Part shown: one piece after another, positions 1 through 57,683 of the stretch
Position numbering within the stretch: position 1 is the stretch's first letter
How the letters are laid out: the number at the start of each line of letters is the position of its first letter
Source of the DNA: a bacterium
Lineage (GTDB): Bacteria; Sumerlaeota; Sumerlaeia; MVZB01
Reading direction: 5' to 3'
Assembly: GCA_021372575.1 (NCBI GenBank)
Contig: JAJFUE010000087.1
Span: 1-57,683 of the forward strand
DNA length: 57,683 bases
The notes under the pieces: model-generated
The model's database searches: none
The model's input: the letters and a program-made list of their open reading frames with translations, nothing else
What the model was told of the DNA's origin: nothing
Made by a program: the position numbers and the translations under genes

Positions 1-188
1 TGGCCGCCAAGTCGCGGGCGCTGATCGTCCCCGAAGTCAACATGGGCCAGATCGTACGCGAGGTGTCGCGCGCGGCCGCGGGGCGTTGCCCGGTGATCGG
101 GATGCCGCTGCCCGGCGGCGCGATGCACAAGCCCGACCAGATCGTGGAAGCGATTGCGAAGGCGGCTGAGGTTGGCGCAAACGCATAG
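1..188 (+). CDS. korA: 2-oxoacid:ferredoxin oxidoreductase, alpha subunit (3' end only)
   Basis: Only the last 61 codons are present; the reading frame enters at base 3 and stops with TAG at 186-188. The visible tail has the LIVPEVNMGQIVREV segment and a closing PGG..HKPDQI stretch, typical of the C-terminus of KorA-type alpha subunits. These subunits oxidatively decarboxylate 2-oxoacids such as 2-oxoglutarate to acyl-CoA and reduce ferredoxin, in complex with the beta subunit. korB and korC follow on the same strand, so this is the tail of a kor operon. The substrate (2-oxoglutarate or another 2-oxoacid) cannot be decided from this fragment. Confidence 0.85.
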   Translation, partial: AAKSRALIVPEVNMGQIVREVSRAAAGRCPVIGMPLPGGAMHKPDQIVEAIAKAAEVGANA

Positions 189-195
189 GCTGATC

Positions 196-231
196 GATTA
201 CGATTACGATTACGAGCACGAGCACGAACGC
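196..231. repeat. GATTAC/GAGCAC hexamer array in the korA-korB spacer
   Basis: Three GATTAC, two GAGCAC and one GAACGC unit in six-base register. It fills most of the spacer between korA and korB and is nearly repeated in the korB-korC spacer. Confidence 0.85.
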
Positions 232-241
232 GAGGGATAAC

Positions 242-1063
242 ATGGTTACCAGCACCGAACACTCGTTAGACCAATACCTGCGGGCGGACCGCATGCCGCA
301 CATCTGGTGCCCGGGGTGCGGGATCGGCACGGCGGTGAACGCGTTTATTCATGCGGTGCAGAAGACCGAGATCCCGCTCGACCAGCTCGCGATCGTGTCG
401 GGCATCGGCTGCACGGCGCGCGTGGCAGGCTACATGTATCTGGATTCGTTCCACAGCACGCACGGCCGCGCGCTGCCGCTGGCCACGGGGCTGAAACTGG
501 CGCGGCCGGAGCTGAAAGTCGTGGTGTTCAGCGGCGACGGCGACCTGTTCGCCATCGGCGGGAATCATTTCATCCACGCGGCGCGGCGCAACATGGACCT
601 GACGGTGATCTGCGTCAACAACTTCAACTACGGCATGACCGGCGGGCAGCTCGCGCCGACGACGCCGCACGGCGCCCGCACGACCACGACGCGCCAGGGC
701 AATCCCGACACGCCGTTCAACCTGCCGTCGCTGGCGGCGGCGTGCGGCGCGGTCTATGTGGCGCGCTGGACGGTCGGGCACGTCGTGCAGCTTCAGCGCG
801 CGATGGGCGAGGTGCTGCGCAAGAAAGGCTTCACGTTCCTCGAGGTCATCAGCCCGTGTCCGACGCTGTTCGGCCGCCTGAACAAACTCGGCGCGGGGAT
901 CGACATGGTGCAGGCCACCAAGGAGCGCACCGAGATCCGCAACGGCGCCGACCCCAAGGAAGCCGACATCACGATGGACTCGCCGATCGTGTGCGGCAAG
1001 TTCCTCGACATCGAGAAGCCGACGTACCTGGAGCGGATCGGGCTGGCGCCGGCCGCGGCATAA
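242..1063 (+). CDS. korB: 2-oxoacid:ferredoxin oxidoreductase, beta (TPP-binding) subunit
   Basis: 273 residues, the usual length for KorB. The protein carries the thiamine-diphosphate-binding half of the enzyme. The CPGCG motif is at residues 23-27. The TPP/Mg2+ motif runs from GDGD (98-101) to NNFNYGMTGGQ (126-136). The following PTTPHGARTTTT stretch is typical of the family. It should act with KorA (upstream) and KorC (downstream) in the cytoplasm, feeding electrons to ferredoxin. The ATG at 242 follows a weak GAGGG ribosome site. The 53-base spacer from korA is largely GATTAC/GAGCAC hexamer repeat, as is the korB-korC spacer. No ferredoxin-like delta subunit lies downstream; it may be upstream of the window. 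Confidence 0.95.
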   Translation: MVTSTEHSLDQYLRADRMPHIWCPGCGIGTAVNAFIHAVQKTEIPLDQLAIVSGIGCTARVAGYMYLDSFHSTHGRALPLATGLKLARPELKVVVFSGDGDLFAIGGNHFIHAARRNMDLTVICVNNFNYGMTGGQLAPTTPHGARTTTTRQGNPDTPFNLPSLAAACGAVYVARWTVGHVVQLQRAMGEVLRKKGFTFLEVISPCPTLFGRLNKLGAGIDMVQATKERTEIRNGADPKEADITMDSPIVCGKFLDIEKPTYLERIGLAPAAA

Positions 1064-1067
1064 GATC

Positions 1068-1097
1068 GATTACGATTACGAGCACGAGCACGAACGT
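1068..1097. repeat. GATTAC/GAGCAC hexamer array in the korB-korC spacer
   Basis: Two GATTAC, two GAGCAC and one GAACGT unit. Both kor spacers start GATCGATTAC and end in GAACG before the ribosome site, differing by one GATTAC unit. Confidence 0.85.
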
Positions 1098-1113
1098 TAA
1101 GGAAGAGCATTCA

Positions 1114-1710
1114 ATGCAAACAGATCGTCTTGAAATCCGCGTGACGGGCTTTGGCGGGCAGGGCGTGATCCTGACCGGCTACATTCTCGGCAGGGCCGCG
1201 GCGCTGTTCCGCGACCAGCACGCCGTGCTCGCGCAGACGTACGGCCCCGAGGCGCGCGGCAGCGCGTGCCGCGCCGACCTGATCGTCTCACCCAACCCGA
1301 TCGACTACCCGCAGGTCGCGCGGCCGAACATCCTGATCGCGCTGTCGCAGGACGGCTACACGACGCACAAGAAGTCGATCGAGGCCGACGGCATGATCCT
1401 TTACGACGAGGAACTGGTGCGGCCGGATATGGACAGCCCGGTGTTCCACGCGTCGATCCCTGCGACGCGGTTCGCCAAGGAAGTCGGCCACAAGATCATG
1501 GCCAACATCGTGATGCTCGGGTTCTGCACGGCGCTGACAAACCTTGCCACCGCGGAATCGATGGAAAAGGCGGTCAGCGGCAGCGTGCCGAAAGGGACGG
1601 AGCCGAAGAATTTGAACGCGTTCCGCAAGGGCTACGAATACGGCCAGCAGTGGCTTGAAAGCCACATGAAGGGGAATGGGCACAAGACGAGCCCGTACCT
1701 GAGAAAATAA
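1114..1710 (+). CDS. korC: 2-oxoacid:ferredoxin oxidoreductase, gamma subunit
   Basis: 198 residues. The N-terminal GFGGQG motif (12-17) followed by a small hydrophobic helix is the signature of the gamma domain of pyruvate/2-oxoglutarate ferredoxin oxidoreductases. The QTYGPEARGSACRADL segment is also characteristic. The ATG at 1114 is chosen because AAGGAAGAG lies just upstream and the protein then begins directly with the gamma domain; the open frame continues further upstream through korB in another frame but is not coding there. It is the last gene of the kor operon, since the next gene is unrelated and 96 bases away. The C-terminal tail (about 15 residues, GNGHKTSPYLRK) is hydrophilic and probably flexible. 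Confidence 0.93.
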   Translation: MQTDRLEIRVTGFGGQGVILTGYILGRAAALFRDQHAVLAQTYGPEARGSACRADLIVSPNPIDYPQVARPNILIALSQDGYTTHKKSIEADGMILYDEELVRPDMDSPVFHASIPATRFAKEVGHKIMANIVMLGFCTALTNLATAESMEKAVSGSVPKGTEPKNLNAFRKGYEYGQQWLESHMKGNGHKTSPYLRK

Positions 1711-1806
1711 TTTCGATTGAACCGCAGAGTCGCAGAGGACGCAGAGAAGAAAATCTTTGCGTCCTTTTTGTTTTTGGAGTGTGATGCTTCTCAATGTTGA
1801 GATCAC

Positions 1807-2547
1807 ATGAAGGCAATCGAGACATCAATGACCGTCCCTAACCGCAGAAACAGTTTCGGGCACCATTTTGGACACGTTCAAGTGCTCCTGACGTTGATGA
1901 TCATTGCTGTTCTGGTTGTCATGCTGGGTTCGAGTATTGACGAACTTCGTCGCGGCGGAGTGCGCCCACCCAAAGTTCCGTCGGAGTATTTCATTCCAAT
2001 CATTATTATGATTACTGCCGGCTTCGGTGTTTTTGCCCAAGGAACATTTTACGATTATGTCGCGAAGCATAAGTTTGTTAGCGCGTTCTCTTACCTGAGC
2101 GTATTGGCTATCCTCTGGCTTATTCGATGGAAATTGGGCACGATTCGTCCCACCGATCAATCGACCCTGCTCTTTTTCAAATTAAACGTTCGAGCGGCGA
2201 TGCGCCTGCTCGGAATACCTGTTGTCGGGCTGATCGCTTATGGAATTGGCTATGGCATGTACGTTGTGCTGAACAAGTTCATGATTTTCATGAAATTCCC
2301 CAAAGATGAATATTACCGGGAAATTCTCTGGATGACGGTCGTGGCAATGACGGTTGCGCCCTTCTCATTCTGGTTGATCATGGATATGAACTCCTTGTTC
2401 GATGGGCAGATTCCCCCGCCGCGCGATCTTGTATTCTGGTTCAAATACTTCGACATCGGCTTCGTCCTGTTTGTTGCCGTGCTTTGCGGACTATTCGGAG
2501 GAATGGCAACATACGCCGCGATCAAAAGGAAATTCGAAAGACCCTGA
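1807..2547 (+). CDS. Multi-pass membrane protein, unknown function (pair with next gene)
   Basis: 246 residues with about five or six hydrophobic stretches, so an inner-membrane protein; I recognise no family. Its second half resembles the next gene. Both have an LFF/LKLN segment followed by a Gly-rich membrane helix, then an APxxFWxI helix, then a closing helix ending in a basic tail, which suggests two diverged tandem copies. The stop at 2545-2547 lies 4 bases before the ATG of the next gene, so the two are probably co-translated. Base composition is visibly lower in GC than in korABC or dnaB, which may mean weaker codon selection or acquisition. Function cannot be inferred. Confidence 0.75.
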   Translation: MKAIETSMTVPNRRNSFGHHFGHVQVLLTLMIIAVLVVMLGSSIDELRRGGVRPPKVPSEYFIPIIIMITAGFGVFAQGTFYDYVAKHKFVSAFSYLSVLAILWLIRWKLGTIRPTDQSTLLFFKLNVRAAMRLLGIPVVGLIAYGIGYGMYVVLNKFMIFMKFPKDEYYREILWMTVVAMTVAPFSFWLIMDMNSLFDGQIPPPRDLVFWFKYFDIGFVLFVAVLCGLFGGMATYAAIKRKFERP

Positions 2548-2551
2548 CCAC

Positions 2552-3220
2552 ATGGCCGTCCCATCCCGCAGAATTCTTGGCCGCCAGGATATGATCTATT
2601 TATTGGCGGTGATTTGGCTCATGGCCGCGGTCTTTATTCCGGTTCTTGCGGATCAAAAGAAAACAGGCATCTCCCCGATGCCATTGTTTTTTCTGGGAAT
2701 CCCCGTTCTCGTCTGCTTTACCGGCCTGATGATTCTTTACGTCAATGTTTTAGCGGGCCTGCCGCGCCGGCGCTGGGTCATCCTAGTGATCCCCGCGTTT
2801 CTGATTGCAATGGTCCTCGCCGGGGCGCTGAACGCATGGCTTGGTCCGATCGGGCGCGGTGAACCGCTTGGCCGGCTGTTCTTGAAACTCAATATCGGCG
2901 GGCTGTGGCGCGGAATGGTTTTGATAACCACCGGTGCGGTCTATGGTTTCATAGGCAAACTTTTACATGGTGGGGCAAAGAAACTGCTTTCTAATTGTAT
3001 TCAAAGCAAGGTCCGGATCGAGAACATCGCTTCCGCATTAAGCTACATGTTGTTGGCGCCTTTATTTTTCTGGACGATTATAAATCTGGCATTGTGGTCG
3101 CAACACCACAGACTCGGCTGGAAAGAATTGCTATATTGTTATGCATTTCTGGACGGCCTCATTTTGTTATTTTTGTCGGCGATTTTTATCCTGACGCGCA
3201 TGGCTGAAGGGAAGAAGTGA
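2552..3220 (+). CDS. Multi-pass membrane protein, unknown function (paralogue of previous gene)
   Basis: 222 residues with about six predicted membrane helices. The start ATG at 2552 lies 4 bases after the preceding stop; the open frame extends upstream to 2402 but that part overlaps the preceding gene. Shared features with the preceding protein are an LFLKLN segment before a Gly-rich helix and APLFFWTI near the C-terminus, so I infer an ancient tandem duplication. It ends in a basic Lys-rich tail. A palindromic dispersed repeat sits immediately after the stop. No catalytic motif is visible and no function is proposed. Confidence 0.75.
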   Translation: MAVPSRRILGRQDMIYLLAVIWLMAAVFIPVLADQKKTGISPMPLFFLGIPVLVCFTGLMILYVNVLAGLPRRRWVILVIPAFLIAMVLAGALNAWLGPIGRGEPLGRLFLKLNIGGLWRGMVLITTGAVYGFIGKLLHGGAKKLLSNCIQSKVRIENIASALSYMLLAPLFFWTIINLALWSQHHRLGWKELLYCYAFLDGLILLFLSAIFILTRMAEGKK

Positions 3221-3227
3221 ACCCATT

Positions 3228-3261
3228 TCTGTCGCCCCTTCGGGGCTCGATCAAAATGATT
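3228..3261. repeat. Dispersed palindromic element (GCCCC-TTC-GGGGC hairpin)
   Basis: A GC hairpin in the 50-base gap between two convergent genes, followed by a GATC-rich tail. Its reverse complement matches 29814-29842 downstream of bamA, sharing GATCGAGCCCCG, AGGGGCGACA and the flanking ATGAT. It may serve as a bidirectional transcription stop, but no T-tract supports this. Confidence 0.6.
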
Positions 3262-3270
3262 CCGCCTTTC

Positions 3271-3840
3271 TTACTCTTTGCCGCTGGCAACCACTGCCGT
3301 CAGAATGGCGGGAAAAAAGTTGTAGCAGAACATGATCGTCGCGACGACGAAGACGGCCTTTAATTTTGATTTCTTTTCCCACTCCAGAAACGCAACCGAG
3401 AAAACCAGAAACGGAATAAAAACGGACAAGCCCAATGCCGGCCATTTCATTCCCAGGAAAATGGCCCAAGTGAGCGCTGATCCTGAAGCAGCCAGCCACT
3501 GACGCCTTAGAATCAGTTTATAAAGGGCCAAAATCCCCCACAGGGTCAGCGTTCCGAGACATGGGAACATGATCAGCATCTTGGTCAAAATCACAATAAC
3601 TGAAATATTTCTCGATCCCGATGCTGCTGTATAAGGAAAAAGTCTGGCGGCCATGAGAAAAATGACGATGCTTGGATAAAACGAAAAAATAAAGGCATTT
3701 TGAACGTATTGCCACAAGGGTTGATCCGTGTCGGCCAAGCTCCTGCTGGCATTCATTCTTGTTTTGAGATTGTTCCAGAAATAGCTCAAACACTCGGCGA
3801 AGCCGGCGTTTTTGCGTGAGTCGCGTTCTTCAGGCTCCAT
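3271..3840 (-). CDS. Multi-pass membrane protein, unknown function (downstream of dnaB)
   Basis: 189 residues. The ATG at 3840 lies 4 bases after the dnaB stop, so it is the last gene of the dnaB transcription unit. After about 45 hydrophilic residues there are roughly five hydrophobic helices; this looks like an inner-membrane protein with a cytoplasmic N-terminus. GC is lower than in dnaB, as in the two membrane genes on the opposite strand with which it converges. I see no family signature and no clear similarity to those two genes. Longer open frames reaching 4152 on this strand overlap dnaB and are rejected. Confidence 0.7.
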   Translation of the reverse strand: MEPEERDSRKNAGFAECLSYFWNNLKTRMNASRSLADTDQPLWQYVQNAFIFSFYPSIVIFLMAARLFPYTAASGSRNISVIVILTKMLIMFPCLGTLTLWGILALYKLILRRQWLAASGSALTWAIFLGMKWPALGLSVFIPFLVFSVAFLEWEKKSKLKAVFVVATIMFCYNFFPAILTAVVASGKE

Positions 3841-3844
3841 TGAT

Positions 3845-5272
3845 TCACCCCCCCGGCGCGAGGGTGACGAACTGGGTGAACTCGCCGTGGAAGAGCATGT
3901 CGAAGTCGCCGACGGGGCCGTTGCGTTGCTTGCCGATGCGCACACAGGCCATGTCGGGCTGCACGGGGCCGTCGCCCTGCACCAAGTTGCGCTCGCGGTG
4001 GATGAACATGACAACGTCGGCGTCCTGCTCGATCGCGCCCGATTCACGAAGATCCGACAGCTTGGGCATCTTGTCCTTGGTGCCGCGGCGTTGCTCGCTT
4101 TGGCGGCTGAGCTGGCTGAGCGCGATGATCGGGATCTCGAGCTCGCGCGCAAGGGCCTTGATCGAGCGGCTGATCTCGGTGACTTCCTGCTGGCGGTTGT
4201 CGTAGCGCATGCCGCCGCCGTGCATGAGCTGGAGGTAATCGACGATGATGAGCGCGAGGTCGGGGCAGCGCGACTTGAGGCGGCGGGCGCGGGCGCGCAT
4301 TTCGAGCGCGCTGAGCGTGGAGGCGTCGTCGATGTGGAGCGGGGCGGCGTCGATGCGCGCGCCGGCCTCGTGCAGGGCGTCGAGCTCGCTGCGCTTCAAG
4401 GCCTTGCCGCTCAGCACGCGGCCCATCGAGACGTGCGACTCCGAGCAGAGGAGGCGGCTCGTGACTTCGCCGCGCGACATTTCGAGCGAGAACAGGCCGA
4501 CGGGTTTCTTGCGGCGCAGGGCGACGTGCGCGGCGATGTTCATGGCGAAGGCCGTCTTGCCCATGGAGGGGCGCGCGGCGATGATGATCATGTTCGAGGG
4601 GCGCAGGCCACCGGTCATCTGGTCGAGGCGGTCGAAACCGGTCTCGAGGCCGGGCAGCGCGCCGCCGCTCTTGGAGCGCTCCTCGATTTCCATCAGCTTG
4701 TCGGCGACGACCTCGCCGACGTGGACGAAGTCGGCCGAGCGCTGGTCCTGGCCGATGGCGAAGATGCGCTGCTCGGCGCTCTCGATCATCGAGGTGACGT
4801 CCTCGGCGCCGGCGCCGGAGGCCTGGTCGGCGATCGTTTGCGCGGCGCGGATGAGGCGGCGCAGGCGCCACTTCTCGACGATGATGCGCGCGTATTCGGC
4901 GGCCTGGCCGGGGGCGAAGATGTCCTCCTCGAGCGCGGCGAGGAACGGCGCGCCGCCGACGGCCTCGAGCTGGCCCTTGAGCAGGAGCTTCTCGGCGAGG
5001 GTGGTGAGGTCGATCGCGGCGTTGGCCTCGTAGATCTCGAGGATCGCGCTGAAGATCGTCTGGTGCGCGGGGCTGAAGAAGAGCGGCTCGTCGGGCTCGC
5101 CGCGGCGGCGCGGGCGGCCGGCTTCGCGCGCCTGGGCGACGGCGGCCGGGGGCATCTGGTCGAGCGCCACGTCGATCAAGCGGTTGTCGAGGATCAGGCA
5201 ACCCAGCAGCGCCCGCTCGGCCTCGAGGTTGGCCGGCAGGGTCGTTCGCGAATCAAAGGCAGCTTCAACCAT
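3845..5272 (-). CDS. dnaB: Replicative DNA helicase DnaB
   Basis: 475 residues, the normal length. DnaB is the hexameric helicase that unwinds DNA ahead of the replisome. The N-terminal domain (about 10-170) has the PANLEAERALLG start typical of the family. The RecA-like domain has Walker A ARPSMGKTAF (residues 233-242), a DYLQLM Walker B, and the SQLSR motif further on. A Pro/Arg-rich insertion at about residues 45-65 in the N-terminal domain is not usual and may be a lineage-specific loop. The gene lies downstream of rplI, as in many bacteria. A rho-independent terminator separates the two, so dnaB probably has its own promoter in 5273-5425. Confidence 0.97.
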   Translation of the reverse strand: MVEAAFDSRTTLPANLEAERALLGCLILDNRLIDVALDQMPPAAVAQAREAGRPRRRGEPDEPLFFSPAHQTIFSAILEIYEANAAIDLTTLAEKLLLKGQLEAVGGAPFLAALEEDIFAPGQAAEYARIIVEKWRLRRLIRAAQTIADQASGAGAEDVTSMIESAEQRIFAIGQDQRSADFVHVGEVVADKLMEIEERSKSGGALPGLETGFDRLDQMTGGLRPSNMIIIAARPSMGKTAFAMNIAAHVALRRKKPVGLFSLEMSRGEVTSRLLCSESHVSMGRVLSGKALKRSELDALHEAGARIDAAPLHIDDASTLSALEMRARARRLKSRCPDLALIIVDYLQLMHGGGMRYDNRQQEVTEISRSIKALARELEIPIIALSQLSRQSEQRRGTKDKMPKLSDLRESGAIEQDADVVMFIHRERNLVQGDGPVQPDMACVRIGKQRNGPVGDFDMLFHGEFTQFVTLAPGG

Positions 5273-5382
5273 TTCGGGATTCTTTCACATTATGATCACA
5301 GGTTATCCACAGGGTCGTCACGTTTTGCCCCGGCTTGCGACGTGGACTTTAGCGCAAGGCGGATCAACTTGCAAGAGGGTCG

Positions 5383-5424
5383 GTAGGTCAGCAGGTTGCT
5401 TCGAGCCGAAGCGACCTACTGACA
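5383..5424. repeat. Dispersed palindromic element (TAGGTCGCTTCG family)
   Basis: Inverted repeat in which GTAGGTC near 5383 faces GACCTAC at 5413-5419, with an internal GCTTCG/CGAAGC stem. The right half matches 51861-51890, where a longer perfect palindrome of the same family lies between argS and the M16 gene. Confidence 0.7.
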
Positions 5425-5463
5425 ATAAAAAAACGCGCCGGCCGTTTTGGCAGCTGGCGCGTT
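5425..5463 (-). terminator. Rho-independent terminator of rplI
   Basis: On the minus strand an AACGCGCC / GGCGCGTT stem (5456-5463 with 5432-5439), with an inner GCC/GGC pairing, is followed by a run of seven T. It begins 20 bases after the rplI stop. Confidence 0.85.
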
Positions 5464-5482
5464 GACAATTTTTTCGAAAAGA

Positions 5483-6004
5483 TTACTCGGCGGGCTGGGC
5501 TTCGGGCTCGGCCTTGGCCTCGGCCTTCTCTTCGGCTTCGGCCTCGGCGGCTTCGGCAACGGCGATGGCCTTGACGATGACCGAGATGGTGGTCTCGACG
5601 CCCTGCAGCAGGCGGATGCGGACCGTGTGCTGACCGACGGCCTTGATCGGCTCCTTGATGAGGACCTGACGGCGCTCGATGTCAAAGCCCTGGGCCTTGA
5701 GCGCGTCGAGGACCTCGCGGTCGTGGATCGCGCCGAACAGGCGGCCTTCGGGGTTGGCCTTCTCGGCGAACTCGAGCTTGACGCCGGCGAGACGGTCGGC
5801 GTAGGCCTTGGCGGTCTGGACCTGCTTTTCGGCCTCGGCCTTCAGTTTCTTGCGCTTGGCCTCACTCTGGCGCAGATTGCCCTCGGTCGCCTCGATGGCG
5901 TAGCCGCGCGGGCCCAGGAAGTTGCGGTAATAACCGGCGGCGACGTTGACCACGTCGCCTTGCATACCCAGTTGTTCAACGGTTTGAAACAGGATGACTT
6001 GCAT
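5483..6004 (-). CDS. rplI: 50S ribosomal protein L9
   Basis: 173 residues against the usual 147-150; the excess is an Ala/Glu/Lys/Pro-rich C-terminal tail of about 25 residues. The N-terminal domain matches L9 (MQVILF, then YYRNFLGPRGYAI), followed by the long connecting helix and the C-terminal RNA-binding domain (GRLFGAIHDREV). L9 binds 23S rRNA. The ATG at 6004 is preferred over an in-frame GTG at 6013: it gives the canonical MQVI start and has GGAG about 9 bases upstream. It follows the DUF2232 gene on the same strand, a common order. Confidence 0.96.
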   Translation of the reverse strand: MQVILFQTVEQLGMQGDVVNVAAGYYRNFLGPRGYAIEATEGNLRQSEAKRKKLKAEAEKQVQTAKAYADRLAGVKLEFAEKANPEGRLFGAIHDREVLDALKAQGFDIERRQVLIKEPIKAVGQHTVRIRLLQGVETTISVIVKAIAVAEAAEAEAEEKAEAKAEPEAQPAE

Positions 6005-6038
6005 TGATCGCACTCCGATCTCAGATTACAGCGATGAC

Positions 6039-7079
6039 TCAGGCCTTTTCGTCGATTCGTCGGAGACCCTGAAGCCGGCGAAAGTCGAACCAGATATCGG
6101 TCAGGCCGATCAGGACGGCCGCTTGCCAGATGCTGAACAGCAGGACCACACCGGCAAGGTTCCAGATGCGGCCCGCCCAGCGTTGGCCTCTGAACCGCTG
6201 CAGGGCTCCGAAAAACAGAACAATGGCCAAACCCTCGATAAAACAGGCCAGCGCGAAAATCGCGAGCAGTGGGATGGCCAACCACTGCATGCCCCCAGAG
6301 GGCACCAAGCCATTAAAAATCTCTAAAATGAGGCCTATGATCAAGAGGAAAATATACCTATCCCTGATTTTAAACAGAACGAACGCATGGCGGCGCTTCT
6401 GAAACTGCCCTAAAACACGCCTCGAAACGCGTCCCGCGACCCATAAAACCAAAATCCACATCGTCAGCCACGAGGTCGTCACGAGAACGCCGTAGCGCGG
6501 TCCGGCCCACTCGATGCCCTCGCGCATGAGACGGCCCATCTCGATTTTCTGGTCCTCGAGCTGGCGGGCCAGGGCGAGCGTCTCGCGACGGCTGACGGAG
6601 AGTTCTCGCTGCGCCCTGAGGAGCGCGGGCTTCAGGCTCGCTCCGGCGCCGAGCCAGATGAGGAACACGAAGCCTGCGAAGGCCGCTGCCGGGACGAGGA
6701 AAAAGTAATCCTGCTCGTCTTTTTCGCGGTGGAAAAGAAACACGCCGCCGCCGGCCGCGATGGCGGAAGCCGTCACCCACAGGACGGCCATCGGCGGCTG
6801 GACCCAGTAGTAGGTGCCGACGATGACGCCGATCAGCTCGAGGCCGATGAGGCGCGGGTTGGCGAGGCTGAAGCCGGCCCAGAACACGAACAGCGACAGC
6901 GCCGACGTGATGAGGGCGGTGTTGAGGTCGCCCGCGGCGGTTTTGAGAATGAGCAGCACGGCAGCCGGCGGAACGATCAGATACATGAGCCACGGGGCAA
7001 GCCGGCGGGGCTTCGAGCGTTTCGCCTCGGGCCGGGGATGGTGCGCCGAATACGGGGAGTGGGCGTTCAGGTCAGCCAT
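6039..7079 (-). CDS. DUF2232-type (YybS-like) membrane protein
   Basis: 346 residues with about eight hydrophobic helices, so an integral inner-membrane protein. The middle has an amphipathic segment (about 150-180) before a PRYGVLVTTSWLTMW helix, and the last third is three further helices. This pattern, together with its place between a small-ribosomal/processing region and rplI-dnaB, matches the DUF2232/YybS family whose function is unknown. The start ATG at 7079 overlaps the end of the histidine-phosphatase gene by 8 bases, so translation is probably coupled. The hydrophilic N-terminus of about 25 residues is basic and likely cytoplasmic. Confidence 0.8.
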   Translation of the reverse strand: MADLNAHSPYSAHHPRPEAKRSKPRRLAPWLMYLIVPPAAVLLILKTAAGDLNTALITSALSLFVFWAGFSLANPRLIGLELIGVIVGTYYWVQPPMAVLWVTASAIAAGGGVFLFHREKDEQDYFFLVPAAAFAGFVFLIWLGAGASLKPALLRAQRELSVSRRETLALARQLEDQKIEMGRLMREGIEWAGPRYGVLVTTSWLTMWILVLWVAGRVSRRVLGQFQKRRHAFVLFKIRDRYIFLLIIGLILEIFNGLVPSGGMQWLAIPLLAIFALACFIEGLAIVLFFGALQRFRGQRWAGRIWNLAGVVLLFSIWQAAVLIGLTDIWFDFRRLQGLRRIDEKA

Positions 7080-7794
7080 TCATCAACGTCACGCGGGGAT
7101 AGGCATTGGGCGGAAACTCGAAGGCGAAGATGCCGCCGTGGGCGACGTCGATGCGGAAGATGTGCTCGAGCGGCATGCCGAGGACGTGCGCGACCGTGAC
7201 GCGGATCGGGCCGGCGTGGCAGGCCAGTGCGATGCGCTTGCCGGGGAAGGACTCGACAAGCTCCGTGACGGCCGGGACGACGCGTCCGTAAAGGTCCTCG
7301 AAATTCTCGGCCTCGGGCATGCGGAAATGGATGCGGTCGGCGAGCCACGTGGCGTAGAGCTCGCCGTGGTCGCGCTCGAGGGCGGCGCGGTCGAGGCCGG
7401 TGAGGCGGCCCATGTCGCGCTCGCGGAAGACCTCGACGCGGCGGACGGGAAGGCCGCGCGGTTCGGCGAGAAGATCGGCGATGAAACTGGCGCGGCTCAG
7501 GTCGCTTGAATAGATGACGTCGATCGGGACCTGCGAGAGGCGGTCGGCGACGGAGCGCGATTGCTCGCGGCCGCGTTCGCTCAGCGGAACGTCGCGCTGG
7601 CCGTAATAGCAGTTCAGGTGGCGCTCCTCGGGCTGGCCGTGGCGGATCATGTAGAGGATCGTCGAGGGACGGGTCTGCTTGACGCCGAGGCGCGGGTCGG
7701 CGGGTTCGGCATGGGTCTCGATCAATTTGGTTTCCGGATACTGCATCGCTGCGTGGCTCAAAGGGACTTCCGCGATTCCAGGAATCGCGCGCAT
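7072..7794 (-). CDS. Histidine phosphatase family protein (phosphoglycerate mutase-like)
   Basis: 240 residues. The catalytic MIRHGQ motif is at about residues 48-53, with YYGQRDVPLSERG after it and the second catalytic histidine in LACHAGPIR. This is the RHG branch of the histidine phosphatases, which includes cofactor-dependent phosphoglycerate mutases, alpha-ribazole phosphatase (CobC) and broad phosphatases; the substrate cannot be decided by eye. The first 47 residues precede the catalytic core and look like an added N-terminal extension. The ATG at 7794 follows GGAG closely; 7746 is an alternative start. It is the first gene of a unit continuing into the DUF2232 gene and rplI. Confidence 0.88.
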   Translation of the reverse strand: MRAIPGIAEVPLSHAAMQYPETKLIETHAEPADPRLGVKQTRPSTILYMIRHGQPEERHLNCYYGQRDVPLSERGREQSRSVADRLSQVPIDVIYSSDLSRASFIADLLAEPRGLPVRRVEVFRERDMGRLTGLDRAALERDHGELYATWLADRIHFRMPEAENFEDLYGRVVPAVTELVESFPGKRIALACHAGPIRVTVAHVLGMPLEHIFRIDVAHGGIFAFEFPPNAYPRVTLMNG

Positions 7795-7838
7795 TTACTC
7801 CACGATCCTACCATGCCACGCGCGGACGGTAATTAAAT

Positions 7839-7885
7839 TTCTCACGCAAAAACACAAAAGGGCCAAAGGCGCCAAAATGGGAAGG
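7839..7885. repeat. Short-word repeat (ACGCAAAAACACAAAAG type)
   Basis: Degenerate tandem words of the CACGAAAA/GCAAAAAC family, followed by CCAAAGGCGCCAAAATGGG. The same family occurs at 12354-12385, 51712-51755, 55748-55776 and 57499-57527. The segment is non-coding, between divergent genes. Confidence 0.6.
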
Positions 7886-7943
7886 GGGCGCACCCGAAAT
7901 ATTTGTGCTCGTAAACGAGATCGGTTTCAATATACTTCCGTTC

Positions 7944-8762
7944 ATGGCTGAACCAATCGATCAATCCATGCAACCGAAGCCTCGAAAAAGGATGAAGATC
8001 GTCCTGCTCGTTGTGGGATCCATGTTGATCGCTTTTCTTGTGCTGGTGTTTGGCTCGATTGGCTACGAGTTCACGCGGCCGATTCCGGAAGGCTCCATTG
8101 CCGAACTGCGGCAATCGATCTCGACGAATCAGGGGCCTTACGCCGGGAGCGTGGTGTTGCCGGAGCAATCGGATCGGGGGACCTCGGCGGCGCTGGAAAT
8201 GATCCCGCGAAAGGATTGGCGCGCCCCCCTGCCGGCGGATCGCTGGCCAGCGATTGAGGCCATGAACCGGCGTTATGCGGATATGCTGAAAGGTTTCGCC
8301 GATTACCAGAAGAACAAAGAACGACTCAATTATGATGATGCCAGAAAAATATTGGTCAAAATCTACGTTGAATTTTCTGATTTGAGGCAGGAATTGGAAT
8401 GGAAGGGGCTGCAATCGTGGACGGATTCGAAGATGAGGGATGCTTCCAACAAAGTGGCCAGCCGGGTCTATCTGGAGAATCAGAAATTCAGCATCGCGAT
8501 TGTATCCGCTTTCGTCGAATTGAATATACGGCACGGAAAATGGGTTGATGCGGCCCAGTATTGCAACAATTGGGAATTTGCCAATTCGTTTTCCGAGGAC
8601 CCGTGGGCGAAGGAAAAATCGCTGGCGTTGCGCGACGGGGCGAAGGGGCGTTTTTATATTGCGTGCCGGACCATCGAGCGCTGGGGAAATTCGATTGACC
8701 GCTCGTACCGGGAAATGAAACAGGGAAGATTCAAAGCTCCGCGGCCCGGGCCGGGGGATTAA
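7944..8762 (+). CDS. Membrane-anchored protein, unknown function
   Basis: 272 residues from the ATG at 7944; an earlier in-frame ATG at 7905 is less likely because its extra residues are not signal-like. Residues about 17-43 form one strong membrane helix preceded by a Lys/Arg-rich stretch, and the remaining roughly 225 residues are hydrophilic and probably extracytoplasmic. The body is mostly helical-looking, with no motif I recognise. The C-terminus is basic and Pro-rich (MKQGRFKAPRPGPGD). A degraded second copy of this C-terminus lies 80 bases downstream. GC is lower than in the neighbouring housekeeping genes. Confidence 0.7.
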   Translation: MAEPIDQSMQPKPRKRMKIVLLVVGSMLIAFLVLVFGSIGYEFTRPIPEGSIAELRQSISTNQGPYAGSVVLPEQSDRGTSAALEMIPRKDWRAPLPADRWPAIEAMNRRYADMLKGFADYQKNKERLNYDDARKILVKIYVEFSDLRQELEWKGLQSWTDSKMRDASNKVASRVYLENQKFSIAIVSAFVELNIRHGKWVDAAQYCNNWEFANSFSEDPWAKEKSLALRDGAKGRFYIACRTIERWGNSIDRSYREMKQGRFKAPRPGPGD

Positions 8763-8840
8763 AGCAAAGCTCATGCAAAAGAGCCAAAGCGCAAAAGAGT
8801 TGAATCCCCATCTATCGAATCCGCTCGTTCGCATCAGGAA

Positions 8841-8906
8841 ATGAAGCAGCGCAAATTCAAACTTCCGCGCCCCGGCGGACTGTTCATATCGGCTTTATGC
8901 GATTGA
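8841..8906 (+). pseudogene. Remnant of a second copy of the preceding gene's 3' end
   Basis: Reads MKQRKFKLPRPGGLF and stops at 8906. It closely matches the last residues of the preceding protein (MKQGRFKAPRPGPGD). Homology extends upstream at DNA level through CCGCTCGT and GGAAATGAA, after which it is lost. I read it as the tail of a decayed tandem paralogue. It is too short to be an independent gene. Confidence 0.5.
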
Positions 8907-8963
8907 CAATCGTGCTGATTTTTATTAGATATTTGCCACCCTACAGCAACCAGGAGATCGGCC

Positions 8964-10739
8964 ATGCATCATCGTTCCTGCCGAACAACTGCGATTGGGA
9001 TTTTAGCATTTATGTTGATGCTGGTTTTTTCATCCTCGAGTCCGGCCGCGGCGGCCGGCAGTGGAGATCTATCCGGCGATGCCCGGCTGACCACGACCGA
9101 TCTGGACATGCTCAGGGATTACCTGCGCGGACGGATCACGCTGACGACCACCCAGAAAACCAACGCCGATATCAATGGCGATTCGAAAGTGGATGTCGCC
9201 GATGCGGTCAAGATGGTCAATCGACTTTTTGGATCGATTACCGTTGACGTGACACCCGATAACGCAACCTGGATTCTGCTCGGTCCGCCAGAGTTCCCGG
9301 CTGTAACGCGCACGGGCGACAGGCTAGGAGCTGACGCAATCGATAATGCTCCGGCCGGAAGTTACACCCTGATCTGCAATGATCTGGCCGGTTATGTGAC
9401 ACCCAGGAATCAGCAGAAGGTCCTGTCACCCTATGGGTCCTTGAATTTTTCGGCAAAATGGATTGTGCCGGTCAAGCCGGGGGTGAGTTCGCTCTCGATC
9501 AACAACGGCCAGTCCGTTACCTCGATCAGAACGGTGAACCTCAACAACACGTGCACGGGCGAACCGACGCAATACATGGCCAGCGAGTCCTCCAGTTTCA
9601 GCGGGGCCAGTTGGCAAACATGGTCCGCCGCGCCGTCCTTTCTACTCTCCTCGGGCAATGGCACGAAAACGTTGTATTTCAAGGTGAAAAACGGGTTCGG
9701 GCTTGTCTCCGATCCGAAAAGCGACACGATCCAGTTCGATGAAAGCGAAATCGACATGGTCAACGTGACGACAGGAGAAGAAACGTTCATCATGGGACCG
9801 GGCTATAATGGAGACGATCAAAAATATGCGAGGTCGAACGAACTGCCACTGCATGGAGTCATGCTTTCCAGTTACCGGATTGGCAAATTCGAGGTAACCA
9901 ACGGGCAGTATGCGGCGGTGCTCAACTGGGCCAAGAAAAAGGGTTACCTGAAGAATACTTATGGACTCGATTACGATGGAGGGCACGTTTGCGCCAATCA
10001 GAAGGCCCTGCTATGGATCGGCGATGATAATTGCCAGATTTATTATTCCGGCGGCGTGTTCGCCTGCAAAACGCGCGAGGGCGTCAATGGCGTCAAGTAT
10101 TCCATGGAAAACCATCCGGTCATGGCCGTGACATGGTATGGATGCGTGGCATTTTGCAACTGGCTGAGCCAGAAGGAAGGGCTGGACTCGTGCTACGATC
10201 TTTCGACATGGTCGTTGAAATTGCCCTATCGAAACGGTTATCGGTTGCCGACCGAGGCCGAATGGGAGCGGGCCGCGGGATGGGATGGGCAGGGGTACAA
10301 ACACTGGGCCTACGGTTTCAAGAGTGACACGTGGACGGAAAAGAGCCGCGCCAATTGCGGCGGTGAAAGCGGTTCATACACAAATCCGCTTGGTTTTAAA
10401 GATTTTCCTAACCAGCCCTATACTTCGCCGGTTGGCTGGTTTAACGGCGTGAACGTTAGCCCCAATGGCAATGTGCAAACAATCAACAGCCCATCCCCGG
10501 CGGGGTGCTACGACATGAGCGGGAATGTTTGGGAATGGTGCCATGATTGGTATGGGGATTATTCAAGCAACGTACAAACGAACCCGACCGGACCAGCCAC
10601 CGGCGTGAGGCGAGTCATCCGCGGGGGCGGGTGGGGACACAAATGGTATTTCAGCCGATCCGCCTACCGTTACGATTTGGATATACCTCCAGGCGGCGCT
10701 TATCACCAACTCGGCTTCAGGGTGGCGCGGACTCCTTAA
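8964..10739 (+). CDS. Exported dockerin-SUMF1 (formylglycine-enzyme-like) protein
   Basis: 591 residues. A signal peptide occupies residues 1-32 (hydrophobic core ILAFMLMLVF, small residues before cleavage). Residues 33-90 read as a type I dockerin, with two Ca2+-loop-like segments (GDLSGDARLTTTD and ADINGDSKVDVAD). Then come two beta-rich Ig-like segments, the second ending near VSDPKSDTIQF. From about residue 265 to the end is a SUMF1/FGE-sulfatase fold: KFEVTNGQYAAV, YRLPTEAEWERAAG, GNVWEWCHDWY, then RVIRGGGWGH. The cysteines that make true FGE catalytic are missing after RGGGW, so it is probably a binding or structural protein outside the cytoplasm. The dockerin predicts docking to a cohesin that is not in this window. 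Confidence 0.85.
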   Translation: MHHRSCRTTAIGILAFMLMLVFSSSSPAAAAGSGDLSGDARLTTTDLDMLRDYLRGRITLTTTQKTNADINGDSKVDVADAVKMVNRLFGSITVDVTPDNATWILLGPPEFPAVTRTGDRLGADAIDNAPAGSYTLICNDLAGYVTPRNQQKVLSPYGSLNFSAKWIVPVKPGVSSLSINNGQSVTSIRTVNLNNTCTGEPTQYMASESSSFSGASWQTWSAAPSFLLSSGNGTKTLYFKVKNGFGLVSDPKSDTIQFDESEIDMVNVTTGEETFIMGPGYNGDDQKYARSNELPLHGVMLSSYRIGKFEVTNGQYAAVLNWAKKKGYLKNTYGLDYDGGHVCANQKALLWIGDDNCQIYYSGGVFACKTREGVNGVKYSMENHPVMAVTWYGCVAFCNWLSQKEGLDSCYDLSTWSLKLPYRNGYRLPTEAEWERAAGWDGQGYKHWAYGFKSDTWTEKSRANCGGESGSYTNPLGFKDFPNQPYTSPVGWFNGVNVSPNGNVQTINSPSPAGCYDMSGNVWEWCHDWYGDYSSNVQTNPTGPATGVRRVIRGGGWGHKWYFSRSAYRYDLDIPPGGAYHQLGFRVARTP

Positions 10740-10827
10740 TAATTGTATGCATCACATCATTTTTTTCATGTTGGCTATTTTCTTTTATTGAACGTGCGTT
10801 CGCGGTCGTTTAGCTTAATTGGAGAAT

Positions 10828-10847
10828 GCTCGGACGGATGTCCGAGC
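10828..10847. other. 8-bp perfect hairpin upstream of yebC
   Basis: GCTCGGAC and GTCCGAGC around a GGAT loop, 27 bases before the yebC ATG. No T-run follows, so it is not a simple terminator. It may be a leader structure or operator; nothing else supports a role. Confidence 0.45.
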
Positions 10848-10874
10848 CACCCGGCATGAAAGGCGAGCACATCT

Positions 10875-11624
10875 ATGTCCGGCCATTCAAAATGGGCCTC
10901 AATCAAGCATAAGAAAGCAGCCACCGACGCCAAGCGCGGTCGGATGTTCACGAAGCTGCTCAAGGAAATCGAAATCGCGGCCCGCATGGGCGGCGGCGAC
11001 CCCGACGGCAATCCGCGACTGCGGTCGGCCGTGCAGGCGGCGCGCGACGCTTCGATGCCCAACGACAACATCAACCGCGCGATCAAGCGCGGCTCGGGCG
11101 AACTCGCGGGCGTCACCTATGAGGACTTCCTGATAGAAGGCTATGGCCAGGGCGGGGTGGCGATCCTCGTCGAGGGGACGACCGACAACAAGAACCGCAC
11201 GATGCCGGAGCTGCGCCACGTGTTCCAGAAATACGGCGGCACGATGGGCGCGATGGGCTCGGTCGCGTGGATGTTCAAGAAGAAGGGGACGATCCTGGTC
11301 CCGGCCGAAGGGCTCGACGAGGACACGGTCATGGAGATCGCGCTCGAGGCCGGCGCCGAGGATTTCGCGAGCGAGGAAGGCTACTTCCGGATCACGACAG
11401 ACTCGGTCAGCATGGACAAGGTGCGCAAGGCGCTCGAGGACAAGAAGATCAAGGTCGAGTCGTCCACGCTGGAGAACATCCCCGACAACACGGTCAAGGT
11501 CGAAGGCGATGCCGCGGGCAAGCTCCTCAAACTGCTCGAGATGATCGAGGAAAACGACGACGTCAAGGCGGTCTCGGCCAACTATGACATCGACGATTCG
11601 CTGATTGAAAAATATTCCGAGTGA
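10875..11624 (+). CDS. yebC: YebC/PmpR family protein
   Basis: 249 residues, the standard length. It opens with MSGHSKWASIKHKKAATDAKRG, cut here to the recognisable core SGHSKW..IKHKK, which is diagnostic of the family. It continues through MPNDNINRAIKRG, YEGYGQGGVAI and the GAMGSVAWMF segment. Family members have been described as DNA-binding regulators (PmpR) and, more recently, as ribosome-associated factors that relieve stalls; which applies here is unknown. It overlaps ruvC by 4 bases (GTGA), the common yebC-ruvC arrangement, and translation is probably coupled. Confidence 0.95.
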   Translation: MSGHSKWASIKHKKAATDAKRGRMFTKLLKEIEIAARMGGGDPDGNPRLRSAVQAARDASMPNDNINRAIKRGSGELAGVTYEDFLIEGYGQGGVAILVEGTTDNKNRTMPELRHVFQKYGGTMGAMGSVAWMFKKKGTILVPAEGLDEDTVMEIALEAGAEDFASEEGYFRITTDSVSMDKVRKALEDKKIKVESSTLENIPDNTVKVEGDAAGKLLKLLEMIEENDDVKAVSANYDIDDSLIEKYSE

Positions 11625-12244
11625 TCGGATTGGAACACCAGCAGCCGCTGCGCGTGCTTGGAATCGACCCCGGACTGGCAGACGTCGGATGGGGGGCGAT
11701 CGAGACGCACGGCGGCCGCTCTTTATTATTGGGCTACGGCGTCATCCAGACGCGGGCCGGCCAGGACATCGCGACGCGGCTTGATGCGATCTACCGGCGC
11801 GTCAGCGAACTGATCGACGAGCTCGAGCCGGCCGTGGTCGCGATTGAGAATTTGTATTTCGCGAAAAATGCCAAGACGGCAATGGTCGTGGCGCACGGGC
11901 GCGCGGCGGCGATCCTGGCGACGGCCGGGCATGGGATCCGGCTGTTTGAATACACGCCCTTGGAAATCAAGCAGGCGCTGACCGGGCACGGGCGCGCGGG
12001 GAAAAGCCAGGTCCAGTCGATGGTCAAGGTCGTGCTGGGGCTGGCCGAAATTCCGAAGCCGGATCACGCGGCCGACGCGCTGGCCGCGGCGCTGTGCCAT
12101 CTCCATTCGGCGGCGCTGGAGCGAAAAGTAGGAAAGGCCATGGTCGCGGCGGGGGTGCGAAACGGGAACGGGGAAGAGAAACCGGAAATCAATCCGAATA
12201 AGATTTTGCTCGCGCAGATGCGGCGCGGGAGAAAAAGAAGATAG
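11621..12244 (+). CDS. ruvC: Holliday junction resolvase RuvC
   Basis: 207 residues, slightly longer than the usual 165-175 because of a basic C-terminal tail of about 30 residues. RuvC cuts Holliday junctions made during recombination. The first catalytic Asp is in VLGIDPGL; the catalytic Glu is in AIENLYFAKN; the last acidic pair is in KPDHAADALA. The start is GTG at 11621, overlapping the yebC stop as GTGA. ruvA and ruvB, which often follow, are not next, so RuvAB must be encoded elsewhere. The tail ends RRGRKRR and may add non-specific DNA affinity. Confidence 0.95.
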   Translation: MIGLEHQQPLRVLGIDPGLADVGWGAIETHGGRSLLLGYGVIQTRAGQDIATRLDAIYRRVSELIDELEPAVVAIENLYFAKNAKTAMVVAHGRAAAILATAGHGIRLFEYTPLEIKQALTGHGRAGKSQVQSMVKVVLGLAEIPKPDHAADALAAALCHLHSAALERKVGKAMVAAGVRNGNGEEKPEINPNKILLAQMRRGRKRR

Positions 12245-12550
12245 TTTGAGTTTTATGCAGTAGTCCGAGCGTGAGCGAGGGAAACGCGGATGCATGGTTT
12301 TTGATATACAGACAGATCTTTTGTCACAGAGAAACAGAGAAAAACCGAATCATCACGCAAAAATGCAAAAAACGCAAAAACCTTAAAAAAAATAATGGAT
12401 TTTTTGCGGTTCCGAGTTTTTTTACGCTTACGAGACGTTTTAAAAACAATCTACCGTTCGGAAGACGGTGAATGATTCCAATCCAACGGGCGTTTCGATC
12501 CGCTCTCGAAAATAGTTTCCGAATATCGCGTTACCGGCGTGAGGCGAATC

Positions 12551-12628
12551 GATGGCTGAAGCCGGTTTGACGAGAAGCCGGCTGAAGCCGGTGGCAACCG
12601 ATTCAGCCCGCTGAAGCGGGCATTGATG
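12551..12628. repeat. Dispersed palindrome cluster, copy A (GAAGCCGGC family)
   Basis: Successive small hairpins: AAGCCGG units, then CCGGCTGAAGCCGG, then CCCGCTGAAGCGGG. The same order and spacing recur at 45171-45292 and 54514-54633, with a shorter middle part here. REP-like intergenic element; non-coding. Confidence 0.8.
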
Positions 12629-12660
12629 ATCGAGAATGAGTCTAAACGGCGGAGGCGTTC

Positions 12661-12687
12661 GATTACGTTTACGAGCACGAGCACGAA
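12661..12687. repeat. GATTAC/GAGCAC hexamer array
   Basis: Units GATTAC, GTTTAC, GAGCAC, GAGCAC, GAATGA. Same order of units (GATTAC type first, GAGCAC type second) as at 196-231, 1068-1097 and 19284-19334. Confidence 0.8.
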
Positions 12688-12708
12688 TGATTAGCACGCG
12701 GATGGCAC

Positions 12709-13230
12709 TTATGCTTCGGCGTCGATGGCGTAGAGGTTCTTTTTAAGCAGGCGGGAGAGGACGACGTAGAGGATCGTGCCGACCAGGCCGGTCAGGACCA
12801 TGCCGGGCCAGGGCATGCTGAGCAGGTTGTCGCGCCAGAAGAACCAGCGCACGCCGAAGAAGATCATTCGCTCGACAACCAACAGGAAGAATATCGCGAA
12901 CCAGCGGAAGAACAGGCCGTTCAGGCGGAAGTGGCGGGCCAGCAGGCCGGCGAGATAACCGATCGCGGTGAAACTCACGATGCCCGCGCCGAGCCATCCG
13001 TACTGCATCGAAAAACCGGCCAGAAGCGCGGCAATAAGGCCGGTCAGCATGCCTGGGATTTCGCCGCGCATCATGCCGGCGATCACCGCGCCGAGCGCAA
13101 GCAGGCGAAGGCTGAGCAGGAGCTCGAGCCGGTCGTTATGCAGGAGCGATTCGACCTGCGGGAGCACGCCGGCCTCGATCTGAAGTCCGAGAAACAGGAA
13201 CAGGCCCATGATGATGATGAAGCGGATCAT
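12709..13230 (-). CDS. mreD: Rod-shape-determining protein MreD
   Basis: 173 residues with five to six membrane helices, the expected size for MreD. MreD is an inner-membrane partner of MreC in the elongasome, which guides lateral peptidoglycan synthesis. The assignment rests on its hydrophobic profile and on its start overlapping the mreC stop by 4 bases (ATGA); MreD sequences are poorly conserved. No mreB lies upstream of mreC and no mrdA or rodA follows, so the operon is split. It converges with ruvC across a 464-base repeat-filled gap. Confidence 0.8.
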   Translation of the reverse strand: MIRFIIIMGLFLFLGLQIEAGVLPQVESLLHNDRLELLLSLRLLALGAVIAGMMRGEIPGMLTGLIAALLAGFSMQYGWLGAGIVSFTAIGYLAGLLARHFRLNGLFFRWFAIFFLLVVERMIFFGVRWFFWRDNLLSMPWPGMVLTGLVGTILYVVLSRLLKKNLYAIDAEA

Positions 13231-14459
13231 GGCGTGGCCTCGGGTCTGGGTTGCGAACGGCGGCGCGTCGCAGTGGTTGCCGAGTCGCGGCGGCGCGTCG
13301 ATGTGCTGGTTGTCGAGGCCGCCCGGCGCAACGTGGAAGTCGTGGGTTTGATCGCGCGCGCCGTGCCGGTCGTCGGCTTTGTCGAGCGCAGCGTCGATGT
13401 CGTATGCTTGAGCGCCTGAAGCGTCTTCGTGGTCATTTGCATGTTGCGCAGGGTCTGCGTCGTCATGCCGAGCGTGTGGAGCGTGCCGGTGGTCGGGATG
13501 CTGCCGGCGAGGGTCACGGTGGTTTCGTTGGCGAGTTCGTCGCCGGTGGGCATGACGATGCGGATCGCGCCGAGGGAGGCGGTCGTCTGGTCGTCGCGGT
13601 CCGAATCGTTGGGCACGATGACAAGGACTTCCTCGAGCGTGTCGAACGCGACGGCCGAGCGCACGACGCCGACCGGGATGCCGTAGAGGTTCAAGTCGCG
13701 CTTTTCGATGACGCCGATCGTGATGCCCTTGGGGAAGTTCGAGTTTTCGAAGCGCGACGTGATGAGGCGCGAGCCGACGTTGAAATTCTCGACCTCATTT
13801 TCGGGGAGGAATTCGAGGGGCTTGTTGCGGCCGCGGCCGTAGAGCGCGCCGCGCGCGCGGGTGTCGCGCGTGGCGGCGCCGACGACGCTCATCGGGTCGG
13901 TGATGGCCTGGACCTGCGCCGTGTGCTCCTGCACGGAGCGAATGAGGCCGACGAGGCCCTTGAGCGCGACGACCGGATCGCGCGCGCCGATGCCGTCGGC
14001 GCGGCCGCGGTTAATCGTCAGGAGCATGCTTTCGTCGCTGGTGATGAGGCCGGTGACGTCCGCCGGGACGAACCGAAGCTGCGGCGGGGCGGCCCACCGG
14101 CCGAGGCCGGACAGGCGCTGAAGCCGCCCGAGTTGCTCGAACAGGAGATCGTTCTGGAGTTTGGACTGGGCGAGCTCGCGGCTGAGGCGATCTTTTTCGG
14201 CCTCGGCCGCCCACAGGTCGTTGAGCTTGAGCGCGGTCATGACCCAGCGGCGCGTGCGCTCGCGAACCGGGTCGAGGATGGGGGAAATCTTCTCGTAGCC
14301 GCGCGTCCAGAAGGCGAAGGATTCGCTGGAACGGTATTTTTCAAGCGCGGCGATCGCGAGGCCCGCAAACACGAGCACGACGAGCACGCCGATGCGCACG
14401 CGCCGGCGCCACGAGACGGAAACTGTGAACTGGATTTGGCGAATACCGCGCGAAACCAT
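13227..14459 (-). CDS. mreC: Rod-shape-determining protein MreC with a decapeptide-repeat tail
   Basis: 410 residues. An N-terminal membrane helix (about 22-38), then a coiled coil (about 85-118) and the periplasmic beta domain (ADVTGLI, INRGRADGI, DPVVALKGLVG, VIEKRDLNLYG, EEVLVIV), as in MreC, the periplasmic scaffold of the elongasome. After the normal end of the domain (about residue 310) there is an unusual basic Thr-rich tail. Eight ten-residue units each start with TT, at residues 313, 323, 333, 343, 353, 363, 373 and 383, with pattern TTxTLxxxxx. The tail is probably disordered and periplasmic, perhaps cell-wall binding. mreB is not adjacent. Confidence 0.92.
   Translation of the reverse strand: MVSRGIRQIQFTVSVSWRRRVRIGVLVVLVFAGLAIAALEKYRSSESFAFWTRGYEKISPILDPVRERTRRWVMTALKLNDLWAAEAEKDRLSRELAQSKLQNDLLFEQLGRLQRLSGLGRWAAPPQLRFVPADVTGLITSDESMLLTINRGRADGIGARDPVVALKGLVGLIRSVQEHTAQVQAITDPMSVVGAATRDTRARGALYGRGRNKPLEFLPENEVENFNVGSRLITSRFENSNFPKGITIGVIEKRDLNLYGIPVGVVRSAVAFDTLEEVLVIVPNDSDRDDQTTASLGAIRIVMPTGDELANETTVTLAGSIPTTGTLHTLGMTTQTLRNMQMTTKTLQALKHTTSTLRSTKPTTGTARAIKPTTSTLRRAASTTSTSTRRRDSATTATRRRSQPRPEATP
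13284..13523 (-). repeat. Eight in-register 30-bp coding repeats in mreC
   Basis: Encodes residues 313-392 of MreC. Threonine pairs recur exactly every ten residues (TTVTLAGSIP, TTGTLHTLGM, TTQTLRNMQM and so on). Later units gain Lys/Arg. The DNA has diverged between units while the register is kept. Confidence 0.8.
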
Positions 14460-14569
14460 TGATTATCGGTTCTCACGGCCGGCAAAGGCCGCGACGAGTC
14501 TGCAAACCGCTCTAATTGATAGCAGAATCGGGGGCGGGGGGAAAGAGGATCGTGAATCGTGGATCGTGG

Positions 14570-14609
14570 ATGGGACTTATAGGACTGATAGGACCTATAA
14601 GACCAGGGA
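14570..14609. repeat. Nonamer tandem repeat (ATAGGACTG type)
   Basis: Nine-base units ATGGGACTT, ATAGGACTG, ATAGGACCT, ATAAGACCA, preceded by ATCGTGGATCGTGG words (14549-14570). The same nonamer family recurs at 29844, 31770, 41233, 41719 and 49765. Confidence 0.75.
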
Positions 14610-14610
14610 A

Positions 14611-14652
14611 TAATAAAAAAACGGGACGCAGGCTGGTGGGCTTGCGTCCCGT
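14611..14652 (-). terminator. Rho-independent terminator after the first ceramidase-like gene
   Basis: On the minus strand a 10-bp perfect stem (ACGGGACGCA/TGCGTCCCGT) with an inner AGCC/GGCT pairing is followed by seven T. It starts 16 bases beyond the stop codon. Confidence 0.9.
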
Positions 14653-14667
14653 GGCGGTAGTGCGAAA

Positions 14668-16332
14668 TCAGGCGTCGGCCTTGGGGGCCGGCGGGGGTTC
14701 CAATGAGGGGATCGCGGGGCCGATCGATTGGACGAGGTCGGCGGCCTCGCAGCAGATCACGTCCTCGACCTCCGGGCTGTAGGGCTTGCGGTTGGGGTTT
14801 GTGAAGACCTCGTAGCCGCCGGCCGTGATCTGCGCCTGGCCGGGCACGTAGCCGTGCATGGGGCCGGTGTAGGCCGTGACCAGGACCTTCTTGCCGCGCA
14901 TTTCGTCCTTGATGCGCAGGCCGATCGGGGCGCACACCTCGCCGCTGAGGCCGACGTGGATGAAGTCGTCGCCGATGCGGACGGAGTAAATATCGGCCGG
15001 CTGGGTGACCTTGTAGTTGCCCTTCTTGTCCATGGAATCGAGCATGCGTTTGGCCATGCGCGCGGCGCGGCGGCGCGGGCCGGAGAACGGGTCCTTCGGA
15101 TTGACATTGGCCGCGGAATCGGAGAACTTCTGGCCGTCGCCGGTCCAGGCCGAAAGGACGGGCAGCTTGATCTCGCGCGTGGCGAGCGCGATCGGCCCGG
15201 TGATTTCGTCCATTTTGCCGGAGAGGACCTTGCAGACATCGTCGGCAAGCTGCTTGCCGAACTTGGCCGGCTGATCGACGGTGGCCTTCGTGGGCGACAG
15301 GAAGTTGAAGGGCCTGTCCGGAATGGGGTTGTTCGTCTTGGCATCGCCGGCGCAACCCTGCAGGAACAGGGCGGTCGGGATGGCGAGGCGCTGCTTGAGC
15401 TCGAGCTGGGCGAAGCCGGCGTAGTCGCCGCCGATCATCTGCGTGCCCATCGTGGTGGGGTGGCAGTTGTAGTTAAAGAGGAGGCCGATCGGCTTGCCGT
15501 CGCGGCCGACGGCCTTGATGACGACGACTTCCTTGTCGTGCTGGCCGTAGGGGTTGATCTGCCAGACGCTTTCGCCCATGACGGCGCGGCCGCGGCGGCT
15601 GACGCCGACGTTGGTCCGGCCGCGCCCGAAGAACAGGCGGGCGTCCTGCTCGTTGACGATCGCCTGCTGGACGGCCTTGACCGACTGCGCGATCAGTATG
15701 GGCCTGAACTTTTCTTCGTTCACGACGGGGCCGGAGTGCGTGTGCGTGGCGACGAAGATGACCTGGTTCGGATCGATGCCGTTGCTCTCCTTGAGCTGGC
15801 CCTGAATGGACTTGATGATGCCGATGGGGCTGCTGAAGCCGCGCTGCATCGCGGGACGGCCTTCGGGAGCGGCGGCGCCGACGGGACGCCGCGGACGGCG
15901 GCCGCCGCCCTTGCGATCCCAATAGCAGATGTCGCCCATCAGGTAAATGACGCGATTCTTACCGTCGGAGATCGACATCGCGCGGACGAAGAGGTCCTGG
16001 TATTTGCCCTCGGAAGGCTTGCCTTTGCGGAAGGAGAAACCGGCCATCGGGACGGGCCACGTGGGCGTGATGTCGGCCTCGGCCGTGCCGATGCGGAACG
16101 GCATCGCGGCGCCGGCTGGGACGGACTCTTCCGAGCCGAGAATGACCGCCGCGGGCGGGGGCGGAACGGGAACGGCGGCCTGTTTCGGCGCGGCTTTCGT
16201 GGTCGCGCAACCAGTCAGCTTGGTCAGAATCGATCCCGCAACGACGGTTCCCAGCGCGCCACGCAGGAAACTGCGGCGGCTCGACTGCCGGTCGCGCGCA
16301 TCGGCCGGATCGAAATGCTTCTTCGATGTCAT
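14668..16332 (-). CDS. Tat-exported ceramidase-like protein, copy 1 (putative lipoprotein)
   Basis: 554 residues from the ATG at 16332. The N-terminus has a twin-arginine signal (SRRSFLRG) followed by a hydrophobic stretch and LTGC, a possible lipobox. The mature part matches the neutral/alkaline ceramidase N-terminal family: IGTAEADITPTWPVPMAGF, VATHTHSGP (metal-binding His), YNCHPTTMG (second His), and a C-terminal GYEVFTNPNRKPY. Ceramidases hydrolyse the amide of ceramide, with the nucleophile Ser in a GDVSPN motif. Here that place reads GDAKTN, with Lys instead of Ser, so activity on ceramide is doubtful. There is an Arg/Gly-rich insert near residue 120 (KGGGRRPRRPVG). Two paralogues lie upstream. 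Confidence 0.85.
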   Translation of the reverse strand: MTSKKHFDPADARDRQSSRRSFLRGALGTVVAGSILTKLTGCATTKAAPKQAAVPVPPPPAAVILGSEESVPAGAAMPFRIGTAEADITPTWPVPMAGFSFRKGKPSEGKYQDLFVRAMSISDGKNRVIYLMGDICYWDRKGGGRRPRRPVGAAAPEGRPAMQRGFSSPIGIIKSIQGQLKESNGIDPNQVIFVATHTHSGPVVNEEKFRPILIAQSVKAVQQAIVNEQDARLFFGRGRTNVGVSRRGRAVMGESVWQINPYGQHDKEVVVIKAVGRDGKPIGLLFNYNCHPTTMGTQMIGGDYAGFAQLELKQRLAIPTALFLQGCAGDAKTNNPIPDRPFNFLSPTKATVDQPAKFGKQLADDVCKVLSGKMDEITGPIALATREIKLPVLSAWTGDGQKFSDSAANVNPKDPFSGPRRRAARMAKRMLDSMDKKGNYKVTQPADIYSVRIGDDFIHVGLSGEVCAPIGLRIKDEMRGKKVLVTAYTGPMHGYVPGQAQITAGGYEVFTNPNRKPYSPEVEDVICCEAADLVQSIGPAIPSLEPPPAPKADA

Positions 16333-16459
16333 CCTGATTGCCTCGAGACTTCGATATCGCCGGCCGTGGGAAAAAAAGACGGCGCGGAATTTCAAGCAAA
16401 AGCAAATGGTTCGGGGGACAACAAACCCTCGTTTTTTAAACGGAAGCGGCGGCGGCGGC

Positions 16460-17923
16460 TTACGCCTTGCCTGCCAAAGATTTCACAGTCTGCATGACGG
16501 AGTAAATGAGGACATCCTCGGCCTCGGGACTGTAAGGCAGCCGGTGGAAATTGCCGAACACCTCGTAGCCACCGGCGGCGATCTGCGCCTGGCCGGGGAA
16601 GTAACCGATGTAAAGGCCGGCGTAGGCGGTGACCATGACCTGGCTGCCGCGCAGCTCGTCCTTGACGCGCAGGCCGATCGGGCTGCACATCTCGCCGGGC
16701 AGGCAGGCGTGGACGAACTTGTCGCCGATGCGCACGACGGCGAGGTCGCCGGGCTGGGTGACGTTGTAACGGCCGTTCTTGTCCATCGATGCCAAAACGC
16801 GCCGGGCCATGCGCGCCATGCGGCGGGTCGGGCCGGAGAGCGGCTTGGACGGGTCGGCGACGGCGTCGGTCTCGATGCCGTTGGTTCCGGTCCACGCGGA
16901 GAGGACGGGGAATTCGACGTGGGCGTGGCCAATGCGGATCGGGCCGGTAATCTCCTCCATGGGCGACGCGAGGGCCTTCGTGATGTCGTCGGCAAGCCGG
17001 ACGCCGATCTTCTTCACTTCATCGACATGGACCTTCGCGGGCGCGTAAAAATTGAACGGGGATTCGGGGCGATGGTTGTCGGGTTTCATGTCGCCACAGG
17101 TGCCCTGCATGAAGATGGCCGGGATGCCGCCGAGCCGCGAACTCATTTCGGCCTGCGCGAAACCGGCGTAGTCGCCGCCGACGAAGTTGCTGCCGATCGT
17201 GGTCGGGTGGCAGCTGTAGGCAAACGAGAGGGCGATCGGCTTGCCGGCGCGATCGACGAACTTGAGCACGACAACTTCGGGGTCGTGGAAGCCGTAGGGG
17301 TTGATCTCCCACGTGTCGTCGCCGTTCATGTCGGTGCCACGGCGGCTGACGCCGATGCTGGATGAACCGCGGCCGAAGAACAGGCGCGCCTCGCGTTCGC
17401 TGGCGAGGGCCTTATCGACGGCCTCGATGCTCTTCTCGACGAGCCAGGCGCGGAAGCGCTCGTCGCCCATCACGGGCGCCGAATGATTGTGCGTGGCCAT
17501 CATGATGACCTGGCCGGGGTTGATGCCGTGCTTTCTTTTGAGTTCTTTGTTGATGGCATCGATGATGCCCCACGGCCGGTCCTGGGTGTCGAAATAGACG
17601 GTCTCCGCGACGAGATAGACAACCTTGTTCTTGCCGTCGCCGATCGTGAGGCATTTGACGTGGATCGGCTGGTAGGCGCCTTCGCTGGGCTTGGTGCGAT
17701 GCTCGAAGCCGGCGAGCATGGTTTTCCACGTCGGGGTGATGTCGATTTCCGAGACGCCGATTTTAAACGGGAGCGGAGAACCTTCGGCTGATGCGGGTTC
17801 TGTGCCGAGCGGCTTTTCGGCGGCGCCCAGCGTGCCGGCGAGCGAACCGGCCAGAACAGCGGCGGCGGCGCCCTTCAGAAAATTGCGGCGGCTCGGACCT
17901 TGCGAAATATCTTGTGGTGCCAT
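16460..17923 (-). CDS. Tat-exported ceramidase-like protein, copy 2
   Basis: 487 residues from the ATG at 17923. It has a twin-arginine signal (SRRNFLKG) and hydrophobic core but no lipobox cysteine, so it is probably released into the periplasm. The landmarks match its paralogues: IGVSEIDITPTWKTMLAGF, ATHNHSAPV, YSCHPTTIG, QGTCGDMKPDN and AAGGYEVFGNFHRLPY. The ceramidase nucleophile position reads GDMKP, again Lys in place of Ser. Metal-binding histidines appear kept. It lies 127 bases upstream of copy 1 and is transcribed in the same direction; no terminator is seen between them, so they may share a transcript. The substrate is unknown. Confidence 0.85.
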   Translation of the reverse strand: MAPQDISQGPSRRNFLKGAAAAVLAGSLAGTLGAAEKPLGTEPASAEGSPLPFKIGVSEIDITPTWKTMLAGFEHRTKPSEGAYQPIHVKCLTIGDGKNKVVYLVAETVYFDTQDRPWGIIDAINKELKRKHGINPGQVIMMATHNHSAPVMGDERFRAWLVEKSIEAVDKALASEREARLFFGRGSSSIGVSRRGTDMNGDDTWEINPYGFHDPEVVVLKFVDRAGKPIALSFAYSCHPTTIGSNFVGGDYAGFAQAEMSSRLGGIPAIFMQGTCGDMKPDNHRPESPFNFYAPAKVHVDEVKKIGVRLADDITKALASPMEEITGPIRIGHAHVEFPVLSAWTGTNGIETDAVADPSKPLSGPTRRMARMARRVLASMDKNGRYNVTQPGDLAVVRIGDKFVHACLPGEMCSPIGLRVKDELRGSQVMVTAYAGLYIGYFPGQAQIAAGGYEVFGNFHRLPYSPEAEDVLIYSVMQTVKSLAGKA

Positions 17924-18029
17924 GATCGTGTGCCTCGAAAATGTTCTGGCTGGCAAACGCCGCGACGGCGCGGCAGGGTTGTTATAGCGCGTTTGAGGGG
18001 GTTTGTCGAAACAGATCACGAAACGGCAA

Positions 18030-18115
18030 ATCCGTATTCATCAGCATCAATCCGCACCATCCGCGTCCAATTAAACGCGGATTTTACGGATAAAACAGAT
18101 GATTTCGGATTGACT
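18030..18115. repeat. Dispersed element (CCGCGTCCAATTAAACGCGGATTTT), copy 1
   Basis: CATCCGCGTCCAATTAAACG followed by CGGATTTTACGGATAAAACAG and GATGATTTCGGAT. A related stretch lies at 40700-40780 with about 80 percent matching letters by eye. It contains ACGCGGAT/ATCCGCG half-palindromes. It sits between divergent genes. Confidence 0.65.
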
Positions 18116-18173
18116 ATGTTTCTGCCGGGGTAGCACGATCATGCCGATAAATTCTGAACGGGAGACACCGGAG

Positions 18174-19226
18174 ATGCTGGTTCATCGCATGATTCGACTC
18201 GCCTGTGGACTGATGCTGATGGGCGCGATCGCCATGGCTGCGCCGGTGGTCAGCAATGTGCGATTTTCTTCCGAAGATGCAGCCACCCGAAAGATTACAT
18301 ATGACCTCGCGGGGGCAACCGGCCCGGTGATGGTCAGCGTCGTGCTTCAGGATCAAGTCGGCAAATGGATCATCCCCGATCTCAGGGCGCTCGAAGGCGA
18401 CTTCGGGACGGCCGTAGCGAACGGGACGGGGAAGACGATTTATTGGCACATCACGAAGCCGCTCGCAGAAGACGGGCGAATACTCGAGGCGAAAGTGATC
18501 GTCTCCGAGATCGGGCGCACGAAGACGGTGAAGCTGCCGGGTGGCGTGGAGCTGGAACTGGCGCGCATCCCGGCGGGGACGTTCCTCATGGGCGGCGACG
18601 GGAAAGACGAATCGCCGCGGCACATGGTGTGGATCAAGAAGGATTTCTATTTGGGTAAAACCGAGGTCTCGCAGAAACAGTGGGACGCGGTGCTGAAAAA
18701 GAACACATCCAACGTGAAGGGCAACCCGCAGCTGCCGGTCGAGTCGGTGTCGTGGGACCTGTGCTCGGAATTTATCGACGCGCTCAACAAGCTCGGCAAG
18801 GACAAGTTCCGCATGCCGAGCGAGGCCGAGTGGGAATACGCCTGCCGCGCCGGGACAACGACGCGCTGGTTCTTTGGCGACGACGCAAAAAAGCTCGGCG
18901 ACTACGCGTGGATTACGACGAATTCGGGCGGGACGACGCACTCGGTCGGAGAGAAGAAGCCGAACCCGTTCGGGCTTTACGACATCTTGGGAAGCACGTT
19001 CGAGTGGGTGCAGGACTGGTATCATCCGACGTACGAGGGCGCGCCGGTCGATGGCAGCGCCTGGATGGTGAAGGACAAGGAGTATCCGTTCAAGGTTTCG
19101 CGCGGCGGCGCGTTCCACATGGGCGAGAACATCAGCACGCCGGCGTATCGGACGGTGCAGTTCCCGAACGAAGACGGGAGCTGGTACGGATTGCGCGTGG
19201 CGTGCGACGCGGAATCGGAAGAATAG
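18174..19226 (+). CDS. Exported SUMF1 (formylglycine-enzyme-like) protein
   Basis: 350 residues from the ATG at 18174, chosen for the GGGAGA upstream and a compact signal peptide (MLVHRMIRLACGLMLMGAIA, cleavage after AMA). An in-frame ATG at 18141 would add 11 residues. Residues about 25-115 form a beta-rich Ig-like domain often found before SUMF1 domains. The SUMF1 fold follows: LARIPAGTFLMGG, KTEVSQKQWDAV, FRMPSEAEWEYACRAG, NPFGLYDILGSTFEWVQDWY, VSRGGAFH. The catalytic cysteines of true formylglycine-generating enzyme are absent after RGGAF, so it is probably non-catalytic. It sits between ceramidase-like copies 2 and 3, on the opposite strand. Confidence 0.85.
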   Translation: MLVHRMIRLACGLMLMGAIAMAAPVVSNVRFSSEDAATRKITYDLAGATGPVMVSVVLQDQVGKWIIPDLRALEGDFGTAVANGTGKTIYWHITKPLAEDGRILEAKVIVSEIGRTKTVKLPGGVELELARIPAGTFLMGGDGKDESPRHMVWIKKDFYLGKTEVSQKQWDAVLKKNTSNVKGNPQLPVESVSWDLCSEFIDALNKLGKDKFRMPSEAEWEYACRAGTTTRWFFGDDAKKLGDYAWITTNSGGTTHSVGEKKPNPFGLYDILGSTFEWVQDWYHPTYEGAPVDGSAWMVKDKEYPFKVSRGGAFHMGENISTPAYRTVQFPNEDGSWYGLRVACDAESEE

Positions 19227-19241
19227 AAATTAAATATGGAT

Positions 19242-19288
19242 AGCAAAAATGCCGAATCGAGTGGGAACAACCATTCGATTCGGCATTA
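19242..19288 (-). terminator. 13-bp stem terminator after ceramidase-like copy 3
   Basis: Perfect 13-bp arms 19248-19260 and 19275-19287 (TGCCGAATCGA and its complement) with a 14-base loop. On the minus strand a TTTTTGC run follows, so it best fits the copy 3 gene. It could also slow plus-strand transcription from the SUMF1 gene. Confidence 0.75.
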
Positions 19289-19334
19289 CGATTACGATTA
19301 CGATTACGAGCACGAGCACGAGCACGAACACGAT
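19284..19334. repeat. GATTAC/GAGCAC hexamer array (longest copy)
   Basis: One CATTAC, three GATTAC, three GAGCAC and one GAACAC unit, in perfect six-base register. It abuts the terminator hairpin and the stop of the ceramidase-like copy 3 gene. Confidence 0.85.
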
Positions 19335-19335
19335 T

Positions 19336-20817
19336 TTATGCGAGCTCTTTGATCGTTTGCATCACTCCATAAACGAGGATGTCCTCCGCTTCCGGGGTGT
19401 AGGGCTTGTAGTGGAGGTTTGAGAAGACTTCGTAGCCGCCGGCGGCGATTTGCGTCTGGCTCGGGAAGTAGCCGGAATTGGCGTTGGTGTAGCCGCTGAC
19501 CATCACCATGTTACCGCGCAGCTCGTCCTTGATGCGCAGGCCGACGGGGCAGCAGATCTCGCCGCCGAGGCCGACCTGAATGAAGCGGTCGCCGATCCGG
19601 ATGACGGTCATGTCCCAGCCCTGGCTTTTCTTGAAGGTGCCGTCGGGGTTGAGCGAGGCCAGCGTGTATTCGGCGAGGCGCGCCATGCGGCGCTCGGGGC
19701 CTGAGAACTTCTTCGCCGGATCAAGCTTGGCGTCGGGATCCTTCGACGGCGTGGCGGGGGTGGCGATCATCACCGGCAGATCGACCGTTCGTTTGCCGAT
19801 GCGAATCCTGCCCGTGATTTCCTCCATCGGCGATTGAAGAACGTTCGTGACCGATTCGGCGAGCTGGTTGCCGAAACGCTCGGGATCGGCGAGCGGCGCC
19901 TGTTGCGGCGCGAGGAATTCATACGGCTTTTTCGGGTCGGGGTTGTTGGGCTTGACGTCGGCGCCGGTGCCCTGCAGGAACAGCGCCGGCATGCCGCCGA
20001 GGCGCCTGCTCATTTCGATCTGGGCGAAGCCGGGGTAGTCGCCGCCCATCTTGAGGCCGCCCCACGTGGTCGGGTGGCAGCTGTAGCTGAACGCGAGCGC
20101 GATCGGGCGGCCGTCGCGGCCGACGGCCTTGAGGACGGTGACCTCGCGATCGACGGGACTGTATGGGGCGATGCTGATGTGGGTGACGCGGCCTTCGGCG
20201 TCGAGGGCGCGGCGCGAGATGCCGAAATCGCAGCGGCCGCGGCCGAAGAACAGGCGCGCCTCGCGCTCGCTCTTGACCGCCTCGTCGGCGGCCGCGACCG
20301 CCTGCTTCGCGAACAGCGCCGCGAATTTTTCGTCCTTGAGCAGCGGGGCGCAGTGGGTGTGGCTCGCGATCATGAAGATTTGTTCGGGATCGAGGCCGTG
20401 CATGGTTTTAAGCTGCGCGCGGATCGGCGCGAGGATGTTCTTGGGGTGGGCGCGCTCGTCGATGTAGCAGACGTCGGCCATCATAAGCAGGTAACGCGTC
20501 TTGCCGTCGCTGATCGACATCGCGCGAACTTTAAGCGGCTGGTATTTGTCGCCGGCCTTTGCCGTGCGGGGGCCGAAACCCATGAGGCCCACGTCCCAGG
20601 TCGGCGTGATGTCGGCCTCGGCGGCGCCGACGAGGAACGGCATCGCGGAGCCTTTGGCGATCGGCGTCTCGACGCCGAGAGGCCGTTTGATTTTGGCAGC
20701 AACGGTCTGGCACGCAGCCAACGCCGATCCAGCGACCACGGCGCCGACAGCGCCCTTTAAAAACTGGCGGCGGCCCTGGTTGTGGCTTTCATTCGGGTTT
20801 TTGTGATCGTGCGCCAT
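19336..20817 (-). CDS. Tat-exported ceramidase-like protein, copy 3 (putative lipoprotein)
   Basis: 493 residues from the ATG at 20817. Twin-arginine signal (GRRQFLKG), hydrophobic core and LAAC, a possible lipobox, so Tat-exported and perhaps lipid-anchored. Landmarks are VGAAEADITPTWDVGLMGF, IASHTHCAP, YSCHPTTWG, QGTGADVKPNN and AAGGYEVFSNLHYKPY. The ceramidase Ser position is Lys, as in copies 1 and 2. All three copies keep a FFGRGR segment before the second half. The conserved ending (EAEDILVYGVMQT) is close to that of copy 2 (EAEDVLIYSVMQT), so those two are probably nearest relatives. The function is an extracytoplasmic metal-dependent hydrolase of unknown substrate. Confidence 0.85.
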   Translation of the reverse strand: MAHDHKNPNESHNQGRRQFLKGAVGAVVAGSALAACQTVAAKIKRPLGVETPIAKGSAMPFLVGAAEADITPTWDVGLMGFGPRTAKAGDKYQPLKVRAMSISDGKTRYLLMMADVCYIDERAHPKNILAPIRAQLKTMHGLDPEQIFMIASHTHCAPLLKDEKFAALFAKQAVAAADEAVKSEREARLFFGRGRCDFGISRRALDAEGRVTHISIAPYSPVDREVTVLKAVGRDGRPIALAFSYSCHPTTWGGLKMGGDYPGFAQIEMSRRLGGMPALFLQGTGADVKPNNPDPKKPYEFLAPQQAPLADPERFGNQLAESVTNVLQSPMEEITGRIRIGKRTVDLPVMIATPATPSKDPDAKLDPAKKFSGPERRMARLAEYTLASLNPDGTFKKSQGWDMTVIRIGDRFIQVGLGGEICCPVGLRIKDELRGNMVMVSGYTNANSGYFPSQTQIAAGGYEVFSNLHYKPYTPEAEDILVYGVMQTIKELA

Positions 20818-20916
20818 TTGAAGATTATTCCTCGCGGGTATTGAAAAACAGAATTGAGAAAACAATTAGACAGTGGGGGGGAATTGTCAAAACAAATGGG
20901 GTGTGGGCGACACCGG

Positions 20917-21411
20917 TCAGTCGGCGGTTTGGTCGGGATCGCCACGGAAGAAAATCGAATAGAGCGCGAGGAGGAACCATTTGCCGGGGATCAGGATGAC
21001 GCCGATCGTTAGAAGCAGGGCGTTCCAGTGACTCCGACGCGGAAACTCGATCGCTTCGATATCGGGCTGCGGCCTGACGATGAACGCCGAGATGAGATAG
21101 GCCAGCAGCACGATCCAGTAACGCTGCTGGACCCACCGGGCGAAATCGGGGCTATGAAGGCCGCGATATTGAACGTAATGATCGGACAGCCACGGGATGA
21201 AATAGACGATGAACGGATACGGCGCCGCCATCAGCGCGATCGATACGATCAGGTGCAGCGGGATTTCACGGCCAGTCAGCAGTCGCTCGCCAAACAGCGT
21301 GCGCGTCTTGGGCTCCTTCACTTCCCTTCGCTGCCAGCCGCAGAAACGACAGGCAATCGGGCCATCGGCGGGAGGAACTCCAAGGTTTTGACCGCATCTT
21401 GGGCAGAACAT
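20917..21411 (-). CDS. Zinc-ribbon membrane protein, unknown function
   Basis: 164 residues. The N-terminus has CPRCGQNL then CRFCGW (CxxC...CxxC), a zinc ribbon, followed by a basic linker. After residue 45 come about three hydrophobic helices, so it is an inner-membrane protein with a small cytoplasmic zinc ribbon. I recognise no specific family. It begins 14 bases after the cyclase-family gene ends on the same strand, so the two may be co-transcribed, but no functional link is evident. Confidence 0.75.
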   Translation of the reverse strand: MFCPRCGQNLGVPPADGPIACRFCGWQRREVKEPKTRTLFGERLLTGREIPLHLIVSIALMAAPYPFIVYFIPWLSDHYVQYRGLHSPDFARWVQQRYWIVLLAYLISAFIVRPQPDIEAIEFPRRSHWNALLLTIGVILIPGKWFLLALYSIFFRGDPDQTAD

Positions 21412-21425
21412 GGTTCACTCCAAAG

Positions 21426-22016
21426 TCAGCGCGGGCGCAGGACCGCGCGCGCGGGGACTCCGTCTGCGCCGATGATTTTAAGCGGCAGGCAAATCAGGTC
21501 GTAATCGCCGGGTGAAACCTGTGACAGGTCGAGCGTTTCGAGGATCCAGATCCCCGCGCCGAGGAGGGTGCGGTGGATGAAGTCGCCGGCTTCGTCACCG
21601 GCGCCGATCGAGAGCGCGTCGATGCCCACCAGGGCCACGCCGATCGTGACGAGACGCTCGGCGGCCTCCGGCAATAACAGATCCATGCGGCCGCCGGTCT
21701 TGAACAGGACGCGCTCCCCTTGCCCGATCCGCAACCAGTCGATTTCGGGTGCGCCGACCGGCTCGGCGATTTCGATGACGCGCGCCGGGCCGATGAGCGA
21801 GTCGAGCGGCGCGGATTCGGCCGGGGCGCCGTTGTCGAAGCAATGGCGGGGCGCGTCGAGATGCGTGCCGGCGTGACTGCTCATCGCAATCTCGCTCAGG
21901 TTGAACGCCGCGCCATTGGAAATGGAGGAAAGCGAACGGATTTTAAACGGCGGGTCGCCGGGCCACACCGGCAGTCCGGGATGAAGCGGGGTGGAAATAT
22001 CGATCCAGTCGGTCAT
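21426..22016 (-). CDS. Cyclase / kynurenine formamidase-like metal hydrolase
   Basis: 196 residues from the ATG at 22016; the open frame reaches 22148 but the extra part has no family features. The metal-binding motif HAGTHLDAPRH spans residues 48-58 (His48, His52, Asp54, His58), diagnostic of the cyclase/KynB family. It opens with ISTPLHPGLPVWPGDPPF, also typical. Such enzymes hydrolyse N-formylkynurenine or other amides and lactones; no tryptophan-catabolism gene is nearby, so the substrate is open. Cytoplasmic, with no signal peptide. Confidence 0.88.
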   Translation of the reverse strand: MTDWIDISTPLHPGLPVWPGDPPFKIRSLSSISNGAAFNLSEIAMSSHAGTHLDAPRHCFDNGAPAESAPLDSLIGPARVIEIAEPVGAPEIDWLRIGQGERVLFKTGGRMDLLLPEAAERLVTIGVALVGIDALSIGAGDEAGDFIHRTLLGAGIWILETLDLSQVSPGDYDLICLPLKIIGADGVPARAVLRPR

Positions 22017-22264
22017 GGGGGAAGGATAGCAGGAGAAGAGCGAAGGGTGAAGGGTGAAGGAATGATGAATGATGAAAGATGAAAGACACACGTTGAGCCT
22101 GGGGTATCGGAAGGCAATCCATCGCTTACGCTCGGGCCGCTGCATCATGCACGAGCACGAGCATGAAAATTGGTGGGAAAGCCGTCAACTTAGCCCTCGA
22201 CTTGGAGGGGTGGGGTGTTGAGAATGGCTCGGGCCGGTGACCGGCCAACCAACATGAACTTACG

Positions 22265-23539
22265 GTGGCCCCGTTGCACTCCGCCAAAGATTTCAGCCAA
22301 ATCGGGCGCCGCTTGATTCTCCTGTTCGGGATCGTTACGGCCCTCGCCATCGCCGGATGCCGCCATGTCGCGGTTTCGGGCGAACCCGCCATTGACAAGG
22401 ACGGGCTGGCCGGCGTGACGCCGCCGCGCAGCCTGGCCGTCCTGCCGACGACCGATATCTCCGGCCATGCGGACCTTGCGCCGGCCATGCGCGAGGCGCT
22501 GCATGCCGCGCTTTCGAAGCTGCCGCTGGAGAACCGGCAGCTCACGGTAACCGATCAGCGGCTCGCGATGATCGCCAACCGCATGGGGATCCAACCGGAG
22601 AACCTGCCGCAAGCGGCGCTGGCGCACCCTTCGATCGCCGATATCGTCGTGTTCAGCCGGATCGAGAAAATCAGCCGCGTCTATCTGATCCTTTACGCGC
22701 ACAACCGGTTCCGGCTCGACTTCCAGATGGTCGATACGCGCTCGCGGCACGTTTTTTACCGCAACGAATTCGTGGTCACAAACCGCTGCTTCGCGCCGAC
22801 GATCAACCTGTTCGGGCTGGCGGGGAGCGCGTTCTGGTCGCTGGGGCAACTGACCACGGAATCGGTCACGGGAACGTTCAATGAAGGCGCGCGCAAGATC
22901 GTCGCGGAGCTTCCGCCGATGCCGGTGTTTTCGGAACTCGGCAACCGGCTGGCGATCGTCAAGACCAACGTCAAGATGCCGCGGACGAGCCTGGGCGTGG
23001 GCGACAAGATCCAGGTCGAGGTGATCGGCACGCCGCGCACGATGGCGAGCTTCAGCGTCGGCAAGGTGACGAGGCGCCTCAAGCTGCGCGAGGTCGCGCC
23101 GGGACGCTATACCGGCGAGTTCGTCGTGCGCAAGGGGATGAACACGCCGTATGCCGTCGTTGAGGCGACGCTGCGGCTGCCCAACGGCGGCGAAACGATC
23201 ACGGACGCGATGATGGAACAGCCGTTCTCGATCGACACGACTCCGCCACCGCACGGGCGCGTGACAAGCTGGTGGCCGGCGCGGCGCGGCAAGGGCATCT
23301 TCGGCGAGATCGAGCTCGAGAAAGACGAAACGGCCAACAACCCGGAGAAGCCGTCGCGATACATCGTCTATCGCCGCGCTCCGGGAGAGAAGGAGTTTGC
23401 GGAGATCGCCGAGACCGACGCGACGACGTTCAGCGACCCCAAGGCCGACCCGGCCAATCTCAACGAATACCGGATCGTGACGCGCGACATCGCGGGGAAC
23501 GACTCGACGCCGGGGCCGGTGGTGTGCGTGCAGAAATAA
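22265..23539 (+). CDS. Lipoprotein with GNA1162-like domain and FN3-like C-terminus
   Basis: 424 residues from a GTG at 22265; there is no strong ribosome site and other starts are possible. A signal peptide ends in a lipobox, LAIAGC (residues about 27-32). Residues about 50-210 (SLAVLPTTDISG, then IADIVVFSRIEKIS) resemble the GNA1162/DUF799 group of outer-membrane lipoproteins; this is a weak assignment. The rest is beta-rich; the last 90 residues (SRYIVYRRAPGEKEFAEIAE to NEYRIVTRDIAGNDS) look like a fibronectin type III domain. It faces the next gene tail to tail with a single base between the two stop codons, leaving no room for an intergenic terminator. Confidence 0.7.
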   Translation: MAPLHSAKDFSQIGRRLILLFGIVTALAIAGCRHVAVSGEPAIDKDGLAGVTPPRSLAVLPTTDISGHADLAPAMREALHAALSKLPLENRQLTVTDQRLAMIANRMGIQPENLPQAALAHPSIADIVVFSRIEKISRVYLILYAHNRFRLDFQMVDTRSRHVFYRNEFVVTNRCFAPTINLFGLAGSAFWSLGQLTTESVTGTFNEGARKIVAELPPMPVFSELGNRLAIVKTNVKMPRTSLGVGDKIQVEVIGTPRTMASFSVGKVTRRLKLREVAPGRYTGEFVVRKGMNTPYAVVEATLRLPNGGETITDAMMEQPFSIDTTPPPHGRVTSWWPARRGKGIFGEIELEKDETANNPEKPSRYIVYRRAPGEKEFAEIAETDATTFSDPKADPANLNEYRIVTRDIAGNDSTPGPVVCVQK

Positions 23540-23540
23540 T

Positions 23541-24509
23541 TTACTTGCCGCGCTTGGCGATGAGGCCGTAGAGGCGCGGGAGCGGGGCGAGATCGTGCTC
23601 GGGATGCGGGTCGTGCGGGTAGTCCCAGACGAAGAGGTTCTCGAATCCGGCGTCGGTGAGCCACTGCATGAGCTGTTTTTTTTCGAGGCCGGGGCGGCGG
23701 TCGGCCATCGCCACGCGGAACCGTTCGTTCTGGTGCGGCTGGAAATCGACGATCAGGATGCGGCCGCCGGGCTTGAGCGCGTGGCGGACCTGGCGCAGCA
23801 CAGCAACGATGTCATCGACGTGGTGCAGGATGATGAGCGCGAGGACGAGATCGACTTCGGCGCGCTTGAGCGGGAGCGACTCGACCGTGCCGCGGCGCAG
23901 ATCGACGTTGCGGATGCCGGATTCCTCGATCCGCCGCTTCGCGACGTCGAGCATCTGCTGGCTCATATCGACCGCGACGACCTTGTGGAAATGCGAGCCA
24001 AGGAGCGGCAGCAGGTAGCCGGTTCCCGCGCCGAGGTCGGCAACGTCGAGATCGCGCGGAAGAAGGCGCACCAAAGCTTCCAAGTGAAAGGTGGGGCCGA
24101 AGGCGTGCTCGCGCAGGGCGTCCCAGCGCGAGCCGATGCGGTCGAAGAATTCCTCGCCGGCGGCGGACTGGCGCATCGCCAGCGTGCGCTGGAGGCGCTT
24201 GCGATCGACTTCGGGAAGCTCGTTCTCGCGAAGCAGGCGGTTAAGCGAATCGCGCAGGGCGGTGTCGTCGTCGCCGAGGTCGGCCTCGACGCTCGCGCGG
24301 TAGAACGTCGCCGCGCCGATCGGGCGGTCGGCGACGAGGCCCTGTTCCTTGAGCGCCTTCAGGTGGCGGCTGATCGAGGACTGCGGCATCTCAAGAATGC
24401 GTACGAGTTCGCCAACCGACAGCTCCTCGTGGCTGAGCAGGTGCAACAGCCGGAGCCGCGCCGGGTCGCCGACGGCCTTGAACATGGCGCTGAGCGTGGC
24501 TAAATCCAA
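23541..24509 (-). CDS. ArsR-type regulator fused to a SAM-dependent methyltransferase
   Basis: 322 residues from a TTG at 24509. The start is chosen because AGGTGG precedes it and the protein then opens LDLATLSAMFKAVGDPARL, as ArsR proteins do; the next in-frame ATG is 24485. Residues 1-85 are an ArsR winged helix (MPQSSISRHLKALKEQGLV). From about residue 130 there is a class I methyltransferase (DVADLGAGTGYLLPLL, then LILHHVDD and LKPGGRILIVD). Such fusions are known in methionine/SAM-cycle regulation and metalloid resistance, but neither pathway is represented nearby. A double dyad overlaps its start and suggests autoregulation. Confidence 0.88.
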   Translation of the reverse strand: MDLATLSAMFKAVGDPARLRLLHLLSHEELSVGELVRILEMPQSSISRHLKALKEQGLVADRPIGAATFYRASVEADLGDDDTALRDSLNRLLRENELPEVDRKRLQRTLAMRQSAAGEEFFDRIGSRWDALREHAFGPTFHLEALVRLLPRDLDVADLGAGTGYLLPLLGSHFHKVVAVDMSQQMLDVAKRRIEESGIRNVDLRRGTVESLPLKRAEVDLVLALIILHHVDDIVAVLRQVRHALKPGGRILIVDFQPHQNERFRVAMADRRPGLEKKQLMQWLTDAGFENLFVWDYPHDPHPEHDLAPLPRLYGLIAKRGK

Positions 24510-24537
24510 TATCCACCTATCCGGATATAAGGATAGG
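24509..24537 (-). promoter_or_regulatory. Two interleaved dyads at the ArsR-methyltransferase start
   Basis: Two inverted repeats with the same 8-base spacing and an overlap: CCTATCC-N8-GGATAGG (24516-24537) and ATATCC-N8-GGATAT (24509-24528). Both contain a TATCC/GGATA core. They cover the ribosome site and reach the TTG start, where an ArsR-family repressor would block its own expression. This is inferred from position and symmetry. Confidence 0.65.
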
Positions 24538-24757
24538 CGCGGGAGAGAAGGGGCGTCAAGAGAGATGAATGGTGAATGATGCAATGGGGCAACGAAACAG
24601 ATCGTTTACTCGGTCATGGCTGAGATTGCATGTAAAATGCGGATAAAATTCCTGCACTCCAAGGTCGCATGCAATCGCCATATGTCCGCGCGGGGCAATC
24701 GGGTTGCGCCAGGTTGGGAGCACGAGCACGATGTGGGACCTATCCGTCCCGTCCGTC

Positions 24758-24958
24758 CTATTTCCCAATCACATGCCCGATATACGTCGGCATAAACCGG
24801 ATCATTTGACCGTATAACAACCAGCAACTGATTCCCGTCACAACCAGCAGCCCGAGCGCCAGCAGCGATTCGGTGAGCGTCGGCACGCCGGCCTCTTCGC
24901 CCTCAACCATCCCTGCCGTTTCGCTCACCGGCACCGGCTTCCCGTCATGAGATTCCAT
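24758..24958 (-). CDS. Small single-helix membrane protein after the sensor kinase
   Basis: 66 residues. A hydrophilic N-terminal half (GKPVPVSETAGMVEGEEAG) is followed by one membrane helix (SLLALGLLVVTGISCWLLYG) and a short tail. The ATG at 24958 lies inside the end of the histidine kinase gene, a 14-base overlap in another frame, which suggests translational coupling. I recognise no family. It could be an accessory of the kinase, but only the overlap supports that. Confidence 0.55.
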   Translation of the reverse strand: MESHDGKPVPVSETAGMVEGEEAGVPTLTESLLALGLLVVTGISCWLLYGQMIRFMPTYIGHVIGK

Positions 24959-27104
24959 CGTTTGCTTCCTTTGGCTCCTGAACCTGCGCGGCCTGATCAT
25001 TCTCCGGCTGCGGCGGCGTCCCGTCAACCGGCTCGACCGGGACAACGAGGTGGCGGGGCATTTCGATGCGGAACGTGGTCCCCTCGCCCATCTCGCTGCG
25101 CACGCCGATGTGGCCGCCGTGGCGCTCGATGATGTGCTTGACGATCGCGAGCCCGAGCCCCGTCCCCTTCTGCTTGCCCTGGCGCACGCCGCGATAGAAC
25201 TTCTCGAAAATGTGCGGCAGGTCGCGGTCGTCGATGCCCGAACCCTGGTCGTGGATGTCGAGCGTCAGCCGCTCGCGCCCGCTGTGGCCGATGATCTTGA
25301 TCTTCCCCGATTCCGGCGAATACTTCGCCGAGTTGACGAGCAGGTTGCGCACGGCGCGCCGAAACTGCGTGACGTCGCCCTGCATGCGGTTGTCGCTGAC
25401 GCCGGTCCATTCCACCGTCATGGTCAGGTTTTTCGTCATGAGGATCGCGCGCGCGCCCGCAACCAGTTCCTCGACCAGCGCCTTGAGATCGAACGTCGTC
25501 GGATTGAACGGCATCCCCTGGTCCTCGATCCGCCGCAGGTCGAGCAACTCCTCGACGAGCTGCTGGAGCCGGTCGGCCTCCTCGCAGATGATCGAGACGA
25601 ACTCGCCGCGCCGCTCCTCGGCCATCTTCGGGTCGCGGCGCATCATCTCGGCGAAGCCCTTGATCGACGACAGCGGCGAGCGCAGCTCGTGCGTGACGTT
25701 TGCCAAAAACTCGTCCTTGGCGCGGTCGATCGCCTTGTCGCGCGACACGTCCTTATAGACGACGATCGTGCCGTGATGCTCGCCGGCGGCGTCGGCGGCG
25801 TTCATGGCGCGCCGCGTGTAGGCGCGCGGCTTGCGCCGGCCCTCCTGGCCCGGCGGCGAGATCTCGTCGGTGTATTGCTGCTCCGGCCAGCGCCGCAGCG
25901 CCTCGAACAACGACCAGTATTTCGACTCCGAGCCGAGGGCCTGGATCATGTGCTCGTGGTGCGCGGCGGCCGAGCTCATCAGCCGCGGGTTGCCGCCCAT
26001 GTTGAACATCGCCTGGAACGCCGCGTTCGCCATCACCGGCTTGCGCGACGAATCGTAGAACACGACCCCCTCGTCGATGCTGTTGACGATGAGCTCGAGC
26101 TGCGAGTGGACCTCCATGAGGCTCATGCCCGTGTGCTCGAGCCGCGAGCGGCTTTCCTTCGCCTCGGTCTGCCACTGCGCCGCGCGCAGCACCCACCGGT
26201 AAAACAGGCGGCTGATCGCGATCGACACCAGCATCCCGATGCACAGCACGCCGAGCGAGAACGGATTCAGCGGCAACGCGACGCTGGCCGTGGTCGGCTC
26301 GACCACAACCTGCCACCCCTCCGTGAACACGGGTTGCCGTATCGACAGCTCGCGGTCGCGCTCGGCGCCCGGTCCGGCCGGCACGCTCGCCCCCTTCGGC
26401 AGGAGCGGATAAACGACGCGATCCTCGTGGACGATCCGGATGTTGAAATTGCGCGTCAGGCCCTTCTGCACGACCTTGTCGAAAAGGCCCTGGTACAGGA
26501 ACACGCCGAGGATGTGGCCGTGAACCCGATGCCCGCGCATGATCGGCACGGCGATGACGAAGCCGTCGCCGTGCCCGACGAACGTCATCGGACCCGTGAC
26601 CAGATGGCTGCTCGGATACTGGCTGAACTCCCGCGTCAGCGCCTGGTCGGCGGCAATCAGGTTCGCGGTTTCCCGCGGAATGCGGTCATGCGGCGCAACC
26701 CACTGCGGAATGCCGTCGCGGTCGGTCATGATCACGGCGAGGATTCCCGGGACCTCGTCGAACAGTTCCTGGCAGAAATTCTCGAACGCCAGCCGGCGCG
26801 GGTCCGTCCGACCGGGCTCCGTCTCGCCCAATGCCGGCCCCGCGGCGCCGAGGTCTTCCGTGTACAGGCAAAACTGGCTGATGCGGCGCAGCGCCAGCAG
26901 GCGCTCGTCGAAAAAGGCCGTCAGCCCCTGGATGACCGACTTGCTGCTTTCCTCGGATTCCCTGTGCCGGCGTTCGCTGACGTAATCGATCGAGCGCTTC
27001 CACATAAGCAGCGTCCCGAGCATCAACAACGCAAACAGGGTCCACGCAATCAGCCGGAACTGACGCGACTGCCCCTCGAAGATTTGTCGCAGCGGTCTTT
27101 TCAT
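24945..27104 (-). CDS. Membrane sensor histidine kinase (orphan)
   Basis: About 719 residues if the ATG at 27104 is used; 27143 is an alternative. A membrane helix (about 17-36), an extracytoplasmic sensor region of some 220 residues resembling CHASE/Cache-type domains, and a second helix (about 275-295) come first. A PAS domain (SIDEGVVFYDSSRKPV) follows. HisKA has the phospho-His in HELRSPLSSIKGFAE. The ATPase has NLLVNSAKYS (N box), DQGSGIDDRDL (G1), FEKFYRG and KGTGLGLAIVKHI (G2). No response regulator gene is adjacent. It is divergent from bamA, but a link to envelope stress is only a guess from position. Confidence 0.92.
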   Translation of the reverse strand: MKRPLRQIFEGQSRQFRLIAWTLFALLMLGTLLMWKRSIDYVSERRHRESEESSKSVIQGLTAFFDERLLALRRISQFCLYTEDLGAAGPALGETEPGRTDPRRLAFENFCQELFDEVPGILAVIMTDRDGIPQWVAPHDRIPRETANLIAADQALTREFSQYPSSHLVTGPMTFVGHGDGFVIAVPIMRGHRVHGHILGVFLYQGLFDKVVQKGLTRNFNIRIVHEDRVVYPLLPKGASVPAGPGAERDRELSIRQPVFTEGWQVVVEPTTASVALPLNPFSLGVLCIGMLVSIAISRLFYRWVLRAAQWQTEAKESRSRLEHTGMSLMEVHSQLELIVNSIDEGVVFYDSSRKPVMANAAFQAMFNMGGNPRLMSSAAAHHEHMIQALGSESKYWSLFEALRRWPEQQYTDEISPPGQEGRRKPRAYTRRAMNAADAAGEHHGTIVVYKDVSRDKAIDRAKDEFLANVTHELRSPLSSIKGFAEMMRRDPKMAEERRGEFVSIICEEADRLQQLVEELLDLRRIEDQGMPFNPTTFDLKALVEELVAGARAILMTKNLTMTVEWTGVSDNRMQGDVTQFRRAVRNLLVNSAKYSPESGKIKIIGHSGRERLTLDIHDQGSGIDDRDLPHIFEKFYRGVRQGKQKGTGLGLAIVKHIIERHGGHIGVRSEMGEGTTFRIEMPRHLVVPVEPVDGTPPQPENDQAAQVQEPKEANDGIS

Positions 27105-27212
27105 CAGGCGTCGAATTGCGGGAATAACCGGCCAACCCACCATGGCCAAACTTATGGTACGCCCGCACGACACCCCGGCGCAAGCGCGACCGAAGCTTCG
27201 CCATGGGCAATG

Positions 27213-27275
27213 GTTCGTCCCATGGGTCCCATAAGTCGCATCACTCCCATCGTCCCATCCCACACCCTCCCGCCA
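27213..27275. repeat. Nonamer-type repeat between the kinase and bamA
   Basis: Degenerate GTCCCATGG, GTCCCATAA, GTCGCATCA, CTCCCATCG, TCCCATCCC words in nine-base steps, in the divergent gap upstream of bamA. Same family as 41233 and 49765. Confidence 0.65.
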
Positions 27276-27343
27276 TGTTTTGTATTGAAAGTTGCGCGCC
27301 AAAGAAGCTAATTTTTTCAACAGTTCGCGCGAAAGTGACGCCC

Positions 27344-29707
27344 ATGGCACGCATGACCCACCCGCACGTTTCGCTCTCCATGCTTTCGGCCCGTTTGCTT
27401 GCGCTGATCCTGATCGCGGCGATCCCCGCCGCGGCCCTCGCCGATGACGAATTCGAGGGCAAAACGATCCGCGAGATCGTCTTCAGCGGGCTCACCCACT
27501 CGACCCCGCAACAGATGCAGTCGTTCATCAAGACCAGCCCCGGCCAGCCCTATCACGCCCTCGCCATCCGCGCCGACCTCAACCGCCTCGCGCGCGAGGT
27601 CCGCACGGCGGCCGTCGATGTCGTGGCGCTCCCCGACGGCGGCCTGCGCGTCACGTTCCGCGTCGCCGAATCCCCCGTGCTGAACAAGATTTTCATCCGC
27701 GGCAACGAGAAGATCAAAACGGCGAAGATCGAAAAAATCATCGACAAGAAACCGGGCGACAAGATCGACGAGGACCTGCTCGGCCACGTCCGCACCTCGA
27801 TCCTGAACGAGTATCGCCAGCTCGGCATGCCGCAGGCCGAAGTGCGGGTCGATCTGATCGAACCCGCCGGCAAGGACCAGGCAACCACCGCGACCATGAA
27901 ATCCGACCTGCAGGTGCTGATCACCGAAGGCACCCAGACGCAGGTCAAGGACGTGATCATCCAGGGCAACGAGGCGTTCACCGCGACCCGCCTGCGCATG
28001 AACCTCGTCACCAAGGGCTCGCTCGGGTTCATCAAGAACTACTACAACGAAACCGTGTTCGACAACGACCTGACCAACCTGCGCGAATTCTACATGACGC
28101 ACGGCTATTACGACGCGCGCGTCGAGCGCGGGGTGTTCGAGGAACAGAAGACGGCCGCCGGCAAGGCCCTCATTTCACCCGTCATCCGAATCTCCGAGGG
28201 CCGGCACTACCGCTTCGGCCCAATCCGGGTGCGCGGCGTCCACATGTTCTCGCAGGACGAAGCCGACGCGCCGTTCAAGGACCTGCCCGGCAAATACTTC
28301 GACGGCGGCCTTTATACCGGCGCCGTGAACAAGCTCAAGGCCCTCTACTACAACCACGGCCTGCTCACGACGCAGTTCCGCGAGAGCTTCGAGCGCGAGG
28401 CCACGTCCGCCACCCTCGCCGTCACGATCGACGTCGCCGAGGGCCGCCGCATCCACGTCGGCAAAGTCAACGTGGTGCGCCCCGAATACCCGCCCGAGAA
28501 GGAAAAAATCAGCCGCGTGCGCGCGTGGTATGAAAAGCGCACGCCGCCCGTGGACGACGACGTCATCCGCCAGGAGATCCTGCTCAAGCCCGGCGACGTC
28601 TATAACAAGAAACTCGAGCGCGACTCGGTCCGCCGCCTCGCCCGCCTCAACACGTTCGACACCCAGGACGAGAAGCTCAAGGCCTACAACAAGCCCACGT
28701 CCGACCCCGACATCCACGACATGGTCGTCGAGCTTCAGGACAAGACGACCGGCCTCGCCGGCGGCGGCGTCGGCTACGGCGACGCGACCGGCCCGTATAT
28801 CTTCGGCCGCATCCGCGAGAACAACGTCGGCGGACGCGCCGACATCTTCGACACCGGCATCCTGCTCGGCACGCGCGACTCGCGCGTCTCGATGAGCTAC
28901 TTCGACCGGCACTTCGGCGGCGGCCCCGATTCGCTGCAGAACACCGTCTTCTACCAGACGCTGCGGCGCCCCGGCTACAACGCCAAGACCGGCGGCTACA
29001 ACATCGAGCGCGGCCACGACCTCGGCGACGACCAGAAGCTCTACATCCTCGGCCGGCTCGAATACGTGGCCTTGAGCGAGGCGCACCACGTCCACGCCGC
29101 CGAGGACCTCGACCAGTCCTACCCCGTCCTCACCGGCCGGCTGCGCTGGGTCGAGGACACGCGCGGCCCCATCGGCAGCTTCTATAACGAAGGCCGCATG
29201 CAGGCGTATTCGGCCGAGGCCGGTTACGCCGGCGCCCCGCTGCTGCGCCTGGAAACCGATCACGACCGCTACACGCGGCTCAGCGACATGTGGACGTGGC
29301 GGCTCGCCGCCAGCGCCGGCATGATGCCCTACGACCGCGAGACGGTCCCGATCCACGAGCGCTACTTCCTTGGCGGTGCGCAGGACATGCGCGGTTTCGC
29401 CTATCGCGGCGCCGGTTACTTCGACAAGAAGGACGACGACGTGCCGATCGGCGGCGCGGCAAAGGTGTTGGTCAAGAACGAACTCATCCGGCCGCTGTTT
29501 GATCCGCTGGCCGGCGTGCTGTTCGTCGATGTCGGCGACCTCGGCCGCTCGCCGGTTTCGTGGCAGGTGCCGCGCGTCTCGACGGGCGCCGGTCTGCGCT
29601 TCAACCTGCGCCAGGTGCAGGTCGCGGTCGATCTGGCCATGCCGCTCGTCACACAGGACCACGACAACACGCAATTCTTCCACTTCAGCATGCAGGGCTC
29701 GTTGTAA
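27344..29707 (+). CDS. bamA: Outer-membrane assembly factor BamA (Omp85)
   Basis: 787 residues. Signal peptide 1-32 (LLALILIAAIPAAALA). Five POTRA domains follow (starting near EGKTIREIVFSG, VLNKIFIRGNEK, QVKDVIIQGNEA, RFGPIRVRGVHM and HVGKVNVVRPEY), then a 16-strand-type barrel from about residue 490 with the conserved GGAQDMRGF segment (the VRGF motif). BamA inserts beta-barrel proteins into the outer membrane, so the organism is diderm. Five POTRAs fit BamA better than TamA (three). The last residues are MQGSL, not the usual C-terminal aromatic. No skp, lpxD or bamD is adjacent, unlike many genomes. The ATG at 27344 gives the best signal peptide. Confidence 0.93.
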   Translation: MARMTHPHVSLSMLSARLLALILIAAIPAAALADDEFEGKTIREIVFSGLTHSTPQQMQSFIKTSPGQPYHALAIRADLNRLAREVRTAAVDVVALPDGGLRVTFRVAESPVLNKIFIRGNEKIKTAKIEKIIDKKPGDKIDEDLLGHVRTSILNEYRQLGMPQAEVRVDLIEPAGKDQATTATMKSDLQVLITEGTQTQVKDVIIQGNEAFTATRLRMNLVTKGSLGFIKNYYNETVFDNDLTNLREFYMTHGYYDARVERGVFEEQKTAAGKALISPVIRISEGRHYRFGPIRVRGVHMFSQDEADAPFKDLPGKYFDGGLYTGAVNKLKALYYNHGLLTTQFRESFEREATSATLAVTIDVAEGRRIHVGKVNVVRPEYPPEKEKISRVRAWYEKRTPPVDDDVIRQEILLKPGDVYNKKLERDSVRRLARLNTFDTQDEKLKAYNKPTSDPDIHDMVVELQDKTTGLAGGGVGYGDATGPYIFGRIRENNVGGRADIFDTGILLGTRDSRVSMSYFDRHFGGGPDSLQNTVFYQTLRRPGYNAKTGGYNIERGHDLGDDQKLYILGRLEYVALSEAHHVHAAEDLDQSYPVLTGRLRWVEDTRGPIGSFYNEGRMQAYSAEAGYAGAPLLRLETDHDRYTRLSDMWTWRLAASAGMMPYDRETVPIHERYFLGGAQDMRGFAYRGAGYFDKKDDDVPIGGAAKVLVKNELIRPLFDPLAGVLFVDVGDLGRSPVSWQVPRVSTGAGLRFNLRQVQVAVDLAMPLVTQDHDNTQFFHFSMQGSL

Positions 29708-29732
29708 GATAGTGAAGTGTCTGTGGCTTTTA

Positions 29733-29842
29733 GTGACCCTGAAAGGGTCACCCAGTTCAACAGCCCAGGGTCTAGCGAGCGCAGCGAGCGTAACCCTGGG
29801 TTGTCGATCCCATAAATGATCGAGCCCCGGAGGGGCGACACA
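29733..29842. repeat. Cluster of three palindromes after bamA
   Basis: Three hairpins in a row: GTGACCCT/AGGGTCAC (29733-29751, 3-base loop), CCCAGGGT/ACCCTGGG (29764-29800) with a GCGAGCGCAGCGAGCG interior, and GCCCCGGAGGGGC (29824-29836). The third belongs to the element seen inverted at 3228-3261. They may terminate bamA transcription, though none is followed by a T-run. Confidence 0.7.
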
Positions 29843-29843
29843 A

Positions 29844-29874
29844 CCCTATCAGTCCTATAAGTCCTATAAGACTC
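29844..29874. repeat. Nonamer array (TCCTATAAG type)
   Basis: Units CCCTATCAG, TCCTATAAG, TCCTATAAG, in nine-base register just before the Lrp-type gene. Same family as 31770, 41233, 41719 and 49765. Confidence 0.75.
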
Positions 29875-29897
29875 ATTACCAGCCGGGAGCCTCCCCC

Positions 29898-30380
29898 ATG
29901 AAGAACAAAATTCTCGACATCCTGCGCCTCGACGCGCGCGTGACCAACGACGAAATCGCCAAACGCCTCGGCGTCCCCGTCGAGCAGGTCGATGCCCACA
30001 TCAAGCAGCTCGAAAAAAGCCGCACGATCCTCGGCTACCGCGCCATCGTCAACCCCGAGAAGCTCGACGACGAGCCGACGATCGGCATCATCGAGGTCAA
30101 GATCACGCCGCAACGCACCGTCGGCTACGACGAGATCGCCGCGCAGATCTACAAGTTCCCCGAAGTCGAGACCTGCTACCTTCTTTCCGGCGGCTACGAT
30201 CTGCTGATCTTCATCGAGGGCGCGAACCTCAAGGAAGTCGCCACGTTCGTCAGCCGCAAGCTCGCCACAATCGACCACGTCGTCTCGACGACCACGCACT
30301 TCATCCTCAAAAAGTACAAGGAAGAGTGCTTCATCGTCGGCGACGAAGACAAAACCGACCGCCTCCCCGTCACGCCGTAA
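29898..30380 (+). CDS. Lrp/AsnC family transcriptional regulator
   Basis: 160 residues, the usual size. The N-terminal winged helix (about 1-50; ILDILRLDARVTNDEIAKRL, DAHIKQLEKSRTI) is followed by a RAM-type ligand/oligomer domain (IGIIEVKITPQR, ETCYLLSGGYDLLIFIEG). The last 15 residues are an acidic tail beyond the fold. Lrp-family proteins sense amino acids and regulate their metabolism; no obvious target is adjacent. The start ATG at 29898 follows GGGAGCC about 10 bases upstream. An aromatic aminotransferase often follows this subgroup, but here tsaD comes next after a long inverted repeat. Confidence 0.9.
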   Translation: MKNKILDILRLDARVTNDEIAKRLGVPVEQVDAHIKQLEKSRTILGYRAIVNPEKLDDEPTIGIIEVKITPQRTVGYDEIAAQIYKFPEVETCYLLSGGYDLLIFIEGANLKEVATFVSRKLATIDHVVSTTTHFILKKYKEECFIVGDEDKTDRLPVTP

Positions 30381-30394
30381 GAAAAGAAGATTCT

Positions 30395-30471
30395 TTACGC
30401 CAAGACGCCAAGACCGCCAAGTTGATTCGGGAATTCCTGATTTCGCGGCGTTCTTGGCGTCTTGGCGTAAA
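30395..30471. repeat. 20-bp perfect inverted repeat made of ACGCCAAG words
   Basis: Arms 30395-30414 and 30452-30471 are perfect complements built from the word CGCCAAGA twice; the loop is 37 bases. It begins 15 bases after the Lrp-type gene stop. It is followed by CTCTGCGTCTCTGC words (30490-30525). Confidence 0.85.
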
Positions 30472-30611
30472 AGCATTGCATTCAAAATATCTCTGCGTCT
30501 CTGCTCGTCTCTGCCCCTCTGCGACAAAAAAGAAATTCTTCGTGTCTTCGTGCCTTCGTGGTTCAAATTTCTTCCCCCGTGCGCTTAAATGGTTCCGAGG
30601 ATATTCCGGCG

Positions 30612-31763
30612 ATGGCTGACCGGCCTTACATTCTCGGCATCGAAAGCTCGTGCGACGAGACTGCCGCGGCCCTGGTCACGCGCGAGGGCCGCGTGCGCGT
30701 CAGCGCCGTCGCCTCCCAAGTCGATCTGCACGCCCACTTCGGCGGCGTCGTCCCCGAGGTCGCCGCGCGCATGCACATCCAGGCCTGCCTGCCGCTCGTT
30801 GAAGAGGCCATGGACGACGCCGGCGCGACGTGGGACGACATCGAGGCGATCGCGGTCACGAGCGGCCCCGGCCTCATCGGCTGCCTGCTCGTCGGGCTCG
30901 AGACCGCCAAGACGCTTTCGTGGCTGCGCGACAAGCCGCTCATCCCGGTTCATCACCTCGCGGGCCACCTGTATTCGATCCACCTCATGCCGCCCGCCGG
31001 GGCGCACCGGCTCATGGACAAGGGCGCGAACAAGCCGGTCCTGCCGCTCGAGCCCGACGACACCGAAAAGATCGCCGCGACCGACCGCGCCGAACTCGAA
31101 ATCGGCCGCCCGCAATACCCCTATGTCGGCCTGATCGTCTCCGGCGGCCACACGTCGCTGGTGTGGGTCGAGTCGCCGACCCGCATCACGACCGTCGCCC
31201 AGACGCGCGACGACGCCGTCGGCGAGGCTTACGACAAGGTCGCGCGCGTGGCGGGGCTCGGCTACCCCGGCGGCCCGATCATCGACAAGCTGGCCACGCA
31301 GGGCCGCCCCGACGCGTTCACGTTCACGCCTCCCATGCTGCGCCGCGACCGGCCCGACTTCTCGTTCAGCGGCCTCAAGACCGCCGTCGGCCGCGAATTC
31401 GAAAAACTCCGCGCGCAGCACCCCGACGGCCTTCCTGACCAAATCATTCGCGACGTCTGCGCGGGGTTCCAGAAGGCGGCCGTCGAGGCGCTCATCGGCA
31501 AGGCGCTCGACGCCTGCGCCGAGCACGGCTCGCGCGACCTCGTGATCTCGGGCGGCGTGGCCTGCAACCGCGGCCTGCGCGAGCGCGCCCGCCAGGCCAG
31601 CGCCGACCGCAAGATGCTCCGCATCTGGTTCCCGCATCCCTCGCTGTGCACCGACAATGCCGCGATGATCGCCGGCGCCGGCTGGAACTTCAAGCCGCTC
31701 CCCCGCCCGTCCGCGCTGGAACTCAACGCCCGCGCCACCTGGCCGATCGACGCCATCGCGTAA
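30612..31763 (+). CDS. tsaD: tRNA threonylcarbamoyladenosine transferase TsaD
   Basis: 383 residues from the ATG at 30612, giving the canonical MADRPYILGIESSCDETA start. TsaD transfers threonylcarbamoyl to A37 of ANN-decoding tRNAs, with TsaB, TsaC and TsaE. The metal-binding HHLAGH motif, the LIVSGGHTSL segment, FSFSGLKTAV and VISGGVACN are all present. The chain is somewhat longer than usual: between HLYSIHLM and YPYVGLIVSGG lies a hydrophilic insert of about 35 residues (KGANKPVLPLEPDDTEKI). Other tsa genes are not in the window. Confidence 0.96.
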   Translation: MADRPYILGIESSCDETAAALVTREGRVRVSAVASQVDLHAHFGGVVPEVAARMHIQACLPLVEEAMDDAGATWDDIEAIAVTSGPGLIGCLLVGLETAKTLSWLRDKPLIPVHHLAGHLYSIHLMPPAGAHRLMDKGANKPVLPLEPDDTEKIAATDRAELEIGRPQYPYVGLIVSGGHTSLVWVESPTRITTVAQTRDDAVGEAYDKVARVAGLGYPGGPIIDKLATQGRPDAFTFTPPMLRRDRPDFSFSGLKTAVGREFEKLRAQHPDGLPDQIIRDVCAGFQKAAVEALIGKALDACAEHGSRDLVISGGVACNRGLRERARQASADRKMLRIWFPHPSLCTDNAAMIAGAGWNFKPLPRPSALELNARATWPIDAIA

Positions 31764-31769
31764 AGCATG

Positions 31770-31789
31770 TCCGTTCCTATAAGTCCTAT
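31770..31789. repeat. Short nonamer run (TCCTATAAG type)
   Basis: TTCCTATAAG then TCCTATCAG immediately before dispersed repeat R1 copy 1. A minimal example of the nonamer family. Confidence 0.6.
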
Positions 31790-31926
31790 CAGGGTGTTGA
31801 AATAGTCCCGCAGGGACGGCCGCTTTCAGCCCGCCACGGCAGTGGCGGGTAAAAAACCCAATACAAACGGAAGTCCCGGAGGGACGACCGAACACATCGT
31901 TCAGATGAAATTCGTTTATCGACACC
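31790..31926. repeat. Dispersed 137-bp repeat R1, copy 1
   Basis: Starts CAGGGTGTTGAAATAGTCCC and ends near TTCGTTTATCGACACCC. It contains AGTCCCGCAGGGAC, CCGCCACGGCAGTGGCGG and TCCCGGAGGGA palindromes. The second copy is 40817-40954 in the same orientation; the core of about 50 bases around GGCAGTGGCGGGTAAAAAAC is identical. Confidence 0.88.
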
Positions 31927-32042
31927 CTGGTATAGGTCCTTCTCCTCACCGATTCCATTGCATTTCGTTACAATCATTTTATACTTGTTCAATCAGCGCT
32001 GAACCTGCATCCATTGTGATCCCCGATCGGGAGAGATTCTCC

Positions 32043-32735
32043 ATGCAGCGTTCCGAAGCCGAAGAAGCCAAGCACCGGGCCGCGATCTGCCGCCAGCTCG
32101 GGATTCCCAACATCGTCAAGGCCCACGAACTCATCGTGGAGGGCGCGGCACGCGGCGCCACCTGGCTCAAGCACCTCGGATTCAACGCCCAGAACATGGC
32201 CGATCTCGGCTACCCCGCGTCAAACCTGGCGCGTCTGGGCTACAATTCGAACGCGCTCAAGCAGCTCGGTTTCTTTGTCGATGAGCCGGCCCCGGCCGCG
32301 AAGGAACCGGTCGCCATGGCGTGCTCGCCGAAGGACCCGGAACTCAAGCGCATCCTCGAGCGCGGCGGCCGCGCATCCGACATCAAGCGCGCTGGTTTCA
32401 CGATCATCCAGTGCCGCCACGCCGGCCTGTCGGCGATGGAGCTCGCCCACCTCGGCTTCGAGATCGTCGATATCTGCTCCGTCTGCAGCGCCGCCGAAAT
32501 GCGCCGCGCCGATTTCAAGGCGATGGACCTGCGCAATTACTTCAGCGACATCGAGCTCAAGAACGCCGGCTTCAGCGCCTCCGAAATGCGCATGTCCGGC
32601 TACACCGTGCGCGACCTCCTGCGCCTCGGCTACAACGAGAACCACATCCGCACCGCCGGCTACAGCACGGGCGAGCTGATCGCCGAGGGCCTCACCAAGA
32701 TCGTCCGCACCCCGCCCAACCACGGAACGATGTAG
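32043..32735 (+). CDS. Decapeptide-repeat (LGF/LGY) protein, unknown function
   Basis: 230 residues from the ATG at 32043, after AGATTCTCC; earlier in-frame starts lie in a dispersed repeat and are rejected. After about 35 residues the protein is built of ten-residue units with consensus xxLGYxxxxL or xxAGFSAxEL. The Gly of the units falls at residues 46, 56, 66 and 76. After a Pro/Ala linker (81-100) it falls at 118, 128 and 138, then, with degenerate units, 176, 186, 196, 206 and 216. Such short regular units suggest a solenoid. No signal peptide, so probably cytoplasmic. Cysteines at 16, 94, 124, 145 and 148 could bind metal. I do not recognise a named family. Confidence 0.75.
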   Translation: MQRSEAEEAKHRAAICRQLGIPNIVKAHELIVEGAARGATWLKHLGFNAQNMADLGYPASNLARLGYNSNALKQLGFFVDEPAPAAKEPVAMACSPKDPELKRILERGGRASDIKRAGFTIIQCRHAGLSAMELAHLGFEIVDICSVCSAAEMRRADFKAMDLRNYFSDIELKNAGFSASEMRMSGYTVRDLLRLGYNENHIRTAGYSTGELIAEGLTKIVRTPPNHGTM

Positions 32736-32979
32736 CTCGATCCATGCCCGTTCCGAATACCTGATGACGGCGGGCCACCCGCATCGCCGGATTCGTCCGG
32801 CGCAATACCGGTCTCCGTTGATTTCCGCAGCCAATCCATTTAAAATCCAATCTTAGAAATGAGAGAGGCAGGATTGTTGGTTCTTTTCGAGTCGGGCACA
32901 CGGAAACGCAACGGCCGGTGACGGATTCGTACAATCGGCTTGCTCACCGGCAAATCAACTTCCAGGGGAGGGAATTTCG

Positions 32980-33390
32980 ATGCCGGGCACCATGATCACC
33001 GAACTGGACTACAAGCGTCTCATGGGGATGATGCACAACAGCATCCAGAGTCATCCCGCGGAACAGTTTCACTTTCTCGACCTCTACCACGGAATCCTCG
33101 GGGCCGAGGTCGTGAAATCCGAAGAAATTCCGAACGACATCGTCACGATGCGTTCCGTCGTCTCGCTCGCCAATCCGGAAACGGGCCAGACCCGACGGGT
33201 CGAGCTCGCCTATCCCAACGAGGCCGACCCCACGGCCAACAAAATCTCGATCCTGTCGCCCTTGGGCACGGCGATCATCGGCAACCATGTCGGCATCGTC
33301 GTCGAATACAACGACTGCGACGGCCGGAGCCAATTCCGCATCGACAGCCTGGAATACCAGCCGGAAGCAGCCGGACGCTACGATCTGTGA
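32980..33390 (+). CDS. Rnk-like (GreA/GreB C-terminal domain) protein, copy 1
   Basis: 136 residues; ATG at 32980 with AGGGGAGGG upstream. A short helical N-terminus (MITELDYKRLMGMMHN) is followed by the GreA/GreB C-terminal fold: EEIPNDIVTMRSVVSL, then ELAYPNEADPTANKISILSP and LGTAIIGNHVG. This is the arrangement of Rnk, a nucleoside-diphosphate-kinase regulator that binds RNA polymerase in E. coli, where the N-terminal coiled coil is shorter than in GreA. A homologue follows 16 bases later, so the pair forms a small operon. Confidence 0.88.
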   Translation: MPGTMITELDYKRLMGMMHNSIQSHPAEQFHFLDLYHGILGAEVVKSEEIPNDIVTMRSVVSLANPETGQTRRVELAYPNEADPTANKISILSPLGTAIIGNHVGIVVEYNDCDGRSQFRIDSLEYQPEAAGRYDL

Positions 33391-33406
33391 ATCGACAGGT
33401 GTTTTA

Positions 33407-33814
33407 ATGAATTCCATTACGATGAGTGAACTCGATATCCGCCGCTTTCGCGCTCTTCTGGACAAGGAACGGACGAAAAAGCGGCAGCACGAAAACATCT
33501 CGCGGCTGGAAAGCGAAATCCAACGGGCCGAGGTGTTGCCGCCGGACCAGATTCCCGCCGACGTCGTCACCATGCACAGCTTGGTGCGCGTCCGCGAGAA
33601 GCAGTCGGGGCAAACGAGATTATTTCACCTCGTCTATCCCGAGGAGGCCGACCCGGACCTGATGAAGATTTCCATCCTCGACCCGATCGGCCTGGCCGTC
33701 ATCGGCGAGAAAGTCGGCGCCACGGTGCCGTGGGATTCGCCGCAGGGCAGGAAGTGGATCGTCATCGAGAAGATGCACTACCAACCCGAATCGGAAAAGA
33801 ATTATTTTTTGTAA
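33407..33814 (+). CDS. Rnk-like (GreA/GreB C-terminal domain) protein, copy 2
   Basis: 135 residues; ATG at 33407 with AGGTG upstream (33422 is an alternative). The N-terminal helix MSELDIRRFRALLDKE leads to IPADVVTMHSLVRV, HLVYPEEADPDLMKISILDP, IGLAVIGEKVG and MHYQPE. About half the residues in the C-terminal domain match copy 1 (EIP/QIP, VTM, SGQTR/TGQTR, YPxEADP, KISIL, YQPE). This copy is closer to canonical Rnk; copy 1 has a longer, more diverged linker. A tandem duplication is likely. Confidence 0.88.
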   Translation: MNSITMSELDIRRFRALLDKERTKKRQHENISRLESEIQRAEVLPPDQIPADVVTMHSLVRVREKQSGQTRLFHLVYPEEADPDLMKISILDPIGLAVIGEKVGATVPWDSPQGRKWIVIEKMHYQPESEKNYFL

Positions 33815-33865
33815 GGCATCACGCAAACACTGCTGGCAATCTGGGCGCACCAAAGGTGCGTTCGC

Positions 33866-33905
33866 GAGTAGCCCCCGGCGAAGCGCAGCGCCGCCGGGGG
33901 TTATG
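33866..33905. repeat. CCCCCGGCG...CGCCGCCGGGGG hairpin element
   Basis: GTAGCCCCCGGCGAAGCGCAG then CGCCGCCGGGGGTTATGGG: a strong inverted repeat in the gap between the second Rnk-like gene and the large kinase, which converge. It resembles the TAGCCCGAGCGTGAGCGAGGG elements at 12260 and 40623 in layout. CTCTGCGTCTCTGCGAC words follow at 34008-34026. Confidence 0.65.
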
Positions 33906-34029
33906 GGAAATCAGGAATCGCGCCCCGAAGCGGGCGCTCGCAAGCCCGATTTCGAACCGCCGGATATCGCCGAATGAATGATCTGAAGAAGAGAGAATTG
34001 AATTAATCTCTCTGCGTCTCTGCGACAAA

Positions 34030-37000
34030 TCAATTCAGATTGATCTTGCCGAGCTGCGCCAGGATTTCCTTGGCCGACTGCCAGCGCTGGTTGGGGTCCT
34101 TGGCCAGGCACTTCATGACCAGTTCGTTGAATGCCTCGGGCACGTCCTTGAGCGGCTTGGGCTCGACGAACATGTGCTGGTACGCCAGGTCGCCCTCGGT
34201 GAACGGCGGCTTCCCGCCGGCCATCTCGTAGAACACCGCGCCCATCGAATAAATGTCCGCGCGGTGATCGACCGGAGCGCCCTTGACCTGTTCAGGGGAC
34301 ATATACAAAGGCGTCCCGACAATCACGCCCGCCTGCGTCGATTCGTTGCCGCTCGTCTCGTCCTGGACCATTTTCGCGATGCCGAAGTCGGTGACCTTGA
34401 TCTGGTCGTCGCGCGTCAGCATCAGGTTCGCCGGCTTGATGTCGCGGTGCACGATGCCGATCGAGTGCGCGTATTCCATCGCCTCGCACACCTGGCGCAC
34501 GTACTTGACGATCTGGTCGATCGGCAGCCGGTGGCCCGGCGCCTGCCGCAGCTTCTGCCGCAGGTCGCTGCCTTCCACGAACTCCATCGAGATGTACTTG
34601 CGGCCGCGCTCCTCGCCGATGTCGTGGATGCGCACGATGTTCGGGTGCGCCAGCCGCCGCGCGTTGCGCGCCTCCTGCCGGAACCTTCTCACCGCCTCCG
34701 CGTTGCGGATCAGGCTGTCGGGCAGGATCTTGAGCGCCACCATCTCGTCGAGCTCGTGGTCGTGCGCCTTATAGACGATGCCCATCGCGCCGCGGCCGAG
34801 CTCCTGCATCAGCTCGTAGCGCGCCTTGGCTTCCTCCGAAAGGCTGTTGAGGATCGCCGTGCGCTCGGCGCTCGCGGCGACGACGTTCGTATCGACGAGC
34901 CGCTCGAGCTTGCCCTTGACGTCGCGGTACGTGATGTCCGCGGCGAAGATCTGCTTATAGACCTCGCGCGCGCCCTGAAGGTCGTGGACGGCCTCGTAAC
35001 GCTGCCCGAGCTCGTAAAGCAGCCCCTTGATCTCGTCGTCGATCGGCAGCCGCCGCAGCTCCTGCAGCGCCAGGTCCAGCATCCCCTTGGCCATGAAGCA
35101 GCGCGCCAGGTTGCGCAGCGAGTCGGCCTCCCAGCGGTAATCGCGGCTCGTCTGCTGGAAGCACGAGATCGCAAGGTCGTGCTTATCAACCCGCATCGCC
35201 AGCCGCCCCAGCTGGAACCGGACCTCGGTCGAGTCGCGCTTGGCGAGGATCTGCTGGTAGAACGCGAGCAGCGTGCGGATGATTTCCTCGTGGTCTGGGT
35301 GCAGGTGATAGGCCTGCTCGAGCGCCTCGCGGGCGCCGGCCGCGTCCTCGCGCGCCAGCAGGATGCGCCCCTTTTCGAGGTAAGCGAGGGCGTCCTGCGG
35401 ATTGCGCTCGATGATCTGCTCGTAGGCCCTAAGCACCTCCGCCGACTGGCCGGAATCGAGCTTGACGATTTCGCCCAGCTGCCGGCGCGCCTCGGCCAGC
35501 CGCGCGGCGAAGATCAGCGAATCGACGAGATAAAACCGCAGCGCGAACGCCCGCGGGAAGTTGTCGATCAGCCCCTCGATCAGCTCGATCGCCGCGTTGA
35601 GCTGCCCCGGATTGCGCGTCAGCATGTTCTTGATCGTCTGGATGACGTGGTCCCACGTCTCGCGCACGGCGTAGGCGCGCGCGGCCGCCAGGTAGTGCTG
35701 CGGCTCGTCGGGCCGCAGCTTGATCGCGCGGTTGTAGATCTGGATCGCCGCGTTGTCGTTGCGGCGGCGCCGCCCGTAGAGCGAGCTCAGCGATACCAGC
35801 GCGTCCTCGTCGTTGGGATTGTCGGCCAGCACCTGCTCGTAGCCGCTGATCGCCGACTCCATCTGGTTGGCCTTGTTGCTCACGGCGGCCATCAGCTTGC
35901 GCAGTTCCTTGTTGTCCGGCTCGATCTCGTGCAGCTTGCCGCACAGCTCGAGCGCGCGCTCGGGCAGGTCGGCCGCGTTCCAGCAGCGCGCCAGAGCCAG
36001 CCCGATGTCGAAGCGCTCCGGATGGCGCTCGAACACCGGCGCGAACACCTGCGCGGCCTCCTGGTCCATCCGCCCCTTGCGCAGGTAAATCGCCGCGAGG
36101 TTGTCCTGGATCGTCGCGTGGTCGGGCAGGTGCAGGAGCGCCTCGCGATAAATCGTCTCGGCCTTGTCCTCGACGATCCCCAGCCGGCAATAGGCGTCCG
36201 CGAGCTGCAGGATGAGGTCCCGGTCGTGCCGGCCCATCGTCAGCAACGGCTCAACGGCGCGGATCGTGAGCGTGTCGTCCTGGTCCGTGCGCGCGATCTC
36301 GGCCAGCTGTGCGAGGATCGTCTCGTCGAGCGCGTGGTGCACGAGTGCGCGCTCGTAGAGCTGCCGCGCCTCGTGGTCCTGCCGGCCTTCCTGCGCGTAG
36401 CCGTGACTGACGGCCAGCAGGATCTCCGGCGCGTCGGGGTTCGTCTCGAGCGCCCGCGCGAAAATCTTCATCGCCGTCGAATCGAGCCGGTGTTCGGCGG
36501 CGTAGCACGCCCCGAGCAGCCGCAGCCCGACCGAGTCGTTCGGGTTGACCTGGAGCACCTGCTGCGCGTGCAGCATCGCCTCCTTCGTCTGTCCCGACTG
36601 CAAATTCCGCGTGGCAAGAATAATGTGCGCCGGCGGCGAGGCCGCGTCCATCTCGAGCAGCTCCCTGGCCAGCTGCTGCGCCTGCTCGTCGTAGCGCCGC
36701 GCTTCCTTGCACGCCTGGCAATACGTCCTCAGGAACGCGCGGTCCTTGCGGCGCTCGGCCAGCACGCGGTCGAGCGTCGGCAGGATGTCGGGCGAGCTGA
36801 TGCCGAGCTCGATATACAGGTCGGTCAGCAGCCCCGGCAGCCGCGGCTCGTCGAACTGGTTGATGATCGCATGCCGATACGCCTCGAGCGCCTCCCGCGA
36901 CCGCCCGAGCGTCTGGTGCGTCTGCCCGAGCAGGAAATACCACGGTCCCGGGTTGCGGCTGATCTGCGCCATCTGCGCGTAGATGCCGGCCGCCTGCTCG

Positions 37001-38916
37001 TCATGCCGCGGAATCGACGAGTAGGCCGTCGCAAGCGCCGCCAGGTATCGCGCGTCGTCGGGCATGAACTGGCGCACGCGCTCGAACGCCGCCGCGCTCG
37101 TGGCGTCGAACCGCTTCTCGGTCAGATACAGCTCCGCGATCTCGGTGACCAGGCCCGTGCGCCCCGGGAAGATGCGCGCGGCCTTCTCCAGCAGCGCCAC
37201 GGCGTGATCGGGCGCGCCGCCGGCAAGCGCCCTGCGGGCCCGCATGCGCAGCAGCCACGCATAGCCATTGCGTGCCGCGGTCCAGATCAGCCATCCCAGC
37301 AGCGCCGCGACCAGGATGGCCGCCAGCACGATCGGCACGAGGTTCTTGCGAATCCAGTAGGTCTGCTGCAGCTGAAGCGCCTCGCGGTGATGCGGGTTCT
37401 GATTCAGGACCAAACCGACCGTGTCGAGCGCGTTTTTCCATTCGCCCGCCGCGCCCTGGCGCTTTGCCGCCGCCAGCAGCTGCTCGAGCTTGCTCGCGAA
37501 AGCCTTGCTTTGCTCGGCCTTGAACTGCTGGTATGAGTGAACGATGCTGCCGGAGCGGGTTGGGCCGCCGCGCGGGCCAAGCCACGGCGCCGAGCCCTCG
37601 AAGAACGGAATGCCCAGCTCCAGCATGTAGCAGATGCCGTCGTTGTCCGTGCGCGCGAACACCTCGGTGCCGGCGCGGCCGAGGAGCGGCCCCACGATCG
37701 GCGTCGCGACCGGCTCGCGCGGCAGGTCGAAGTGCCGCGTCAGCGCGCGCCCGCGCAGGTCGAGCACGCTCACCCCGCGCACGTCGCAGAACACGGCATA
37801 CGGCCGCCGGTCGGCCCCCAGAAAAATCGCCGGCGGGCTGGTGATGTTGTTCGGCGCGCCGAATTCGACGTAAGGCTTGTTCGGCTCCCAGAGCGACTGC
37901 CCGGTCTTGCCGTTGACCAGGTAATATCCCTTGTCGCGCGGAATCAAAATATCGTCGCACTTGTCCCCATCGACATCGACCGCCACGGGGGACTGCTTGG
38001 GCGGGCTCAGGATCGAACGCTGCGCGGCCAGCTCGCCGTTGCCCGAGCCCTGCGGCCACCCCGGCTCCATCTGCGCACGCCCGACCCGGTATGCGTAAAG
38101 ATACCCGTCGCGGTCGGCGATGATCAGCTCGGACGTGTCGTCATTGTTCAGGTCGGCCAGCGTCACGCCGAACTGGCTGCGCCCCTGTCCGGGCAGGTGT
38201 CCGTCGATCGCGATCTCGGGCCGCCGCCCGGAGAACGTCGTGATCGCGCCCTCGTTCGTCACGAACGAGATGTGCGGTTCGGGCGCGTCCAGGCTCGTCG
38301 GACCCACGACCGGCGTCGCGCTCAGGACGTCGAGCGTCTTGTATTTGAAAATCGGTTCGCCGAGTCCCTGCGAGAGCTCGAGCAGGTAGCCGTTGAGCGT
38401 GCGCTCGCTCGGGTCGTAAAGGATGATGCCCTCGCGGTAATTCGGCTTGGAATCGGGCCACGGAAAGACGACCGGCGCCATGTTTGGGGTGTATGTGCTG
38501 CGAAAGGAATGTTCGATCGCGCCGGTCGCGCCGTTCAGCACGAAGATTGATCCACTGGTGCTGACGACCAGCACCTCGATGTGGCCCAGCCCGAGGAAAT
38601 TGCCGGTCACCGGGCTGAGCAGCGTGTTCTCGCCCAGCGGCGTTTCCCACAGCGTCTCGCCCGTGTCCGGATCGACCGCCGAAACCTTGTTGGTGATATC
38701 GACTTGGATGATTTCGATGCGGTGGTCCAGGTCGATGTCGGCCGCGGCCGGCTCGGGCGCATTCGGGTATCCGACCGGCTTGCTCCAGATCTGGGCGGCC
38801 TCGTTCGTGTCAGCCGCGTGCGCCGTTGCGCACAGCAGCAACAACCCGATCGCGAGCGCTGCGGCGAACGATCGATGGCGTTGAAACTGGCGGCATTCGG
38901 GCGGCGATTTCGGCAT
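34030..38916 (-). CDS. Giant exported-propeller / TPR / Ser-Thr protein kinase
   Basis: 1628 residues from the ATG at 38916 (AAAGGTG upstream). Signal peptide 1-35 (SFAAALAIGLLLLCATAHA). Residues about 36-455 are a PQQ/FG-GAP-type beta propeller with acidic loops (ADLNNDDTSELIIADRDGYL, VDVDGDKCDDILI). A membrane helix (525-545) follows. Residues about 550-1350 are many TPR units. The C-terminal 262 residues are a Pkn-type kinase: GRGAMGIVYKA, VALKIL (Lys), HRDIKPANLM, DFGIAK, MSPEQ. All key residues are kept, so it should be active. Topology: propeller outside, TPR and kinase in the cytoplasm. Having the kinase at the extreme C-terminus after TPRs is unusual. Divergent from a glycosyltransferase. 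Confidence 0.93.
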   Translation of the reverse strand: MPKSPPECRQFQRHRSFAAALAIGLLLLCATAHAADTNEAAQIWSKPVGYPNAPEPAAADIDLDHRIEIIQVDITNKVSAVDPDTGETLWETPLGENTLLSPVTGNFLGLGHIEVLVVSTSGSIFVLNGATGAIEHSFRSTYTPNMAPVVFPWPDSKPNYREGIILYDPSERTLNGYLLELSQGLGEPIFKYKTLDVLSATPVVGPTSLDAPEPHISFVTNEGAITTFSGRRPEIAIDGHLPGQGRSQFGVTLADLNNDDTSELIIADRDGYLYAYRVGRAQMEPGWPQGSGNGELAAQRSILSPPKQSPVAVDVDGDKCDDILIPRDKGYYLVNGKTGQSLWEPNKPYVEFGAPNNITSPPAIFLGADRRPYAVFCDVRGVSVLDLRGRALTRHFDLPREPVATPIVGPLLGRAGTEVFARTDNDGICYMLELGIPFFEGSAPWLGPRGGPTRSGSIVHSYQQFKAEQSKAFASKLEQLLAAAKRQGAAGEWKNALDTVGLVLNQNPHHREALQLQQTYWIRKNLVPIVLAAILVAALLGWLIWTAARNGYAWLLRMRARRALAGGAPDHAVALLEKAARIFPGRTGLVTEIAELYLTEKRFDATSAAAFERVRQFMPDDARYLAALATAYSSIPRHDEQAAGIYAQMAQISRNPGPWYFLLGQTHQTLGRSREALEAYRHAIINQFDEPRLPGLLTDLYIELGISSPDILPTLDRVLAERRKDRAFLRTYCQACKEARRYDEQAQQLARELLEMDAASPPAHIILATRNLQSGQTKEAMLHAQQVLQVNPNDSVGLRLLGACYAAEHRLDSTAMKIFARALETNPDAPEILLAVSHGYAQEGRQDHEARQLYERALVHHALDETILAQLAEIARTDQDDTLTIRAVEPLLTMGRHDRDLILQLADAYCRLGIVEDKAETIYREALLHLPDHATIQDNLAAIYLRKGRMDQEAAQVFAPVFERHPERFDIGLALARCWNAADLPERALELCGKLHEIEPDNKELRKLMAAVSNKANQMESAISGYEQVLADNPNDEDALVSLSSLYGRRRRNDNAAIQIYNRAIKLRPDEPQHYLAAARAYAVRETWDHVIQTIKNMLTRNPGQLNAAIELIEGLIDNFPRAFALRFYLVDSLIFAARLAEARRQLGEIVKLDSGQSAEVLRAYEQIIERNPQDALAYLEKGRILLAREDAAGAREALEQAYHLHPDHEEIIRTLLAFYQQILAKRDSTEVRFQLGRLAMRVDKHDLAISCFQQTSRDYRWEADSLRNLARCFMAKGMLDLALQELRRLPIDDEIKGLLYELGQRYEAVHDLQGAREVYKQIFAADITYRDVKGKLERLVDTNVVAASAERTAILNSLSEEAKARYELMQELGRGAMGIVYKAHDHELDEMVALKILPDSLIRNAEAVRRFRQEARNARRLAHPNIVRIHDIGEERGRKYISMEFVEGSDLRQKLRQAPGHRLPIDQIVKYVRQVCEAMEYAHSIGIVHRDIKPANLMLTRDDQIKVTDFGIAKMVQDETSGNESTQAGVIVGTPLYMSPEQVKGAPVDHRADIYSMGAVFYEMAGGKPPFTEGDLAYQHMFVEPKPLKDVPEAFNELVMKCLAKDPNQRWQSAKEILAQLGKINLN

Positions 38917-39009
38917 TGGGCACCTTTCGCGTTGCATTCCGCGCCGATTTGCTCCTAAGTATAAGAACATCCGTGATGGATGACACCAGCAAAATCGCTC
39001 ACGACCTGA

Positions 39010-40164
39010 ATGATTTCGTCCACAACAAACTCCCCTGCCACCCCGCCCGCCGGCCCCCTTGCCGGCATTCCGGTCGCCCTGGTACACGATTGGCTGCTCG
39101 GGATGCGCGGCGGCGAGTGGGTGCTTAATTCACTGCTCAAGATTTTGCCGACCGCCCACGTCCATACCCTTTTCTATCACCCCGAGCCGATCGAGGGCTC
39201 CATCAACCGCCGGGCGATCCACCCGTGCGTGCTGAACCGGCTGCCGCTCGTGCGCCACTACTACCGCTGGCTGCTGCCGTGGCTCCCCAAGGCGATCGAA
39301 TCGATGCCGATCGACCCCGGGCGCAAGCTCGTGCTGGCCACCAGCCACTGCGTCGCCCACGGCGTCAAGGCCCCGCCCGGCGCCGTGCACATCAACTACT
39401 ACTTCAGCCCGATGCGCTACCTGTACGACCAGCAGTGGCTCTACCGGCAGCGCGGCGGGCTGGCCTCGTTCGGGCTCAAGGCGTGGTCGGGCCGCCTCGG
39501 CCGCTGGGACGTCGAGGCCGCCGCGCGCGCCCACCACCTCTGGGCCATCTCGCAGTTCGTGGCCCGCCGCGTCGAGCAGGCCTACGGCCGGCGCCCGCGC
39601 GTCATCTACCCTCCCGTCCGCACGCACCGATATGTCCCGCCGGCCACCCCGCGCCGGTCCACTGAATATCTTCTCGTCTCGGCGATGGTTCCATATAAGC
39701 GAAACAGCCTGGCGATCACGTGCGCCAACAAGCTGCGCCTGCCGCTGCGGGTCGTCGGGCAAGGTCCGGAATTGGGCGCAATGCGCCGCATGGCCGGCCC
39801 GAGCGTGCGCGTCGTCGGCCCCGTGCCGGAAAAACAGCTCATCGAGCTCTACCAGACGCGGCGGGCGCTGATTTATGCCGCCGAGGAGGATTTCGGCATC
39901 GTCCCGCTGGAGGCGATGGCGTGCGGAATGCCCGTGCTGGCGTTGCGCGCCGGCGGGCTCAAGGAAACGATCGTGGAGGGCAAGACCGGCGAGTTTTACA
40001 ACGAGCCGACGATCGACTGCCTGGCCGCGGCCCTCGAGCGCTTCAACCCCGAATCCTACGACCCCGCCGCCTGCCGCGCGAGAGCCGAAGAATTCAGTGA
40101 AGAGCGGTTCCTCGCCGAAATCTCGCAAGCCATCATCGAAGCGCTCGAACCGCCGCGCAAGTAA
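39010..40164 (+). CDS. GT4-type glycosyltransferase
   Basis: 384 residues. It opens VALVHDWLLGMRGGEWVLN, the donor-independent GT4/GT-B start; the later half has VSAMVPYKRNSLAI, VVGQGPELGAM and the EEDFGIVPLEAMACG motif (the E-x7-E sugar-nucleotide site). Such enzymes add mannose or other sugars to lipid-linked or envelope glycans. No polysaccharide cluster is around it, and the substrate is unknown. The ATG at 39010 gives a 21-residue leader before the fold. It is divergent from the large kinase, with 93 bases between starts, so the two might share control. Confidence 0.9.
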   Translation: MISSTTNSPATPPAGPLAGIPVALVHDWLLGMRGGEWVLNSLLKILPTAHVHTLFYHPEPIEGSINRRAIHPCVLNRLPLVRHYYRWLLPWLPKAIESMPIDPGRKLVLATSHCVAHGVKAPPGAVHINYYFSPMRYLYDQQWLYRQRGGLASFGLKAWSGRLGRWDVEAAARAHHLWAISQFVARRVEQAYGRRPRVIYPPVRTHRYVPPATPRRSTEYLLVSAMVPYKRNSLAITCANKLRLPLRVVGQGPELGAMRRMAGPSVRVVGPVPEKQLIELYQTRRALIYAAEEDFGIVPLEAMACGMPVLALRAGGLKETIVEGKTGEFYNEPTIDCLAAALERFNPESYDPAACRARAEEFSEERFLAEISQAIIEALEPPRK

Positions 40165-40622
40165 GCACGCCCCCGGGAGCGGGAGTTACTGTCTCGGATA
40201 TTTCCCCTCCGAAAGGCAAGTATGGAAATGAAAATCAAACGAATATGAACTTGAATTGGTTTTGCATTAAACTCCGCCGACGACCAACCTCGGTACACCG
40301 CTTTCGCCGAAAGCGGCACAAAAACCACACAACCATCGAAACGCTCACGGCTTCAGTGCTGATTCACACACCCACATGACGCATAGGCCCCATCACCCGG
40401 ATATCGGGGACGGGATATTGTGGACGACTTATTTTCATGCGTTCTGCCCCCGATCCTTTTCGTCCTTTTCGTCCTTTGGGTCCTTGATTCCCCTTGGTCC
40501 GCCCCCAAAAATATTCACTTTTTTCAAAAATTAAGTTTCCTAAGGGCCATAAGGGTCCGTAAGGGAATCGACTTTTTCGAACATTTTAGTTTATCCTTCC
40601 CGCGTCAGTTCGGGCTCCCATG

Positions 40623-40646
40623 CAGTAGCCCGAGCGTGAGCGAGGG
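40623..40646. repeat. TAGCCCGAGCGTGAGCGAGGG element
   Basis: Nearly identical to 12260-12281 (TAGTCCGAGCGTGAGCGAGGG). Imperfect palindrome CCCGAGCG/CGAGGG. Both copies are in gene-free gaps. Confidence 0.7.
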
Positions 40647-40699
40647 ACAACCTCATCGATGACAGAGCCCAAAGGAGTCCGTTGGGTGTATTTCATCTC

Positions 40700-40780
40700 C
40701 GCATTCATCCGTCCCCATCCGCGCCATCCACGTCTAATGAAACGCGGATTTTCAGGATGAAGCGGATGATTACGGATCAA
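40700..40780. repeat. Dispersed element (CCACGTCTAATGAAACGCGGATTTT), copy 2
   Basis: Matches 18030-18115 in the same orientation: CATCC, CGTCTAATGAAACGCGGATT, TTCAGGATGAAG and GGATGATTACGGAT. The two copies differ by scattered changes rather than gaps. Confidence 0.65.
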
Positions 40781-40816
40781 CAACACCAACTGATTTCATC
40801 CCGCACTCCGCGCCAA

Positions 40817-40954
40817 CAGGCTGTTGAAATAGTCCCAAAGGGACGGCCGCTTTCAGCCCGCCACGGCAGTGGCGGGTAAAAAACCCAATAAAATCGCGAA
40901 TCCCGGAGGGACGACCGAACATATCATTCTGATGGAATTCGTTTTTCATCACCC
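40817..40954. repeat. Dispersed 137-bp repeat R1, copy 2
   Basis: Direct copy of 31790-31926. The match runs from CAGG-TGTTGAAATAGTCCC to TTCGTTT and CACCC. The GGCAGTGGCGGGTAAAAAAC core is identical; the AGTCCC-AAA-GGGAC hairpin differs by compensating positions in the loop. Confidence 0.88.
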
Positions 40955-40993
40955 GACCCAGGACTCAGCACTCAGGACTCAGGACTAAGCACT

Positions 40994-41689
40994 TTGCTCA
41001 CCGACCTCACCGACCTCTCCACCTGCGCCGCGATCGGCGAACGCCTCCTCAAGCTCTGGTTCGAGGATCTCGATTCCCTTGACCAGTGCCCTGACGTTTG
41101 CACGCTCAACTACATGATCGACGACCTGGCCCGCATGACCGCGATCCATAAATCCCTTCTCCACATGACCGCCCTCGCGAACAAGCTCATCACCCCGCTC
41201 GAAGCTCCTGACACCACCGATTCTCCATCTTCTCCCACAACGCCCAAGGCTCCCACAACTCCCATAGGTCCCATGAGTCCCATAGGTCCCATGAGTCCCA
41301 TAGGTCCCATTACTCCTATCAGTCCTATCAGTCCTATAGGTCCGATCTCCCCCTCCAATCCGCTATTAACCGACCCGATCGCCATACGATCCACGATTCA
41401 CGATCCACGATCCACGACCTACCGCGCCCCCTCTCTCCGCGAGACCCCGCTCCTCCGCGAGATCCCCATGCTCCGCGACCTGACCCCCGACCAGATCCGC
41501 CTCGAGCTCGACCGCATGATCCCCTATCTCGAAGAGCGTCTGGCCGAAAACAACATCGACATCAACGAGACCGAAGACCCCCTCATCGACGTCAACATCC
41601 CCAACGATTTCTCCAAACCCGCCCCCTCCAAATCCGACTCGGCCCTCACCCCCGAGTCCTCACTCCTCCCAAGAAACCGCTCCCGCTAA
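40994..41689 (+). CDS. Hypothetical protein carrying an in-frame nonamer array
   Basis: 231 residues from a TTG at 40994; no strong ribosome site. The N-terminal 70 residues (ERLLKLWFEDLDSLDQCPDV, MIDDLARMTAIHKSLLHMTA) and residues about 150-185 (TPDQIRLELDRMIPYLEERL) look like genuine helical protein. Between them is a Pro-rich linker of GPMSPIGPMSPIGP type, encoded by thirteen TCCCATAGG-type nonamers (41233-41349). Part of a second word family follows (ATCCACGATTCACG, about 41390-41417). Both families are otherwise intergenic in this window, so the linker looks like intergenic repeat DNA that entered a gene. Function unknown; gene status moderately supported. Confidence 0.55.
   Translation: MLTDLTDLSTCAAIGERLLKLWFEDLDSLDQCPDVCTLNYMIDDLARMTAIHKSLLHMTALANKLITPLEAPDTTDSPSSPTTPKAPTTPIGPMSPIGPMSPIGPITPISPISPIGPISPSNPLLTDPIAIRSTIHDPRSTTYRAPSLRETPLLREIPMLRDLTPDQIRLELDRMIPYLEERLAENNIDINETEDPLIDVNIPNDFSKPAPSKSDSALTPESSLLPRNRSR
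41233..41349. repeat. Thirteen-unit nonamer array inside a reading frame
   Basis: Units such as TCCCACAAC, TCCCATAGG, TCCCATGAG, TCCTATCAG in strict nine-base register. Because nine is a multiple of three, the frame stays open and reads xGPxSP. It is the longest nonamer array in the window. Confidence 0.88.
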
Positions 41690-41693
41690 AAGT

Positions 41694-41790
41694 GGTAGGT
41701 CGGGTCTCCGACCCGACTCTTCTCCCATAACTCCCATTCTTCTCATAACTCCCATGAATCCCATAGGACCCCATAGGGCCTATAAGACCC
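41694..41790. repeat. GGTCGGGTC hairpin and nonamer array
   Basis: TCGGGTC-TCC-GACCCGA hairpin (41703-41719), then CTCCCATAA, CTCCCATTC, CTCATAACT, CCCATGAAT, CCCATAGGA, CCCCATAGG, GCCTATAAG words. It lies after the repeat-bearing gene. Confidence 0.7.
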
Positions 41791-41936
41791 AAATCTTCTC
41801 CCCCCCCGCCTGCCATGCTCCCCACGGCGCGCGCTTTGCCATGCCCTGATATATTCAAGCAGGCCGGCGTCTTGCGCCGGCCTGCTTGTTTTGTTTTTTT
41901 GCGAGCTGTTCTTTTGGCGTTTTTGCCTGGGACTCT

Positions 41937-44159
41937 TTATTCCTCGGCCACGCCGCAGAAGTAGGGGTTTTCGTAGCAGAAGTTCTCGCGGCACGTCTCG
42001 GCCGACCAGATGTGGCCGACGTTCGTCGTGCTGTTGGCGTCCTGGCGCGTGAAGTCCTTCGTGTAACCGAGCGGCCGCAGGTGACGCGCGGCGAGCCTCA
42101 GCGCGGCGCGGCGCACGACGTTGTCCTTGCTGTCAGCCACCTCGGACTTGATCGCAGCCTTCCACTGCTGCGGCGTGACGCCGAGCTCGGCAAGGTTGTG
42201 CCGCTCGTAGGCGCCCTCGAAATCGAGGAGCTCCTCCTTGAGCAGCGCCAGCAGCTTGCGCGCCGCCTTCGTGTCGCCGAGCCAGTGATGGACGTAGATC
42301 GCATTGATCATCGCCAGCGTGAGCATCGCCACGTTCTGGTAGAACGCGCGCTGGTCCATGTTCTCCCAGCCGATGCCGGTCGAGCGGCCGCTTTCCATGC
42401 AGAAGAAGATCGCCTGGGCGGCCGCGCCGGCGATGGCCGCCGACGTCGGGTCGAACTGGCCCTTCGAGCCCGCGCGCAGATACTTGGAACCGAGCTCATG
42501 GACGTTGATGTCGGCCTCGGCCAGGTCGTGCTGGATGAAATGCTCGCGCCAATAGACGTAGGTGTAATGGGCGAGGAAATCCTGCACGTTGGCCGAGCGC
42601 TTGTCGGCGGCCTTCTGGCCGGTCATGTCGCCGAGCACGACGGCCATGCCGCCCTCGGCCGTCTCGAGGTCGCCCATCACCGCCGCCACGCAGCGCCGCC
42701 GCGCGCGGTCCCACGCGACCTTCCAGCACGGGTTGCCGGGCTCCTGAACCTTGGTGCCTTCCGAAACGAGCCGCTCGTAGGGCCGCGCAACCAGCGCGGG
42801 CTTGCCGGAGCCATTGGTGGCCGTCCCGAACCAGCGCGACAGGTCGCGCGCGTTCTCGGTGTTCCAGCCGTTGCCGGCGCTGTCGTTGTGAACGTGAATG
42901 GCCTGCGGCTCGACCTCGGTGCAGCCGAACTCGCCGCGCAGCTTGCCGCGCACGTAGAAATCGGGGGACAGCGGCAGATAGCCGAGCTCGGTCAGCTTGA
43001 CCAGCTTCTGCTGGAAATTGATGATCGAGCGCGGGTTGTAGGAGATCGCCTCGAGTTCCTCGTAATGGCTCCAGCCGTAATGCACGTTCTGCTGGTTGAT
43101 GTCGGAATCGACCTTGGCGATTGTTCGGTCGAGGAGCTTCTTAACGGACGGATTGGCGCGCGTGACCCAGTCGCTGAAGCCGCGGTCGCGGAACAGGACC
43201 GAAATCTGCTGGAACCCCTCGTGCAGGTCGGCATTCTTGGCGCGGGCGCGCGTGGAGCGGCCGTTGCCGTTGCCGTTATGGCCGTTGCCGTTGTGCGGCG
43301 CGACCACGAGCTGATTCCACGACTTCATGAGCACGTCGTTCTCGGGGAAATCGGCCTGATGGTTGTCGAGGAGGATCATGAGGTGCGCAGTGCCGAGCTT
43401 TTCGCGCCGGCAGAAATCGCTGAATTCCTCGCGCAGGATGCGCAACACGCGGTCGCTGAACGCCCCCTCGGGCAGCCAGTACGGCAGCACCATGAGGCCG
43501 CTCTCGCCGTTTTCCTCGAGGAACTCGGAATAAAGCTTGAGGACGCGCGAATAGAAGATGAACGACGAGCGCGCGCACATCCTGATTTCGGCGTCGCTCT
43601 CGAGGCACGGCAGCATGACGTGGAACGGCGACGTGAGGCATGGCGCCAGCGTCCCGTGGTGGAAAAGTTTCATCAGATTGACGTAGGTCGTGTCGCCCGA
43701 TTCGTAGTCGGCCTCGATGATGTGGTGCAGGGCGTCGGGGTCGATCGCGAGCGACATGAACGGCACGCGCAACCCGGAGCCGCTGTTCTGCGCCACGCAA
43801 GAATCGATGAAGCGCCCGATGCCGGCGAACAGGTCGAACATGGTGCGGTAGATTTTGAGCATCAGTTCGGACGGGTTGCGCCCGCGGACAACCTGATCGC
43901 CGATCTGGGCCGCCAGCGGCGAAAAACGCTCGACCCATACCGGCGGCTCCGAGAAATTGTCGATCAGCTCCTCATCATCCTCGTCCTCGAGGCTTACCGG
44001 CAGCAGACGCTCGATATCGACCCGGCAGCCAATGCCGTATGTGAACCCGTGATAGATGGGGTGAAACAGGTTGATGGCGGCTTGATCGGCCTGACCCGAG
44101 GCTGTGGGTGCGGACATGGACTGACGAAATCCGGGCCGAGTGGCTTTGGCGGGGCTCAC
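41937..44159 (-). CDS. 740-residue conserved-looking protein, possibly GH57-like
   Basis: 740 residues from a GTG at 44159, chosen because AAGGAGG lies 6 bases upstream; ATG 44117 is the next option. No signal peptide. The first third has features that recall glycoside hydrolase family 57 (HHIIEADYESGDTTYVNL, TSPFHVMLPCLE, GLMVLPYWLPEGAF, HLMILLDNHQ), but I cannot identify catalytic residues, so this is tentative. A low-complexity Asn/Gly linker (NGNGHNGNGNGRS) lies near residue 300. The last 250 residues are helical and end in a Cys-bearing tail (SAETCRENFCYENPYFCGV). If GH57-like it would act on alpha-glucans in the cytoplasm, in line with pgi nearby. Confidence 0.6.
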   Translation of the reverse strand: MSPAKATRPGFRQSMSAPTASGQADQAAINLFHPIYHGFTYGIGCRVDIERLLPVSLEDEDDEELIDNFSEPPVWVERFSPLAAQIGDQVVRGRNPSELMLKIYRTMFDLFAGIGRFIDSCVAQNSGSGLRVPFMSLAIDPDALHHIIEADYESGDTTYVNLMKLFHHGTLAPCLTSPFHVMLPCLESDAEIRMCARSSFIFYSRVLKLYSEFLEENGESGLMVLPYWLPEGAFSDRVLRILREEFSDFCRREKLGTAHLMILLDNHQADFPENDVLMKSWNQLVVAPHNGNGHNGNGNGRSTRARAKNADLHEGFQQISVLFRDRGFSDWVTRANPSVKKLLDRTIAKVDSDINQQNVHYGWSHYEELEAISYNPRSIINFQQKLVKLTELGYLPLSPDFYVRGKLRGEFGCTEVEPQAIHVHNDSAGNGWNTENARDLSRWFGTATNGSGKPALVARPYERLVSEGTKVQEPGNPCWKVAWDRARRRCVAAVMGDLETAEGGMAVVLGDMTGQKAADKRSANVQDFLAHYTYVYWREHFIQHDLAEADINVHELGSKYLRAGSKGQFDPTSAAIAGAAAQAIFFCMESGRSTGIGWENMDQRAFYQNVAMLTLAMINAIYVHHWLGDTKAARKLLALLKEELLDFEGAYERHNLAELGVTPQQWKAAIKSEVADSKDNVVRRAALRLAARHLRPLGYTKDFTRQDANSTTNVGHIWSAETCRENFCYENPYFCGVAEE

Positions 44160-44552
44160 GATACGCCTCCTTCTGTTCGACGGCGAGACAACCAACACTC
44201 AATGGGCGGCATCATGCGCTTTACGCCCGCTCGGGAGCGGTTCGGACTGGATCGGAAGTGCTGCTGGACATGGCGATTGATGCTTTTCAGGTGTGCCGGC
44301 ATACGGCCCCCCGATGCCGGCGGGCATATCTATTCTAGCTCAGGATTTAAGCACATCATACCTGTTTGCGTCAAGGCGAATTTGGATCCGAAGCTCCAAA
44401 AACCCCGGAAATACGGAGGTTTTTGGAGTGAATGGTTGATAGTGAAATGGTGGATAGCGGGATATCAAGACTTCCCGATCGGACGAACAGACCAATTCCT
44501 CTGGCATCATTTCCCGATCACCATGCACCATTCACTATCCCCTACCCTCTCA
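44160..44552. other. Gene-free stretch (393 bp)
   Basis: Upstream of the 740-residue gene lies a perfect GCCGGCAT/ATGCCGGC hairpin (44295-44321), about 135 bases before its start; it could be a leader or promoter-proximal structure. The part near 44425-44545 holds GGTTGATAGTG, GGTGGATAGCG and CCATTCACTATCCC words. A 63-codon open frame on the minus strand (44340-44531) shows no protein character and is not called. Confidence 0.6.
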
Positions 44553-45044
44553 TCACGACTCGGCGCTTTTGATGATCTCGATGAACGAGTGCGGGATCGG
44601 GGCGGCGAGGAGGGCCTCGCGCGTTGCGCGCGATTTGAGCAAATGGGTCACCTGGGCCAGAATCTTCACGAACTCGCGCGTCTGGCGGTCCGAAGCCCCG
44701 ATCAGGAAGATCAGGTTGACCGGCGCGCCGTCGAGCGAGTCAAAGTTGAGCCCTTCACGGCAACGGCCGACCGCCGCCACGTAATCGGAGACCTCGGGGA
44801 TCTTGACGTGGGGGATGGCAATCCCCATGCCGACGCCCGTCGAGACCTGCGCCTCGCGCTTGAGGATCGCCTTGAAAAACGCCTCGCCGTCCGCGACCTG
44901 CGGCGTTGCGGCGCAGGCGGCGCTCAGGATCCGCAACGCATCCTCCTTGGTTGAGGGTTTTAATTCGAGGATGCGCTCGGGGACGATCAACTGGCTCAGG
45001 ATGGGTGAGTTCGGCGCCAAAGAACTGGTTCCTTCCGGTGGCAT
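44553..45044 (-). CDS. PTS EIIA-type (PtsN-like) phosphocarrier protein
   Basis: 163 residues from the ATG at 45044; an in-frame GTG at 45059 is possible. The fold is that of the fructose/mannitol/Ntr EIIA domain: ILSQLIVPERILELKPSTKEDALRIL cut to its core ERILELKPSTKEDAL, then FFKAILKREAQVSTGVGMG and the phospho-His in GIAIPHVKIPEV. PtsN-type proteins are regulatory and take phosphate from HPr or NPr. No other PTS gene, rpoN or hpf is adjacent, so a regulatory rather than transport role is likely. Confidence 0.88.
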   Translation of the reverse strand: MPPEGTSSLAPNSPILSQLIVPERILELKPSTKEDALRILSAACAATPQVADGEAFFKAILKREAQVSTGVGMGIAIPHVKIPEVSDYVAAVGRCREGLNFDSLDGAPVNLIFLIGASDRQTREFVKILAQVTHLLKSRATREALLAAPIPHSFIEIIKSAES

Positions 45045-45366
45045 GCAGTCGCGATCCACAACGATCCGTTATACCCGGCCTGAGACGGGAGATTCAATGT
45101 TTGATTCGCGAGGGGGAAGGCAGATGGGAAGGATTGGAATGATGGGAAGGGATGGGAAGGGAATAGATTTTGATGGCTAAAGCCGGTTAACGAGAAGCCG
45201 GCTAAAGCCGGCTGAAAATTTATATAATAGGCCGAAAACCACCGGCTGAAGCCGGTGGCAACCCGTTCAGCCCGCTGAAGCGGGCTTTTATACAAGAATT
45301 GTCGGACACTAAATGTAATCGGAAACCGGACGCCGACTGGTCCGCCGCGCGAGATCGGCTGCGGGC
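45045..45366. other. Gene-free stretch with GATGGGAAG words and repeat copy B (322 bp)
   Basis: Between the EIIA and engB genes. It holds GATGGGAAG/GATTGGAAT nonamer words (45119-45166) and the palindrome cluster at 45171-45292. No coding frame is seen. Confidence 0.7.
45171..45292. repeat. Dispersed palindrome cluster, copy B (GAAGCCGGC family)
   Basis: Same order of modules as copies A (12551) and C (54514): AAGCCGG units, AGAAGCCGGCTAAAGCCGGCT, an AT-rich spacer, then ACCGGCTGAAGCCGGTGGCA and CCCGCTGAAGCGGG. The right part is nearly identical in all three. It may end engB-unit or EIIA-unit transcripts. Confidence 0.85.
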
Positions 45367-45978
45367 TCACGCGTCGCGGACGCTTGCGCCGGGGCTGTGC
45401 AGAACGGAGCCGATAACGGCCAGCAAATCGCCGATCCCCTGCCCTGTTTCGGCCGAGACCGGCACGAGGGCGTCTTCGTCAACGCCGAGGGCGGCCTGGA
45501 TCTCCTTGAGCCGCTTCATCGTCGCCGATCGGCTGAGCTTGTCGCACTTGGTGACGGCGAAGATGAACGGGATGGCGCACTCCTGCAGCATGGCGACGAG
45601 CCGGTAGTCCACTTCCGTCGGCTCGCGGCGCACGTCGAGGATGACGACCGTCAGCCGGATTCCGTCGGCATCATGAAAAAACGTGTTCATCATCGGCGCC
45701 CACTGCCGCTGCACGGCCGCGGAGACCTTGGCGTAGCCGTAGCCCGGCAGGTCGATGAAATAGAAGCGGTCGTCGATGTCGAAGTAGATGATCTCGCGCG
45801 TGCGGCCGGGGGTCGAGGACGTTCGCGCCAGCGAGCGCTTGCCGGTGAGCTTGTTGATGAGCGAGCTCTTGCCGACGTTGGATCGCCCGGCAAACACCAC
45901 CGCCGGCCTGAACGGCGGCGCCTGGCTCGCCTTGGTGATCGCGCGGACAAATTCGGCTTGCTTAACCTTGAATTTCAT
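45367..45978 (-). CDS. engB: Ribosome-biogenesis GTPase EngB (YsxC)
   Basis: 203 residues from the ATG at 45978, with GGGAAGTG upstream. G1 GRSNVGKSSLIN, G2 SSTPGRTREI, G3 DLPGYGYA, G4 TKCDKLS and G5 VSAETGQG are all present. EngB (YsxC/YihA) is needed for assembly of the 50S subunit. The start lies one base after the stop of the 648-residue unknown gene, so translation of the two is likely coupled. Confidence 0.96.
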   Translation of the reverse strand: MKFKVKQAEFVRAITKASQAPPFRPAVVFAGRSNVGKSSLINKLTGKRSLARTSSTPGRTREIIYFDIDDRFYFIDLPGYGYAKVSAAVQRQWAPMMNTFFHDADGIRLTVVILDVRREPTEVDYRLVAMLQECAIPFIFAVTKCDKLSRSATMKRLKEIQAALGVDEDALVPVSAETGQGIGDLLAVIGSVLHSPGASVRDA

Positions 45979-45979
45979 A

Positions 45980-47926
45980 TCACTTCCCGTCCGGTGCTGG
46001 AATCTCGATCCAAAGATCGCCGCTGCTGAACGATCCGTTCGTCGGATCATACATGACTTCCGGGAAACCGTCCGCGTCATTCATCGGCACATGTTTTTTT
46101 GCGGTTTTCTCGTCGTCGCTGTCGAGATCGATTACGTTCGAATCATCATCAATCGTCTTGATTTCGGGTTCGTCCATGTCCGGGCCGAAGCTGTAAATAT
46201 AAACGGGAGACCCTGAGCTGATCGAGAGTTGCTTGCGTTTCGTTGTCGCGAAAAGATCGACGGGGAGGCCGTGCGGAAATTGGCGCCGAACATCCGCGGC
46301 GGTGGCAGCATGCAAACCGCCCTTTGGGTAAACACGTTCCCTCTCATGTGGAATTTTCAGAACCAGGTCGCCCGATGATAATGTGCCGTTGGTCGGATCG
46401 TATTCGATCGCGGCCTTTTGGTCGATTCGATCAGGTCCGATGCTATAAATGAGGAGGTCTTGTTTGTTGGATAAGATCCGCAGTTTACTGCCGGATGTAT
46501 AGATGTCCTCGGCCAAACCGCCCGGCCACAGCTTAAAATCGTCGGATTGTCGAGGCAATCCGCCCGTTTTGAGCCGATGGTAACCCGCCGAAGCCGCGAT
46601 GCGCGCGAACCGTTCATCCAGCAGATCGTGTTCAATGATGGTTCGCATGATCGCCACATGGTCGCCTGGATTGGACGAATCCCGATTGCGGTTAATCTCA
46701 TTCGGCGTTCCGGCAACTTCCATCTGCAATCCAAAATCGTGCGCGGTCGAAGTATTGTCAAAGGCCTCGCGGAAATGCATAAAATCGGCCTCGCTGTCAC
46801 ATGCATTCAGGGCGAATTCGACCAAAAACCGCGATGCGATCATGCAAATCGCGGAACCGATGATTTTGTCGATGTCACTAAACGACTGCTGGAGCAATTT
46901 GCCTTGGCGGAATACAGAGAGAGCAAGCCGCAACGCATCATCCGTTTTGCCCTGCAACAGCAATAGCGTTGCATATTGGATGGCGATTCTGGCCCTTGTT
47001 TGAATTTCAATCAAACCCGACATCCCGATGGGCGGGACCTTCAGTTCCTTCAAGGGACGGACCCATGCGTCGCAGTCGAGGAATTTCGGGTATAGTTGAA
47101 CGAAATGCGTGAGATCAGTTGAGGGATCGAGCAACTGCTCTGCGAGCGAGGATGCATTCCGGTTCGCGGCGGTCATTTGAAATCCAAATGACTGCTGCAG
47201 AGCAAGGGTGGTGGCGAAGGCAACGCGCTTGTTTTTTGATTGCACCAGATCCTTGTGTTTCTCGGCGTCACGCACAAATCGGGCAGTATCGCCGGAGGCC
47301 AGCGCCGCGTTCAAAAGCATGATTTCGATGCAATCGTCGCCGAGGTGAGCCGCGGCAATGGAATCGCCGAGAGCAAGCGCTTCACGCGGTTTATTTTGAT
47401 AGTAGAGGAGGTCGAAAAATTCGACGATACGGGGATCATCGACTCGATGGAGGTATTGGGGAACGGACACGGCGAATTCGGCGGGCGCGAGAGCCCGCAC
47501 TTGTTTCTTGGGGCCGATATCGGCCAAGTCCCAGTCGCCGGCCACACGCGACGCGTTGAAGAGAACGACGCAATCGTTGTCGTCCCACAGTTCGCCGATC
47601 CAGTTGCCCTTGATCCTTGCCCACAGGCCGGGGTCTGCGGACTCCCTCGATTGAAGCCAGAGCTGATTGTCAGTCTGGACGACGGTCATTTTGGATTTGT
47701 CGAAATTGAAATTGGCCCACGGTTCCTTGATCGAGATTTGCCTGACGGTGAGACGGCCGTTTTCGTTGGCCAGAATGAGGCAATCCACGCCGCCGTTTGC
47801 GAGGTAAATTCCCTCGGCCGAGGCAGATGGCCGCCGCCGGTACAGCACGAGCGCGATCAGAATGATGCCAATGATCAATGCCGACCGAATGATGATTCGC
47901 GTTTTTTCTCCCAAGGCCGCCGTCAC
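45980..47926 (-). CDS. Anchored protein with pseudopilin-tail-like repeats, unknown function
   Basis: 648 residues from a GTG at 47926 (AAGGGAGG immediately upstream). One N-terminal membrane helix (about 12-28) follows basic residues; the rest is probably extracytoplasmic. Residues about 30-150 are beta-rich and 150-480 largely helical, perhaps TPR-like. The C-terminal part has two units ending YDPTNGTLSSGDLVLKIP and YDPTNGSFSSGDLWIEIP, each preceded by IYSIGPD/IYSFGPD. IYSxGPD...YDPTNG..S.GD is a typical ending of type II pseudopilins, yet no pilin N-terminus is present. It is coupled to engB by a one-base gap. Lower GC than its neighbours. Function unknown. Confidence 0.75.
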   Translation of the reverse strand: MTAALGEKTRIIIRSALIIGIILIALVLYRRRPSASAEGIYLANGGVDCLILANENGRLTVRQISIKEPWANFNFDKSKMTVVQTDNQLWLQSRESADPGLWARIKGNWIGELWDDNDCVVLFNASRVAGDWDLADIGPKKQVRALAPAEFAVSVPQYLHRVDDPRIVEFFDLLYYQNKPREALALGDSIAAAHLGDDCIEIMLLNAALASGDTARFVRDAEKHKDLVQSKNKRVAFATTLALQQSFGFQMTAANRNASSLAEQLLDPSTDLTHFVQLYPKFLDCDAWVRPLKELKVPPIGMSGLIEIQTRARIAIQYATLLLLQGKTDDALRLALSVFRQGKLLQQSFSDIDKIIGSAICMIASRFLVEFALNACDSEADFMHFREAFDNTSTAHDFGLQMEVAGTPNEINRNRDSSNPGDHVAIMRTIIEHDLLDERFARIAASAGYHRLKTGGLPRQSDDFKLWPGGLAEDIYTSGSKLRILSNKQDLLIYSIGPDRIDQKAAIEYDPTNGTLSSGDLVLKIPHERERVYPKGGLHAATAADVRRQFPHGLPVDLFATTKRKQLSISSGSPVYIYSFGPDMDEPEIKTIDDDSNVIDLDSDDEKTAKKHVPMNDADGFPEVMYDPTNGSFSSGDLWIEIPAPDGK

Positions 47927-48141
47927 CCTCCCTTGCAGAAATCATCATCGTTGCCCAACCAAACAAACGGGATCATAACATCATGGGATCCGATTGAATA
48001 TTCTGGAATTTGCGCGCGTCACGCCCTGTTTTCCCCGAGCGCGGCGACAAAGGTTTTGTGTTTCCGCGGCGGCCGTGGGATAGTGGACCACGATTGAATT
48101 GTTCGCAAGTTCGCAATCGATTTTCGCGCAAGGGGTGCGAC

Positions 48142-49749
48142 ATGGGCTTCGCGGAATCATGGCAGCGCTATAAACAGTTCTTGTTTCACGACGAGGATCT
48201 CGGGATCTCGCTCGATATCAGCCGCATGAATTTCGGCGGTGGTTTCATCGATTCCATGAATGAGGCGTTCTTTCACGCGATGGACGCGATGGAGGCGCTC
48301 GAGGGGGGCGTGATGGCCAATCCCGATGAGGCGCGCATGGTCGGTCATTACTGGCTGCGCGCGCCGGAGCTGGCGCCCAACGCGCAGATCCGCGACGCGA
48401 TCGATGAAACGGCCCGCTGCATCAAGGACTTCGCGGCGCGCGTGCATTCGGGAGACCTGCGCGGGGGGTGCGACGAGGCGTTCAGCGAGCTGCTGCTGAT
48501 CGGCATCGGGGGGTCGGCTCTCGGGCCGCAGCTCGTGGCCGACGCGCTCGGCACCGACGCCGACCGCATGCGCGTGTGGTTCATGGACAACACCGACCCC
48601 GACGGCATCGCGCGCACGCTCAACGCGCTCATGGACCGGCTCGACCGCACGCTGGTCGTGGTGATCTCGAAGTCGGGCGGCACGGCCGAAACGCGCAACG
48701 GGATGAACGCCGCGGAGGCGGCTTACAGCCGCGTCGGGCTGAACTTCGCCGACCACGCGGTGGCGGTGACCAGCGACGGCAGCAAGCTTTCGCGCCAGGC
48801 GCGCGAGCAAAAATGGCTCGATCAGTTCCCGATGTGGGACTGGATCGGCGGGCGCACGAGCGTTTTGTCCGCGGTCGGGCTGCTGCCGGCCGCGCTGCAA
48901 GGGCTCGACATCGACGGCATGCTCGACGGCGCGCGGAAGATGGACGCGCTCACGCGGCGGCGCGAACCGCTCGGGAATCCCGCGGCGATGCTGGCGCTCA
49001 TGTGGCATTTCGCGGGGAATGGGCACGGCGCGCGCGACATGGTCATCCTGCCGTATAAGGACCGGTTGATCCTTTTCAGCCGCTACCTGCAGCAACTCAT
49101 CATGGAGTCGCTCGGCAAGGAGAAGGACCTCGAGGGGAACATCGTCAACCAGGGTCTTTCGGTCTATGGCAACAAGGGCTCGACCGACCAGCACGCGTAT
49201 GTGCAGCAGTTGCGCGATGGGCTGAACAATTTCTTCGTCACGTTCATCGAGGTGCTCGCGGACAACGCGGGCTCCGGTTGCGGATCGTTCGAGATCGAGC
49301 CCGGCATTCAAATCGGCGATTACCTTGAGGGATTCCTGCTCGGGACGCGGTCGGCGCTGACCGAAAAGGGGCGCGAGTCGATGACGATCACGATCCGGCA
49401 ATTCGACGCGCGCGGTTTGGGAGCGCTCATCGCGCTGTTCGAGCGCGCGGTCGGGCTGTATGCGTCGATGATCCATATCAACGCATATCATCAGCCGGGG
49501 GTTGAGGCGGGCAAAAAGGCCGCGCAGGAAATCCTCGAGTTGCAAGCGCAACTCACGCAGGAAATGGCAAAACGCCCCGACGAGTCATCGAGCGCCGAAG
49601 CGTGGGCAGCCGCGATCGGAAAATCGCGCGACGTGGAGTCGGTTTTTAAATTGTTGGAAAGGCTGGCGGCAAATCCGAAGCGGCACGTGAAGCGAACCGC
49701 GGGAACGCATCCGTTCGAAAACAGTTACAGCTTTACGAATGAAGCGTAA
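48142..49749 (+). CDS. pgi: Glucose-6-phosphate isomerase
   Basis: 535 residues from the ATG at 48142 (AAGGGG upstream); the earlier open part to 48010 has no homology. Interconverts glucose-6-P and fructose-6-P. Visible features are [39 protein letters not shown] (phosphate site), [14 protein letters not shown], a Glu in [11 protein letters not shown], the [15 protein letters not shown] loop and the Lys-bearing [14 protein letters not shown]. The N-terminal 100 residues are shorter and more diverged than in E. coli Pgi, closer to the bacterial 450-550 residue forms. argS follows after 245 bases with a nonamer array between. Confidence 0.95.
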
Positions 49750-49764
49750 GACGGACGGGCGGGG

Positions 49765-49836
49765 CTTATAGGTCTTATAGGTCTCATAGGTCTTATGGGA
49801 CCGATGGGACCTATGGGACTCATGGGACTCATGGGA
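49765..49836. repeat. Eight-unit nonamer array (CTTATAGGT/CTCATGGGA)
   Basis: Units CTTATAGGT (2), CTCATAGGT, CTTATGGGA, CCGATGGGA, CCTATGGGA, CTCATGGGA (2) in exact nine-base register between pgi and argS. It is the reverse-complement sense of the array at 41233 (TCCCATGAG). Confidence 0.88.
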
Positions 49837-49994
49837 CAAGCTGCTTGAGTGGTAATATTCCGATTGCAGGCGGGATTGCGAACGATGCTCCTTGACGATT
49901 GATGGGTGGCGATTAAGATATTAGGGATTCTGGCCCATTTGAGGGTCAAGCGGTTGACTCCGTCAATCGTAAATCGTCAATCATCGGACCTGCC

Positions 49995-51689
49995 ATGCCG
50001 GACTCACTTCATCAAACGATTCGCGAAGCCATCGAGGATATTCTTCGGGCCGGGGTTGAGCAATACCTCGAATCCGTGGGCGCACAGGCCGAGATGCCCG
50101 AGATCTCGCTCGAGGTGCCGCGCAACGCCGAGCATGGCGACTGGGCCAGCTCGCTGCCGCTGCGGCTGTGCAAGGGCTTGAAGAAAAATCCTTTTGAAGT
50201 GGCTGAGGGGATCGTCGCGGCGATGCCCGCCAGCAGCCTGATCGAGCCGCCGCAGGTGGCGCGGCCGGGATTCATTAACTTTCGGCTGGCGGCGGGGTCG
50301 GTTGAGCACCTCATTCGGCGCGTGCTGGAGCTTGGCGAAAAATACGGGCAATCGGACACGTTCAAGAACGAGCGCGTGCTGGTCGAGTTCGTGAGCGCCA
50401 ACCCGACGGGGCCGCTGCACATCGGGCACGGGCGCGGCGCGGTGATCGGCGACACGCTGGCAAGAATCTTCGCGGCGGCGGGGTATGGGGTTTCGCGCGA
50501 ATACTATTACAACGACGCGGGCGTGCAGATGAAGACGCTCGGCGAGTCGCTGCGCATCCGGTATTTGCAGGCTTTGGGCGAGGACATTCCGTTTCTCGAG
50601 AACGGCTACAAGGGCGACTACATGGTCGAGCTCGGCGAGAAGCTCAAGGCCGAGCGCGGAGACTCGATGCGCGGCGTGACCGACACGCAGCCGTTCACGG
50701 ATTACGCGGCGAATTTCATTATCGGGCTCATTAACGAAGATTTGGAGCGGCTGCGCATTCACTTCGACACGTGGTTCAGCGAGACGACGCTGCACAAGGA
50801 AGGCAAGGTCAAGCAAGCGCTCGACGAGCTCGAGTCGCGCGGCAAGCTCTACGAGCAGGACGGCGCGAAGTGGCTGGCCTCGGCCGAATACGGCGACGAG
50901 AAGGACCGCGTCGTCATCAAGAGCGACGGCAACTACACGTATCTCGCGCCGGACATCGCGTATCACGCGTATAAATTCGAGCGCGGGTTCACGCGGCTCG
51001 TGAACGTGCTGGGCGCGGATCATCATGGGTATATTCCAAGGTTAAAGGCTGCGATCCAGGCGCTCGGGCATCGGCCGGACCAGCTCGATTGCGTGCTGGT
51101 GCAAATGGTGGCCGTCGAGCGCGCGGGAGAGGCGATGAAGCTCTCGACGCGCGCGGGCGATTTCATCACATTGAAAGAAGTGCTCGACGAAATCGGCGTC
51201 GATGTGACGCGGTTCCTGTTCCTCACGCGCACGGCCGACAGCCAGATGGTGTTTGATTTTGAACTGGCCAAAGACACGTCGATGGACAACCCGGTCTATT
51301 ACGTGCAATACGCGCACGCGCGCTGCTGCAGCCTGATGCGCAAGGCCGAGGAAGTCGGGCAGGCGTGGGAAAACGGCGAAGGGGCGGATTTGGGGTTGCT
51401 GACGGCGCCCGAAGAGAAGGCGCTCGCGCACCAGATGGACCGGTTCCCGCAGATCGTGATCGAAGCCGCACGGCAGGCCGAGCCGGTGCTGGTCACGTCG
51501 TATTTGAGGGACCTTGCGACGGCGTTCCACGGGTACTTTACGGCGGGAAACAAGGACCTGTCGCTGAGAGTCGTGCAGGAAAATAACCCGGCGCTGACGC
51601 AGGCGAGACTCACGCTGATCGCGGCGCTGAAGCAGACGTTCGCGAACGCGCTGGAGCTGCTGGGGGTTACGCCGCTCGAGCGGCTGTGA
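49995..51689 (+). CDS. argS: Arginyl-tRNA synthetase
   Basis: 564 residues, a normal length. Class I synthetase charging tRNA-Arg. The N-terminal Add-1 domain (DSLHQTIREAIEDIL) is followed by the ANPTGPLHIGHGRG motif (HIGH) at about residue 135. The KMSKS region is replaced by GEAMKLSTRAGDF, as in many ArgRS. The C-terminal anticodon domain ends QTFANALELLGVTPLERL, a canonical ArgRS terminus. ATG at 49995. It converges with the M16 gene across a long palindrome. Confidence 0.96.
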   Translation: MPDSLHQTIREAIEDILRAGVEQYLESVGAQAEMPEISLEVPRNAEHGDWASSLPLRLCKGLKKNPFEVAEGIVAAMPASSLIEPPQVARPGFINFRLAAGSVEHLIRRVLELGEKYGQSDTFKNERVLVEFVSANPTGPLHIGHGRGAVIGDTLARIFAAAGYGVSREYYYNDAGVQMKTLGESLRIRYLQALGEDIPFLENGYKGDYMVELGEKLKAERGDSMRGVTDTQPFTDYAANFIIGLINEDLERLRIHFDTWFSETTLHKEGKVKQALDELESRGKLYEQDGAKWLASAEYGDEKDRVVIKSDGNYTYLAPDIAYHAYKFERGFTRLVNVLGADHHGYIPRLKAAIQALGHRPDQLDCVLVQMVAVERAGEAMKLSTRAGDFITLKEVLDEIGVDVTRFLFLTRTADSQMVFDFELAKDTSMDNPVYYVQYAHARCCSLMRKAEEVGQAWENGEGADLGLLTAPEEKALAHQMDRFPQIVIEAARQAEPVLVTSYLRDLATAFHGYFTAGNKDLSLRVVQENNPALTQARLTLIAALKQTFANALELLGVTPLERL

Positions 51690-51711
51690 GAAGAACAGAT
51701 ATCAATACAGT

Positions 51712-51755
51712 CACGAAAAGCACGAAAGAACACACGAAAATACACGAAAATGTGC
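51712..51755. repeat. CACGAAAA word repeat after argS
   Basis: CACGAAAAG, CACGAAAGAACACACGAAAATACACGAAAATG. Same word family as at 55748-55776 and 57499-57527. Confidence 0.7.
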
Positions 51756-51796
51756 GTGGCATTTGAATTACGATCCTGAAGCAAATTCAATGCAAA

Positions 51797-51890
51797 GTTA
51801 GTAGGTCGCTTCGGCTCAAAGCGACATTCGTTCGCGTGCTCCCGAGCGATTCAATTCAGATGTCGCTTCGAGCCGAAGCGACCTACTAAC
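51797..51890. repeat. 21-bp perfect inverted repeat (TAGGTCGCTTCG family)
   Basis: Arms 51797-51817 and 51870-51890 are exact complements (GTTAGTAGGTCGCTTCGG side), with further GTCGCTTCG half-sites inside. It fills the gap between the argS and M16 stop codons and ends 2 bases before the latter. Same family as 5383-5424. It probably forms the bidirectional end of both transcripts. Confidence 0.85.
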
Positions 51891-51892
51891 AA

Positions 51893-53347
51893 TCACAGCC
51901 ATTTTTCGGTGAGTTCTTTTTCGGTGATTACGGTCACGGGGCCGATTTGGGTTTCGAGTTCTTTGCGGAGTTCGGCATCGACCGTGCCGACGATCAGCAC
52001 CACGATGCGGTCAGGGTGGAGCGTTTCGCGGGCGGCTTTTTCGATGTCGGAGCCGGTCACGCCGCGCAGGTTTTTCAAATACGTGTCGAGGTAATCGGCG
52101 GGATAGCCGAACGAGTCGAGGCGCATTTTCTGGGTGACGATTTTTTCGGCGGTGTCGAAGAAGAACACAAACGAGTTGATGTCGGACTCGCGCGCGAGCT
52201 GGATTTCTGCGGGCGTCGGCGGCGCCTGCTGCAGTTCGCGGTCGATCCTGAGCATCAGCTCGAGCACGTCCCACGTCGACTCGGTCTTTGTGAGCGCGTA
52301 GTTGAAAAACAGGCCGCGCACGGTGCCCTCGCCGACGTTGCCATAAACCGAGTAGGCCAGCCCGCGCGCCGTCCGCACCTGGCTGAACAGGCGCGACGTG
52401 AACCCGCCCGACATGACGCCGTTGAGCAGCTTGACCGGGAACTTGAGTGGCGAAAATCGGTCGATGCCGAGGTGGCCGAGGTAAATCACGTTCTGGTTGG
52501 TCTCGCGCGGGACGACATAGACGATGGATTTCGCGATCGGCTCGACCTTGGGCGGCGGCGGGAGCTCGGGCTTCGGTTCCTGGATCGAGCCGAAGATTTT
52601 TTCGCCGAGCTTCTTCGCGTCGCCGAAGCTCACCGCGCCGGTCATGCCGAGCTTCATCAGGCTCGGCCGGTAATAGCGGGAGTAGAATGCGCGAAGGTCG
52701 GAGGTTGTGATCGCGTCCAATGTTTTCGGGGTCTGCGTCCAGCCCCATGGGTTCTTGTAGCCATACACGAGCTGCGGGAACAGGGCGCGCGCGACGTCGC
52801 TCGGGACGTCGAGGCGCTGGCGCAAATCGACCTTGGCGCGGCCGACGGACTCGGTGAGCTTGGATTGCGGCAGCGCGGGGTCGGTCAGAATTTCAGCGAG
52901 GAGCGACATGCCCCACTCGAGGTCGGACGGCAAGACGGAGAGGCGGAAGACGGTGCGCTCGCGATCGGTCTCGGTGCTCATTTGCGCGCCGTGCTGATCG
53001 AGCAAGAGGTCGAGCTTGTCGCCGGGCGTACGCGCCGAGCCGCCGGTGCGCATGATGCTGGCGGTGAGCGACGCCAGGCCGACCTTGTCCGGTGCGTCGA
53101 GGACCGACCCGGCCGCAATCTGCACGAGCACGGTGACGAGGCCCGGCTCCTTTTCGCCGAAATAATCGAGCGTGATGCCGTTGGCGAGGGTCGCGTGGCT
53201 GACCTTGGGCGGCGTGAAATCGACTGGCTTGAACTTCATGCCGAAGCGGCCCTCGGCCGTTCCGATTTTGTTTGCCTCGGCCGCCAGCGCGCCTTGGCAG
53301 GCCGCCGCGCACAGCGCCAACACGAGCATGATCACAAGTCGCCTCAT
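51893..53347 (-). CDS. M16 family peptidase-like protein, non-catalytic type
   Basis: 484 residues from the ATG at 53347 (GGAGG upstream). Signal peptide 1-22 (LVIMLVLALCAAACQGALA; a lipobox Cys is also possible). Two M16 domains follow. The usual zinc site HxxEH should lie in the first domain, but the segment reads GLASLTASIMRTGG, so the metal site is lost. The second domain keeps the substrate-binding SGGFTSRLFSQVRTARGLAYSVYG segment. This is the non-catalytic partner type of periplasmic M16B heterodimers; the catalytic partner, usually adjacent, is not in this window. It is divergent from queG. Confidence 0.92.
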   Translation of the reverse strand: MRRLVIMLVLALCAAACQGALAAEANKIGTAEGRFGMKFKPVDFTPPKVSHATLANGITLDYFGEKEPGLVTVLVQIAAGSVLDAPDKVGLASLTASIMRTGGSARTPGDKLDLLLDQHGAQMSTETDRERTVFRLSVLPSDLEWGMSLLAEILTDPALPQSKLTESVGRAKVDLRQRLDVPSDVARALFPQLVYGYKNPWGWTQTPKTLDAITTSDLRAFYSRYYRPSLMKLGMTGAVSFGDAKKLGEKIFGSIQEPKPELPPPPKVEPIAKSIVYVVPRETNQNVIYLGHLGIDRFSPLKFPVKLLNGVMSGGFTSRLFSQVRTARGLAYSVYGNVGEGTVRGLFFNYALTKTESTWDVLELMLRIDRELQQAPPTPAEIQLARESDINSFVFFFDTAEKIVTQKMRLDSFGYPADYLDTYLKNLRGVTGSDIEKAARETLHPDRIVVLIVGTVDAELRKELETQIGPVTVITEKELTEKWL

Positions 53348-53546
53348 CTCATTGCCTCCATCCGCTTTTCTGCAATTCTGCCAGAGCCTGCTCCGCCAAA
53401 TCAATGTGTCGCGTTCACGCGATCGCCCGGAAAACATTCGCAAACCGTTCTGGCATTATGGCAAATCCGGCGGTGGCCATCAATCACGACGGTCCGATTT
53501 TCACATTCCGCTTTCATCGCGGCGCGCATCTGCGGAACAATGAGGC

Positions 53547-54515
53547 ATGATCGAGGATCGCCAACAGCTGCGCGAAACCATCCGGGACGAGGCGCTCGGG
53601 CTTGGTTTCTCGCGCGTCGGGTTTACCGATGCCGAGCCGCTTTCGCAGGCGCAGCGGCGCAGGTGGGAGCGGTGGTTCGAGGAAGACAAGGCGGGCGTGA
53701 TGACGTGGCTTGCGCGGCGCCAGCCGAGGCGCACGCATCCGCGCGACCTGTTGCCGGGCGCGCAGACGGCAATCGTCGTCGCGGCCACGTATTACGACGG
53801 CGATCATCCCGACCCGCCGGCCGGGCGCGGCATCGCCGGCAAGATCGCGCGCTACGCGTGGGGGCGCGATTACCATTACGTGGTGCGCGAGCAACTGGAA
53901 AAGCTCGCGCAAAATATCTCCGATTCGAATCCGGACGAAAAAATTGAATTTTTGATCTGCGTCGATAGCAAGCCGGTCGATGAGCGGGCGCTGGCCGCGC
54001 GCGCCGGGATGGGCTTCATCGGCAAGAACACGATGCTGATTGATCCGGACGGCGGATCGTGGACGCTGCTGGGGGTGATGCTCACGTCGCTGGAATTGCC
54101 GCCGGATGAACCGTTGCGCGCGCCGACGGCGAGCTGCGGGTCGTGCCGGCGCTGCATCGACGCCTGCCCGACGGGCGCGATCACGGCCCCCTACGCGCTC
54201 GACCCGCGCAGGTGCATTTCGTACCTGACGATCGAGCAGCACGACGAGATCCCGGGCGAACTCGCGGAGAAAATGAACGGCTGGGCGTTCGGCTGCGACA
54301 TCTGCCAGGAAGCCTGCCCGTTCAACGTCAAGCCGCTCAAGCGGATGTTATCGGACCTTGCGGCAACGGAAGGGACGGGGCCATGGATGAGCGAAGCGGC
54401 GCTGAATGAAACGCCGAGCGGCAAATCGTTTTTGCGGCGGTGGAGAGAATCGCCGATCACGCGGGCGGGGCTGAAGGGCATGAGGAAGAATTTACGATTG
54501 AGTGAAAAAATTTGA
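53547..54515 (+). CDS. queG: Epoxyqueuosine reductase QueG
   Basis: 322 residues. Reduces epoxyqueuosine in tRNA to queuosine, using cobalamin and two [4Fe-4S] clusters. First cluster CGSCRRCIDACP (then a lone CISYL cysteine), second cluster CDICQEACPFN. The GFSRVGFTDAEPL start and MGFIGKNTMLI segment are typical. ATG at 53547 with GAGG upstream. Length is near the short end of the family (no HEAT-repeat extension). No other queuosine gene is adjacent. Confidence 0.95.
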   Translation: MIEDRQQLRETIRDEALGLGFSRVGFTDAEPLSQAQRRRWERWFEEDKAGVMTWLARRQPRRTHPRDLLPGAQTAIVVAATYYDGDHPDPPAGRGIAGKIARYAWGRDYHYVVREQLEKLAQNISDSNPDEKIEFLICVDSKPVDERALAARAGMGFIGKNTMLIDPDGGSWTLLGVMLTSLELPPDEPLRAPTASCGSCRRCIDACPTGAITAPYALDPRRCISYLTIEQHDEIPGELAEKMNGWAFGCDICQEACPFNVKPLKRMLSDLAATEGTGPWMSEAALNETPSGKSFLRRWRESPITRAGLKGMRKNLRLSEKI

Positions 54516-54633
54516 CGGCTGAAGCCACGGAACGAAAAGCCGGCTAAAGCCGGCTCATCCATTCTTGTTTATGCGTGTACCACCGGCTGAAGCCGGTGGC
54601 AACCCATTCAACCCGCTAAAGCGGGTAATCAAG
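54514..54633. repeat. Dispersed palindrome cluster, copy C (GAAGCCGGC family)
   Basis: GACGGCTGAAGCC, AAGCCGGCTAAAGCCGGCT, spacer, ACCGGCTGAAGCCGGTGGCA, then CCCGCTAAAGCGGG. Follows the queG stop directly and matches copies A and B in module order. CGCAAAAGACGAAAAGGACG words follow. Confidence 0.85.
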
Positions 54634-54765
54634 AGTTTTTTCGAAATAAACACGCAGCGCAAAAGACGAAAAGGACGTAAAAATAGTGCTGATCGAGAGA
54701 TCGGCGTTTTCAGGTTAAATGGTTTTTCCTCGACGACTAAACGGAGGGTTTCCTAGACTGAATTC

Positions 54766-55383
54766 ATGGATGGAACCGACCAGGACCCTTCGGGTGCGGC
54801 GGCAACGATCGATCCGGAGCGCTGGGTCGATGAGCACGGCGACGCGCTTTACCGCTTTGCGTTGATCCGGCTTCGCGATCCCGAGCGTGCGGAGGACATC
54901 GTGCAGGAAACGTTCGCGGCGGCGTTGCACGCGCGCGCGCACTTTGCCGGCCGCTCGACCGAGCGCACGTGGCTCATCGGGATCCTCAAAAGAAAGATCA
55001 TCGATCAGTATCGAAAGCGGTGGCGCGAGGTGCCGGCCACGGAACTCGCCGCCGGCGCCGAAGAAGACCTCGCCGTGCAGTCGATGTTCGACGAGCGCGG
55101 CCACTGGCTCCAGCAATACGGCCCGAATTCATGGTCCAACCCGTCGTCCGCGATCCAGGAAGAGGACTTCTTCCGCACGCTGCACGGCTGCATGGGGGCG
55201 CTGCCGGGGCGGCTCGCCGACGCGTTCACGCTGCGCGAAATCGACAGCATCCCGAGCGACGAAGTGTGTCAGATTCTGGGGATCACGCCGACCAATTTAT
55301 GGGCGATGCTGCACCGCGCGCGCGTTCGTCTGAGGATGTGCATGGAGAAGAACTGGTTCGGCCGGGAAGGAAGCAAGCCATGA
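54766..55383 (+). CDS. ECF-type RNA polymerase sigma factor
   Basis: 205 residues. Sigma-2 (about 25-95: ALYRFALIRLRDPERAEDIVQETF, cut to core RLRDPERAEDIVQETF; TWLIGILKRKIIDQYRKR) and sigma-4 (about 140-195: LPGRLADAFTLREIDSIPSDEVCQILGIT, core FTLREIDSIPSDEVC). The linker between them (about 95-140) is longer than in most ECFs. The stop overlaps the next ATG (ATGA), which encodes a small zinc-binding protein, so the two form a sigma/anti-sigma pair. The -10/-35 specificity and target genes are unknown. Confidence 0.93.
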   Translation: MDGTDQDPSGAAATIDPERWVDEHGDALYRFALIRLRDPERAEDIVQETFAAALHARAHFAGRSTERTWLIGILKRKIIDQYRKRWREVPATELAAGAEEDLAVQSMFDERGHWLQQYGPNSWSNPSSAIQEEDFFRTLHGCMGALPGRLADAFTLREIDSIPSDEVCQILGITPTNLWAMLHRARVRLRMCMEKNWFGREGSKP

Positions 55384-55637
55384 CCAATTGCAGGCAGAGC
55401 TCGGAGTTGTCGTCCCAAAGCCTCGATCGCAAGCTTTCCCTGCGCCAATGGCTGGCTCTCAAGCTTCACACCGCGGCGTGCCCGTTCTGCAAGCGGTTCG
55501 GCGAACACATCGCGATGCTCAAGAATTTCTGTGAAAAATTCGGCGAATGCGGCCACGAGAAGCAGATCACGAACGGGCTCACGCCCGAGGCGCGCAAGCG
55601 CATGAAAGAATCCCTGCGCGGAACGGCCGGGAAGTAA
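55380..55637 (+). CDS. Small zinc-binding (zf-HC2/ZAS-type) anti-sigma factor
   Basis: 85 residues from the ATG at 55380, overlapping the ECF sigma stop by 4 bases. The HTAACPFC segment gives His-x3-Cys-x2-Cys, the zinc anti-sigma (ZAS) signature, and it is preceded by SLRQWLALKLHT as in the zf-HC2 family. Unlike many ECF anti-sigmas it has no membrane helix, so it is soluble and could sense redox or metal state in the cytoplasm. An upstream His or Cys for the fourth zinc ligand is not obvious; Cys4 is a candidate. Confidence 0.85.
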   Translation: MTNCRQSSELSSQSLDRKLSLRQWLALKLHTAACPFCKRFGEHIAMLKNFCEKFGECGHEKQITNGLTPEARKRMKESLRGTAGK

Positions 55638-56035
55638 AGCACTCGGCAAGAAATTCAGAATTCCACACACAGATCAAACCGATTGAACCGATGAACTTAG
55701 CGCGGTCGAGCCGCAACCAAAAGACAAAATTCAGGTCGCGAAATTTACGAAATATTCACGAAAGCCACGAAAAGGAAAACCATGTTTGTCGCAGAGAAGC
55801 AGAGTTTGGCAGAGAGGCAGAGAATATTTCTGAACAGAAGAATTGAACAGGAGGAAACGGAGTAATTTCTATTGGCTGAAATCTCTGTTACCTCTGTTAC
55901 CTCCGTTACCTCTGTTACCTCCGTTGCCTCCTGTTCAAAAATCTTGTCAGGAAAACAGGATTCTGACGGATAGTAGTACGGTTTGATGCGAATCAGCGGG
56001 AATCTGTTTAATCCGTTCAATCAGCGTGAGGAATT
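55638..56035. other. Gene-free stretch with R3 repeat copy 1 (398 bp)
   Basis: Between the anti-sigma gene and the DUF4203-like gene. It holds TTCACGAAAGCCACGAAAAGG words (55753-55774), R3 copy 1 (55785-55955), then an unremarkable AT-richer part. No coding frame is seen. Confidence 0.7.
55785..55955. repeat. Long repeat R3, copy 1, with a TTACCTCTG nonamer array
   Basis: Modules: GCAGAG words, AATATTTCTGAACAGAAGAA, GAACAGGAGGAAACGGAG, TAATTTCTATTGGCTGAAAT, then five TCTGTTACC-type nonamers, TCCTGTTCAAAAATCTTG and TCAGGAAAA. The GAACAGGAGGAAACGGAG and CTCCGTTGCCTCCTGTTC parts are near-complements, so it can fold as a long hairpin. Direct copy at 57531-57683. Confidence 0.88.
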
Positions 56036-56650
56036 TTAATATTTTTCGGGGTGCTCGGAGCGATAGCGCACGGCACGGCGGTCGAATTTCTCGATGTCCA
56101 CGAACCGCCGCACCAGCCCGATTTGAATCGCCAGGAACACGATGAAGCTGACCGGCAGGCCGAGGCCCTGCCATTCCGGCTTGAGCGCGGACGTGAACAG
56201 AATCGCGCCGATCACGGACGTGACGAACGCGACGATGAACCGGCGCAGCTTGACAAGGAGCAGCCCGCCGACCAGCGCGAGCAGGCAGATCGTGACGTAG
56301 GCGCCCATCGATCCGGGCCCGCCGATGTATTCGCGCAGCATCCCGGACTGGATGAAATGAAATCCCGCCGAGCCGCCCAGGATCGCCCCGACCGCGAAGA
56401 AGAAATAGAGCTGCAGCGCGCGCATCAGGAACACGCCGAGAATTGCGCCGAGCACGAGCCCCGCGCCGATGCCGACTGGAATGGCCCACGCCGGCCCCTG
56501 CAGCAGCGTCGCGGCGACATAGCCCAGTGCGGCGCCCGCGCTCGCGCCGATGACGCCGCCGATCAGCGGCAGGCCGGCCCAGTATAAAAGCCAGCCGAAC
56601 AGCCCCAGCGCCAGCCCCAGAACCAGGTATATGATTGATTGGTTATCCAT
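56036..56650 (-). CDS. DUF4203/TMEM198-like membrane protein
   Basis: 204 residues with seven hydrophobic helices, Gly/Ala-rich, including GLPLIGGVIGASAGAALGYVAA (core GGVIGASAGAALG), GIGAGLVLGAILGVFLMRAL and GGLLLVKLRRFIVAFVTS. This pattern of Gly-zipper helices matches the DUF4203/TM7SF3-TMEM198 group. It ends with a charged cytoplasmic-looking tail (RRFVDIEKFDRRAVRYRSEHPE). Function unknown. It is flanked by R3 copies and divergent from recX, with 52 bases between starts. Confidence 0.75.
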   Translation of the reverse strand: MDNQSIIYLVLGLALGLFGWLLYWAGLPLIGGVIGASAGAALGYVAATLLQGPAWAIPVGIGAGLVLGAILGVFLMRALQLYFFFAVGAILGGSAGFHFIQSGMLREYIGGPGSMGAYVTICLLALVGGLLLVKLRRFIVAFVTSVIGAILFTSALKPEWQGLGLPVSFIVFLAIQIGLVRRFVDIEKFDRRAVRYRSEHPEKY

Positions 56651-56702
56651 GGTCAGTTATTTTGAGCCAGTACGCGGCCAGAGGCAAACAAAAAGGGTTC
56701 AC

Positions 56703-57332
56703 ATGTCGATTATCACGGACTTCGAAGTGCAGGGCAAGCGGGTGCCGAAGGTGGTCGTCCACCTCGACGGCGCGCCGTGGGCGACGATCGACGCCGAGAC
56801 GCTCGTGCGCATGGACCTGAGGCGCGGGCAGAAAATCAGCGAGGCGCGCAAGGCGGAAATTTTGCTCGCCGATGAAACGGTCCTGGCGCGCAGGTCGGCG
56901 GCGCGGCATTGCGCAGGCAACCCGAAGACGCGGCGCGAGCTCGAGCATCACCTGATTCGGAAGGGGTTCAGCGTGGCGGCGCGCGAGGCCGCGATTCGCG
57001 AACTGGAATCGAGCGGCACGATCGACGACCCGGTGGTGGCCGGAAGAATCGTGCGGTCGCGGCGGAGCCGCAAGAGCATCGGCCCACTGCGGCTCAAAAT
57101 GGAGCTGGCAATGCGCGGCATCGAAAACCGGGAGGCCGAGAAGCAGATCGATGCGGCGTTCGAGGACGTGAATCTTGTCGAGGAATGCTTGAAACTGGCC
57201 GAGAAAATCAGGGCGAAATACGAGCCGATCGATGTGCCTGCACAGCAGGCGAAAATGGCGCGTTACTTGTTGCGCAGGGGGTATGAGGGAGAAACCGTGC
57301 GCGAAACGATCGAGAGGATGAGGAAAGATTAA
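56703..57332 (+). CDS. recX: Regulatory protein RecX
   Basis: 209 residues from the ATG at 56703 (AAAAGGG upstream); the open frame upstream is not conserved-looking. RecX binds and limits RecA filaments. Three-helix RecX repeats are visible (ARRSAARHCAGNPKTRRELEHHL core KTRRELEHHLIRKGF; GRIVRSRRSRKSIGPLRLKMEL core SIGPLRLKMELAMRGI; QQAKMARYLLRRGYEGETV). The first 60 residues form a beta-rich N-terminal domain (VPKVVVHLDGAPWATID) as in Gram-positive and deep-branching RecX. recA is not adjacent. Confidence 0.9.
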   Translation: MSIITDFEVQGKRVPKVVVHLDGAPWATIDAETLVRMDLRRGQKISEARKAEILLADETVLARRSAARHCAGNPKTRRELEHHLIRKGFSVAAREAAIRELESSGTIDDPVVAGRIVRSRRSRKSIGPLRLKMELAMRGIENREAEKQIDAAFEDVNLVEECLKLAEKIRAKYEPIDVPAQQAKMARYLLRRGYEGETVRETIERMRKD

Positions 57333-57683
57333 AGGCCCCAAAGGTCCCAAAGGACATAAGGAACCAAAGGGGAATGGTTCGATTACGATTACTCCGCAAC
57401 GCGCGAAATTGAATGTAATATGTGAACAAATTCTTTCTCACAGAGAAACAGAGAGACCGAGGCCTTGGCGCAGCGGAGCCGCAACCCAAAAATGCAAACA
57501 CGAAACACACGAAAAAACACGAAAAAAAATTTTGTCGCAGAGATGCAGAGTTGGGCAGAGAAGCAGAGAATATTTCTGAACTGAAGAATTGAACAAGAGG
57601 AAACAGAGGAAACGGAGTAATTTCTTTTGGCTGAAATCTCTGTTACCTCCGTTGCCTCCTGTTCAAAAATCTTGTCAGGAAAA
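57333..57683. other. Gene-free stretch with R3 copy 2, to the window end (351 bp)
   Basis: Starts with CCCAAAGGT/CCCAAAGGA nonamer words (57338-57368), a GATTACGATTAC remnant (57382-57393), CACAGAGAAACAGAG words (57440-57454), CACGAAAC words (57499-57527), then R3 copy 2 (57531 onward), which runs off the window. No coding frame is seen. Confidence 0.75.
57531..57683. repeat. Long repeat R3, copy 2 (cut by the window end)
   Basis: Same modules as 55785-55955 in the same orientation. It differs mainly in unit number: two GAGGAAAC units instead of one, and two or three TTACCTCCG-type nonamers instead of five. The two copies flank the DUF4203-like gene and recX. Confidence 0.88.

Follow-up and report, generated by a model that had tools for sequence, protein, structure and literature searches.

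The window analysed here, a stretch of 57,683 nucleotides, comes from a member of Candidatus Sumerlaeota and carries on its minus strand a gene for a protein that joins a predicted extracytoplasmic beta propeller, a single membrane helix, a long TPR array and a Ser/Thr kinase (Table 1). The reading frame has no internal stop over 1628 codons. It remains open in the 5' direction as far as a GTG at 39087. We took as the start the ATG at 38916, which has an RBS-like AAAGGTG just 5' of it, since from here the protein begins with a proper signal peptide (RHRSFAAALAIGLLLLCATAHA-AD) and the gene does not run into a divergent glycosyltransferase gene at 39010-40164. On the plus strand, positions 41886-44951 hold a 1022-residue open frame without a Pfam match; the DNA is GC-rich and this may be a chance frame. 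A comparison of about 35 loci found no shared gene neighbourhood or operon around the kinase gene, and thus no recurring neighbour that would hint at a pathway.

Table 1. Features of the propeller-TPR-kinase gene and its product (window coordinates; residue numbers refer to the protein)
Feature	Position	Strand	Residues and evidence
Complete coding sequence	34030..38916	-	1628 aa; ATG at 38916; stop codon 34030-34032
Signal peptide	38812..38916	-	1-35; RHR n-region, FAAALAIGLLLLCAT core, AHA-A cleavage-type site; hydropathy 2.05
Beta propeller, periplasmic	37618..38793	-	about 42-433; AlphaFold2, Foldseek, Pfam
Acidic loop 1	38713..38739	-	60-68, DIDLDHRIE; motif scan; in some orthologues only
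Acidic loop 2	38128..38154	-	255-263, DLNNDDTSE; motif scan
Acidic loop 3	37951..37977	-	314-322, DVDGDKCDD; motif scan
Periplasmic TPR-like helices	37345..37539	-	460-524; three helices between propeller and membrane; AlphaFold2
Single transmembrane helix	37285..37341	-	526-544; hydropathy 2.80
Cytoplasmic TPR superhelix	34894..37212	-	569-1341; about 45 helices; Pfam TPR families, AlphaFold2
Conserved TPR junction adjoining kinase	34891..35241	-	1226-1342; identity 0.545; common to sibling kinases
Ser/Thr kinase domain	34042..34827	-	1364-1625; K1396, E1415, HRD 1490-1492, DFG 1510-1512, activation-loop T1527

The signal peptide and the single membrane helix, which the first-pass annotation had claimed and which were specifically checked for, are both present. 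Hydropathy of the protein reveals only two hydrophobic segments: residues 17-35, with AHA-A at their end, and residues 526-544. In all 24 full-length orthologues a single membrane helix occurs at the equivalent position, as judged by hydropathy, and the N-terminal hydrophobic segment is likewise found in every one of them, if weakly in three (0.87-1.26). Given these two segments, cleavage of the first makes no difference to the expected arrangement, with the propeller outside and the C-terminus inside. Basic residues lie on the TPR side of the membrane helix across orthologues; in the window protein the outer side is basic as well and the positive-inside signal is weak (3 versus 3 flanking basic residues). 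Because both sides are flanked in this way, the topology assignment is based on the signal peptide and the ATP requirement of the kinase. The signal peptide, the membrane helix and the C-terminal kinase together agree with the reversed order and type-I topology proposed earlier, in which the sensor is outside and the kinase is inside and last. In the canonical receptor kinase layout the kinase is N-terminal and the sensor lies outside at the C-terminus; here the kinase occupies residues 1364-1625 of 1628.

The secreted propeller of the first-pass annotation is predicted behind the signal peptide by an AlphaFold2 model of residues 36-622, built with an orthologue alignment (mean pLDDT 89, pTM 0.83). 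In the model, the propeller strands extend over residues 42-433 and form eight blades by strand count, the first strand (42-47) closing the ring, while a long helix (526-565) contains the membrane segment and runs on into the cytoplasm. The profile HMM search that had been suggested as a check returned Pkinase and TPR families for the rest of the protein and, in the N-terminal part, a single FG-GAP_3 match (268-325, 29.1 bits versus a cut-off of 26.9) and a weak PQQ_2 match (77-137). The nearest solved folds found by Foldseek are BamB and YxaL. These share with the window protein an exported beta-propeller fold of the BamB/PQQ type, a likeness of fold only at about 11-16% identity; unlike the window protein, they are not kinases and have no membrane helix.

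The same matches bear on a reading of the propeller not as a ligand sensor but as an anchor or assembly part that would place the kinase at an envelope machine, such as outer-membrane assembly or the cell-wall machinery. BamB chains are the best Foldseek matches (11-16% identity), the acidic loops and the propeller surface evolve quickly and lack conservation, and the same window carries a BamA/Omp85-like gene (27203-29704). However, BamB is a generic solved prototype of such propellers and the BamA neighbour does not recur in other genomes (about 35 loci), and we hold an anchoring role to be quite unlikely. The Omp85/BamA-like gene itself lies on the plus strand, about 4.3 kb from the kinase gene, and encodes POTRA domains.

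The acidic FG-GAP-like loops described in the first-pass annotation are present in this propeller, though not throughout the family. A scan for the pattern DxDxDxxxD found three of them in the window protein; orthologues have from none to three, and several lack them altogether. Integrin-type (FG-GAP) calcium propellers carry DxDxDG loops in successive blades, to be compared with the three loops and one marginal FG-GAP_3 match seen here. The loops are lineage-specific rather than a family feature, and since their number varies so among orthologues, calcium binding cannot be a family-wide function.

Many Pfam TPR families match through the middle of the protein. An AlphaFold2 model of residues 545-1628 shows about 45 helices that follow one another without a break (569-1341), then the kinase, and the array structurally resembles long TPR proteins such as SKI3, CTR9 and OGT. 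The roughly 800 TPR residues reported earlier therefore stand as a long array, with the length revised to about 770 residues. Model confidence drops below 50 at the linker and the kinase N-lobe, probably because the alignment hardly varies there, and the modelled packing of junction and kinase is for this reason tentative.

The last 262 residues had been described as a complete Ser/Thr kinase with intact catalytic motifs, and both statements hold. Pfam Pkinase (PF00069) matches residues 1367-1620 with 198.6 bits (cut-off 31.7), and the protein ends 3 residues past the kinase domain. The features of Hanks-type, PknB-like kinases are in place, namely the VAxK lysine, C-helix glutamate, HRD, DFG and an APE-type motif; the catalytic lysine, the glutamate, HRD, DFG and the activation-loop threonine are invariant in the 24 full-length orthologues. 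PknB is the best PDB match (197 bits), and the closest kinases are PknB, StkP and PknA, not GCN2, PERK or IRE1. The protein stays below the cut-off of the PASTA kinase/Stk1 family NF033483 (316 versus 450 bits, from the kinase part only), and no PASTA domain is among the Pfam and NCBIfam matches listed for it. T1527 aligns with the PknB activation-loop T171 and is a predicted phosphosite, invariant in 24 of 24 orthologues. Equally invariant are R1366, L1389 and D1432, the positions matching PknB R10, L33 and D76, which we take to be the N-lobe dimer residues; PDB entries of PknB L33 mutants were found among the structure matches. We considered these positions as a receptor-specific mark and dropped the idea, as most sibling kinases, soluble ones included, carry them. 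They would point to a PknB-type active kinase and not to receptor dimerisation as such.

Orthologues scoring above 1200 bits with a 24-row profile were detected in 36 of the 39 genomes of the uncultured class Sumerlaeia. In 28 of the 36 they span propeller to kinase, several of the others being on short contigs, and the three class genomes without an orthologue include two incomplete ones (72% and 66%). The named relatives belong to Candidatus Sumerlaeota (BRC1; class Sumerlaeia) or come from untitled bacterial bins, except for one mis-binned record and three weak Verrucomicrobial matches. Outside the phylum, both genomes examined from another small phylum (L111, L112) encode a signal peptide, an FG-GAP/PQQ propeller, a membrane helix, TPR and a C-terminal kinase. 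The layout is accordingly no one-off; it is a class-wide orthologue that also occurs in a second phylum. Its retention in nearly every sequenced member of the class indicates that the protein is real and probably important within Sumerlaeia. The propeller version was not seen in a genome of another Sumerlaeota class (G039, two best candidates examined), which has an Hsp70-headed sibling kinase.

These orthologues also settle whether two genes have been mistaken for one here, or whether the product is a non-functional fusion. The draft assembly behind the window consists of 214 contigs, and misjoins in it are conceivable in principle. Against this, the 24 full-length orthologues are of similar length (1598-1682 aa) and come from separate genomes, the two genomes of another phylum keep the same layout, and the kinase is strongly conserved. 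We therefore dropped the frameshift or fusion artefact, which the first-pass annotation had named as a way for its reading to fail, as next to impossible, and regard the propeller-TPR-kinase with its membrane helix as confirmed to be one intact gene.

Conservation is distributed very unevenly along the protein. Mean pairwise identity is lowest in the membrane region (0.19) and the propeller (0.22), intermediate in the TPR array (0.29-0.33) and highest in the junction (0.55) and the kinase (0.62); a fast-evolving outside combined with a conserved kinase is what would be expected of a receptor. A single-sequence scan of the genome contigs with the propeller-membrane segment gave no match, since the sensor diverges too fast; the junction alignment did recover relatives.

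Two groups of records among these relatives call for comment. The 'Spirochaetae' relative (L099, Spirochaetae bacterium HGW-Spirochaetae-7) shares its propeller kinase with the BRC1 bin HGW-BRC1-1 (L098); on sequence grounds, faulty binning of this public genome is the probable explanation. The Verrucomicrobial loci L104-L106 gave weak TPR matches at 30% identity and were set aside; of these, L104 encodes TPR but no kinase. This Chthoniobacteraceae protein (L104:5906-7363, 485 aa) matches the kinase-junction TPRs with its C-terminus, and L105 and L106 match at the same place; the protein may have given rise to the junction or may act as a partner.

The window genome encodes four clear kinases, one with the kinase nearer the N-terminus and three with the kinase last, behind TPR: the propeller-membrane protein, an Hsp70-TPR protein (C115, L041) and a soluble TPR protein (C83, L042). 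The two siblings align with the window protein from the TPR junction (1226 on) through the kinase. They have this junction and the C-terminal kinase in common with it and differ in their Hsp70 or plain TPR heads and in lacking the membrane helix. The Hsp70 protein (L041:2335-5940, minus strand, 1200 aa) consists of a full Hsp70/DnaK head (HSP70 at 597 bits), TPR and a C-terminal Ser/Thr kinase. Hsp70-headed kinases form a separate clade that is seen in many Sumerlaeota genomes, further loci being L126, L132 and L134-L139; these Hsp70-kinase fusions are noteworthy in their own right. In other phyla, L120 and L121 have the same C-terminal kinase behind a membrane-spanning TPR. Another-phylum locus (L119, G178) encodes a soluble 1135-residue protein in the order TPR, PQQ/WD40-like propeller, TPR and kinase, the kinase again being last. 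The kinase tree largely separates the Sumerlaeota propeller kinases from the Hsp70 kinases; a single origin is compatible with the data both for the Sumerlaeota propeller kinases alone (AU p 0.33) and for all propeller-headed kinases including those of the other phylum (AU p 0.14). The conserved unit is the TPR junction plus the C-terminal kinase, with propeller-membrane, Hsp70, membrane TPR and soluble TPR heads being interchangeable. Because this cassette recurs with other heads, one of them soluble, it would be the functional core. The sibling set, with three kinds of head (propeller-membrane, Hsp70 and soluble TPR) on one core, offers a natural comparison for the gating of such kinases.

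N-lobe dimerisation activates PknB and PknD, and the dimer is structurally related to those of PKR and Ire1 (PMC3601408). In the reading that we favour, and consider reasonably probable, the protein is a type-I receptor kinase that PknB-like N-lobe dimerisation would activate, and its long TPR array would serve as a docking scaffold. According to sequence and models, the signal peptide exports the N-terminal propeller, one helix crosses the membrane, and the long TPR array ends in the conserved junction, to which an intact PknB-type RD kinase is fused. Recognition of an envelope or extracellular ligand by the propeller may then cluster or reorient the receptor, so that two kinase domains could meet via a PknB-like N-lobe interface (R1366, L1389, D1432) and T1527 in the activation loop be phosphorylated in trans. 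The TPR array would mainly bring substrates or partners to the kinase, and only the conserved junction beside the N-lobe might gate its activity. PP2C phosphatases and FHA readers elsewhere in the genome, which has two PP2C frames and five FHA frames, could complete the circuit.

The first-pass annotation had instead let the signal pass from the propeller through the TPR superhelix to the kinase, a part of its reading that the data do not favour. Such a mechanical or allosteric conduit, from propeller ligand through membrane helix and superhelix to kinase, agrees with the single long helix 526-565 crossing into the cytoplasm and with a TPR array modelled as unbroken up to the kinase. Yet the array between membrane and junction covers some 770 residues of poor conservation, its identity lying far below that of the junction and the kinase; long TPR arrays are generally flexible, and siblings with a soluble or an Hsp70 head rely on the same junction-kinase core but lack such a route. 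We consider the conduit unlikely.

The receptor with a TPR docking scaffold can be compared with several known systems. As the first-pass annotation had held, the order of its parts departs from the usual one, in which the kinase is N-terminal. In the Planctomycetota kinase survey, TPR and WD40 repeats come after the kinase, at the C-terminal end, and are mostly periplasmic (PMC11032199). These TPR/WD40 Ser/Thr kinases (Ca. Uabimicrobium; PMC11032199) are likewise membrane kinases with long TPR or propeller-forming repeats, whereas in the window protein the TPR array lies in the cytoplasm and precedes the kinase, and the propeller is N-terminal. Mycobacterial PknD has an N-terminal kinase, then a transmembrane segment and an extracellular six-bladed NHL propeller (PMC1262709, PMC3601408). 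Like the window protein, it is a Ser/Thr kinase that spans the membrane, carries a beta propeller on the extracytoplasmic side and has a kinase domain of PknB type, activated in PknD via N-lobe dimerisation; unlike PknD, which lacks a TPR array, the window protein has the reverse order and a cytoplasmic TPR array inserted. A literature search, conducted mostly outside subscription journals, found no published description of the propeller-TM-TPR-kinase layout. Bacterial transmembrane Ser/Thr kinases with a reversed sensor-to-kinase order exist, as a stable class-wide orthologue that is found in a second phylum too.

A further parallel, in layout, is with eukaryotic IRE1 and PERK (PQQ-like luminal domain, transmembrane segment, kinase), which likewise combine a signal peptide, an extracytoplasmic propeller-related domain, one membrane helix and a C-terminal cytoplasmic kinase. 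In contrast to them, the window kinase is closest to PknB, has a long TPR array in between and is not followed by an RNase. As neither the KEN RNase of IRE1 nor kinship with eIF2alpha kinases such as PERK was found, the resemblance is one of layout only and not that of a homologous receptor. One could further imagine a Sumerlaeota stress or proteostasis kinase family in which a single TPR-junction-kinase core takes interchangeable heads, a periplasmic IRE1-like propeller or a cytoplasmic Hsp70. We judge this improbable; if true, the family would be an independently evolved bacterial counterpart of the IRE1/PERK and Hsp70 logic.

Finally, two orthologues from different families (L018 in G010 and L032 in G020) have an in-frame TAG at the same codon of kinase subdomain IX (RADI*SLG), where other orthologues have Tyr. 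The kinase frame continues after it in both, and candidate readings of the codon are an error, truncation or readthrough.
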